DNA of 64,000 nt from Nautilus pompilius (Eukaryota; Mollusca; Cephalopoda; Nautilida; Nautilidae), in the NCBI GenBank assembly GCA_018389105.1, contig JACATO010000036.1:434001-498000 (forward strand), in the 5' to 3' direction. The notes beneath the pieces were generated by a model, which did no database searches, had not been told where the DNA came from, and saw only the letters and a list, made by a program, of their open reading frames with translations. Below, in pieces: positions 1-64,000 of this stretch. Within the stretch, counting starts at the first letter, position 1. Each line of letters opens with the position of its first letter. The position numbers were made by a program, and so were the translations under genes.

Positions 1-3000
1 GGAAGTCTCCATGGCACAAGTCTTTCACTTTCAAGCTTATTGCTTTTCCAATTGTGTGGAGAGAGAGGAAAAAAAAAGAAAGAAAATGAATGGATTCAGT
101 GTAAAGATATCTAATCAAAGGTTATGAGTCTTTCTTGTGTTACATTCATCTTCACATTCATATTTCTATCTGAGATATTAGAAAATACCTTTAGTGGTAT
201 TATTATCATTATTGCCAACTAATTAATATTAGCTATACAGTAGACTAAGATAATTACATATACAAAAATATAGCTTTGTCATATTTGATAAAGCTAATAA
301 GGAAAACAGGAGATGAATAATTGTGGAAAATTATGATCTACTAAGGAAGCTTTGGTTGGGAAATCAGAAGATACTGGAAGACATTATGATTTGACATAAG
401 ATACGTCAACTGCTGCCTAGGTTTCATTCCAATCCAAGGCAGCGTCTTTCTAGGTTTTAGTTAGATTATAAAGCTAGAGTATGCATGCAAGGTTCTTATG
501 CTTTCTGCCTGACAAAATTTCAGGACTTTTTCTGAGTTTGTGGTGTTACTTCATGGCAACAATCATTGCATAACAATGTCCACCAGCCAGGTGTGCTTAT
601 CTGGCTAATGTATCTCTTTTTAAGTAATGTATACAACACTCTCAGTACCAAGAAATACTATCCAGGCTAAGTTTTTCCTTTTTATGATGTATATTAGAAT
701 TCTCATGCAGCAGACAGACAGACAGACACATGCACCCATCTATGCCTATAAATAAACAGAGTTGACTGAAAATTGAAAACGATGAGACAAAAATCTAGTG
801 CAATACGTGTTTACTCAATCTTTTACCATAATATAGCCTTCAAAAGTAACAGTAAATAATGATAACTATTCTGAGGCTTCAGTATATTTGGTTAATAAAA
901 GTCTGAATACTTAATGTTTTTCTTTTTCCGGCATCTCAAGATGTTGATAACATATATACAACACATCATTCTACTTGTGACAAACAGTACTAACTCGGTT
1001 ACAGACAATGTAGTGAGTTCTTTAGCAAAACACCCCTTTTCTTCTTCCTTTTAATGTTTATCATAACAATGACTCTCAGAACTTTTCAATCATCATGGCC
1101 ATTTTCTTGGACGATAATTTTAAAAATCTCTGCAATTTTTTTTAATTCATTAAAATTAACTATATTAGCATTAAAAAAATGCAGTATTAATTCATAGGCT
1201 AAAAAAAAACCTTCCAGATATCATTCAAACAAGAACCTAAAACAACCAAATATGATGGTTTACACAGGGGGTGGCGAGTTGTTACAACTTAATTTGTGCT
1301 ATTTTGTTGTTTAGAATGAAGGTTGGACAAACTTCAGCGTAGATGGATAGGAGTGTCTGCTAGTGGTATCACAAGTTGCCTGTGTGTGTGTGTGAGAGAA
1401 TCTTAGCTATACAGTACCTACGGCACTAAGCAGACCTGAAATGGAAGTATATGACCATAAGCAGAAATAATGGCAAACTGGTTTGACACTGATAGTAAAA
1501 TAATATAATATGGATGGTAATATACTGAACTGTTTTCAGTCTTGTTTGCGATCATGGATCATGAGGTTTCCTGTATAATGGTGGATCAAAAAAGTAAACA
1601 ATCACTTTATTTTTCTGGATTATGTTTGTTTATTATGAATTACTTTTATATTCTTTGAAATTGAGGAATATTCTAGGCAGAGAGTGGACATAAATGCTAC
1701 CTAGACTTTTCATAATATTTGTAAAATTAAGGATTTTTACAGGTCCAGGAGAGTTGTCATTTTATTCCCTGGATCATGTAGGGACCCTACACAGACATGA
1801 TATTTAATTAATGTGGAATTTAACCTGTTACTGGTAAAACATTTAGTAATGTTTGCAAATGTTTCTGTTAGATCAAAATCAAATTAACTATTACTAAGCT
1901 ATGATACAAAAAACAGGGGTAAACAGTTTTTGCATACATGAAATTAAATTGCAGACATAGAACTATGTATAGCTCACAGATGATTTAATGTCAAGGGTCA
2001 GAGAATGTTCATGGCGCTAAATATCAGACATGTTCTATGTTGCTAGTGATGATAGCTGCACAGCTATGGGCTATCAAGTCAGGTCACATTATTAGCCTGA
2101 TATAGTTTTGGAACAGAAAGTTTCCTGTCAGTTGGCTAGGACGAACGACTTCAACATAATGTTGTACACTCTTTCTGTTTTCACATCTGTAACCACAATT
2201 TTGGAAAAAACACAGGGCCAAGTGGTGCCTCAAATCATTAGGAGAGCACCCCTCTCAAAGTTATCGTGTTTAAACATAGCCATCTGCAAGAAATTCATGA
2301 CATCTAAGCCACACCATTATGTGCCCATCTACACGATCAATGTAAAAAATGACTCATCACTAAAGACAACACATTTACACTGTTGGGAATGCTAGTGATA
2401 GTGACAGCTGCCCAGTTTGAAGTAGTTATACTGGTGCATGGGAGTCAAGATGAGGTTCTGTATGGCCTGTGGGAGTGTAGTTTAGCAACTTGTGCCTGTC
2501 TTCTCATTGTGTTCCAATGAGAAGATGCTGGAGGAGTCAAATGATCTGCCTTAATGTTGTAGTGATGCTTCTGAAGCAATCCTGGAGGGGGAGAGTATGC
2601 CTTAAAATGTCTCTATCTTCATTGTGCCACAAATCTAACATTACCCAGACTATGAAGTTTCTGTTTTTGCTATAAACAGGTTGACACCACCTTTTCACAA
2701 TTATGGGAATAATCCATTCCAAACTGGGAGCACTGATCTGTTCAATATAGCCATTAGTGATAAAACTTCCCAAAAGTGACAAGCACCCCATGCCACACCT
2801 AGTGACAATAAACAATTTTTTTTTTAAAGTTCTAGGAGAAAGAAGCCAAGCAAATGCAAAATTACCACTTTCTCCATAAGACAAGGAAACAAATCTAGCC
2901 TGTCAAGAACAAGACTTCAGAAATATCTACAGAAACACTAAAAACAAAGAAGCTGACAAGTGCAGTTGTGGTTGATTTAATGCATATGGTGGAACAACAG

Positions 3001-6000
3001 TTCTTCCTGAAAGGTGAAACTTACGATGTTTTACAACAAAACAGATAAAACTTTGGATTTTCCTGATGGGATACAGTAGTCGCTTTATCTGTCTGACAAA
3101 AAGCCCAAGCTTAAAGGCAAAAAAATGTAAACGTAACAAGTCACAGAAGCTTACTGCAATCAAACCAAAAGGAGTTTTCAAATACCACCTTTCAGGAACT
3201 TCATTCTGGCTAAAGACAATAAGGAAGGCTTTCTTGCTTTGGTTTCTCTACAAGTCTCAGTCTAATCAGATGTATTTCCCATTGAACAGCTTAATACATG
3301 AGAACAAAACAGTGAGGATTTGTGTCAACAATGTTTAGGCTATGCCCTTGATTTAAAGCAGATATCAGACTGAGTTTGCAAGCTGCCTTTAGTACTGTTA
3401 AACTGGGGCACCAAGTGCTAATTTAAATGCAAATATTCCAGGAATGATAATTCTGTCCTTAGTTTGAAGAATGCTTGCAACTTCAGGTAAAGACTATGGA
3501 TAGAAACTAAATGCAGATGATATATTCAGCCCACTGCCACACAGAACAGAATGTACAGTGAATTGATTGTTAAAAAGTTTCATGTTACAGAGCCAGGAAA
3601 AAGCAACAGTTTAGTATAAGTGGAACAGGTCAATTGTCAGCAGATGCCTAAGTCTCATGACCATGAATAAGTTCTTGAAGTATAATCCTTGAATATGATT
3701 TGTCTAAATGCACAAGTAAGTAATTTACCTAAGTGTTACTGGAGTGATAAGCAGCATGTAGAATGTTTTTGTATATTTTTTTCTCCAGCCATGATGTACC
3801 CCTGTCTACTTATCAATACTTACATCTGCACCAGAAACTCTGATAAACAATGCCTTTACCTTTAAATGTTATGTACTTCTTAATCACACAGCTTGTCTTT
3901 AATCGGTTAATACATTTTGTGATCTCCAATTATTGTTTACAGGTAATAAATTCTGGTATGATTATGTTCCATATTGTATGTGATGACATTGTATGAAATG
4001 TAACACACAAAGCCAGATTAATGATGCCATTTTTGGAACCAAGTGCTAAAGCTAATGTAGCTCCCTGCACAGATTTTTATGAGAGGCTGGCCAGGCTAAA
4101 TCATACAATAAAAATATCTTTTCGTAGTAAGCCCAGTATCCATGATCTCCCATATGAGGTCCTCACCCCCTTGGTATTACGAGGGAGGACTTGTACTGGA
4201 CTAGGTGATAACATATCAGTTCTAAAGGCAATAAATGATTGTTAAGCATATGTTCTGCTCTACTCACAATATCCTGCATTTAGATGTGGATTGGCTGCTG
4301 ATGGTCTGCTGAATATAATCATTTTTTTGATTTAGCAGTATTTTGTATACCCTAACGTCCATCAGATTTTATCCTCTATCATCAACAGATCCTATATCAT
4401 CTAATGCACATGCATTTCATAGCCAGCATGGTCAATGATTATGTAACACACCATGTCACTCAAACAACAAGCATGTGAAATGGGGTTGAGCTTTCCTAGT
4501 AATGTGAAAAATGTTTAATGCCTGGAGTTTTTGCTCATCTTTTAAAAGTAAGATTGTCAAAAAAATGGTAAATGAAAAGTGTGACTAAAAAGTGAGTAAT
4601 TAATCTGTGATCTGGCTAAAACATTTAAAGTTTTGAGCTTAACATGCTTATCAGAAATTGAGAATGATTTACAAATGCAGATTTACAAAGTATTGCTGAA
4701 CGAAAAAACAATTAGAGTCATAATTTGTCAAACACTTGAAGTAATTAGCAAAGTGAACAAACCTCCAGCACTGGAGATGTTAAACAGAAATACTGAACAA
4801 ATATTGGGCAGTACTGCTTCAATTGTGAGGATTGCCAGGTGTGCGATACTTTTTTTTTAAGGCTGAAGTACCTGTCTATGTGTAGAATAGTCTCCCCACC
4901 TCCATCACCACCAGCCACCCAGAGTTCTGTTGGTATAGCTGATGATGAAGATTTCTGTTGATTGGGTATAAGTGGTACAAAAGTGGTATTACTACTATTA
5001 CTACTTTCGTGATACCCTGCCAAAAATGCCAAATAGCATCAAACCTAGGAGAAAATAAGCCATTTATCTAAGTGTTATGTCAGTCAGTACAATATATATA
5101 TTTCCATGTCTAATTTAAATGTGCAATGGAGATCACTAAGATTTACTTTAGCAATGATCAACCATTTTAATAAAACTGGAATAATACAGATGAGGCATCT
5201 GACTAAAGATTAACGACAGTCAACATGGCAATTCCTTGATTGGAATTCAACACAGCTAGATTTAAAAACATTTTTCCAAAAAATATTTATAAATAAAACT
5301 GCTTTCTACAGGTGATCAATCACAGGCATGGTCACTTGCAGGTGTATCTTTTTTTGATGGGTTTTTTAAAATTTTTTTTTTTTTTAGAAGTTTATATATC
5401 ATTGGTGTGGTTTGTTTCATTCACCAGTTTCTACAAGGGGGGACCTGACTCCCTGGGAAGGGAATGTGGTGCCACAGTTATCCTGCTCCAGGAAGGCTTG
5501 GCAAGAAACCAACCATGGCAAACCAATACCTTACCATAACCACTGGCCATCCATCTTTAAAGTTTAAATGACTAAATAGATACTGCTAATATTTCTAAAG
5601 TAAAAGCCCTTTCTACTCTGAACCATTCCTAATGCAAAAAAAGAGAGAGAGAGAGATGGGGAGAAAGAGAGAGAACCTCTGTTCATCTGAGAAAGCTAAA
5701 AATTATCCAGATAATTAGGGTGAATGTAGATGTCAGTGCCAACACTAAATAGTACCTGAAAAACTGGTCCGGACAAAGTAAAACTGCAACTATTCACAAC
5801 AGGTATCTCGTTTCTAACAACATGATGATGACTGACTAGCATCAAGACTTGATAATGTAATGTCTATGAGGCCACGTCTATCAAAACAATGCTTAAGCAT
5901 ATAAAGTTTATTCGTATATAGGAAACGGTGCTAAATGCTGTCAACTGTCATTGACGGTAAGCAGAAAAGTAAAATTAAAAAACATTTTTGGAAAAAAGAG

Positions 6001-6890
6001 GACTGAGAGGCTAGCTGGCCGGAATAGGTACGAAATTCTTTGTACAGTACTCAATACTTTGTGAGCAAATTATATACCATGGAAACAATTTATAAATCAG
6101 TAAATAATACTCTCAGCCTATGAGCTTTTCATTAATGAATCTATTTCAGCAGGACAACACTTAAATCAACCACATGCCACCAAAGAAGCTGTTTAGTCAG
6201 TCCCCGCTGACTTAAAAAAAGTAGATAGGTTTTCAGAACTCAGTTACTTGAATGAGAAGTATAACACGGTACATTTCTAGCTAACCTCCTCAGTAGAACA
6301 ACAAAATCTGCTCTTGTTTTCCAATCAGTTTGCTGCTGCAAGCTATTATGTAAAACACTTTGTGTGTTGGACCAGGGATCTCTCCTGGAATTCTGCTTAG
6401 ATGCGGAAGAAGTAACACAAATGGCAGACAGACAGCATGCGTGATTATTTGGAAGATTGGTAAAGAGTGGTCAGAATGACTAGTAAATGCAGAAGAGATT
6501 TTTTTGCTTGCTGTATGGATGAGAAAATTCCAGAAGTCTGAAAAAGTGATGACTGTTGATCTTGATCTTACAGTGTTTCACATCCCACAAACATTTAAAC
6601 AACCAACATTTGTTTATGTTCTGGTACCTGCTTCTCTGAGAGGGAATTTGAGAGATGAGACCACATACGTTCATATGCTCTAACTGTTAATGAAAAATAA
6701 CCTAGTTAGACATGCATTAACAGGATGCTGTAAAAAAAATAAGATTAAATTTGATGGTTCTTTCATGCTTAGCATCTCTGTCCATAAAATTTAATCACCA
6801 TAAATTGTCAGTTGAGCACGACTTCAGCACCAATGAAACAGTAACCATAAAATTTTGGCAGTCTGATAAAAATTTTGGTGGGCGACTTAC
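1..6890. other. Non-coding, probable intron 3' of the exon
   Basis: AT-rich DNA with no supported gene. It lies downstream of the minus-strand donor site at 6890, so it is probably intron. Short open frames on both strands between about 2100 and 3340 show no recognisable domain, no splice-site pairing and conflicting frames, so I do not call them. There is a small GC-richer patch near 5430-5550 of unknown origin, a purine (GA)n run near 5640-5680, a short (TG)n near 1380-1394 and scattered A/T runs. No tRNA, rRNA or transposon terminus was seen. Confidence 0.5.
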
Positions 6891-7013
6891 ATCACTTAGT
6901 CGATCTCCTGATATACTTCTTGGCGGACCATTTGTTTGAGACTGTTCTAACGGGCAACTGGAATCTTCATCATCATCTATCCCTTGCGAGCTCTCTGGAG
7001 GCGTGGAGCATTC
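6891..7013 (-). CDS. Candidate internal coding exon, 41 codons, gene not recognised
   Basis: On the minus strand this 123-bp block is open throughout and has good splice signals at both ends. On the high-coordinate side a T-rich tract ends in TTTGTTCAG just before GAATGC. On the low side GAT is followed by GTAAGT, a consensus donor. Both junctions fall between codons (phase 0-0), so the exon could be skipped without a frameshift. The peptide starts ECSTPPESSQG, runs through an acidic IDDDEDSS stretch and ends PRSISGDRLSD. It is rich in Ser, Pro, Asp and Glu with no hydrophobic core, as in disordered linkers of nuclear regulators. I do not recognise the protein. The isolated setting in tens of kilobases of non-coding DNA fits a gene with giant introns. 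That it is exonic is likely; its function is unknown. Confidence 0.72.
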
Positions 7014-8422
7014 CTGAACAAACAAAACACAAAACTACCATGAGCTGTTATGTGTGGAGTCAGGTATTCCACAAACAACAAGAAAAGTGATAGATACTGG
7101 AATAATTCGCAACTGGCCACGTCAAAGGTGAAGAATGAACTTTATTCAAGAAGATCCTCCAAAACAAATAAATGAATATGAAAACCAAAAAAAGAAGAAG
7201 AATTGTATGTCTTTTTTTGCAGCCATAGTCAACTTAAGCAGGAAATGGTTATGTGGCGAGTATTTGTGCATCAGATTATAATGAACTAGTTATTTTAAAC
7301 CCCTCACCCAAGCTTCCATTTTTCATGGAGAATTTAAATGAAGTAGATTTATCAAATGGACTGGAAATGATTTCAAAGACACAGAAACCACGTTCGTAAA
7401 CAGTCGAGAAAACCAATGTAAACGAGTACTGGTATGCTGATACTAAATGACTGGTTCCTGCTAATGTTTATTTAGTATTTGTAGATCAAATAACTTCACT
7501 TAAGCACTCTTTGAATCTTCCTGAAAAAAGATTAATAGGAGAGCAGCTGGCTGTATGTATCTTTACTGCTCTCCTGCGTTCAGAGAGATGGTTTTTAAAA
7601 CTTTCCTTATGTCAGTTCCAGCCAGCTTATTAAATGTAACAACACACAATATCTTTTGAGACTCTTAAGTTTTACAATCCCCCCCCTTTTTTTGTTGTCA
7701 GAAACGAGACATTGGTGAATCATAAAAAAAAGGTACTTTTACAATTCATAATTAAATTGTAAACTTGTAAAGAGCGAACCTAATATTTAATACACAGAAA
7801 TGGTTTTAGATTTAACTTGTTACCTGTGAACACCAGAAAACGTTGGCCACAACATAAACATACAGCGAACTTGTTTCATTGAAGTTACATGAAATCTGAC
7901 CTCTGCATCTCTGGTTTCTGTTATTTCGAGAAACTTGAGAAAACAAAATTAAAACAGAAACCCATTGCTATAGTTCTTTTTCCGTTGATGCCAGAAATGA
8001 ATATAATAATCATAATTTTAATTTTTTTTACAAGCAAATGCTAACAAAAGGAAGTGCACCTTGAAGACTGCTCAGAAGCCCCTAATTGTACTTATGGTCA
8101 CCGGGGCTGATACCCTAACACATTTCCCTTTCTTACTCACTGCTGTAAGATATCCTTAGAGCGCAGAAATCCGGACAGGGAATTTGATAAAAATAAAGAA
8201 TAAAACATTTAAATTCCATAAAATGTTGTATTAAATAGTATTACTTAAAATTTAAAAAAAAAAAACAATACAAATACCATTAAAAAAAAAAAATTCTAAA
8301 TGATATATTTGAGTTGATATTCAATTAAAGTATCATCATTCTTTGTACAGTATAAGATACTAAAACAATTATAGAATTGCCTCCCTTTTCTGCCAATCTG
8401 GCCTCACTTCCACATTCTAAGC
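7014..8422. other. Non-coding, probable intron 5' of the exon
   Basis: Begins with the T-rich acceptor tract of the minus-strand exon and continues as AT-rich unique-looking sequence with A/T homopolymers near 7680-7690, 8256-8266 and 8282-8292. No open frame, RNA gene or repeat boundary is supported before the hAT target duplication at 8415-8422. Confidence 0.5.
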
Positions 8423-9283
8423 CAGTGGTTCCCAACCAGTGGGCCGCAAAGTGTTTTCTGGGGGGGGGGGGGGGTCATGGAACCCTGGAAGTTTCAATTT
8501 TTGTCATATGACTGAGTCAAAAAACTGCTCATGAGTATGTATTTGTTTTGCTTACATGTACCATATTTGCCAGCTTATAAGATGCACTTTTTTCCAGAAA
8601 GAAGTATACAAAAGTTACCCTGCATCCAATACGCTGGTATCACCGATGGGAGGCCGAGTGCCAAAGGTGTAAGGCTTGTCTCCCATGGCAGACACTCCCT
8701 GTTGCGACACCCTCTGCGGTAATACACTTGCATCACCGCCCTCCCCTCCTGTGGCTTCCTGTCGCTCTACCACCCTCATAGAAGCATGGACAATACACGC
8801 TGGCGACAAAGGGCGGAACTCAAACTGTTACCTTAGTAGGACTCACGCAATCGAGCCGCACTCCCATTGGGGCCTGCAGTTAAAAGACTCGGACCACGAT
8901 GCCTGGGGCAGAGCACACTACAAGGACTGGACTGTGATTTCGGCCAGACGCACACCAGCCAGCTCGATTTTAGGCAAACTTGGGCACCAACACGACACAC
9001 CACACAGCTGTTCTGATCAGAGGTAGAGTTCGCTGATACCAGTGGATTTCTGTTTAGCTGTTGCGAATTTACTATATGTGCAGATGTTGTTCCCAAAAAA
9101 ATCACTAAAATAATTTTCAATAAATGTATGATGAAATGTACTAAAACTCTTTTTTATGTGATTTTGTTTTGCTAAATTTATTCTTTGATATTTTTTTTCC
9201 AATTATGGAAGTGTAACAGGGGGTGGCAGGTCTTCTGAGTATTAGAAAAAGGTCCATGAGTCCAAAAAGATTGGGAACCACTG
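8423..9283. mobile_element. Non-autonomous hAT-type element with 8-bp target duplication
   Basis: The left end reads CAGTGGTTCCCAA and the right end is its complement, TTGGGAACCACTG. Both are flanked by the same 8-bp sequence, TTCTAAGC, at 8415-8422 and 9284-9291. A perfect 8-bp duplication plus a CAGTGG-type terminus is the hAT signature. The element is 861 bp and encodes no transposase. Open frames of about 60-116 codons on both strands in the GC-rich middle overlap one another and look like composition effects. A run of 15 G lies at 8460-8474 just inside the left end. A second terminus-like sequence starts near 8561 inside it and is described separately. Transposition would need a hAT transposase supplied elsewhere. 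The perfect duplication suggests a fairly young insertion. Confidence 0.88.
8561..8600 (+). mobile_element. Possible nested terminus of a pogo-like element
   Basis: After a TA dinucleotide the sequence CCATATTTGCCAGCTTATAA, followed by GATGCAC and a T run, resembles the class of termini with an ATAAG core that also ends the element at 59904-61289 (there GTACCATATTTTTCTGAGAA then TAAG). No matching inverted end was found before 9283, so this is either a truncated insertion captured inside the hAT element or a chance likeness. Confidence 0.35.
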
Positions 9284-12200
9284 TTCTAAGCAATAGATTT
9301 TCTAAACTTCACTGCACATACACTTAATATATCTATTTGATGACTTCCATCTTGCTTAACTTGCAACCATGGGTAACTGCCAAGCTTTGCTGCTTAGAGC
9401 TCAGCTCCTAGAGAGGTTTCAAATCAACAAACATCCTCAGTTTTGAGCTGCCAATTATAGAGTAGGTAGCTCCAGCTAAATTAAAATGCAGCCACATCAA
9501 TAAACTGCTTTCCTGTGACTCAGATCCTAGTAACAAGATTGATGAATGTTTTGGCAGCAAGATTCTACAGCAAAGGAATTACAGTAACTTCTTAAAAATA
9601 CAAAACATGACTGCAGAGAGACAGTACTCATCTTTCTTTAAAGCAGTAAGAGTTGGCATTTATATAAATTTCTTTAATGCCTCTCTTGTAAGCGCTGAAG
9701 GCATCTACCCGCACTGACTGACTACTTCTGTTTCCAATAAATTTTCACATATGATAATAGTTTTATCTTCATCCAATATCATTAGCAGTATGTTACTAGA
9801 TTTTCCAAAATCTCCTGGTGTTTGGAAAATTAACTCTCACTCTCAATTTCTCATTGCACCTAGTCTATATAATTTTTTTTTGGATTTTAACACTTTTTTC
9901 CTCAAACATCACTCCTTTTATGGCCTATAAAATTCTTTAAAGAGTAACCAAGTTTAGACAGATGTGTTGAGAAACACGATTGGACTCATAAGATGACTTT
10001 ATAGTAAGGTGGCCGGCCTATTAGCCTAGCTAACCAAACCATCCATCTTTTTATTCAAATGTCTAAATGAATATTATTATTATATATTTTTTAAAGTGGT
10101 TACCTAAAAACTAATGCAATCATTATACTGGAGGCGAATACTATATGTATGACTCTGCCTGCACTCTCTTAATCACCATCGCTGATAAGTAGAAAACCTG
10201 TATCGAAAGTTGATTGTTGACATAGAAAACTATGGAGAGAAGCGTCCTTAAGTTGAACCGAAGTGAGCTACAATAATAAATAGTTGGCTAGCAGTAATCA
10301 TCGACACTAGTACAATCTTTGAATGAGAATAAAAAAAAAACAAAATACAGCAAAAACCTGAGCTTTCACTGACACTTCAATTAGATCTATCAAAGTAATA
10401 AGACAAAAAAAAAAGAGAATAATAGAGGAAATATTCAAAGAAGAAAAATCTGAATGTAAACAAAATGTTTTAGCTCTGTGCTTCCTTATGTGATAACGTT
10501 AACAGAAATGTTTGGTCTTATTCTTACAAACAAAACAAAAATTCAATCATCAAGTTTTAACCAGTTTCGCACTGTTGGAAACATTGTTTACCCAAGTTAC
10601 GCAGAAGAGAAACATCCGGTTTACATTTTATTGAACTTTCCTTTCTTTCTTAATTCTTTCCCTTCACAAAATGGTTAAGAACCTATTTTCCCCATTATTC
10701 TATGTTTGTCTTATGACTTATGTTCATTTATTTCCATTTAAAGAGTATACCAGTATCAAGAAACACCAAAGTCATTCGAGTCCCCATCAGAAATTCTGTT
10801 TCCCTGCCTCACCTTATTTCTCATGAACCATAGCAGCTAATTATACAGAGAAAATGAGTTTATTTCAGTACATATTTTCCACACCATCATGTATTTTGGT
10901 TTAAATGAAAGGAGGAAATCCACCTGCAGAACAATAAGATAAAAAAAACCCAAAAAAAAAAAACAAACTCATGATCGTAGATTGGAAAATTTACATGGCC
11001 TGAGTTTAATGCAAAGAATGGGGAAATCTATTGTGAATGACATAGAAAATTCCAATATATAGCTGGAAAAAACAGCGCATTTTCACAGACAGTATGTTTT
11101 TTTTTTAATATCTGCAATGTAAATGGTCATCACCAAAGCAGATGGCATCAATGGTGTACAGGGGCACATAAGGTTAGACAAGCACCACATTTGGCTCCAA
11201 TGAACCACAAAATGAGAAATATAAATGAAAAAAACTCTTGCCAAACTAGAAAAAAATAACATAGCCTTCTATACAGCCAGGGATGGGCTGCATCTAAAAA
11301 ACAAGATCCAAATCTGAGAGACATATTTGAATGGCAACAGGCCAATTCTAAGATAATTAGATACAGTACATCATTCTATTGACAGCACACATTTTTTTCT
11401 CTGCTAGGAAATGACTGGTGAAACTTTCACAAGCCACAAAGATCTGGAAATAATGTGAGAATTCCTGAGAAGTGAGAATAAACCATAAAGACCATAGAGA
11501 TTCCAAATGGTACAGCACAAGAGCTTAATGACAGTTTAGTGGCTAAAGTAATTGCAGTTGCTGGTGGAAACTGAAAGGATAAATAGTTGCAATGGGATCT
11601 TATGACATATCTGTCGTTATAAGAAAAATTCAGATAAGCAATCCCTTAGTTACTGGTAATTCATTGTGTTCCTCATAATCTGGAATTAGCAGCACTTGAT
11701 ACTATGAAAGATTAACATTTTTTTAAAAATATGTCAGTCAGTTCACAAACATTACTCTCCCAAAGTTCCCACCCAAATTAAGAAACTTGCAAATATCATG
11801 GAAAAAAGGTTTCTCATACCTATTAATCTGACAGAAACTAGGTGGCTCCAACATCTATAGAAAGCACTGGAATGTAAGAAAGGGACAGAAAAATTCTGCA
11901 CAAACAAATTTTTCAATAGTCCATTTTATGTTAGATGTTTTGAGCTTCATTAAGTCTTCTGCATCCAAAGGATGATATCACATTAACTTCAGCCAAAGAA
12001 GATTTATAATTGGAAGAGATGAGGCAAAAATAGGCAGATTTATGCAAGATTTTGAGGTAGGTCCAGTATTTAATCAGTTACTCTTCAAAGAGGTGCAAAT
12101 GACACTTTAACAGCGTTGTTAAGCCGCACAGTAAGCAACAAAAGCATTGCTTATTTGGCCACACGGTTTGCTGGCATAGTGAGATGCCAAGTCAATGCTT

Positions 12201-13982
12201 AATCCAACACTCCTGCCAGTTAACACAAACTGGATTTGGCTGCCTATGGAGAAGAAAGCATTCAACTTCTTGTTAATCACTTTAGGGCACTTCTTGAAGG
12301 GAGTCACTTTAACTTTGAATGTATGAAAAGAATGAAGTGAATTATAAAAGTGTGCATCTCAAACAGCTACTACCATCTACTTTCAAAGCTCTTTGGCAAA
12401 CAGTTCTTCAGAGGGATTCCTGAATGTGTTAATGATTCTAAAGATAGTGTTTGCATTGCCACTAGCCAGGAGATGTTGTGAAAGAGGATTTTCTATAATA
12501 GGGGAAAAACAAGACAAACTAGATCATGTCTGGCTGTTGACATACTCGATCTTCTAATGCATATCTACAATGAATCTTGCTCATTTGATGAATCTTACCT
12601 TAGATCAGCAACTGAATTTTTGCAGATATCTGGTATGAGGACAAGATTTAAATATAAGGCAATAAGGAATTTTGAATAAAGGAAAATATTAACTCAACTT
12701 TCCCAAATGTGTAGTAGTCCAAAAATTTGTCAAGTCTACACAACCTATCTTTAAAAAAAAATGTAATTATAAAAATATAATAATAAATTAATCATAAAAA
12801 ACATTAAAAATCATAAATAAATACAAGTGAGGTACATATAAAATTCTTCATGCTTATCATATGACTCATTAAGGTACAAAAGTTTTGCTTAAACTGCCAT
12901 TGCTCAGTAATGTAGTAGAAATGGCTGATCCTTAGAGACCATGCCTGTAAGGCACACTTTCTAGTAAATTTTGTATGAAAAATTGTTTAACTATCAAGCT
13001 ACTGATCCTTGTAAATGGCAAACAATTAAATAGAGCCATACAACATCATTTACTGTTTCTGCCTGGCTGTGCAACAACAGGAAATCTCAAGGTGATGACT
13101 ATGCATTCAGGTATAGAATAGTAGTCAGTCAGTAAATAAATAACTGATACCTCAGTAAATTTCACACATGGCTAAATGTGCAACTCAGATTTATAAAACA
13201 GATAATAATTAACAATGCAGACATGTTAGAAAGCAGTGCTAGTACAATAGCAAGGGATAGGTATGCTAAAGTTCCATAGCTGAATAAACTGCTAAGGTAC
13301 AAGGTAATTCAATAAGCAGATTACTCCACTTTTGTTTTCAATGAACCAAATGAAAGCATTCTGTCATTTTTTTTTTCTTTCTAAAACAGAGTTCAGATAA
13401 AAAAAAACATTTAATTAACAATAAAAAACTATTAGTAAATAAGATATTGAAAAGATTACAGGTATCCAAAATTTTCAACACCTGCAAAAAGTAACCATCT
13501 TAGAAACTTCAAGAATATTGCAGAAAAGCATCTTCATCAAAGACTAACATAGCAGTTAGTGCAATTGGTCTGGCTAGCCAATCAATGACATATCAACTCT
13601 TTCCGAGAGGTTTGAAATGGAAATGATTTTTAAAAAACTACATTACCTTTGTCTTTCATTTGTGCATTTTGTTCTTTTTTTTGGTTATATTGCTAATTTC
13701 TATTTTTGTTTTTCATACAATGAATTATCATAATGGACCCTCTGCAAATTAGAAGGGAATAATGTACGAGTCTCTGATGCTGCAATGAATCAGCAACTAT
13801 CAGATGAAGATAAACACACACACAGATGGCATGCAAATAAATAAAAATAGCTTTGCTTACTAATCATTTAGAACCATTAATAATATGGCATAGTTTCCCA
13901 TCATTTATGACAAGGCACCAATTAACACACCTCCATACAAATGAAATCAGGTGTACAGCGGGTCATAAAGCATACGAGGCAA

Positions 13983-14026
<44 letters not shown>

Positions 14027-14040
14027 TGTGTGCGCGCGCA
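13983..14040. repeat. Compound (CT)n-(GT)n-(GC)n microsatellite
   Basis: Alternating CT passes into GT with a single interruption (GG) and then into GCGCGC. The alternating purine-pyrimidine GT/GC part has Z-DNA-forming potential in principle. Confidence 0.97.
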
Positions 14041-14684
14041 GCTCCAAGATTCCCTGAATATGTGACTTTAGGCATTAAAATTTCAGACCTAGGCAAAAGT
14101 TTCAAAGTTTGAAAGTAAACTCTAGCTTTTCTAAAGACTGCCGAGTGCAGCATAAATCTACTACTCTTGTTGCAATGTCGTCATGGAATTTTCATCTGAT
14201 ATTCCCAAAAGGTCCATTGTACTCTCTCTACTGCACTGAACCACACTGAAATATATATAGTTTAAATGAATAAACAGCTACCTTAATCCAAAGTCTGTTA
14301 TATGTAACTCACCCTGCAATTGCTTAGGAAATGATAAGTAAACACGTGAAATTCCATAAAGCTACCTATGTCAAACAACGATGTTCACTCCACTGCATTA
14401 CCTGCTTAAGAACCAAAAATAAAGATTTAACTAAAAGCAATCAGACAAAACAAGATTGGTTCTCAGTATGGCTGACTTGTATATTCTTTCGTATGATGGC
14501 TCTTATAGAAAACTAGTTTAAAAATCAACAAGTCCTAATAACTGACTGGCCAATACAAGGACTGTATAATTACATGATGGGCTAACACTAAACAGATATG
14601 GTTCAACCAATTGCAAAGCTGATAAATATAAGACATTCATAGCAGATGATATCAATAAATCATATCAACTATAAAAAGGTACAA

Positions 14685-14716
14685 TCACACTAGCTCCAGA
14701 TATTGGACTAGTGTGA
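14685..14716. repeat. Short inverted repeat (hairpin)
   Basis: Arms TCACACTAG and CTAGTGTGA are perfect complements, 9 bp each. Inside them TCCA and TGGA can extend the stem with a small bulge. It lies in AT-rich DNA with no adjoining gene. It could be a regulatory palindrome or the remnant of a small foldback element. Confidence 0.7.
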
Positions 14717-17210
14717 CAAAAAAATAGATAGTTTTGGTTCTCCATTAGCAAGAAAATCTTAAAGCAAATATTATATATTTAGACAACATGAAGTGTTTAT
14801 TGTCTTTATAAGCTTTGAAAATATGCAGCACATCTTGCAAGAATAGAACATGTTTATAAATGCACAGAGCATCTTCACAATCCTTCATATTGAAGATATT
14901 TCAACATTTAACCATGTATCCACTTGAAATTTCGTCAAGAATATTTAACGAATAGCACTGCTCAGTTTGTTCATCACCAGCTGATTTCCTAATAGGCATG
15001 CATCACAAAACAGTTAACTAAAACAAGATAGGTCCATGGTAAATAAAATTAAGTTGAGTTTTATTTTGAGGTGAAAAATAGCAATTTGTGTCATGCTAAA
15101 CACTTAAGACTAGAGTATTCCTTAAAGAATTTTGAGTAAATACAGTAACATTATATTTGAGGAGGGTTGTTTAAGGTATAGTTAGTTACTGCTAGCTCCA
15201 GGACTCTCAATGTGCTATATGATTCCTACCCAGTCTTCGTACTGAAAATATTTTACCACATTAATTCTCTCCTGTTAGTTACTACACTATGCTGACAAAA
15301 GTTTGATTAGAGCTGAAGTACCCCAATGGAATAACTATCACATGGAAAACTAATACAGAAGTATGTACTAAGATATCTTTAATTAACAGTTAAAAATGAC
15401 TAGTGATTTTCTTTCCTTTTGTATTCTTTTGAAAGCAAATTCTCAATGATTTAGGTTTTTTTTACATATTAAAAAAATGCAGAAAATAAAAGAATTATTG
15501 CCATCAGTTTTCATTAACAATCAGGCCAACACTAGAACCTTTAAGTGGTAACTGGACTAACATAAAGATAACAGAATTATTTAAAGGCCTCAAGCTCCTT
15601 AGAACTAGCTACATGACCAGGTCAACAAGATGAGATAACTGAGGACAGACAGACACAAGGAAAAGACATTATCACTACAGCTTTTTGTTATGCAGAGTAA
15701 GTTAGTCAAATAATGCAATAATAATAAAACACTAAGAAAAGAATTATTTACTATAGAAAGAATAGTTAAATTCTCTTCTTTTGATTTCTTTAAAGGTTAA
15801 AATCAAGGAAGAACAAAGAATCCAAACAGAAATCTGTATAATTTCATAGCTATTATAGAAGCACTTAGTACTTTGATTCAAATTTTCTTTGTCTGCCAGT
15901 AAATCAACAGAATCCACGAGTATACCAGTCAATGTCAATACACAATTAGGTTTCTGCTGGTCTTATATAGATCAACAAACAAAATGAAATGGTAGCTTCA
16001 TATACTCCAAAACCAGCACAACTCCATAACTGTTTTAGAGATAGATTTGCAGTGTTCACCAGAAATACTGGAGGACATTCACAAGTCATGAATCTCTTCA
16101 CAAACATGGGGAATGGAAGAAACCAAGTATGTATGGGTGTAGCTAGCTCTGTTTTGTATTTTCATGTGCTAGGAAATAATTTAATAGCAACTAATGTCTA
16201 ATGATGTTTTTATAAAATAGTTTTTTACTTAATGTTTATTAAACTGTTTTTTTGTTATTTATCCAGACAAAAAAAAAAACAAAACAACTGATGATAGGCT
16301 GATCTTAGATATAGTATTATATTTAATTCTTAATGTTGATAAAATTCTCAAATTTCTTTATTTTATGCTCTGAGGAAAGTTTAATCAAGTTTTGAAATCA
16401 ATCATACTCTTAATGTATACATTTTTATTGTTTACAATGTAATTAATATTCAACTATGAATTTACCAGGTCATATTCACCAACAAAAAACATCCTATAAG
16501 GATGCTATATATACCTTAATTAAAGTTTAATGCTTTTATTCATATTAAAAACAACAACAACAAAAGAACCTATCATGTTGTTAGTGTATGATATAATATA
16601 ATATGCAAAGGTATGGGCTGTACTGGAAATGAGGACAGATCTATGATTTTCTTCGCAAAAAATACAACAACACTGCCTCTGCTATCCCTGTTGCTCCAAA
16701 GATGCTGGAAAAGTAGTCATTGTAAATGGAGTCAAGTCTACCATGAATAATGTGTTGAAACAGAGAATTGTATTCTTACATAAGACCCTAAGGCTAGCAT
16801 TGCAACTGCAATGTCGTTAGTGAGTAGAGTCAACAGTGTATTTTGTATAAATAAAGTTACAGATTTGTCTGAATAGTGGTTTTCTGTAAATAAGGCTCGC
16901 TGGGTCTCATATATATGAGTTCTATATGGATGATTGTTACACAGAAATACATGCATGTATATATATGGATGAATCTGTGATACAAGAAACATGTTTTATT
17001 TAGTTAACCATTGCTCTGTACAAAGTTTTGTTTCCAAACACTCAGAGCCATAACTATACATTTTTTTCCATACTTTGATATTATACATGGGTATACATAC
17101 TTTATGAAAATCACCTGTATAGTGTCCCCTTTTTAAAAAGAGGGACAAATTAAATAACATTTTGTAGTTTTTCATCAACAATCAGGCAGACATTAAAACT
17201 GAAGCATCTA

Positions 17211-18820
17211 CAGCGGTGTGCAAAAGTCTTGCATAAAAATTACTAGACTTAGAAAATGGGTTCTTATTTTGTAGAAATTAGTAACTATTGTATGTTTTCT
17301 GTTTTAATTGAAAGGTATCAGTGTCTTTAAATGATTTACAACACTAAGATCCATTTTGTAATTGCACAGCCAAAATTTAAATATTAATAAAATAATTTGC
17401 ATGAAATCGGCATGTACAAAAGTATTGCATAAACTACAAAAAATTAGAATATATATTTTGTTCTATAATAGTTTAGGATAGTAGAATATAAATATGAAAA
17501 ACTGTCATTTTCCACTATTCTGATTCATTTTTGTTGAATATAGTGATGCTGAGAGCCCGATATTTGACCCCTGAACAGCGGGCCACAATCGTTTGCATGA
17601 AAGAAGATGGTGAAACTGAGTGGGCCATTGCAGATCATATCAGTTGCAATCAGTTGATATCTCGCACCCAGAAACGTTGGAAAGCTGACGGGAGCCTAAT
17701 TTCAAAATGCAGAGCCGACAGACCACGGAAAACAACGGCTTGACAGGATCGTCTGATCGCCCACATGTTGAACTCGGACCGATTCCGCACTTCCACCGAC
17801 ATCCAGACCGCCTTGTCAAGGTACCATGGGATCCAGTTGGCCTTGTGCACCATCAGACAGCGTTTGATCCACATTGGACTGTTCGGGTGATCGGCAAAGA
17901 AGCCGTTCATCAGTCTGGACAATTGTCGAAAGCGATTACAGTGAGCTCACAACCATCTCCACTGGACTGTGGACCCGAGTGTTGTTTTCCGATGAAAGCA
18001 AATTTGTGAGAGTCCACTAGGCGGGTTGGGTGTACATTCGGTGATTGGTGTCCGAGAAATACGATTCTAGTTGCACTCGACCGACTCTACAGGCAGGGGG
18101 AGATCTGGCCATGGCTGGGGGCTCTGTTTTCAATCATCCGGTGTCGGTCCGTTGCATCACATGGAGGGTCGAATGAATGCTCATGACTATGCTAAGATCG
18201 TCTCAGACATTGTCGAACCGTATATGTGTGACCACGTGCCCCTGATGGCCATCTATCAGGACAATGCCCCCATCCACACAGCTAGGAGTGTCAAGGCCTT
18301 GATGGCAGAGCTGCGAATCCCTCTCCTCAACTGGCCGGCTGAAATCCCGGATCTCAATCCCATTGAAAACATTTGGCACTTGATTAAACCCAGCGTTAGT
18401 GCCAAAAAACCGATTTGAAACGGAAAATCGAGGAAGCCTGGTCGGAGTTCAGTAGTGATGATTGTCAGTGTTTGGTAGCCAGCATGCTTCGTCTTTGTGA
18501 AGAAGTTATCAAGAATTTCGGATATTCTACTCATTATTGATAGATCTGATCACTTTCTGCATAATTGGAATTGAATCTGAATTGATTAGATAGCTGTCTA
18601 GATTTTATGCAACACTTTGGCACACGTTGATTTGATGCAAATGATTTTCTAAAAATTATAACTTTTCTTACAATGAAACAATATGCTTGATTATTGGAAT
18701 AGATGCACGACAGTAATATAGAAATACTTTAATGAACAAGATTTGATAACAACTGCTTTCGACAAAATGCGAGCTAATTTACAGGAAAATTTTTTTATGA
18801 AAGACTTTTGCACACTGCTG
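17211..18820 (+). mobile_element. Tc1-family DNA transposon (degenerate)
   Basis: The terminal inverted repeats are clear. The left end begins CAGCGGTGTGCAAAAGTCTT and the right end is the complement of CAGCAGTGTGCAAAAGTCTT, with further matching into a run of A. TA dinucleotides at 17209-17210 and 18821-18822 form the expected Tc1/mariner target duplication. The 1610-bp length is normal for Tc1. It carries one decayed transposase gene on the plus strand. Confidence 0.92.
17546..18540 (+). pseudogene. Tc1 transposase pseudogene, DD34E
   Basis: The frame opens at an ATG with MLRARYLTPEQRATIVCMKE, a typical helix-turn-helix start for DNA binding at the terminal repeats. It breaks at a stop near 17743, and the rest is scattered over several frames. 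All three catalytic positions of the RNase H-like DDE domain can still be read: Asp in FSDESKF at 17991-17993, Asp in YQDNAPIHTA at 18260-18262, and Glu in DLNPIENIW at 18365-18367. The last two are separated by 34 residues, the Tc1 signature. The tail, read in another frame, ends with a stop at 18538-18540. Multiple stops and shifts mean no functional enzyme. The protein would have cut and rejoined DNA at TA sites in the nucleus. Confidence 0.9.
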
Positions 18821-20873
18821 TAAGTAGTAACTGGAGCTAAAACAAAGATATATCACTAAATTATTAAGAGTTGTACCCAAATTCCTGATAAGCTGCTACA
18901 GACAGATTAGTAAAAAAGGTGGATGAGTGGAAGATTTATCAGGCATTCCTGATAAAGCGCAAAGAATTTAAGAAGCTAGCTGACACTGGAGTCAGCAGAT
19001 CAACTCAGGCTAACTAACATGTCACTGGTAACTTCAACAGTTTTGATTGAATTAGCAAATGAAATCTACAGGTCTTTTGTCAGGCTGGCAAAGCCCATCC
19101 TAACAGCAGCTAATCACTGTGACAATTATAGAAGTGTTCATTTACTGCAGTCCTCTCACTCACACACAAAGCTTCATGGAAAGACATGGATGAGGTAGTA
19201 GCACAATGACATTTGTTACTTGCTGAACAATGGCTGCTGTATGAGATGGCAGTCTGCCAGAGAACTGCTTTCAGTGGAGAGTCCAAGATCAGTTGGAGAT
19301 GAGGCTGAGGCTAAATTAGATTGTCTAGATTGAGTATTTTCAATACTGGTCCTTTATAGTTCCCCTAAAATCAATAATTTGTTACTGGCATTATATCCCA
19401 TAGAATAACCATCAGAGAGGCTGTCATTATCCAGTCAAGGTTATTATGATGACCAAAATATAGAATCTCAAGATGACCACTTAACCAGTTACATATATCT
19501 GGCCACCTTTAGAAATAGATTGTAATTAGCCATTACAGTAATGTTGTTAGGTGGGAACCACAATGGAAAACAGATAAAAGATAAATCTGATTTTTCAAAA
19601 TTTATGTTTGAAGTTATTGCTTGGAAATATTATTACAATAAAATAATCACTATAACATTTCTCTTGACTCAGTAAACCCTACAAAAAATGCAAAATTGAA
19701 GTACACATTTTTTGTTCCTGCAGCAGAATTCTAATATGAGTTGTGTCAAGTGGACCCAGTGGATGCACTCATCAATAATGCCCTGCTACCTATGTAAACA
19801 TGGTTACAATCATCCAAGCAACTGCTGATGAATACTGAATGGGTCAGTAATCAATTTCTCTTCTAACACATTGGACAGTACTAAAACTTTGTGTGTTATT
19901 GTTGGTTATATTACAGGTAACAGCTGGAAAACAATCTGAAGTTATGCATAAAATATTCTTATAATACAGAAATGTCACACCGAAAGGATCAGAACAAGTT
20001 TGCGTCAATACATGCTGAGATACAGTACAGCTAAGAAAAGATACTGATTTTGGTAAAAACAAACTGATAATCCTTTTCATTTCTGAAAAAAAAATTGTAG
20101 CGATTTAATCAAAAACCAGCTGTAGAAAGACTTAATTACAGACACTTAGCTATTAGATTTGTTTATTTTTTTAAATGTAGATAGTTCACCTTTAAATTTG
20201 GAAAGTTTTGTTGTTTTTTTTCCCCTTTCAAGGATGTTTCATCATAAAAAAATATAAAAAATTAAACAAAACAAACAAACAATCAATCAAAAGCCACAGC
20301 ATTAAGTTAATAGTTTACTTAAAGCTGCTGATTAAAATGTTTATTAAAGAGCGCAGTGTGAGCTACTTTTCATCCCTGTTTGCATACTTTGTTATTGTTG
20401 TTTTTATCTCTCCATCTCACATTTTCTTTAGATTTAATTGCCGTGGTTAGCAACGCATTGACTAAAGGTAATTACTTCTGGAAAGATTTTACATTTAAAC
20501 ATCAAAACCTTTTAAAAAAGAACTCTAAAAGAAGTTGCTGTAATTGGAATTACATCTTTAAAGCACACAGACAGAATGCCAGTGGACAGAAGAGAGAAAT
20601 CCTAATGGCAGTTTTCTCTAATTTCTTCCCATCACGGAAATTACACCAACATGTAGAGTTTCATTAAGATTTTAAATTCTGTGATTCTTTTTTTGTGTTG
20701 TTTTATGCAGCATTCAGGCCTGCCTTCAGCGGTGCTAGATTCTAACTACCGGCAGTAAAAAGGAGAGAGAGAAATAATGATGGGTCAGTGGAGATTTTAT
20801 ACAAAGCAATAAAACCACAGAGTTAAAGCTGCATTATCAGTTTATTATTTTCAAAAGATTTAGAAAAAAAATA

Positions 20874-20892
20874 AACACACACACACACACAT
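20874..20892. repeat. (CA)n microsatellite
   Basis: About nine CA units, followed after a short gap by a CT-rich segment. No gene adjoins it. Confidence 0.9.
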
Positions 20893-22744
20893 ACTCTATC
20901 TCTCTCCAGGAAAAAAGTAAATAAAGAACATCTGTTTAATCTATCATTTGGCTTCCAGATATTCGGTATACAACTGTTTAATTTTCTATTTCCAAGTTGA
21001 TGAAAATAAGACACGACATAAATATAAAGAAAAAAAAGTTCATAATAATAAAAATTAACAAATGGTATAATAAAAAAATTTTTCTTTTTCTCTCTTCAAA
21101 GGATGACAGAGCCTGCCATGAAATATTTTATTATTAACAGCAGCCTGGAATTAAATGTAATTTTACTCTAAGCATTAAGCAGTCATCAAATAAAATCATA
21201 GATACTTTGCTGGGCTTAATTATAAAATTCCATTTGGTCACATTAAGATATTTCAGACCCGCAAGGTTAATGACAAAAAAAGAGGTTTGCTTGTTTGTTT
21301 GAAATGCTTCATTTATTTACTTACTTATGTCTGGTTTTACATGATGTTTTCTTTCTAGTTACAAATCATTCTATGCTACATTCTCAAGAAAAAATAAAAA
21401 GATGTATGGGAATTAGCCAGGTTCACTTGACCTTGTTCTGTCTGATATCCAGTCGCAGTCTATTGCACAGGCTAACAATGTCTACAGGTGACATCACCCT
21501 TCACAAAAGCTGACTGGTACAAGCTACAAATAACCATTACCATAACCTAAAATCTGTTTATCTATTCAGACACAAGTGCTAATTTCCCCCTTCACATCAA
21601 AGGAGGGGGGGTAGGGAAGAAGACTCCCTTCTAGATGTGGTAGAGAGCATCTTGATACAAAATTAGTGGAAATGCAGTGCCTTCTGACGTCCTTCCTTTG
21701 CCTATTATTTTCTATACAACTGATACATTAGGGGATGAGCAACAAACTTTGTTTCTCACACCCACATTCATCTGCACATGTGGGGATAGTGCTTATGTGC
21801 CATGGAAGAGCTAACGATAGATCTTCATCAGGAAACAAGCTAGAATTTCTAACAGAGAAAACGACTGCTCTCCTTGATGATGGCAGATTGTTTCTCTTCT
21901 GAAGCCATCAAACCAGATGGAAACTGGTTAGATGAATAGAATCACACTAACAAAATCATGCACTTTGATCTTAGCTCCTCCCCAAAAATCTTAGCATGAC
22001 TACAATAAACACTGTAAAATGCCATTTGCATGCTCCGCTTTTTAAAAATAATTTTCAGTATTAAAGTCTTAAGGGAAGATCCAACAGCGATTTTCAAAGC
22101 AATTAAGAGCTTTAAGAAGAGAAGGTGGAAAATCATAAACTCTTTCAGTTTTTTTACAGCTAAAAAAATTAGGGGCCATAAATATAAATTGGTTAAAGTA
22201 AAACAATATCATCATTTCAAAATTTGAAGATATTAATAATAGTAAATGTGTACACATTCTTTGATCAGGGCAACATGAATCACTGTGGGTTATCTGAATG
22301 TAGGGCATCCATAATGCTGCCATAAATTTGAAAAAGTCATTAATATTCAGTAAGAACATAAAACAAAGAAGAAAGAAAATCTGTCCTTAATAACTTTTAT
22401 AAAACATTCACTTCCTGCTTCAGTAAAATTTGCTTTATCTTCTTTATTTTTTTTTTTTTCAATCCATCTCTTTATTTCTATCAAAAGAAACAAAATAATG
22501 GGTTCTGACACCAACATCAGTAAGTTAATTAATTTTGTTACCAAGTAGAAACTGCATGATGCTGTTAACAAGGCAATGCTATTCAGCCAAGAGTGTATCT
22601 TCAATAGTAATGTTTAAACAATGAATCTCTAAGTTCTCTGATTGAGGTTTGAAAACTATTTTAGGAGTTTAAGTATTATAGTTTATCAAATAAACCTAAT
22701 AACCACCATCTAGTTAAAAACTTAAACTTTTATTTTTCAGAGCA

Positions 22745-22960
22745 GGTTTAAGGCAGATCCCTATGTGGTGCAGTAGTTAGGTAGCTACCGAAGTGTAGTA
22801 TGACCTCCAACCCAAAGTTGAGGGTCATTGGAATGACCACACTGTCAACTAGGATGCCTGTGATACAAGTCTCCAGGCAGTTGGGCCCACTGAAATGGCA
22901 ATGTTGGTCAAGCAAAGGCCTAACCCTAGGGCAAGATAGCAACCAGAGTCAGATACCAGA
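22745..22960 (+). repeat. Possible tRNA-derived SINE or similar short repeat
   Basis: The segment near 22767-22790 reads GTGGTGCAGTAGTTAGGTAG. It matches most positions of an RNA polymerase III A box (TGGTGCAGTAG against TRGCNNAGYGG) in a tRNA-like context. The body is GC-richer than its surroundings. A convincing B box is not seen, so the assignment is weak. It could equally be a fragment of another repeat. Confidence 0.3.
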
Positions 22961-23569
22961 GTGGTCCTTTGGCATTTATAGTAAATGTTTCTAAGGTGAT
23001 ATACCAAATATATTAGCTGATGAAACAACAGCATGACATGGATGAAGGTGAATTATTTAAGTAAGTTTTGAATGACAGCAATGTTACATTTTGAAGCTCT
23101 CTTAAGACAAATGCGATACATGATGCACTATCATGATGTTAATGAATGTGAAGAACTTGATCTCAAACCCTCAAGGCTGAAGAATCATTCTGAGCCATGA
23201 AGCAGCAACATCATATGCATGTTAATCATCTCAATCAAAATAAAACAAGCATTTAAAAGTTTTCTTTACATATTCTGCAATCTTTATGCTAATTATTTCA
23301 TCAGATGGAAGTCATATAAAAAAATTATATTTTAGAAATAAATTAATTTGGCAATAGCCAAACAGCAGGAAAATAACAATTGTGGCACTGATATTAATTT
23401 CCATCTTCTATCATCTTTATTCTTGTATCAAAAAACCAAGAAGAGAAAACAAATTCTTTTTCTTTAAAAACACTGTTTTCCAGGAAATGGCAACATAGAA
23501 ATTGTATTTGTAATCTGTATGATTTAGCTAAAAGAAATTATGCTCTTCCAAGGAATTTAAATTTGTAAT

Positions 23570-23760
23570 AATGTTATTCTTTCTCCTACATTTCCAATAT
23601 TGCCAGAGGACAACTCGCGGATCAAATGCACATTTGCAAAAACAAGGTACTTTCAGTTCTTCCTAATCAGTTGGCAATCCCCTGAAGCGCAGTCTCAAGT
23701 TACTAAACAAATTGAATGAGAGCCCGGAGGTGGGGGGGGAGAGACTGGGAAACCACCATT
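23570..23760. other. Compositionally complex block, possible regulatory DNA
   Basis: A stretch of balanced composition in AT-rich surroundings, without homopolymers until a G run near 23733-23740 and without a sustained open frame. A minimal exon-like reading (AG, then about 41 bp, then GTACTT) exists on the plus strand but is opposite to the only supported exon and was not called. Regulatory function is inferred only from composition. Confidence 0.25.
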
Positions 23761-24439
23761 GTGAAGTAAAGTATATCGACAATATAGTACAGACAAAAAG
23801 GAATTTAACATAGCGCCACTGCTTCAAACTTGAAAATGTCTCTTAGTTTGGTTTAGTATTTCATCCTATTGCTCCAAGAAATTGCTGACTAATATCATAA
23901 AAAGTAAAAATTGTTGACATTCCTGATATATGCTGCAAATACTGAAGCTGTATTGTAAACATTAAAATCTGCTGCTGTTTTGGATTTGATCAAATGAGGA
24001 ATATTGTTGTGGAGTACGGTTAGTTTTAATGCAAACTTTGGTATTAACAGATTCTAGTTAGAGACACAAACCACCAATGCATGTCTCAACAAGTCTTGGA
24101 ATGGCATTTATTCTAATAAAAGAAAGAAAAAAAAAAACTTGCTGCAAAATTCATTTTCTGATTATCATGTCAATCCAAGATTTTGCTAAGCACGCAGTTC
24201 CAAGAGGGTTAAATGTCTCATCACAAAGTTTTAATATAGAAATGAATGTTTGGGTCTTATTTTGTTTTTTTATTAGATGTAAGTAAGTAACTCTTCTCTC
24301 TTTGCCCCCCCCTCATAATAAATGAACTTAGACGCTAACTTAAGAAAATCTAGTAGTTTATTTCATACTTTCTACTGTAATGTAATTCAGATAGCTAATT
24401 CTAAGTCTGATGTAAGAAACAAAGTAAATCCAAAGTGCT

Positions 24440-24870
24440 GTGCTTATTAACAACAATGGAATGACTGTAATCTCTTTGGGGGTATGGTCCATAGATACAC
24501 AGCCAGCTCACCAAGATTTAATAAAATTCACACAGCCTCTGGAGAGCCCACGGAATTTTCCGCTGACACATTATGTACAGTTTGCATATTACTTGTAAAC
24601 TGATAGCAATAACATAGCATTAAACACAATTTCCACCAATTAGGTGCCATGCTGGGCTGATTGAGGTCGCAAATGGGTCAGAACAGAGGAAGCAATAGCC
24701 AGCTAAATTATGGCTGCATTCTGTTTGATGTGAAAGATTAGGAGAAGAAATGAACGCATAATGGGATTCAAATTCTTGATTAACCAACAGTGACTCAATG
24801 CAGCGATGAGTGCGAAGAAAGGACTTGGCCTAACCTACCATTAATTATAGAACCCACAGAACATATGTCA
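24440..24870. other. Compositionally complex block, possible conserved non-coding element
   Basis: Over 400 bp of high-complexity sequence without long A/T runs, including CCAATTAGG and homeodomain-like TAAT/ATTA cores. No open frame or splice sites are supported. This pattern is typical of long introns of developmental genes that contain enhancers, but conservation cannot be shown from one sequence. Confidence 0.3.
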
Positions 24871-27224
24871 AGATATTAGGAAGGTACAGAATATTAATGA
24901 AGGGGAGAAAATGAAAATGTTGTTACTCATTAAAGAGAAAAATATGCATTAAGCGAATTAACCCTAGTATCTGCAGTTCTACTATAAGTACAGGTAAAAG
25001 CTGAAAAAATCCATTGCTAATTGATGCATTCATATTTTATACCAGTACAATTTCTAAATTGAAAACCAGCAAATTTTTTTTTTTTTTTATTCTGTCATAA
25101 GCTCCACTTATTAAAAGAGGGCTTTCAGGGATTAAAGAACCCCTCTTCCCTTGCACAAGGATTTTGAAATCCTGATGATGTGGCTGCTTGTTTTCCTTGT
25201 ACATCAAACATCTAAATGACCCCAGAAGTTTCCAAATGTAGTCATGCTATAAAAATGCACTGCAAACAAGTATCAGGGATATGGGCAGGAACTGGTGTAA
25301 ATCATTACAAACTTTCCATTTTCCACTTAAAATCAAATTCTAAGAGTTAAAAAAAAGAAAGAGAGGATTTATTTCTTTGACCCTTTCAAATTCACACCAA
25401 ACAGATTCTTCTTCACTGTTATCTGAAATAAGTTTGAACTTTTGCATCAAACAAATATCCAAACTAATAATGCTTAGAGCTCATTTCTTTTCTTAAATAT
25501 TACATTTCTGCAAGTAATAAGGTTTTAAAGAAAAAGAAAATCACCATTATGCTTTACATCTGACCTATGGCATTAACACTGTCAGGAGATACTATCATAA
25601 ACGAACGACTTTATCCACATGTAAATTTTCTTCTATCTGTAGCTAATTATCTGCCATGTGTTCAACAAATAGCAACTGCCTACTGAAAGTCCAAATACAG
25701 TTTGTATCATCGCCAGTATTCTGAGTTAGTTGGACAACCAACCTATAGACCATGACTCTTTTGTTGTTGTTGTTTTAATTACAAATTGATCAATGTAGCC
25801 ATTTTCCCATTTCTGTTATGAATTACTAGAATTTCTACTGATGAACTTAAATGAGAAAAATATAAACCATCAAGAGAAGAAGGAATTGAGCCACTCATTA
25901 GTTCGCTGTGGATCATAGACTTTCTCTGTTGCAACTCTTTATCTATTAGGCATTAGTCTAATCAAAGAATTCCACATGACACTTTCTAAAAGCAATGAGG
26001 ATAAATGTTTCGATACTGCACTATAAATTTGCTGCAATATTATTTTTAATGGTTCCTACAAACCAATCAACCATGATTTTATGATTTTTTTCTTATCCAT
26101 TTCTGGCACTTTAATTAAAGCTACATGAAAACAGATCCCAAGATTTCAGGGGGAAAAAAAAAGAGAAAAGATCCAACCTCTCTCACAATGTAATGGCCCT
26201 AGGTTGTTTTCATTAGAGTTATTTGATCACTATAGATTTGTCAAAGTAATATTTCATGTCCACACAAAGCGATGCAGAAGTATATCTTGCAGTCTGATAT
26301 GCTAACACTTTCAGTTGATTGGTCTGTGGGCAATAAGAGATGAAGTCAGCTATGACATCAGAGAAGAAAAGCTGCTGAAGCAGACATAGATAAGTAATGG
26401 ATTTGCCATATTTACCCATTTTTAGCTAAGTTAAGCAATAGCTCTGGCACTGAGAATAAACAATCAATCACACAAAAACTATATAAGTCTGCTGTTATTG
26501 TTTCCACACTATCCTGTTTCCAAGTGTTTCCCCTCATTTCCATAATTAAATGCTACAAAAACTGTCCCCCTCCCATCTGTGATAAACAAGGGAATAGTCA
26601 TTAGCCTGTCTTGCTATCTTCTCAAATATACAGCCTTGGCCAGTCAGTTTGGCCCACTCAGTAACTTTCAATGTGTTTGCTTATACATTAGACATAAAAC
26701 TTCCATCTAAATGCTCAACCACTGTCCAACAATGAAACTTCTTTCCCTATTCATATAATTAAAAAATTCTGTAAAACACTAAATACACGAGGAGTGGGCA
26801 GTTTAAATAGTTCTTACTTTAAACAATAAAAAATATCTGCATTAACCAGAATGTTCTGGAATTTTTCACTATGTTGGTGCCTGATCTTTAGCCATGTTCT
26901 GGAAACAGTCAGAACTCTCCTTTCAACCTAGAAAATTCTGGAAATTTCTAGGAATTTCTTCGTAACTTTTCCGTGTGTAGAAATAGCCAACCTTGCACCA
27001 GCATCGTTAGTCAGTTTTGAAAACCCCCGTTCTCCTGTAAGAACTGTTGACGGAATTATTGAATAATTAATTAAGAAAAACCGGAAATACTTCTTGTAAG
27101 TAAAAAAAAGAAAGAAAGAAAGAATCAACAACAACAACAAAAGATGAAATAATTTTTCTGCATATGCCTGAAAAAGTAAAAAAAAGACCCCCATAGCATG
27201 TTTATGCACCTTTGAAGCCTTTAT

Positions 27225-27440
27225 GTTAAAGAATAATGCAAAGACGACTGAAAGTTAGCAATGGGCTAAACCGACTGGCCAACGAAAAGCAGCTGCGCTG
27301 ACATCAGCTCTGATGCATTTCCCAGTAGAGTTCTGCTGGAGCTGAGCAACAGTGCCACCTTCCAATGGCACCACTGCGTGATGTCTCAGATTTCAAACTA
27401 CTACCGCTCTGAACTCAGACCAGACCCTGTCCTTAACTAC
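27225..27440. other. Compositionally complex block near the zinc-finger/DDE element
   Basis: The GC content here is well above the window average, with several CAGCTG/GAGCTG-like E-box cores and GATG/CATC pairs. There is no open frame. It ends in A-rich sequence about 250 bp before the left inverted repeat of the element at 27695. It could be an enhancer-like block or an old repeat. Confidence 0.25.
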
Positions 27441-27694
27441 CCCGGGAAAAAAAAACCATTTCAGCAGAGGTGACAGAAAAAAAAAAACAAAAAACAAAAC
27501 AAGGGAAATAGGACCCTCCCAAACAATTAAGGTGTAAATTGGTTGCAGTTTCACTTCCAGTAAAAAAAAAAAAAAAAAATAAAATAAAAAAACTGGGCTT
27601 CTCTGTTTTTCGTTTTCTTCAAGAGAAATAGCAATACTTATTTATAACATAGCACAACAACAACTTTTGTTTAGTTTCCAAGGCTGTTTGAACA

Positions 27695-27788
27695 AATTTA
27701 GGGTTTTTTTTGGGGGGGGGGTCGCCGAATCCAAAAATGACATTAGTTTTGCCGAATTGGCTCTAGTTTTTTGAGGTAATGGATATCC
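27695..27788 (+). repeat. Left inverted repeat arm of the zinc-finger/DDE element
   Basis: Pairs with 29977-30061 in reverse complement. Landmarks are GTCGCCGAATCC, GCCGAATTGGCTCTAG and TTTTTTGAGGTAATGGATA. The outer part, AAATTTAGGGTTTTTTTT, is less similar but still matches the ACCCTAAAAT end of the right arm. Confidence 0.75.
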
Positions 27789-27948
27789 CTCAAATTATTA
27801 TGATTTTACCCCAATACGACCTGTATCTGCTGACATATGCAGCAGGGTTTGGCCTATCTTTTTACTGTTTAACATTGTTCTTATCTAATTTAATCTTATC
27901 TTTAGCATTGTTTTGCAGATTCATCCACTGCGTATAATATCATATTGA

Positions 27949-29638
27949 TTAACGAGTTCATCACGAAGAGGCTGCTTAAACAATCCTAATGCATTCTGCT
28001 ACATTTGTGGTGAATACATTCTGCAAAAACAAAGGGAAAAGGTCACAGACTTTGTAAAAGAAGCATATCTTGCTTATTTTGGAGTGAATCTTGGAGACCA
28101 AGATAAGTCTTTGGCTCCCCATAAGGTTTGCAAAACATGTGTAGAGTGCCTACGACAGTGGGAAAATGGAGTAAGGAAAAGTTTAAACTTTGTTGTGCCT
28201 ATGGTGTGGAGCGAGCCGCAAAACCACCACGATGATTGTTATTTTTGTGTTGTGAATGCGAAAGGCTTCAATCGCTACAAGAAACATAAGTGGGAGTGTC
28301 CTGATTTGGAATCAGCAAGGCGACCTGTGCCACATTGTGAAGACATTCCCATACCAGTGTTTAACTCACTGCCCGGCCTTCTATTGTCAGATTTTGAAGA
28401 AATGCAGGAGTTGGAGTGTAGCACAGGTGGTAGCAGTGAAAGTGAATATGAAGGAAGTTTATTAACACCTAAGCAGTTCTCCCAAGAAGAGCTCAATGAT
28501 CTTATATGAGACCTCTGTCAAAGCAAGCATCTAAACTTAGCATCCAGGCTAAAAGAAAAGAACTGTCTAAAGCCGGAAGCTAAGATAACAGCTTATCAGA
28601 CAAGAGAGGAGGTACTTCTTCCTTACTTCAGGCAAGATGAAGAACTTGTATACTGCTGTGACATCCCTAGGCTTCTCCAAATGGGAATACCAGAATATTG
28701 ACCAGAAGATTGGCAGCTTTTTATAGACAGCTCCACCAGAAGCTTGAAATGTGTTTTACTGCACAACAGAAACAGCTATGCATCTATTCCAATTGCTCAC
28801 TCAACAAAACTTAAAGAAGAATATGAAAATATTAAAATGGTCTTGAAGAAGCTTTGCTATCATGAGCAAAATTGGTCTATTTGTGTTGATTTAAAGATGG
28901 TGGGCTTCTTGCTTGGGCAGCAAAGTGGATACACAAAGTACCCTTGCTTCATCTGCTTGTGGGATAGTAGGGCAAAGCAAGATCACTGGAAAAAAGTGAC
29001 ATGGCCTTCAAGGGAAAACATGACTGTAGGTGCAGTGAACATCATTAATGAACCATTGGTTGACAGAGAAAAAATCATTCTTCCACCACTCCATATCAAG
29101 CTTGGACTGATGAAGCAATTTGTTAAGGCCTTGGACAAAGATGGCGATTACTTCAAATACATTTGTAGATCGTTCCTTGGACTGAGTATGGAAAAACTAA
29201 AAGCAGGAATCTTTAATGGTCCTCAGATTCGTAAACTCGTCAAAGATTTGAATTTCACAAAATTTATGAATGATGTTGAAGCTTCTGCCTGGTGGAGTTA
29301 TGTCTCAGTTGTCAATAACTTCTTGGGTAACCACAAAGCAGACAATTACGAAGAATTGGTGAAAAAGATGCTCGATAACTTTGAAAATTTGGGTGCTAAT
29401 ATGAGCATAACATACACTTTCTCCATAGCCACTTGGACAGATTTCCAGATAATCTTGGTGATTTTAGTGAGGAACAAGGGGAGAGGTTCCATCAGGATAT
29501 AAAAGTGATGGAGGAAAGGTATCAAGACAGATGGGACAGACACATGATAGCAGACTACTGCTGGAGCCTCCTACGTGATTGTCCTGATGACCCACACAAA
29601 AGAAAATCGTACAAACAGCGTATTTCTATGCATTAATT
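27949..29638 (+). pseudogene. Zinc-finger plus DDE (RAG1/Transib-like?) transposase pseudogene
   Basis: One reading frame runs from 27949 to about 29410 with stops at 28507-28509 and 28699-28701. A one-base loss near 29410 moves the tail into another frame, ending at the stop 29636-29638. No initiator ATG was found. Order of motifs: C-x2-C-x40-C-x2-C finger (CYIC, CKTC); a second C-x2-C in DDCYFC; an acidic linker; Asp in FIDSS at 28726-28728; Asp in VDLKMVG at 28888-28890; C-x2-C (CFIC) at 28945-28956, exactly 19 and 22 residues after that Asp; LHIKLG at 29089; H-x4-H at 29415 and 29430; and Glu residues in FSEEQGERFH at 29469-29483. RAG1 has its second Asp (708), C727/C730, LH-x3-G, H937/H942 and E962 in this order, with the same D-C-C and H-H spacings. 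I recognise close relatives as abundant uncharacterised proteins in many invertebrates. This copy is inactive. Confidence 0.8.
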
Positions 29639-29976
29639 GTGATTACCCGAATCAGCTCACTTTCTTTTTATGTGACTGTACTGAATACAACACCATTAGG
29701 TATTTCATGTGTTTACTTTTGTATAATTTGAGACAGTTTCCAAGTGATTTGTGGGTGGGCTAATGCCTGACCATTAAACTGTTTGCATTTTTTATGTTTT
29801 TCAATAAGGTTCTGAAACTTTATGATAAAAATGAATGTAAAAATAATTCCAACATTAAATCTGAAACCAGTTAGATGACCAAATACCTAAAGATCAATTC
29901 AGCAACAAATGTATATACGTGAAAATGACAGTGGCTCTGAAGGCTGAGCGAGCTGAACTCTCAAATAAGGGGGGGG

Positions 29977-30061
29977 GGGCATCTATTATCTCAAAAATTA
30001 GAGCCAATCTAGAAAAACTGATGCCATATTCGGAATCAGCACCCCAAAGTTACCCTAAAAT
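29977..30061 (+). repeat. Right inverted repeat arm of the zinc-finger/DDE element
   Basis: Reverse-complement partner of 27695-27788. Landmarks are ATCTATTATCTCAAAAATTA, GAGCCAAT, ACTGATGCCATATTCGGAAT and CACCCCAAAGTTACCCTAAA. It lies about 340 bp after the transposase stop. Confidence 0.75.
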
Positions 30062-32849
30062 CACTCTAATATCATTGGCAATAAAATTAGTGTTGACCAG
30101 AGTAATATAACCATTAAAATTGACGTGTTTCTTGGAATGTCTAATTTAAAAATTCCACCACAGGCACAAGAAACACTGTAACCCGGCAGTGATAACAGAA
30201 ACCCCAGGTTACTTCACTGATAAGCCTGAGTTTAGCCAAAGATTTGTTGTGTACCTCAGAGTTTTATCAGTAGCATTTCGTAAGTCCCACCAAGTTTATC
30301 TTAAGAACTGGCTTATTCTCTTACAATGTCTTAACCTTTTCTTTGAGATTTTTCAAAAGAAAACAACGGTTGTACAATATTAGGGTCTAATTAGAAAAAA
30401 AAACCCATCTCCAAACAGAAATGTAAGAAACATTACATATTTTCAACATTAAATAAATATTTTGTGATATTTTGTATTATGAATCATGGTCACTATATGG
30501 TATCTGTACTGAATGTTAAAATATCAAAAAAACTGATTTGATGGACAACACAATTAGTATTGATACTGATGACTACATGTATAAATAGCAGTTTCAATTA
30601 CATTTTTTTTTCCAATTATATTTCAAGGTGACAGTAAGGTTATAAGATACTACATTGACAGGACCAGCTGGATTGCAGCATGATTAACTAGAGTGAATGT
30701 TAAAATCACGTTTAAATATTGTACACAATTTTCTAATTATACACAATCAGGCTATTAGCTAACAACCATTGATCTGCATGCCATTTATATAAACAGTGTT
30801 AGCTATGGCAAACATCTTTCTAAATTAACTTACCACTAGAATTTGATTTTGTGATGTCATTATATTATTAATTCAACTCTTATAGACTCGGTTCTTTCTC
30901 ATTGACCAATTACCAGAGAATGAAGCTGGTTTTTGGTGATAAACAATATGCATCACTTCCCATTTAGCTTCCCTCTCCCTGGCAATGCCACCATTAGAAG
31001 ATCCACAGCTTTTCCTGTGATATCAAAATACCGATCCAGTTTAATGCAAGCACTTCCTGGTGCCAATGTGGGCAAACTGAACACCATCCCTAACTGTCAT
31101 TATCTTTGCAAATTTCATAACAGGAGAGACACAAGGTGCACGCACAACAAAACAGAACTTCGGTAATTGAAAAAGCCTGAACATTAATCAAGCGGATGGC
31201 ACTCGTTGGAAAATCAAAGCAAGTCATTTGCTCCGCAAGGCTTGCTCAGTGATGAATGCGTTTATGATGAAATTGCTACAGGAAGAACGACAAATTGGCG
31301 ATTCCATAACCTCGCCATGTTTAATGACAGGGAGCGCTTTTGTGCCACCGCCAAATCTTGCCAGTACTATCACACTTGCCATGTTTCCAAGGTTGGTGAA
31401 CACATGGGCTGAGTGGCCGTTTCAATCACAGAAACGTGAATGACGCCTGGAGGAAAAACAAGCAGATAAACAGAAAAATTGACATCAATGGATGGGAACA
31501 AAGACAGTCTGCTTCCAGCCTTTAATTTAGGCTATGAACTACACAATCTAGTGGAGACACTTGAAAAGAAATTGCAAAAAAAAAGAAAAAAAAAAAAGAA
31601 ACAGAGGAAGAGAGAAGACAAGAGAGGAGAAATAATCCCATAAAAAGAAGCTGCAAACAAAAATTATCAGTTGGGCATTTTACAGAAAGGTGTCATGGTA
31701 GCAATCAACAATAAACAAATTAAAGCTGCCATAGCTAATGCCAGTTTAATCCTTGGTGGTTTTGAAAAAAAAAAAATTAAAAAAAAAAATAGAAGTCCGT
31801 ACTGGTTTAACCCTTTTGAGACACAAGCATGCTATTCTGTAAGCAACCACTATAAATAAACGCCGCATACTCTGACCACATATTTATATGAGGGTTTTAC
31901 GATAAAACAACAAAGGGCTAGGGTTCCCACAAAAATTCCATAAAGTAGATAAAAGAATTAAAAACAAGCTTTATATTACAAATGAGAGTTAATGGTGAAA
32001 TTCAAAATAATATTCTGTAGTTTTTCATTATGCAGCATGAACATAGTACAGTGAAAGTCAATTTATCCAAACATTAAACATCTGAATGAAAAAAAAAAAA
32101 AAAAATTTCTCAGATCCATGCGCCAAATGTTTGTATTACCTGCTGTAGCTTTTTAAAATTTTTTTTATCATTCCACTCATTTTTTTACATCTGCCACCGC
32201 ATGGCGTCCTCGGCACTGTATTCAATTCCCGCAATGTTTCCAGAGTGGACAGATGTGAAGCTATTGCTACTCTTAATTTTTTGATTTACTATATTTAAGT
32301 ATAGCAAGTTTTCTTACCATGGCTGCCACAGAAACTAATGCTAAGAAGAAGTGTAAGCATGTTGTACTTCATATACAGCAAAAGGTAGACATTACCTGTG
32401 GTGGATCTCAGAGACTTATGATATTCTGGCATAGAAAGATAAACTGTTCAAGTTTTGTGAAAGATACTATCTAACACAAAGTGTGAAGAAATAAGATCAT
32501 CCAAAGGGTCATGTCCTGATATCCAAATTAACTGGTTCTCCAAAGTCAGTCAGGTTTCAGATAATTTGGATAAATTGACTTGTACTGCATTATTTTTCTG
32601 GGAATGTCTAGCCAAGACAATTTGCAAATGGTTTCTGAGAAAACAACATTAATTACACTGAAAATATAAACCATAATCTCTAAATTTAAGGTTATTTTAA
32701 ACTCACTATCCCAGTAAAGAACCACATATAACATGTACTGAGTTGTTAAAACCCTTTCTTTAGTTCCTTCCATGTTTCTCAAGGTAAATTTGAAGACTCA
32801 CACACAGAGAATTTAAATTTGATACGTAACCAGTATATACGAATATCTA
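30062..32849. other. Non-coding, includes a complex block at 30930-31470
   Basis: AT-rich flanks surround a higher-complexity stretch that is listed separately. A-rich runs lie near 31576-31610, 31766-31790 and 32089-32106. The open frames here (60-78 codons) have no domain support. Confidence 0.45.
30930..31470. other. Compositionally complex block, candidate conserved non-coding element
   Basis: About 540 bp of balanced composition with no homopolymer longer than five. It includes ATTAATCAAG (a TAAT core), GTTTAATGACAGG (TGACAG, the TALE/Meis core) and GCCATGTTT segments. Overlapping plus-strand frames at 31206-31443 look like a by-product of the low stop density and have no splice-site pairing. 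Enhancer function is inferred only. Confidence 0.35.
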
Positions 32850-34001
32850 CAGCACTGAAAATAATTATGGAAACAAATACAAAAAGCATACAAAATGCAA
32901 ATAACATGTTATAGAATCCAATCTCACGTATAAAAAAATATGAAATGCTTTATATTAGAGCCATGTTTTGATATAGTTATCATGCAAGCAATCCGAAAAT
33001 GCCACACCTATAGAAGAACTACAGAGGCATAGGCAGCGATATCCCTGCAGTGTAGTGAATGTGTGGTGAATACTATGGCTCCTCTGAAGAAAATATCACA
33101 TGACAAAAATATGGAAATCAAAGTCTCAGCTAGAGAAGGCCACTCCATGTGGGAGATTGTTGTATGTAAGACTGAAAAGGGGATGTAAAAATGGCACTAC
33201 TGACAATAGACGTGGTCAGGGAAGAAAGCCCATTAAGAACCTCAGGGTGTGTTCTTTATGTGGTAGACTACAAGCCAGTTAAGATCTTTAAAACGATCCA
33301 GCTACAAGTATGGGTATTAATATTTCTTCAAGAACAGTAAGATATACATAAGATGAAGTGGCCTCAGTGGGTGTGTAACTAACTGCCCGAAAATGTTTGC
33401 TGGGAAAAGGCAAACAGATAGCATGGCTAAAATGGGCAACAGAAAGGGATGATCAAAGCTGGAAGGAGGTGCTCCTTACGGATGAGTCCGAGTTTAAACT
33501 GTTTGCCAATACTCAACAGCAGTTTGTATACAACAATTACAATAAAGTAATATAAGCATGGGTTGCATATCAGTCAAGACTTTCGGAGATTTGCATAAAA
33601 TTGAAGGTATACTGACTGCCAACAGATACAGGCAGGTTTTCATCCATCACATCATTCTCTCAAGAAAACATCTCATTGAGTGGGGATTCATCTTCCAACA
33701 CGATAATAACTCCCAAGCATACAGCCGGTCTGGTGAAAACCTATCTGGAGCATAAAGAGGCTGACGAAACACTCACAAAAATGCCTTGGCCTGCACAAAG
33801 TCCTGATATGAATATCACCGAAGCTATGTGGCTACTGAGAAAGATAAACCACCACCAAACACCTTGGATGAATTGTGAAGATTGTTACAAGGTATTTGGA
33901 AGTGTTCTACAGCCATACATTGATAACCTATATGAGCATGGAAGCAAGGTGTCATGCTCTATAAAAAGTAAAAGGCTTACATATCAAATATTTATGCACT
34001 G
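32850..34001 (+). mobile_element. Degenerate Tc1-related transposon
   Basis: The right end is the complement of CAGTGCATAAATATTTGATA followed by TA. A left end beginning CAGCACTGAAAATAATTATG after TA matches it loosely. That gives about 1152 bp, shorter than usual for Tc1 and consistent with internal deletions. The termini are decayed, so the boundaries are less certain than for the other elements. The coding relic inside is unambiguous. Confidence 0.6.
33076..33990 (+). pseudogene. Tc1-related transposase pseudogene, DD38E spacing
   Basis: An ATG at 33076 opens MAPLKKISHDKNMEIKVSAR, then the frame breaks repeatedly. Conserved catalytic-domain pieces are LLTDESEFKLF (first Asp at 33481-33483), GCISVKTFGDLHKIEGILTA, GFIFQHDN (second Asp at 33702-33704), PKHTAGLVKTYLE and WPAQSPDMNITEAMW (Glu at 33820-33822). 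Asp-2 to Glu is 118 nt, which is 38 intervening residues plus one extra base. That is longer than the Tc1 value of 34 and matches the DD38E group reported in the literature as Intruder. The family link is from memory; the spacing is measured. At least five stops or shifts make it non-functional. Confidence 0.85.
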
Positions 34002-34515
34002 TATAAGATATTTTGTTGTTGTATAGTTTCTGTAATAATGATTTGTGTATGTATTCTATAGATCCCCAGTTTAAATTAGTTATTATTTGCGCCTAACCTA
34101 TTTTTCCCAAAATATTGTATGCGTGTACTTTAGACATTCACCAGAAATTTTAATTTGCATTAGATAACACAACGTCTTACTCTAGAAGTGTATTCTGAAT
34201 CTAAATCAACAGACTTTGAATAAAACAATCCTTTCTCAATTATTAACAGAATTTAACATTTTGGGATATTAACTCTTATTTGTTAGCATTTCATGTACCT
34301 TTATAAGATCTTACATGGCTATCACAGTTTTCCTGTCTGCTTTCATGTTTTCTAATGTGAATTAAAAAATTTTTATTTTGCTCTAAGATAAAACTGGTCT
34401 TTTAAATTGACATGTTAATTGAAAATAACATTTAAAACAAACAACTGGAAAATATAATATACATCACCAGTTATTTACCAAAAAAAATCTGTGTGTGTGT
34501 GTGTGTGTGTGTGTA
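34002..34515. other. AT-rich spacer between two transposons
   Basis: About 510 bp of AT-rich sequence ending in a (TG)n microsatellite that abuts the mariner element. No gene or regulatory site is supported. Confidence 0.6.
34490..34513. repeat. (TG)n microsatellite abutting a mariner insertion
   Basis: About twelve TG units end directly at the TA that forms the left target site of the mariner element. Confidence 0.93.
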
Positions 34516-35803
34516 CGAGGTCTGTTGAAAAAGTATCCAACCTTAGGCTGGGGAAAAAAATTACGTACTTGCTGGGGCTCAATTGCTAATCCCCTGCGAA
34601 GTGGGCCCCTTGTACCTCCACGCACTTAGCCCAGCGATTCTTCCACCGTTCGAAGCATGTCTGGAATGTTTTCTTCCAGAATGGCTCTCAGCTCCGCTGC
34701 TGCATTACTCTCAGCTCTCAAAGCGGGAGCTTTTTAGTGGGAACAACCAGAAGTCAGGAGCAGCCATGTCTGGAGAGTAGGGAGCCTGGCGAATGAGCAA
34801 AATGCCATTCTTTGCCAAGAAACCTTGGATCAGCTCCGACGAATGAGCCGGGGTGTTGTCATGCTGCAGCTGCCAGTTTTGCAAGGCCCACAGATCCGGT
34901 CTCTTACGCCAACTGCATCACAAAGATGTAGGACGACTTTCTGATAGTACTCCTTTGTAACTGTTTGTCCTTCTGGTGCATATTCGTGATGTACACCGCC
35001 TCAATAGTCGAAGAAAACAGTCAGCAGCACCTTGATTTTGCTCCAGACGTGATGTGCTTTTTTGGACCTTGGCGACATTGGGTGCTTCCACTGTGATGAC
35101 TGAGCTTTGGTTTCCAGGTCGTACCCATACACCCATGTCTCATCTCCAGTTATCACAGTATTCTGGAACTCAGGATCTCTGTTGGCAGTATTCAGCAGGT
35201 CCTGTGCAACCTCAAGATGTTGTTGTTGTTCCTAAGAAAGCAGCTTGAGCACAAATTTCGCTGCCACTCTGCGCAAGCCCAAATCCTCCTTTAAAATTGC
35301 ATGTGCAGAATCTTTACTGATCCCAACCTCGTCACCAATTTCCCGCACCACCAAACGACGATCCTCCATTATGAAGGTCCGCACTTTCTCGATAACAACT
35401 GCATTGCGGCTTGTTGACGGCCTCCCAGAACACTGGTCACTCTCTACCGATGTGCAGCCATCTTTGAACCTGTTGTACCATTCTTTTATTTGGGTAACAC
35501 CCATGGCATTGTCACCAAAAGCCTGTTGAATCTTGCAAATTGCTTCCGTTTGGGTATCTCCAAGCTTTTGGCAAAACTTGATGCAAGATCGTTGCTCCAC
35601 ACGTTCCGTCATCACAGGTGAAATGAAAATGCGATGAGTAAGTAGTACAGCACCTCACATGCTGGTTGGCTGACAGCGACTGACACATCCAGCAAGCCCG
35701 CTAAAAACCACGCATGTGGCTCCACTATGCATACTTTTGACTCCCTAATGTTATTACTTCCCACAGGAAAAAATAAAGTCAGATACTTTTTCGACAGACC
35801 TCG
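34516..35803 (-). mobile_element. mariner-family transposon, 1288 bp
   Basis: The left end, CGAGGTCTGTTGAAAAAGTA, and the right end, the complement of CGAGGTCTGTCGAAAAAGTA, are nearly perfect inverted repeats (one difference in 20). They are flanked by TA at 34514-34515 and 35804-35805. The length of about 1.3 kb is standard for mariner. The transposase gene inside is on the minus strand and broken. The well-kept termini suggest the copy is younger than the Tc1 relics at 17211 and 32850. Confidence 0.95.
34590..35612 (-). pseudogene. mariner transposase pseudogene, DD34D
   Basis: On the minus strand an ATG at 35612 begins MTERVEQRSCIKFCQKLGDT. About 125 codons stay open through two helix-turn-helix regions (EAICKIQQAFGD, TQIKEWYNRFKDG and RPSTSRN are recognisable), up to about 35232, where the frame breaks. 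Downstream, in shifted frames, the catalytic Asp residues can be read: ITGDETWVYGYD at 35142-35144, LQHDNTPAHSS at 34858-34860 and SPDMAAPDFWLF at 34753-34755. The last two are separated by 34 residues, the mariner DD34D signature. The family matches the SETMAR/GVQW-like mariners common in invertebrates. Frameshifts and stops in the C-terminal half make it inactive. Confidence 0.9.
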
Positions 35804-37290
35804 TATAAAACAAACAATTTTGGAAAATTCTGTTTATATTTTACCAGTTTTTTTTGCTCTCCTCAATGAACAATCCATTGACTTGTTCAGATTTATAACC
35901 TATCCCATGTTTTTGTTTTTTCTAACTGACTCAGTAAAAAATAAGAAAAGAAACAACAACAAAAAAAGCAGAGAAATAGAGGAAAATTTGTTTTTGTAAT
36001 ATTGGGACACCTGCAGCCAGATGAGTATGAGAATCTGTGATGGAGAAATGACCTGAAGATGAAATGAAACATCAAAACAAGATTTTATTGTGGTTCAGAG
36101 GATGAATGTATATAGTTTTTAAAATCTTTCAGTCTGTTGTCTCTCTTTTTTTCTTTTAAAGTTCAGATTTTCCAGACAAACCACATTGATATTAATTATG
36201 TGCAAATTTGTTTGAATAATGGCAAAAACAATGAACAGCATTCTTTGCAACCATTTTTTTGTTTGTTTGTTAAAAATTACATGTGGAATATGATGCAATG
36301 TACATGTCGCAGTATTTCTGTCACCCTCTGTAATGGCAGACATAAAGGTGAGGGAACAAGAAGATATAGGAAAACATCACAAAGATAACAAGCAAAAATA
36401 CCTGACTTGCCCAGCCACTAGAGAATGCACTTACACAATCTTTATTACCAGCAAATATCTTAGTCTACCTTAATGAGCAACCAGCACTGAGTGACACCCA
36501 ACTTAGCTAATATAGCAGCGATGCAAAGATGTGTGGAAGTGGATCCCTTAATAGGTATTAAACTATAAGCAGGTTAATTACAAGAAAAAATTACAAATTA
36601 GGGTTGATCGACAGAAGTGGATGTAAAAAAACTGATAGCACAGCACACAGATGCACTGATTCAATAAAGTCAATTAGGTAAAAAGAATAAGAAATGACAA
36701 GAAATTTAAGGTCTAGCAAGGGAGATAACCAAATAAATTCATTAAGGGCCACTAGATTAATTGAAAAGTTGAGTCACTTGAGATGTTTTGCAAGAATGTA
36801 TTAAAAAAGAGAGAAAACTTTTTTGTATTACCATCTAAGTACTCTACTTACTTTTTTTTTTTAAAAAAAAAAACCCCAATCCATTCAAATGTTTGTAAAT
36901 CAAAGAAATTTTCATTGCCTTAGATACTATCCCTCTCGTGTTTCCCATTAGGTAATGCAAGAGAAGAGTCTGCTGGCCTAAAGATGAACTTTCTCATAAT
37001 GCAGTATCGCTCTCCATCTCAGAGCGAGCTAAGAAGTTACTTCTCATCCCTAATACGAACTAGAAACGGAGCTGACTTTCAATAGATAAAATGCACCAGA
37101 CAGTAACAAATTAATTCTACCAGAGGCAAATGGTGGGTAAAGAAATAAATGTTTATGCCAGATTAGCAGCAGCCTGTTCATAATCTTTTACCATTTGAGA
37201 AAAAAAAATTTTTTTTTTTTTTTAAAGAATCAAAGCATCAAAAAGTCTACATTATCTTTCTTGAGATGAGTGAGAAAATGTTATATGGCT

Positions 37291-37318
37291 AAAAAAAAAA
37301 AAAATATATATATATATA
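37291..37318. repeat. A-run and (AT)n microsatellite
   Basis: Fourteen A followed by about seven TA units. Confidence 0.9.
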
Positions 37319-37419
37319 CTATATCATTGTATTAACTTTCACTCTGTCAATCATTATTTGCCATGTTCAGTAAGAAGGTACAATAAAAAAACAACAAAAA
37401 TATAAAGAGTAGACAGAAA

Positions 37420-37878
37420 TCTAGAATGATTGGAAGCATGATGGCATTCATATGCATGGAGCCTTCTATTTTCCATCACTCGTCGCCAGGCTGCACAAAA
37501 ATTAGTTTTTAGTGTGCCATTTATCAAATGATCTGAGCCTTCTTTCAAATTACCTTTTCACAAAGTTTACCATTTTACCAATTAAAGTGTCATGACTCCT
37601 GACACTTAACGCTGGTGATTTGGTTATTAAAAGCTATAATCTGTGTTTTTGAAGTTTGACCGGTTCATATTACACAGGGGATAATTTGAGGTTGAAAACG
37701 CCGCTAAAGGGCTGATAGCCAGCTATTAATTTACACTCGATCAGATTTTTAAACTTCCTTCATTGCCTGGTGCTCTAATCAGTCCGTGCATGTTAATGAA
37801 TAGTCTGATGAAATATATGACCAGTGCTTAACAACGTGTGAATTGATGGGGAACTCGATGCTGGGGTTTGGGATAACA
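37420..37878. other. Compositionally complex block with a paired TGACA motif
   Basis: About 450 bp of high-complexity sequence. It contains a perfect 8-bp inverted repeat, AAGTGTCA at 37585-37592 and TGACACTT at 37600-37607, with a 7-bp spacer. TGACA is the core of TALE homeodomain (Meis/Pbx) sites and AAGTG is an NK-type core. It also has several TAAT/ATTA cores and AATTTACACTCGATCAGA. There is no open frame with splice sites. I read it as a candidate enhancer or conserved non-coding element, from sequence character alone. Confidence 0.38.
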
Positions 37879-37899
37879 TCTCTCTCTCTCTCTCTCTCT
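37879..37899. repeat. (CT)n microsatellite
   Basis: About ten CT units immediately after the complex block. Confidence 0.92.
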
Positions 37900-38559
37900 A
37901 CCTAACTTTCTGCTTTGAAGGTTTTGATGCAAGTTGCAAACACCGGGCTACTTGGATTGAATTTTTAATGCATGCAAAAAACTGCTGTTTAAAGATGCTA
38001 TTTAGATCTACCTCATCAGACATTACCAACTCTGATACCTACTCATTTAGTTTATTAATGAATACAGCAAAACAAACAATCCCCCTTACCACTCAACTAC
38101 AAATTAACCCTTTAAAAGGCAACAGTCACTGGAAATCTCTCGGCTCAGGTAACTTGCTAATCCAAGTGTGCACTAAACAATAAGACAGGTATGTCAATCA
38201 GGTCTTTTTTCTTTCCATAAATACAAAATTTCCCAGCATTTTGAAATTACCTATGTACAAGAACTTTCAAGCTTATTCAATGTAACAATCACCTAAATTA
38301 TTTGTGTTTATTTTAATGTGTATTTTATTGTTGTTGAGATGATTTTATCTCCTATTGCAACTGGATGGTTAATGTAGGCCAGGAACACCAGCCAGGTGGG
38401 GAATTGTAGGTGCAACACACCCTTAGCGTTAGCAGTTCAGTAGAACAACCATTTGAATACTATGGTGGCCATTTGGAAAATAAATAAAATACAAAATATT
38501 GTAAAAGAAAAGGTTTTCTCACTTGATATTGGATAAGTTAAAAAAAAACCTAACATATT

Positions 38560-38940
38560 TTAAATTATGTTTTGCAGACAAGTTTGAATCTGTTTGCTAA
38601 GCAACATGATAGCTTCCCAGAACACACTGCATGCACATAGCTCTGCTTCTCAAAAGCTGCTGCTGGACGCTTAATTAATCCCTGTAGTGGACGAATGGTG
38701 CCAGTCTTTGAATAAGAAAAATGATACTCTGAAAGCATTTAATTCAATTAACAGTGTACAAAGGATGCACTATTTTTCATTTAAAAAAAAAAACAAACAA
38801 ACAGCAGCAGCATTTATGAATATAACCTGCTTTAACTCGAGAACAATCCTGTTTAAAATATGGATGGGATTATTCAATGAGGAATTGCTGCTCATTGGCA
38901 AAAATGCAAAATGCCACAGCTTGTCACATTAAATGTAATT
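38560..38940. other. Compositionally complex block, possible regulatory DNA
   Basis: Includes CTTAATTAATC (a palindromic homeodomain-type core), AGCAGCAGCATTT and a CACAGCTTG segment, interrupted by an A-rich run near 38785-38800. No supported open frame. Confidence 0.25.
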
Positions 38941-39063
38941 TAAAAAACAAACAAACACAACATACTGTCAGAGCAAACAGAAACCACTGAGCTCCTGTTC
39001 ACCTGTCTCTGTACTGATTGATTGCTACTGGATGCCACATAAAGCATTACTTGTGAAAAATAA

Positions 39064-39094
39064 TCTCTCTCTCTCTCACACTCACACACACACA
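39064..39094. repeat. (CT)n-(CA)n microsatellite
   Basis: CT units pass into CA units with one interruption, the same CT/CA composite type as at 52013-52053. Confidence 0.93.
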
Positions 39095-40129
39095 ACAATC
39101 TTCTCAAATGGAAAATGCACTTCTATTTAATTATAGTCAATATTGTGGTTTAAATCTTAAACAATTAAATCACAACATCTGACACGCAGAGCTAGGCAAA
39201 GAATTGAAAAATAGCATCTTCAGTTCCCTTGTTGTAAAGATGTGCTTGTTGCAGCTGCACATACCGTAATTCTAACAAGATGTACACATAAAATTATGAT
39301 ACTTTCAATAATGTTCACTTCTCATAGATTTTCTGTGACTAAAGAGCAAGAAACCTGCTAAAGATTATTGAAAACATATCCTTCCAAAGTCATGAGATGA
39401 AACTTGACTGCAGCCATATATAATTCTACCAATGATAAGTAGATTTAGAATATAACATTAGAGACAGAGAAAAAGCGAACTTCTAACTTTGTATCAGTTT
39501 TGCTTCTTTGTCATGCTTTCATCTGATTAGTAACATTGGACAATGATACTGATAATCACCAGATATTTCAAGAATTATGAACTTGTGTGTGAAAAAATAT
39601 ATAAACTTCAGCAGATGATTATATAGCTCAAAACTTTGTATCTAATTCATGATCAGGTAAGCTCTATAAAGTGAATCCATCGAGTAATCCTAAATGACAC
39701 CAAAATCACAATTTCAGTGTGAGATTTACTCCCTATATACAAAAGCAGTAAAAGTTGCCACCAGTTACATTTTTTCTTGTCAGCATGCATGATGGTCTTT
39801 CAAAATCACTACCGTATCATATTTGATAATTACACCATCAATCAATTCACCTAGGAGAGAAACTGCATACGATCCAGTTTTTCCAGAAAGGACAGACAAT
39901 TGTTTTTCCATTTTCATCTGGGATTCCTAAAAGAAGTTAGATTACAGAGCCTTTTCTCATTGACTCAATATAAAGACTTTTGACAATATCTGATAATTCA
40001 TCAATTTGTATTTTTTCCCCTTTATTATAACAGACAGACCATTTTATTACTTATTGATTTTATCTACATGACTTTTCTGGCAGGAAAAAAAAACTAATCA
40101 GAAAGTGTATTAATGGTAGGAAAGCATGG

Positions 40130-40167
40130 TGTACGCGCGGTGTGCGCGTGTGTGCGTGTGTGTGTGG
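40130..40167. repeat. (TG)n/(CG) microsatellite
   Basis: Alternating TG with CG interruptions. Confidence 0.9.
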
Positions 40168-41910
40168 GAGGAGAGAAATAAATCAAAAGGATTAAAAAAG
40201 AAGAGTTGTGATAGTTTTCTAAATGGTAATAAGCTAAAAAATAATGTGAAAAGGTCACAAATCTGGGAAACATTTGGAGATAATACTAAAGCCGAATTGA
40301 AAACTTTGCTTACAAACAATGGATTCTTCTTCAGCTGTTATTGCAGATGGTTCCAAAATACAAATTGGTGCGAGGAAAGGAAAAAAAAATTCAACAACAA
40401 AACAGAATTTTTTAGATAAACACGTGCATAGAGTCAGATGTTTTCTGATAGTTACGATCTTTCTGTGTAAGGGTGTGCATGCCCGGATTTGGCCACCTTT
40501 TTTGCGAACAACATACAGCAAATTAATTATAATTACCGAACAAATAGAGTGACCGACCCCTTGTCGTAACTCCGTGCAAACAACCTTGGCTAAAATTTAT
40601 TCCATGCATAAATATCCAAAAAATTCTTTCAGAAGCCAAGGCGTCGCCACTTCTGAATAATTCTATTTTTTTTTTTTTTGAACGAGTACTAACAACAAAC
40701 CGACTTTAATGTGTTATCTAGCCTTTAACTTGCATGTGTGGCATTTGTCATCTTTAGTTGCTTTAGACTTTCTGTTAGAAATAACTGCTGAAAGCAAGCA
40801 TGGGTCAACCCATTGTTAAGACTATAAGACTAGTAGAATCTGGGCACCCCTATTCTGGTAATGTGGTTTAAATATCCCAATAACTACTATTTAATAGAGC
40901 AGATGCCCTAGTGGCCCACTGGGCTAAAGTGTTTGTTTTTAAAAAAAAACAAAAACAAAAACAAAAAACAAACAAACCTGACAACCAACAGGTAGCAAGT
41001 TTTCAAAACAAGTTCCAGACACTTGTACCATCCAAAAACTAAAAATATCTACAGCACCGATGTATGTCAAAAAGTTCCTCTCAGAACTAAAACCTGATGA
41101 CAATGACAGGGAAAGATAACTGAAATATAGGAAGTTCTCAAGTCTTACTAAGATGTTGGGAAATGCCCAAATTAATAACTAATTTCAGTAGATCTAATTT
41201 CTAAATTTTCCTGTGATTGATATTTACTCATGAAGAAGTTCAGTACCATCAATAATAACAAATAAAAGTGAAATTACTTTTCTGCTATCGATTTTAAAAC
41301 TATATTTAGAAAGCTTCTATGATTTAACAAACAGAAATCAACAGTTTAAATACTACATTCGTTTTTTGTCAAGATATATTTATTTATTTAACAATTAGCA
41401 ATCCAGAAAATGAAAGAGGACGACTGACGACTGACTGTCAATGAACACAATTCAAGATTTTTGCTAAAAAAGATTTCTTGTCCAGTGATAAACTGACAAC
41501 CAGAAATAAAAATTATAAAGCCAGTTTCAGATCAAGATTTCCTGGCTCTTGCTTCACATAATTACTACTTTTACACAAGAGGAATCTGTAATCAATCTTA
41601 GCAGTGTGAAAGTTAGAATATGTAGTATTGACATCACATGGCTACCAGCTTGAGAAAATGAAAGTTTGCTAGAGGTGTCTTATGACACTTACTACCATAA
41701 ACGTGCCAGACTTTATGGCATTTGAAGGGCACTCAGTTCTAACAAGGTTTGCAATTATGTTAGCTATTATTATAGTAAACAAAGACTATCAATAGCGAAG
41801 TATACAAGACCAAATAGATGGCATGCTGTGTATAGATTAGCATGTAGTATTAAAAAATCAGGAAATGAATGCATATTTTAGTAGTTTTATTTAAAATCCA
41901 CATACATATA

Positions 41911-43375
41911 CAGGTGCATCTCAAAAAATTAAAATATTGCAGAAGAGTTCAATATTTTTTGTCAGTTATTTCAGAAATTGAAAATTGTATATATTCTAGA
42001 CTCATTACTCAAGCATTTTTAATTTTAATTTTGATAATTACGGCCTACAGCTCAAAATATTAGAATATTCCATTTCTAGTTTGAGTAAATCACTATTTAT
42101 GCAGCATAAATACCACGAATCTCTCAGTCTGGTTCAGTACACACAACCACAATCATGGGGAAGACTGCTGACTTGACAGTTGCCCAGAAGACGCTCAATG
42201 ACACCCTCCATGAGGAGGGTAAGCCACAGAAGGTCATTGCTGAAAGGGCTGGCTGTTCGCAGAGTGCTGTATCAAAGCATATTCATGGAAAGTTGGTTGG
42301 AAGGGAAAAGGTGTACAAGCAAGAGGGATGACCGCAGCCTTGAGAGGATTGTCAAGCCAAGCAGATTCGAGAACTTGGAGCTTCACAAGGAGTGGACTGA
42401 GGCTGGAGTCAGTGCATCAAGAGCCACATTCCTAGTGTCAAGCCACTCCTGAACCAGAGACAACATCAGAAGCGTCTTACCTGGGTTAAGGAGAAAAAGA
42501 ACTGGATCGTTGCTCAGTGGTCCAAAGTCCTCTTTTCAAATGAAAGTAAATTTTGCATTTCATTTGGAAATCAAGGTCCTACAGTCTGGAGGAAGAGTGG
42601 AGAGGCACAGAATCCAAGTTGGTTGAAGTCCATTGTGAAGTTTCCATAGTCAGTGATGGTTTGGGGTGCCATGTCATCTGCTGGTGTTGGTCCACTGTGT
42701 TTTATCAAGTCCAAAGTCAACATAGCCATCTACCAGGAGATTTTAGAGCAATTCATGCTTCTGTCTGCTGACAAGCTTTATGGAGATGCTGATTTCCTTT
42801 TCCAGCAGGACATGACACCTGCCCACAGTGCCAAAACTACTAGTAATTGGTTTGCTGACCAAGGTATTACTGTGCTTGATTGGCCAGCCAACTCGCCCGA
42901 CATGAACTCCATAGATTTTCGATGGGGTATTATCAAGAGGAAGATGAGAAACACCAAACCCAACAATACAGACAAGCTGAAGGCCGCTATGAAAGCAACC
43001 TGGGCTTCCATAACACTTCAGCAGTGCCACAAGCTGATCGCCTCCATGCCATGCCGCATTGATGCAGTGATTCGTGCAAAAGAGACCGACCAAGTATTGA
43101 GTGCATAAATGAAATACTTTTCAGAAGTTCTACATTTCTATATTATAAAAATTCTTTTTTTTTTATTGGTCTTATGAAATATTATATTTTGAGATAGTGG
43201 ATTTTTGGTTTTCATGAGCTGTCAGCAGCAATCATCAAAATTAAAACAAAAAAGGCTTTAAATACTTCACTTTGTGTGTAATGAATCTAGAATATATGAA
43301 AGTTTCACTGTTTGAATTAAATTATGGAAAAAAATGAACTCTTCCACGATATTCTAATTTTTTGAGATGCACCTG
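41911..43375 (+). mobile_element. Tc1 transposon, copy 1 of a two-copy pair
   Basis: The left end, CAGGTGCATCTCAAAAAATT, and the right end, its exact complement over at least 20 bp, are flanked by TA at 41909-41910 and 43376-43377. The element is 1465 bp, same orientation as the sister copy at 52838 and clearly homologous along its whole length. Relative to copy 2 it lacks about 35 bp around 42436 but keeps a short segment (AGTGTCAAGCCACTCCTGAA, 42435-42454) that copy 2 lacks. The two are therefore independent derivatives of a fuller ancestor, not a local duplication. Confidence 0.95.
42155..43108 (+). pseudogene. Tc1 transposase pseudogene, copy 1, altered catalytic residues
   Basis: The ATG opens MGKTADLTVAQKTLNDTLHE and continues through a helix-turn-helix (GCSQSAVSKHIHGKL). 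A small deletion then shifts the frame near 42305 and leads to a stop. The middle is in other frames. From 42653 to 43108 a 151-codon C-terminal part is open, in the same frame as the ATG. Two catalytic changes are visible: the usual FSDESK is FSNESK (Asp to Asn, 42539-42541), and the usual NPIENLW region reads NSIDFRW, with Asp at 42914-42916 in place of Glu. The second Asp is kept (FQQDM, 42809-42811), 34 residues before. An enzyme with Asn at the first position would be dead even without the frameshifts. Confidence 0.9.
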
Positions 43376-45439
43376 TATGTATGTAGTTATTTTGTTTTGA
43401 GAACTCTTCACTTTCATTAAGAAAGTTTTGGACAATCTTTGTGGTAATTACACTTGCAATCTTGAGAGATCAGTATCTAGGGGTAAAAAGAAGAAAAGAA
43501 ATAGCAATAAACCTACAATCCTTCTGCTTTCTAATGAACGTCCTTCAGGAAACTAGTCAATCATTAGTCCTTTATTAGCATTTAAAAAACAACAAAAACT
43601 CTCATTAACATCTTACAATTGCATGGAATGAGGGAATGAGCATTGTAGAGATTTATAACCAACATCAGCAGGTAGCAAAACAATTGATAACGTGTCACAT
43701 AAAATCAGAGAGAGAGGGGGAAAGAAAATGTTGCAGTAATTACCAAAATCAAAGGGACGACGAAAAAGTGAAAAAGAAAAAAAAAACAATCTCTTTCATG
43801 TTTGCAAAGCCTGGGTTAATTAGTAAGAATTGAATGCTGGGAAACTTGTGGTTGCAATCACTTTGACATACAACGAGCTTCCGTTTATACAGAAAAGCTT
43901 TTTTTTCTCTTTAAAAAAACAACTCTCAGCAAAACAAAACCTTCACGGTACAATGGGCCAGTTTAAGGATCGTTGAAATTGAGTTTTATTGAAAACACCT
44001 TTCTTGGGTCATATAACAACTAGCTTTCTAATTAGCTTTCACGTTTGTCTTTTTTTTGCGCTTTCTTTCTGAAGGGAGAAGAATTCTTGCTATTTAAAGA
44101 TAAGTTGCTTTAATATTTAGAAATTTTCTTTACGCTATTTCCTGTTAATTTTGATTTCCAACGCTGATAAACTGCGGTACTTTGTTGACGGATATTTGTG
44201 TGTCTACTGTACTCCGTGATTTCAGCAGCTTCTTTGTCTGACTTCTGTTTGTAATGCAAGCCCTCTGAACATGTCTTATTGCCAAGGTTATTCACTGTCA
44301 CACAAATGGCATCTGCTACCAGTTAATTGAAGCTCAACCAACAAAACGCAAACAAAAAAACCTCTTGTTCCATTATCTATTTTTCCCTAATTACTTCCAA
44401 CAAGATGTGAGCTGGAGAAGTGCACAAAATATCTTATGGGTTACAACACATCCTGAATCATACAATGCAGAAACATCTCTCCCTTCACTAACTGCTGAAT
44501 ACTAGCGATGAATGAAATGTCAATGCAAGGAAATCAAATACATCAATCTGCTTTATTCTATTCCATTAATATTACAATCTGTCAATAATGTGTAGCAGAT
44601 AGTTATTCCACCTTCTGTTGTGTTTCAATTATCCAAATATTTCTAAATATTTTCAATACTATTCCTTTGAATCATTGAACACTGAAAATCATCATGTTTC
44701 TGCCTGCATCCTAATTCTTTGACTCAAATGAAAAAAAAGTTTGAAAATTTAAAAAAAAATTAAAGGTATCAGCAGTACATTTATTGAGAGAAACAAAACT
44801 ACTGAAACACCCGTTAATTATCTATCGCCGAGTTACACCTTAGAAGCTCTTATCATTAAGCAGACAAAGTATATCCTGGAATATTGCATTTTAAACCTGT
44901 TGTTTGGTTTTTGGATCAATTTGTTTTCTTAAATTCTTTCCTAAACTGAACAAAAAAATCCAACCCCCTAAAAATCTTGTTTAGAATGCAATATTCCAGG
45001 GCTCTAAGGTTCTCTTTAGAAGAAAAGGGTTTCCAAGTGTAATCTTTAAACAGAAATAAGATACCATAACTTATGGAAAAACTTGGGATTTCACTGATTG
45101 CTTTGATAAAATCAGCAAAAGTTCTGTTGTTTTCTTTAACTTATGGTGTCTTATTTATGTTTGAAAGTTACACTAGTATAATAGGTCACTAGGAAAGTTC
45201 TCAGTAACTTAATGGCTTACATGGTTTATCTATTGGAATTTTTCTCTCTTTTTTTGGCCATGGTGTAACATGTCTCATTAACTTTAATGGTTTCCAGTAG
45301 TAATAATTGCTGACACTTAGGCAATTCAAGGCATTGATCAATCTACAGACTGCCTGTGTAAAGGAATAATTACAGGAAGAAAACAACTAAAAGGCCTCCT
45401 AATATATATATTACAGATAAGGGAAAATAATGGCAGTTT

Positions 45440-45456
45440 CTATATATATATATATA
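45440..45456. repeat. (TA)n microsatellite
   Basis: About eight TA units. Confidence 0.9.
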
Positions 45457-48400
45457 CTCACATACATACAGGCAGACAGACCTACTGTGCATGTGTCAAC
45501 ACTGGTTTTGCTATAGGCGTAATATTGCTTTAAATTCAAATTGTCTAAGGCAATGATTATTGATTTAAAAATCCAACACCTGTTTCCTATTTAATAGTGG
45601 TGCAAAAGAAAGGTTTCCCAAGTGTTTATCACAAGTTTCTATAGTTCCAGGTAATCCATGATTTTATCTACAATTTTCATAGCAAGGATTTTGTTTGTCT
45701 AAAGACTTCGTTTGTCAAAGCTTCTAAGACAGGTTTTTAGTGCTGTTAGAAAATGAGCTAACAATCTATTTTACCATGAGCACACACAGTACTGTCATAA
45801 TTCCATCTAAGTTTATATAAAATTATGTTGTAGTAACCATAGTAATCATACAATTTTATATATGTGGAAAAGTAAAATTTCTTTCATTAAGAAAAAAAAA
45901 CAAACTAACTTTTTATTTTGATCTCTCTCTCTCTCACACATCTGGTTCCAAACATTTTTTTTTTTTAAAAAGCAAAATTTAGATTTTCTAACTAATATTT
46001 TCTCAATTAATACCATTGAGAATTTAAAAAATCTTAAGTTTTTTTGTTTTTGGTTCAGCTTAAAACTTTCAACAAGGGAGGTAATCAAGCCTGTACTGAG
46101 CACAAGAGGTACTCCAAATTATGGTTTCCTAAAATACTACTTCATTTGCTGTGACACTGTTAGTTGAGTAAATCAGCATTTACAAGAAAACAATACATTC
46201 TGACTTTTGAAAACAAAGAGACATCAAAGAGGAGCAATTTTGAAGGCTACTTTAAACTTTAAAAAAAAAAAAAAAATTTTTTTCCTGATTTTATTGACTT
46301 TATTTAAAAATAAAAATATAAATAATGGTAGATGATGGATTGCTGGTTAACAAATATAAGATGCACTAAACATGTTTATCTATATCCAGCCATAAGATTT
46401 CTGACATGGGCATTTAAAGGAAGAAAAATTTCTTTTTACTGCCATCAGTTACTGAAGCTCGATCAGTGGTGCAACAATGGGACGCTGTTACAGTTGTATT
46501 GTCATGAAATTATATTCACGCACTCGTGGAAACTGTAAAAAAGGGGAATGGTTATCAGTCCCACAAAATATGTAATGGAATCACACCACCTGCAGACACT
46601 CCCCCCCCACTTCTTTCTATTTCAACACAGGTGAGTTTGAATAAAATAACTAGAGTATAATTTTGATTTTGCCAAGATGCAAAACAAAACAAGTATTTTC
46701 TAGTTCACTTAAACTTGGTCAATGAAATAGCTCTGGCTCAAGTTTAGATGTGTTTCCACAGAGTCTATAATGCAGAGTTAGCCCAAGTCTAAAGGCTAAC
46801 TATTTTTTTTGAAAATTTGTATATTATTGAATTTAATTTAGTTCAAAGCAGAATGAGTATCTGTGACCATCTTAACAATTACTTTTTGCATGATAATACT
46901 AATATCTATTATGAATAATTATAAAAGCCTTTTCATTATTTATTCAACTCAATTTTGCATTATTCTCTTAGGAATAATTCAAAGAAATGTTCCCGGGAAG
47001 GTTCACATTCATACTTTCGGATATTTAGTAAAATTTTTCATGAACTTCTCTTTATAAAATATATTTTTCTAAGAAGAGGAGTTTGTTTTCAAGCTGATTG
47101 TTTTCTAAATAGAATAGTATTAAGTGGTAACATAATTTAATTCTTGTGCGTGAGAGAGAAAGATACTAAGCTAACAACACTGCTACCCGTTAATTTATTA
47201 TAGTGGACTATTTTATAGTCTGAACACTTATGCAGATATTAATATCATGTCTGCACTGCTTTTTTCACACAATTCTGCTAAAGAGAAAATGATAGATTTT
47301 TTTTAAATCACTACCTTTATTGTACTATTTGACTTGTAGCATAAGTATCTATCCAGCAGATAATCATCACACAGCCGCAACATCTCTGGGGGGTTCTCCT
47401 GTTATACTCCGCTTTCAGATTATCACTGGAGTTAACAGCACCAAAACTACAAACAAAGCCAACAAAAACACTGGGAAGATGAGCTTTCATGATGAACATC
47501 TGACAGACAGAGAGAGAGAGAGAATTTTAAAAAAATAAAGCAAACAAATAGAATAAACCTGATATAGCTCACCAGGTGGAAATAAAGGGAAGTAATGAGA
47601 GATATTTTTCAACTTGGTAGTGGCAGTATGCCAGGACAAAAAATACATGTATACTATCAGTGTTACATTTCAGGAGTTCCATAACTACTAATTTCATAAA
47701 CCCATGGGTTTTTGTTAATCTGCTTTGAAGTAGAACAGCAAATTGGTAAAACACACAATCTACTCTTGCTCTGTTATCACTCATTGTCAATTACTGTTGC
47801 CTAGGAGATCTGAGAAAAGGCTTCATCAGCATCTCCAATGAAGGGTCCCAACAAAAAATAATCTATTGTCACTAAGCAACTCTGGAAGTAGGCAATCCTC
47901 AGGGCCCCTCTGAACTGATCAATCTTGGCTCCTGCAGACCCTTATCACATCATAATTCTTGGTGTCATAATAAACCCCAGACATCTCTTAGATATGTGTG
48001 CTAAACCAGAGCTGGCTGAACTTCTGAGGATAATAAACAGAAACCTGAAGCTCAGGGGAAAAATTATCCCTCTAAAACATTGATAGTTGTTGTTATAAGC
48101 AGAAAAAGATGACCCTTCGTTATCTTATCTGGTTGCTGTACCTTTCAAACTTCTTCCTATTTCTCATCAAATGAAGCTATCAAAATTGACTGATTTACCT
48201 ATCAGCCAAGTATCTGGTGACACTGGTTTGTTGGAAGATTATTAAATGACAACCTAATTAAGATACATTAGATAGATTTCAGGTTTGGGCATCTTGTATT
48301 TGCAAAGAGCACCAAGATGAAAAGTGATCTCTGCAATACATTGTACAAACATTAATGACCTGAAGTTCATCACAGCTGCTGTAGTGGATGATAGCAGCTA

Positions 48401-50394
48401 AACAATAACAGGACATTTACTATCATGGTAACAAGACAAATATTTACATTGTCATATCAAATTAACCCTGTCAAAACTGAAAATAAGGCTGCTCGCTTAC
48501 TATCATTGTTAATCTCTTTCAAAAAGCAATTCCAGCTTTTTAGTCACACGTGTACAGTATGCCTTGAAAAAAGAATCACAAATGTGGAGTTGTTCTGCTC
48601 ATAATTATTTAGACGCCTTTAAAATACTTGCAGGTGTAAGATCTCCTCCGCCAAATTGTGAAGACAGTTTCACATTTAGTCAGGAGCAAATTTTTTAAAA
48701 AAATGTAAAAAAATTAAAACAAACGAAGATAGCCGACTAACACACTTCTTCCATAACTTCATTTCAGGGTAAAACATCTGTGTCAATGGCCACATTTTAA
48801 ATAAAATATCTGAATTTTAAACAAAAACAGCAGTAACAAGGAAAAACTATAGATTACAGCTTCAGCATCTGAGAGGGAACAGAAGAATGTTTCAGTTTAA
48901 AAGCATGCGTGCGTATATACACAGACATAATCAATCAGAAAACACCTTTTAATGTCAGGATTTAACACTGCTGCGCATTTTGCTTTCATTCGAACAACAG
49001 AAATGATGATATAAAGCTTAAATGCACCTGTAGAGATCTCCTTACTAAACGGTCTCTCACATTTATTTGTATGCCTGCCTAATTGTTTACTGTTACTAAG
49101 TATTCAAGGCAGAGACCTGGAGATGTGCCACCACACCCAACCTCGACCACCCGTATTCTTTAAAGTTTCTTTTGTGAAATTCATTGTTCATTTACTTGCA
49201 GCTCTCCAGTTTAATCACAATAATCCAGATCTAGGATTAAATAGAAAAGCACAAACTATATTGGTGCTTTTTTTTTTCAAAAAAAAAAATAGGCAGAATT
49301 TCAAATTCCAATGACCAAACCATTGGAGCCCAAAAGTGGAATCAAAACTGTTCTAACTTGTCAAACACATCATAAATCTCGGTTCTCCTAAGTCCCGCAC
49401 CCAACAGGTGCCCCCCCCCCTTCCTGGACCTGTTCTGACACAAGATTTATAACAGTCTCCACTTATTAAAATAAACATCAAAATGATACTTTTACTTAGT
49501 AACGGAAATCTTCATTAAAAATATTTTACAAAATGAGAGGTTACAACAACCCCCTAATAACCCAAGGAGAATTAGCATCAGCGCACTGGTGTTAATAATT
49601 GAATTTGAAATTTAGACAGACAGCAGGTAAAAGCCGGTGTATATCTTCCATTTTGCTGGTGAAAATACTAAATGTTTTATTGCGGCATTTAGCAGAACAA
49701 CGCAGTGAGTTAGCATTTCTGTCTCATCGAGAAGCAAAGAACAACAACACAAGATGCTGGCTTACTTTTTCATGTACCGGTATTTGCCGAATTCTTGGAC
49801 TGCAAGGTTGCTCGGGGCTGCTTGGTGTAACATCCTTAAAATGAGAATTTTCTATCTAGAAAAGAGAAGAAAACGGGAGGGGGGGAGGTCAGTCATGTTT
49901 TTCTCTCCTTAAGTAGAAAGGCCATACACAGTGGTGTCCCCTTTTCTTAAAATAACGAGTCGCACACTAATCTTTTATTAGAAACATCTGAATATATGGG
50001 ATTCTTGTAATAAACCAACTTGGAAAAAAAAACAACAAAACAACAGACAACAACCAGAAATGAGCCTATTGTCTTTTTTAGTAAATTTACCAGCTTTGGA
50101 CAGATTTCAAACGGAAAAAATAAAAACCTTTTTTTTTTTTTACAAATTGAGCCACAAAAATAAATCTCACTTGTAGCAGTTGTTATCCCCTATCCGGCTC
50201 ACAACCACATCAACCAACTAAACTAAAGAGAAAACAGTGATGACACAAAACAGCGGGCTATACCGGCTTTGGCTGTTCTGGTAGTGGATTCTGTTCATTT
50301 TTTTTAAACGTTTTCTGTAACCGCAGCTCTGTTTGCCCAAACTTTACTCCACACCAACAGCAACACCATCTTAAGTGCAATTATAGTTTGGACT

Positions 50395-50680
50395 GGGCAA
50401 CACGAGTCTGATGGTTAGACTGCTATGGTTAAGAACCAGAATTTGAATCCTTTTTGACGGGATCAATTCTTGCATGCCTCCTTAACATGTTTTCTTCTTT
50501 TCTTGCTAGTGTGCAGGTTTCCTCCCACATCTAAAGATGAAGGCTACCGGTAGGGCTTTTCCTTCTAGGGCCAATGCTCCCCCCCCCCACTGAAAGTCTG
50601 CTGGTTGATCATGGTGATATTATGGATTGCTTAGGCAGTGATGAGTTTTACCCCTCTCTCTCTTTTTTTTATACAATTAT
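50395..50680 (+). repeat. Possible tRNA-derived SINE
   Basis: The head reads GGGCAACACGAGTCTGATGG then TTAGACTG. About 35 bp on it reads AATTTGAATCC, close to the RNA polymerase III B box GGTTCGANTCC. The body contains GGTTTCCTCCCACATCTAAA, a segment type I associate with short repeats in several animal genomes. The 3' end passes into CT-rich and T-rich sequence (50650-50670). The A box is poor and no target duplication was found. Confidence 0.38.
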
Positions 50681-52012
50681 TCTACCAAATGTTTCACATG
50701 CCATGATTTGTTAGACATGTAGATAAAACTCATCAAGGTTTGGTGGTCGTGACTTACATCAAGAAAAAACAAACAACGTCAGAGAGGTGATATGAATCGC
50801 ATTATAACCTATTATTTTGGTTGGAACACAACTGGTGCAAGCGCGTGCTATGCTGATAAAACCTGTCACTCATGTGTCATCCCCCCCCCCCCTGGAGATT
50901 ATTGGACACTTGTTCCTTCTTGTCCATCTGTCCTGCCTGTATGGCAATGACATGAGGTTAGTGCCCTGGTGGCAAGTTTATATTCTGGCAGGTCTCTTAC
51001 TCTACCCCAGCCCTTTCTTTCTGTTTAGGTATACAACATCTAGTTTCTGAGCAATTCATCCCTATGTGGCTCTTTGCCATCACGACTGTTGGTTACTCTA
51101 ATAATCACATGTATCTATAAATACAGATGGTGTATGGTTTACCACTGTTAAGCCCAGATCAACCCTGCCTAAAAATCATCATTTTTTTGTTTGACAATGC
51201 AGTGGCATGTGTATTTAGAATATCATAAAACCATTGTATATGTCTGTGGCTCTTACTGTAGTAAGACTTGGTGTTAGAACCAATTCTGCTTATGTCATAT
51301 AGTTAATAGCTGCTTCTTAAGTTCAATGTAAATCTTGTCTTTTCAATCCTCTGCCTCTCTACAGTAACAACGTTTCAATTACTTGTTAGCATAACTTCTG
51401 TTCTGTGCCAATGATAGCACTGTTCTGTGTATTGTTTCATAATAGGTTTTCCTGCACTATTAATAGGGTTTATCCCTTTTCTTTTGGTAAACATTGTATT
51501 TCAAACTACTGCCTTGTGCAAGAAACTGTGTATAAGAAAGAGATAGTCCTTTCCTAATATTCACTTTGCACAATTCTCATTTTCCATCAACCAAAATCTC
51601 CATTTGTCTAAAGTAGTTTTATACATTCCTTTCACCTATACTGTAACATTAATTATTGCACACGGCAATATTGTGGTGTATTAAATGATCAGCCAGCAAA
51701 AGGTCAACAAATGGCCAAATCTCAGATGTGAGATATCCTTCTCTACCCACAGAGAAGCACCTTGTACAACAAGAACATGTACATGATGGCCTCTGTACTA
51801 TCAAGCTCCATCACCACATCACACTATGCTGCAGAAAATGATCCGCATCTTGTTATCCCCTCCACCTTTAAACTGCAGAAATGAGATCTACCAGCTGTCC
51901 ACATTTAAAACTAAAACTACATACAGCCAAATTTATTCCATCTAATCAAAGTATATGCTAATTTTTTCTTTCAAATCTATCAAAACCTTAAATAGTGATT
52001 AGGCAACAAGTA

Positions 52013-52053
52013 TTCTCTCTCTCTCTTCTCTCTCTCTCTCATGCACACACACA
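52013..52053. repeat. (CT)n-(CA)n compound microsatellite
   Basis: A long CT tract with one TT interruption, then ATG and CA units. Confidence 0.95.
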
Positions 52054-52436
52054 ATAATAATTAAAATGTCCAACATCTGCTGCTTAGCAACAATATTCTA
52101 AATGCGTACAATATCATCATTATCAAATCAATAGTTAGATATAGGAGCTAAAAAAAAAGAGAGAAAATTTAAAACTACAGCACTAATTTGTAATTCAAAT
52201 TATCCTCTGCCTCCTCTCCCTGCTCCCAATAGAAATTAATGCTTTCTTTCTACTTTTAACTGCCCAGGTTAACAGCTACATTAGAAATTAATTATAATAA
52301 AAGAATTATTTTAAACTGGAGATGAAAGTTCATAGCAATTTATTATCAACAAACATTGTAAAATCAATAAATAAGGCTGAGCGCTATTTCCTCAACACTG
52401 CATCAAATATTGATTCACGAGCTACTGGCACGCATA

Positions 52437-52490
52437 ATAAATTAGTAAACCTCACTCTGTTTGTGTTAATAAATTAGTAAACCTCACTGT
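52437..52490. repeat. Short direct repeat, period about 32 bp
   Basis: AATAAATTAGTAAACCTCAC occurs twice (from about 52436 and 52468) with partly matching sequence between. It looks like a simple slippage-type tandem duplication. Confidence 0.85.
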
Positions 52491-52837
52491 CTGTATGCAT
52501 TTGTTTACATGCTGAGAGTGGAGGAGGAAAAAAAACATTTTGTTTTTTTTTAAATCTTGTTTGTTTCAATTGCTGTAATTCATTGAAATTTGTCCCTTCA
52601 TCCCTTGCTTCTCATCAGGTGGTGCTTTGCTATATTTCAAAACAAGCTGATGGAGAAACTAAAAATAAAATAAAATTAATATACAAATAGTTTATTTTTC
52701 TTAAAATCAGAAAAAAAAAAATCACTCGAGTTCTGGGAAAAATAATTCATGTCAGACTGAACAAAATCACAGTTGATCAACTGATCATAAATTGTGCGTA
52801 GATAATAAAGTATTTAAAATTACACACATTTTATATA

Positions 52838-54369
52838 CAGGTTCATCTAAAAAAATTAGAATATCGTGGAAGAGTTCAATATTTTTTGTCTGTTATTTCA
52901 GAAAGTGGAAATTGTATATATATTCTAGACTCATTACATGTAAACTAAAATGTTTAAAGCAATTTTTAATTTTAATTTTGATAATTACGGCCTACAGCTC
53001 AAAATATTAGAACATTCCATTTCGAGTTTGAGTAAATCACTATTTATGCAGCATAAATACCACGAATCTCTCAGTCTGGTTCAGTACACACAACCACAAT
53101 CATGGGGAAGACTGCTGACTTGACAGTTGCCCAGAAGACGCTCATGACACCCTCCACAAGGAGGGTAAGCCACAGAAGGTCATTGCTGAAAGGGCTGGCT
53201 GTTCGCAGAGTGCTGTATCAGAGCATATTCATGGAAAGTTGACTGGAAGGGAATGGAAGGGAAAAGGTGCACAAGCAAGAGGGATGACCGCAGCCTTGAG
53301 AGGATTGTCAAGCAAAGCCAATTTGAGAACTTGGGGGAGCTTCACAAGGAGTGGACTGAGGCTGGAGTCTGTGCATCAAGAGCCACCACGCACAGACGCA
53401 TTCAGGAAATGGGCTGCAAGTGTCGCATTCCGAAGCAGAGACAACGTCAGAAGCGTCTTACCTGGGCTAAGGAGAAAAAGAACTGGACCATTGCTTATTG
53501 GTCCAAAGTCCACTTTTCAGATGAAAGTAAATTTTGCATTTCATTGGAAATCAAGTCCCACAGTCTGGAGGAAGAGTGGAGAGGCACAGAATACAAGTTG
53601 CTTGAAGTCCAGTGTGTTAAGTTTCCACAGTCAGTGATGATTTGGGGTGCCATGTCATCTGCTGGTGTTGGTCCACTGTGTTTTATCAAGTCCAAAGTCA
53701 ACGTATCTGTCTGCCAGGAGATTTTAGAGCACTTCATGCCTCCATCTGCTGACAAGCTTTATGGAGATGCTGATCTCCTTTTCCAGTAGGACTTGGCACC
53801 TGCCCACAGTGCCAAAACTACTAGTAACTGGTTTGCTGACCAAGGTATTACTGTACTTGATTGGCCAGCCAACTCGCCTGACCTGAAACCCATAGATTCT
53901 CGATGGAATATTATCAAGAGGAAGACGAGACACACCAGACCCAACAATACAGACAAGCTGAAAGCCGCTATGAAAGCAACCTGGGCTTCCATAGCACCTC
54001 AGCAGTGCCACAGGCTGATCGCCTCCATGTCATGCCACATTGATGCAGTGATTAGTGCAAAAGGAGACCCAACCAAGTATTGAGTGCATAAATGAACATA
54101 CTTTTCAGAAGTTCTACATTTCTATATTATAAATCCTTTTTTTTTTTTTGATCTTATGAAATATTCTAATATTTTGAGATAGTGGATTTTTGGTTTTCAT
54201 GAGCTGTAAGCAGCAATCATCAACATTAAAACAAACAAAAAAAAGGCTTGAAATATTTTACTTTGTGTGTAATGAATCTAGAATATATGAAAGTTCCACT
54301 GTTTGAAGAATTAAATTATGGAAAAAAATGAACTCTTCCATGATATTCTAATTTTTTGAGATGCACCTG
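52838..54369 (+). mobile_element. Tc1 transposon, copy 2 of a two-copy pair
   Basis: Flanked by TA at 52836-52837 and 54370-54371. The right end is the complement of CAGGTGCATCTCAAAAAATT; the left end differs slightly (CAGGTTCATCTAAAAAAATT). It is 1532 bp. It aligns with copy 1 from end to end, including the untranslated leader from CACTATTTATGCAGC to the ATG and the AT-rich 3' tail. It is longer partly because it keeps a segment lost from copy 1 and has a local duplication of GGAAGGGAAT near 53245. Confidence 0.95.
53102..54083 (+). pseudogene. Tc1 transposase pseudogene, copy 2
   Basis: The ATG opens MGKTADLTVAQKTL, then a single-base loss at the codon after ACGCTC shifts the frame. The main body resumes at 53253 and stays open for 178 codons, including the linker KRCTSKRDDRSLERIVKQ and the catalytic block FSDESKF (Asp intact at 53520-53522). 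Within this body a pair of shifts near 53560-53620 cancel each other. A TAG at 53787-53789 stands where the family has Gln (FQQD in copy 1). Reading continues through Asp at 53790-53792 to DLKPIDSRW, where Asp at 53895-53897 replaces the expected Glu, then to a natural end, GDPTKY plus stop, at 54083. It is the less damaged sister but cannot make full-length protein. Confidence 0.9.
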
Positions 54370-54982
54370 TATATAATGCCCTATTAAGAACACCATTCAT
54401 GCACATTGGAACACTAAGAAAGCCTGTTGGCTCCTCTGAATAGTACTTTTTTCAGAAAAGTAAAAGAAAACAGATCTGGAATGAAGGCCACCTGCCTATC
54501 GATGCTGAGTACAGAAGCATTAAGAAACACAGGTGTTTACTCACGCGAACATCAGTCAAACAGTAGATCTTCAATAACGACCATGGATACAGAAGGTATT
54601 AACTATAAATAATCTCTGATAAAACAAACTAAAATCTTAAAAACAAAAATTCATAAATTCTTCAACCTCAGTTTGACTTATAGTATTCTAATGAGTTTTT
54701 GATTTTTGTTTTTTTTTTTTTTTCATTGCTTGGTGCAGAAAACAATGTGCAGTTACACCTGAGGTTATTACCTATAGCTATATGAAACGAGCGCGCTATT
54801 TTTTAAATGGCACATTCATCAAGGGTTAAATCATACACCTTTAAAAACCAGACTTTGGTATAAAACCATCTACACAGAGTTACAAAGATTAACTTGTCAC
54901 ATCTTGTGCAACAGAGAATCAGCTCCTAACAAATATTCCAAATGAGACCTACATTAAACCCAACCTACCTGGTTGAAAGAAC

Positions 54983-55073
54983 AGTGTTTAAGACAGGTGT
55001 GTTAGTAAAATCCAAGATTAACAAATGAGTGTTTAAGACAGGTGTGTTAGTAAAATCCAAGATTAACAAATGA
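54983..55073. repeat. 45-bp tandem duplication, two copies
   Basis: A unit beginning AGTGTTTAAGACAGGTGTGT is repeated directly after 45 bp with no differences that I could see, so it is recent. Confidence 0.93.
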
Positions 55074-57023
55074 TATCAACAATACATTACAAGCAAACAA
55101 ACAAAAAAAAAGATGTCACCTTGTCAGGGATCAGTCATATTTGAGAAGCAAAGATTGGAGAAAAAACATGACAATATTACCTGTATTGTAGATTTAAAAA
55201 CAACAACAAAACAATTGAAATAACAAAGCTGAAATATTGCTTATTATTTCTCTCAGAGATCAAGTGGTGTTTTGATAAATTCGAATCATCTAGCCTTGCC
55301 TTACTATTGATACGCATTGTAAGATAATATTAAAGTTTGATTACTTGTGTGATCCATAAAGACGAAGCTTAGCACTTTCCACTTCATAAAATCCACACAT
55401 TTGCAGTTCAATTATAGTTCACTTTTCAACTGGAAGCAACATAACTTTAGTTATTGGCCTGGTTAAAATGCAGTACAATGATCACTCCCTTATATTTCGC
55501 ACTGATGTATCTGCTACTATATAAACTGAGTAAAAAAATTCTGGGTATGGAATTTACTAATGTACGAATACAAAATGAAATATGTCTAATGATATATACC
55601 CTGAAATACTGTACATGCAATATTTAACTATCAACTTTCCATCAGCATTAAAATTAATTATGGACAACTATGATGCACTATTTAAAATCTGTATTATTGA
55701 AATTTCCAGAGAAATAAATACATAAATAAATTATAACTCAGGGTGACAGACAGCCAGCCTATTCTTATGTTCCGGAATGTTAATGGTAGAGTCTTTGTGA
55801 AGCTGTAATCAGGGGAAGAGAGAGAGAGATGCTAAAAAAATAATAAATTGGCTTCCACGTCTCATTTAAAAAGATGTTACCAGTAGTGGGAATAAAACTT
55901 TTTTAATACTAAAATTGGAAACAGACAAATAGCGCCAGCTGATTCGCCGGTCTCTCTGGCTGCTAAAATTGTGTGTAAATTAACAGTTTCTGGGAAATCC
56001 AAAGTATTATTTCCCGATCACAAGAAGCAACCTGTCGATTTCAGAAAGTGTCTCTGCAACCACTGTTAGATATAGTTTTCTTGTAAAAGAATATAAAGTA
56101 GGAAACTGCGTGCAAAAAAAAAAACAAAAACATATACATTCAGTTCTGCATGCTGTCAGGCAGTGTGGAAAGACCGTCTCTGTTACTTCAAAGATATAAT
56201 GAAGTACTGTCACGATCCTGAGAGTATTGGAATTACTTGGAGAGCAAAAAGAAGACAGTTTTCTTGCTTTGTTTTATCGACCCTTATTTTAAGATGACTT
56301 GTTGTAAGAACCAATTATAACAGTTTTAAGTGAATGTTATATCCATAACTAAAGAAACAACAACATAAAAATGTATTAGATGGAATTTTGCCACATGAAA
56401 TTCATAAAATGATTAATGGGCAGACCAACTTCCAAATTCATTAAACCCAGATTTGAAATATTTGGTCAGAAGAGTATTTCCAGCTACAAATTATATATAA
56501 TCAATAATATTCTTACTTCCTAAATGGAAAGAAGCTGCAGAGGCTTAAATTTAAATTATAAATTCCTATCATAATCATTTCAAGAAACAGCAAAGCTGAA
56601 TAATACACCCACCTATGAATAATAGTTTGAAAATGGTTTATACAAGCAATTCTTCAGGGCTTATTTTTTACTTTTAGAATATATACCACAAATTACTGTT
56701 AATATCTAGGTAATAATACGCATCTCATCTTCATGAAGACAATCTTGATGAGACGCATTTTAAAGTATTATGGGTCTAGTTTTCTACATAAATAAAACTG
56801 CCTCTATTTATTATTTTTTTCATGGTTCTATTCCTTTAAAAGTCTACCTTTCTGTACTTATGACAGTATAGCAAACATTAGTATTCAGCTGCTTCTGTAT
56901 AAATAGAAATAATTCCTGTGATTTTTTTTAAAAAAAATGCATCTGGGGCCAAAAAAGAGAGGGCAAAGTGAAAATACAAAGTTTTATCCTTAGAAAGAAT
57001 AAATCCAACATCTGAAAAGGGCA

Positions 57024-57076
<53 letters not shown>
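57024..57076. repeat. (GT)n microsatellite, longest in the window
   Basis: About 25 GT units with one early GCGT interruption. A 24-codon Thr/His-rich reading on the minus strand is a consequence of it and not a gene. Confidence 0.97.
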
Positions 57077-57078
<2 letters not shown>

Positions 57079-60000
57079 TCTGTCGTCTGTCAAAAAATAA
57101 CAGAAATTAATATCTTGTGGAGATGGCATGGAAGATTACTTCATATTATGAGCTGTCTAATCCTTAATATACATGATGCAGGAAGTGTACATAAACAATA
57201 AGTTCGCTAAAAGCAGTCTATCATGCGTCATTAGCAGATGTTGTTATTCCTTGTTCGCAACAATGATCATAATTGATGTAAGCATCTCTTTCTAACTGAC
57301 AACAATAGTGAAACACTGGCAGTCAAACCAGATAATACACAAAAAAGTTTGGTTGCCAAGCACCACACTTGATAATGTGTCTGCAGCAATGTTTGTATGG
57401 TAGTTTTTCAAGTCAGCCTTAGAGCAGAAATAATTTTCTCCTTTATTATAATTGACTAGTAGCAGCAGGGTGTCCAGCAAAGGTGTCAAATCAAATTAAC
57501 ACCATTTCTCTTTCACAACAGCATGACAACCCAGCAGACACCAGTGTTCCCAAGACACTGCCTCTGCAAATCCCTTAATCTGTCAGCTCTCCTGTGGGTG
57601 AAGAGCTAGTCACTGCCTTTCTAGTGATATCCTCCGATAAGGAATTCCACTAGTTCACTGGCTAAAGGAGCCTGTACATAACAACAGCACACATAATTCT
57701 CTGTGAAGTGTAGCAAATAGCTTCTCTGATACAAAAATCAATAGACTCCTGGACAGATCAGTAAATTATATGGAATTACTGGCAAAGTAGACTGCACCCA
57801 GGAGGCATATGGAAAATACCCTTATAGTGGAAGGGCGTGGGGTAGGGATTAGCTGGTTGTTAGCATAGGTTGAGCTTGGGGTTTAAAGATTTCAAAACAA
57901 CAAACAATATGTATCCAGTGAAGGGGGGGGGGTGCCATTGATTCACCCTCTTGTTATCCTAAATCTAGATTTAGAATTGACATACAAAAAGCATACTTCA
58001 CATAGATACATAAGAATCTTTAAATACTTACTTACGCCAAGTTGCTTTCAAGAAGCTTATGCTATCAGCACTTATATGGTCTGTTATTGGAAGCCAAGTT
58101 TTCCTAAGGCACTCCATAAATCAGCCTACCCAGGCAATTCACAAGGACTTGTTTGACTAAAATCAACTCCCACAGCTCTTTCATAAGGTGCTGTGTACTT
58201 TAAGTACGTCTCCTCCACATGACACGTGTTTAATTAATCACAGCAGCCATGCTTATATCTCTAAGATACTCTTTAGCTTTCTGTGGCTAAAAACAAGAGG
58301 CTGGCAGATTCACAAGAGGTGTTTGATAGTCCTTTTCAAACTGCATACTTAAGGCCAACCATATGGCAATTCATTTTTTTTATGAAATCAATCTTTGCTT
58401 GGCAGGCAGGCAAACGACAGAGATTATTGCAGTAGAAAGCTCTTCAGACTTTCATGCATTATAGCCAAAAGGTGTTTCTTCACATGCCGAAAGAAGAGAT
58501 GATAATCTGTCACATTCAGGCTTTTGTTTATACGTCTTGAATGTTTGAGAGTCCTTTGGACAGAATAGGGTTTTGGTATTGATGTATGCATGCATGCTGA
58601 ATACAGGAGTGACTGGTTCTTAAATATTTTATATGGCGGGGCTTCATTTGCCAAAACCTGCAAACAAACCTTGATCCACAGAAACGAAAGAAATAGATGA
58701 ATCTGAGATATAAATTTTTGTTTTTTTTGTTGTTTTTTTTATTTTAACACCCTCACACAGCCCCTGTTGAGTGTTAGCTCTTATCTGAATCCACAACGAA
58801 AGCCAAACAGGGGAAGGGTTTATGTATCTGCGGAAACAATAACCAGTGTGCAATGCACAAACTTCAGTTACCATAATAAAAGAACCACCTCACATTCTGA
58901 CTGAAACAAGTGATGACTGATTGGAAGAACTCTTGTGCAACACTTAGCTATTATAAATTTTCAAGAATGACAACTGATTAAAGCACCAAAACAAAACACT
59001 GAAATAAAATACAACTGGAAAATCATGATCAACAACCTGTTGCCATATTTAAAAGTTCTAGAACGCCCAGGTGAGCATCGTTGCTTCCCCTATAAAGAAA
59101 CTAGCGTACAAGACCACATCCATTCTCTGTACTACCTTTTATTTCTCAAACAAATCTGTCAAAAGTTAAAGCAAGCAAACTATAATCAATTACTGACAGC
59201 TAAGCTGGATAAACTAATTATCACGATATATTTACTGCTGCCTACAAGTCTTCTTTTGCCAAAAGTATTCACACGTTAGTTAAATATCCAAATTCCTGCT
59301 TCCAACACAAACACCAGAATCATGTCAGTGGACAGAATCAGAGCTAAACCCAATCTGTTTCAGTCAATACTGGCTGCATTCCCAAAGTTTCATTAATAAG
59401 AGATTAAATTTTACACACCTGCAAATCAAGACATGTAAGGCAAATTTATATTTTTTTTAACCTTAAAAAGCAAAATGTTTAAGGTTTTTTTTTTTTAAAT
59501 ATTAAATAATGCACAATGAAGTATTACTTCATAGCCATTCTGATTGGTATCAAAAATAAATATACAATTATGAAAAGTTCAATCAACCAATAAAAGGTTC
59601 AATGGAGCTAGTGATTCATTGAAAGTGGTCAGGGTCACAGGTGATAGGCAACACATTATGGAAAGATGTATTGGTTCTCTGGATATCCAGTCATTTACCA
59701 CTTTCATCTTGTGTTTGTTTCAGTGCGGGTCCGTCCCCACATCAATGTTTCATCAACACCACAAGTTGTAATATTGTGAAATATTCCTAAGCTGATGCAC
59801 AAAATTGGAGCTGTCAAATTGACGCCCAATAATCAAGATGATCAACTCTGAAAAAAAAACTCTCTCAAAACATTTCTGGCAACAGATGACATAAATCAAA
59901 ATACTGTAAGTAGATTTTCACCCCACTGAAAATCGGGGCTTAGACTTATACTCCAAATTAATTTAACTATGGAAAGTCATTGAAATTGCTTTATTAAAAC

Positions 60001-60262
60001 AACTTTTTTTTTCATTTAAAAAAAAAAAAGTTATTTTCTGAAACACGCTGTAAAATTGTCCATTGGAAACGGGCTGCAGAAATTACTGCCTGGAATATTT
60101 GTCAACTGGGTAAGCAATTTGCCGTTAATGCGCTTACTAAAGTATGTGAAATCATTCAATCAATAACAAGCATGCACCCACCAATTACGTTCTATCTATC
60201 CTTTTTCACTCCTAATTATATATACAAATACCCCCAACAAATTCTCTCTCTCGTCTCACAAA

Positions 60263-60550
60263 ATGCCTCCTGCAAAGTCATACGAGTCATACATGGCAGC
60301 TTTTAAGCTGGAAGTTGTTAAGTTCACTGAAAAAAAATGGTGGTAATGTGGCTGTGCACAGGAAATACAGTGTCAGCAATAAATGTGTTAGGGACAGGCA
60401 TAAAGCAAAGGATACGTCATGGACTACAAAGAAAATCAAGGAGGCAGGTGAACTAACATTGAAGATGAGTTAAAGGAATATATGCTAACCTAACACAGCA
60501 CGGGTTGTGAACTTAGTATTGTACGACTGAGACTAGAGACCAAACAAATC
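60263..60550 (+). pseudogene. pogo/Tigger-type transposase N-terminus (HTH) relic
   Basis: The ATG opens MPPAKSYESYMAAFKLEVVK. After one extra A in a run near 60330-60337 the frame continues GGNVAVHRKYSVSNKCVRD. This is the Brinker/psq-like helix-turn-helix pattern (FKLEVVKF...N..A...YSVS...VRD) found at the start of pogo/Tigger transposases and related proteins. Further on, past a stop at 60471-60473, LEEYMLT and CELSIVRLRLETK resemble the start of the second, CENP-B-type helix-turn-helix. No DDE domain follows. In an intact element this part would bind the terminal repeats. It could instead be an exapted DNA-binding gene fragment, but the frameshift and stop argue against function. Confidence 0.68.
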
Positions 60551-61050
60551 CAAACTGGCGATTACTTTCTTTACATTTCTTTCTATTTTTCTTTTGTTAG
60601 ATGTATAGTATTCACCATGGTGGTTTCCTGAAGTGTGTACCATATTATCCAATCAGAGAACAGCTGAGCATGTTGACCTCCATGTTGGGCCTAGCTGTGA
60701 GCCACAAATGTTGGACAATTTGAAACAAAGCTGAATATAAATTTATGCTATAAAAAAATGAAAGAGAGAATTGAATTTCTGAATTTAAAGGATCACTGAT
60801 GTCATGCAGTTATTAAAAACAGACACTGGGCATTTTTATTATACCAGAACTGATAAAAACACTTGCAGTTTGTTTCAGATATCTCTCCATGATTACAGAC
60901 ATGCTGAAAAACTATTTCAACACCCCATTTAGATTGTACCTCAAAGTAAATCAATGATATACACAAAAAGCTTGTTAATATTCACGAGCCTGAAAGTACT
61001 GCAGAGAGTAATGTGATGTGACAGCGTTATGAAGGATTTGATTCACTGCT

Positions 61051-61213
61051 CTGGCTAGTTGAGAGTTATGCTAACTTCTGCTGTAGTTGATCTAACCTCA
61101 TCATATACTCCAAACAGACTTATCTTTGACACATTTTTCTGACTGGTTGAAAGTTTGGCTAACTTCTGCGGTTGATCTAGCCTCGTCATATACTTCAAAT
61201 AGACTTATCTATG
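61051..61213. repeat. Imperfect tandem duplication, period about 88 bp
   Basis: Two diverged units share GCTAACTTCTGC, GTTGATCTA(A/G)CCTC, TCATATACT(C/T)CAAA and AGACTTATCT. They lie inside the pogo-like element and are older than the 45-bp duplication. Confidence 0.85.
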
Positions 61214-61289
61214 AATGATAGAAAGGAAAACAGGAAAATTAGCCAATTTGACTAATACTCCACACTGACTTATTCTCAGAAAAATATGG

Positions 61290-64000
61290 TACTTTGCTGC
61301 TGCTATTTCTTGTGAAAATATGGGCCTACCCAAAAAATCTATACTGGTCAAGGAATGCCTTTGGTGTGAAAAATGATAAAACTATTGTCTGACATACAAA
61401 ATAAAGTTAGGTGTCCAGAAAATTCGACAAAGAATGAGCTGGAAGAAATTAACATTGCCACTGTATTTGTCCACTACTTCCATGATTAAGGAGCTAGCTA
61501 CATGTTGTGCTAAACTGCTGTCCCAAATTTATGCACTGGTTGCTACATTTCAACCAATCATTTTAGCCTCTTCGAATATTTGGTAAAGATGACAGATGTA
61601 CTCAAACTGGCTGTTAGTGGGACCAAGAATGTTAAATCAATCAAAATTCAAACTTTGGGCACCAATTTCAGCTGCATAATTCTTTCACATCACTAGGTTA
61701 GACTACTATTATCTACCAGTTGCTTCTAAAAGTCTCCTCTTGGAAGGAAAAAACCATTAATATCAAGCCTTTGTGACAGGCTTTCTCAAAAGTGCTACTG
61801 GGATTCTGCCACACATTTTGAAAGCCTCCTTAATTCAGCAAGAGCTGTTTTCTTGTACCAAAATAGTGTACCTTAATTCTGACCTTTAACTCCCATAAGC
61901 TTAGAGATCAAACAATTATCTGGAACTCTACAGTAACGGGAATGCAAGAAAAAGTTTTTTGTTGTTGTTTAAACAGTGCAGTTGATTCTAGTGCTTTATT
62001 TGTGTAACTAGTTTGCCAAACATCATATCTATTGATTATTACATGCAAAAATGAACTAACACTATTAAATGCACGCACGAATGTATTTAAAAATTCATGT
62101 GCAGCACTGAAATGAACAGTTACTCACTTCCTCAAAGTCTTTTATGGATTTTTAGGTGAATGTGGCTATTTTGAGAAGAGATTTTCTATTGTTACAACGA
62201 TGCCTGAACCTGGGAATATCCCAACATTTTAGTTAATTAAGTCTGCCTGAAATATGAATTTAGATGCAAGTTGCAATACTTCAGCATTTTTTTGTTTTAG
62301 ACAAACTTGGGACATGAGGTTTGTTGTCTGCCTAGATTCAAACTTCCTTAGTGTACATATCTGAAATTTTTCCATTCAGACTTATGTAAATAAGCAGTTA
62401 TCCATAGAATTTCACATTACAGGACAAACAAGTGCTTTGAGATTTCACAAAGTTACACAGTCAACATAATCCATTAAGTACATACAAACCGACAATGCTA
62501 TTGATTTGCATAATAGAAAACTGATATTTAGCAGCAACATCTGACAAAGATTATTAGATAAAACATACCAAATAAGCATTTAGTAAGCGTAATGTCAAAA
62601 TGAAAAAATAGAAAAGAAATAACCGAATATTTTAAATGAAACCATTCAATAATCGATTGATTATTTTGTTGTGTGTGTTTTTTTTTTAGTTAAAAGCATT
62701 CATGACTTCATGTAGAGAGACACTAATAAGAAGGGTTAAATACTTCCTTATCTCAAAGATGTGCATCCAGTGAATGTCATACAGAGGATATACCTGCTTA
62801 TGTATCTACTGAACATGTACCATATACTTGCTGTATGTCAAAGCTGTAATGCGGTAAATGAAATAGTAAAAACTAGAATTTAAGTTGTATGAGGGCAAAA
62901 TCCAAGAATAGCTACAGTAAGAAGGCAATTAACTAACTTGGCTGTTCCATCAAGTAACATTCCAAAATGAAAGCATCATGTAAGTTCATTCAGAACAAGT
63001 ATATCTGCAACCAAAGGTGTTTAATTAAATAGAAAAAAGTAGTTAAGCATTTCACTGCTAATCTTATCAATTTAAAATAGATCAGGATGAACTTCTAAAG
63101 TTGGCAAGTGCCTATAAGTAGCAATAAGCTTCTTCTCCTGTGACCAGGTGTTCCATAGCCACAAAATCCTGCTGTGACCTGAGAGCCATGTTTGTTCACT
63201 GAGACGCCCTCTTGAGTAATCTCATTTCTTCAATCTCAAAAACATCCATCCAAACAACACTTTGAGTTCACTACCCCTAAAAAAACAACAATAACAAATG
63301 GAGAAGATATTTCAGAAAATGGCTTTTATCTGAAAAAAGGAGGCAAATGACGAGGATTTTCCAAAATCTAATAGTTATCTTTGTCATTTATTTTACACGA
63401 GTTAGTGCAGAGTTTCAAGTTAGAAAGGTATTACATAAAAACGCTCCGTATCTTCAAACACCTGGAGACACTGGCGTGGCGTGGAATGAGAGGCCTGAAA
63501 TAATTACTGTCATTCTTCTATTACGCTAAATCTTCATGATAAAAGATATAAGCCTTACAACTAAAATAGTTATCTTCCCTTTCCTGGGAAAAACAAAAAA
63601 AAAATTATCATTTATAAAGTCTGCAAGCCTTATTCAATTTAAGCTCCCTACCTACATTCAGAAGATTGACTACCACTACAAGCACAGGATAATAATTAGT
63701 ATTACATATACTTTCTTGGATGCAGATCTTAAATGTTTATATGTTATTAATTTTATGACATCAGAATATTGTGTATATATATTTGTTTCAAGTTAATCTC
63801 CACAAAGACCTAGTTTATCATATTACCTTAAAGTGTCTGCTATACAAAATAAAACCTTAAATCATTCTTTGTGGTTTATCATCTCTGAGGATCAGTATTT
63901 GTATGCCTTTAATCATGATGCCAAGGGTTCCCTGAAAAGGACCCCTGTCAACTGGTCTTTGATGTTACATTTTAAATAAATTGGGTGCAGAAATAAGACT
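61290..64000. other. Non-coding, no supported gene
   Basis: AT-rich sequence with scattered T and A runs. Two plus-strand frames near the end (63347-63529 and 63536-63796) are hydrophobic, AT-driven and lack splice support or domains, so they are not called. No repeat boundary, RNA gene or microsatellite of note is seen. Confidence 0.5.

Follow-up and report, generated by a model that had tools for sequence, protein, structure and literature searches.

Structure of the relic

The window, a stretch of 64,000 nucleotides of Nautilus pompilius DNA, contains the remains of a DNA transposon, very probably of the Chapaev3 type, with the following features:

27645..27647, no strand: left target-site duplication TAA, with A outside at 27644
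27648..30102, + strand: entire decayed element of 2,455 bp, very probably Chapaev3, delimited by DNA homology and inverted ends
27648..27771, + strand: left terminal inverted repeat, decayed tip CATAGCACAACAA
27949..28509, + strand: N-terminal zinc-domain piece of the transposase, with three C-x2-C pairs (27997-28008, 28129-28140, 28237-28248, + strand), ending at a stop
28510..28701, + strand: middle transposase piece in the frame of the N-terminal piece, ending at a second stop
28702..29420, + strand: catalytic core piece, holding D1, D2, both cysteines and LH
29412..29636, + strand: C-terminal piece in another frame, with H at 29415-29417, H at 29430-29432 and Glu at 29469-29474 and 29481-29483
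29993..30102, - strand: right terminal inverted repeat, tip (reading inward) CTCTGGTCAACAC
30103..30105, no strand: right target-site duplication TAA, with T outside at 30106

The motifs of the transposase are carried by two open frames, 28702-29502 and 29400-29636. By direct reading of the ORF translation, the aspartate of FIDSS (D1) is encoded at 28726-28728 and that of VDLKMVG (D2) at 28888-28890, 54 residues further on, that is, with 53 residues between them, as the earlier sequence-only reading of this DNA had counted. Cysteines follow D2 at +19 (28945-28947) and +22 (28954-28956), and the LH of LHIKLG, also in the catalytic piece, occupies 29089-29094 (H at 29092-29094); H-x4-H (29415-29432) and SEEQGERFH, with glutamate codons starting at 29469, 29472, and 29481, lie in the other frame (ORF 29400-29636). 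The order D, D, C-x2-C, LH, H-x4-H, Glu and the positions proposed from the sequence alone were thus recovered. A protein of the worm lizard Rhineura floridana (P0149) matches the relic with 82.8% identity over 488 residues (27955-29409) and, in the other frame, with 90% over 61 residues (29412-29594); from these matches we place the gene between about 27955 and 29636, interrupted by two in-frame stops and one frame change, the same breaks that the first reading had bridged.

At the limits of the element, the window reads A-TAA-CATAGC...CCAGAG-TAA-T, with tips decayed relative to CACTGG..CCAGTG and inverted ends alignable over ∼110 nt. Three copies from the same genome, L017, L018, and L019 (89%, 88%, and 87% DNA identity to the window), have matches that end at 27644-27656 and 30098-30107, within ∼10 bases of the element ends. 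A pair of 53-nt inverted arms, found first, was rejected as the element tips, since the arms lie inside the longer repeats.

Elsewhere in the window there are further transposon fragments: two of Tc1/mariner-type DDE_3, at 42650-43105 (+ strand, Pfam E of 7.1e-9) and 33616-34023 (+ strand, E of 0.0076, below the cut-off); a Mos1-type HTH_48 fragment of a mariner relic at 35235-35654 (- strand, E of 1.2e-8); and a Tc3-type HTH fragment of a Tc1-like relic at 53190-53786 (+ strand, E of 7e-5, below the cut-off).

Copies in the same genome

A search of the genome (727.6 Mb in 2,558 contigs) scored 144 matches among 6,237 first-look candidates, a number that is a lower bound on the copies. For a count of ends and duplications, 40 loci were taken from the match list by the analyst's choice, and end pairs were found by a pattern allowing up to 3 mismatches. 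The pair CAC(T/A)GG..CCAGTG was present in 34 of the 40, and in a younger subfamily the ends are undamaged (CACTGGTCAACA...TGTTGACCAGTG). Among these 34 copies, 32 have identical 3-bp flanks and 31 have TWA (TTA or TAA) on both sides, the three departures being L021 (TAA/TTA), L023 (AAA/TAA), and L031 (TAT/TAT); A precedes and T follows the duplication in 25 copies and not in the other 9. An identical 4- or 5-bp flank was found in none of the 34. No two of these copies are more than 60% identical in the 60 bases on either side, and since they have no flanking DNA in common, they are separate insertions. The six loci without an end pair under the pattern were left out of the 34 and then inspected by eye: L011 and L027 carry other ends (CACAGGGTAACA, CCCAGTG) with TAA on each side, L017 is flanked by TTA/TTA and L015 by TAA/TAC, and L018 and L019, whose ends are decayed and whose flanks are common to both, represent one duplicated insertion.

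The young full-length copy L009 is 2,516 bp long and has one long ORF of 562 amino acids from the first Met; an open frame of 572 codons was found in two of the younger copies read. On the gene's strand of L009, this is the single ORF of at least 100 amino acids, with no RAG2-like gene, and an element of this size leaves little room for a second gene on the opposite strand.

Shortened copies are frequent: among the 34 copies for which a pair of ends was found, 28 measure 1,740 to 1,766 bp, and 22 of the 34 have one common deletion junction, within 3 edits. Compared to L009, L028 has a 764-bp deletion that removes the N-terminal zinc domain and leaves the whole catalytic core, in an open frame of 354 codons (319 from the first Met). 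This N-terminally deleted form may compete or repress, much as the P element's KP form does.

Homologous proteins and residue conservation

Two protein searches returned 2,429 homologues (at an E value of 1e-3 or below) and 2,669 homologues; 120 matches were listed per search, and 239 proteins were fetched overall. Among the matches listed, most entries are nameless and the names that occur are uncharacterized, hypothetical, or unnamed, one fused annotation (P0068) aside, and only one of the 239 proteins has any precomputed Pfam domain. Scans of viral contigs and one scan of prokaryote genomes yielded no relative with the peptide patterns used. The nearest protein among the matches listed is that of Rhineura floridana, with 83 to 90% identity (27955-29633), and a Hydra protein is 72 to 80% identical to the relic. 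These matches are a lead for possible horizontal transfer, as published for Chapaev3.

In 120 of the 2,429 homologues, counted by column with gapped rows left out, D1 is conserved in 113/118, D2 in 119/120, the first cysteine in 118/120, and the second in 119/120. Spacings counted by pattern in the same 120 of 2,429 are similarly constant: D1 to D2 is 54 residues in 84 of the 88 having both, D2 to the first cysteine is 19 in 95 of 96, and LH to the first H of H-x4-H is 109 in 75 of 80. We then aligned 118 of the 239 fetched proteins with the window ORF up to 29418 (gapped rows again left out of each count). Here D1, D2, both cysteines, and the L of LH are each found in 119/119, the H of LH and the G that follows in 118/119 each, and the two histidines of H-x4-H in 117/117 and 116/117. 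Conservation in homologues had been set beforehand as a check, and each of these positions is invariant or has one exception. The glutamates (P0180 numbering) are E510 in 116/116, E513 in 115/116, and E509 in 74/116 (the remaining 42 have Asp); either E510 or E513 is the catalytic glutamate. The three C-x2-C pairs of the N-terminal domain are invariant as well. The aligned proteins are close relatives (53 to 78% identity to the first row), so that the conservation shown is that within the family, not across CMC. With 2,429 homologues at E values of 1e-3 or below and the residues conserved in them, the suspicion that the D-C-C, H-H, and LH pattern is no accident is borne out.

Predicted fold and profile searches

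In a structural comparison, the predicted model of a full-length homologue (pLDDT of 88.0, pTM of 0.65) scored highest with RAG1, HzTransib, and BbRAGL. Lower entries score down to 15.0 for RAG1, 11.7 to 12.3 for other HzTransib entries, and 11.5 for the P element, the other HzTransib entries thus standing barely above the P element. The match covers RAG1 residues 460 to 1007, beginning past the nonamer-binding domain. By prediction only, this homologue has the fold of the RAG1/Transib core, with an RNase H core and an insert, as the check on an RNase H-like fold had anticipated. At the level of sequence profiles, a search of PDB sequences returned nothing at E of 10 or below, and further PDB sequence searches gave weak matches, all to unrelated proteins. 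Pfam Chapaev (PF06918) and RAG1 (PF12940) were absent from the 19 families matched by any of 40 members at E of 10 or below; Transposase_21 had no match in the 40 members. Against the genome itself, neither Pfam RAG1 nor Transposase_21 gave a match, in searches whose controls were silent too.

The N-terminal piece alone gave a weak Pfam match to zf-AD, the insect ZAD domain (E of 0.01, below the Pfam cut-off). At E of 10 or below, zf-AD was matched in 26 of 40 members (best 7e-4) and RAG1_imp_bd, the RAG1 importin-binding domain, in 5 of 40 (best 0.011); in 10 members scanned one by one, zf-AD appeared at E of 1 or below in 6, each below the Pfam cut-off, and RAG1_imp_bd in none. At E 0.011, the RAG1_imp_bd match is too weak to establish homology to RAG1. 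A Chapa zinc domain has been reported in Chapaev3 and at the RAG1 N terminus (PMC4411706), and the zinc-type N terminus described here may be compatible with it. That this domain links RAG1's Chapa domain to the insect ZAD domains is a lead only; no title on the subject was found among the matches listed in the literature.

Discussion

In this study, we followed up a relic whose catalytic and zinc-binding residues resemble those of RAG1, and we conclude with high confidence that it is a Chapaev3 element, a cut-and-paste DNA transposon in the CMC/CMCT clade, of which this copy is dead; the placement was made by matching published features and not by a tree or direct alignment. According to PMC4079192, Chapaev elements have CAC/GTG ends and 3- to 4-bp duplications, and Chapaev3 in particular duplicates TWA between A and T and has a transposase bearing C(2)C, LH, and H(4)H; its families include Merrow, Garfield, and Conan, and Garfield_BM is 2,289 bp long with a 556-amino-acid transposase (PMC4079192). 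The CAC..GTG ends in 34 of 40 loci (decayed in the window copy), the TWA duplication with A and T outside (A-TAA..TAA-T in the window), and the C(2)C, LH, and H(4)H motifs of the aligned family agree with this description, and they therefore identify a Chapaev3 element. The sequence-only reading was right in seeing a transposase relic of a widespread family with RAG1/Transib-type zinc residues, and mistaken in holding that the family had not been formally placed. Chapaev3 is a known type (Kapitonov and Jurka 2008, cited in PMC4411706), and its kinship is likewise in print: RAG1 clusters with TransibSU in a single "Transib superfamily" tree that also holds Transib, Chapaev, and Chapaev3 (PMC4411706); a Chapaev family (DUF1280) and RAG1 fall in one clade (PMC3985635); and a CMCT clade is described in which EnSpm, Mirage, Chapaev, Transib, and RAG1 have C(2)C and H(3-4)H in common, a figure legend (Figure 4) giving 2 C and 3 H as conserved (PMC12730594). 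Family and RAG1 kinship being already published, the motif comparison is a correct rediscovery, and the supposedly unplaced family is a known one. More than 2,000 predicted database proteins belong to it, under names that hide Chapaev3-type transposases.

An origin of the relic in some other lineage of CMCT that makes 3-bp duplications, EnSpm/CACTA for example, is very unlikely. CAC..GTG ends and 3-bp duplications would fit EnSpm too (PMC12730594), but TWA with A and T outside was found in all Chapaev3 examined by PMC4079192, Transposase_21 was matched neither in the 40 members nor in the genome (where controls were silent), and the zinc-type N terminus may agree with the Chapa domain that PMC4411706 reports in Chapaev3. 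A Transib or RAG-like (ProtoRAG) element, to which the motif spacing might point, is more improbable still. According to PMC7204232, a 5-bp duplication is invariable in protostome RAG-like elements and predominant in ProtoRAG, Transib, and RAG; it occurs in 0 of our 34 copies, and the duplication length contradicts membership. The lone ORF of at least 100 amino acids on the gene's strand of L009, with no RAG2-like gene, and the lack of a Pfam RAG1 match in 40 members or in the genome (genome controls silent too) also argue against it. That the homologues are annotated as uncharacterized proteins in gene sets might suggest a domesticated host gene, a reading with next to no chance of being right and ruled out by copy number (at least 144 genome matches), with inverted ends, target duplications, and a broken window copy besides.

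The element has a single transposase gene, broken by two stops and a change of frame, together with inverted ends decayed from CACTGG..CCAGTG and a TAA duplication. The N-terminal zinc domain may recognize the inverted ends, and two transposase subunits would pair them. The putative site D261/D315/E510-or-E513 (P0180 numbering) would then cut adjoining CAC, probably through a nick and a flanking hairpin by analogy with RAG and Transib, while the C-x2-C/H-x4-H pair would hold one structural zinc. The freed ends would join the target at A-TWA-T with a 3-bp stagger.

No paper on a Chapaev structure was found by title or passages in the literature searched, which is a part of the whole, and within it the predicted structure and its match to RAG1 may be unpublished. 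Judging by the model, Chapaev3 may have almost all of the RAG1 core except the nonamer-binding domain, and it would then be a useful outgroup for tracing how the V(D)J recombinase arose.

Set against known systems, the element is like Chapaev3 in its ends, its TWA between A and T, its C(2)C, LH, and H(4)H, its length of ∼2.3 to 2.5 kb, and its one transposase of ∼560 amino acids, with no difference in the tests made. With EnSpm/CACTA and Mirage it has C(2)C, H(3-4)H, CAC ends, and short duplications in common (PMC12730594), and it differs from them in its TWA preference and in the 40 members' lack of a Transposase_21 match. From Transib (HzTransib) it is set apart by a 3-bp instead of a 5-bp duplication and by its N-terminal zinc-type domain, canonical Transib being described as core only (PMC4411706). 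The relic is a RAG1 cousin, not a Transib. In RAG1, D1 and D2 lie 108 residues apart compared to 54 here, where the insert is shorter, the nonamer-binding domain is unmatched, no RAG2 partner was seen, and the duplication is 3 bp, not 5 bp. The histidine of the RAG1 LH block we take to be H795. H795 is an active-site residue of mouse RAG1 (PMC7204232). The other RAG1 residues are D600, D708, C727/C730, H937/H942, and E962 (PMC4914335), as the sequence-only reading had quoted them. With this core, the element has in common the D-D-E order, C-x2-C at +19/+22 from D2, H-x4-H, the LH block, and, in the model, a predicted fold over RAG1 residues 460 to 1007.
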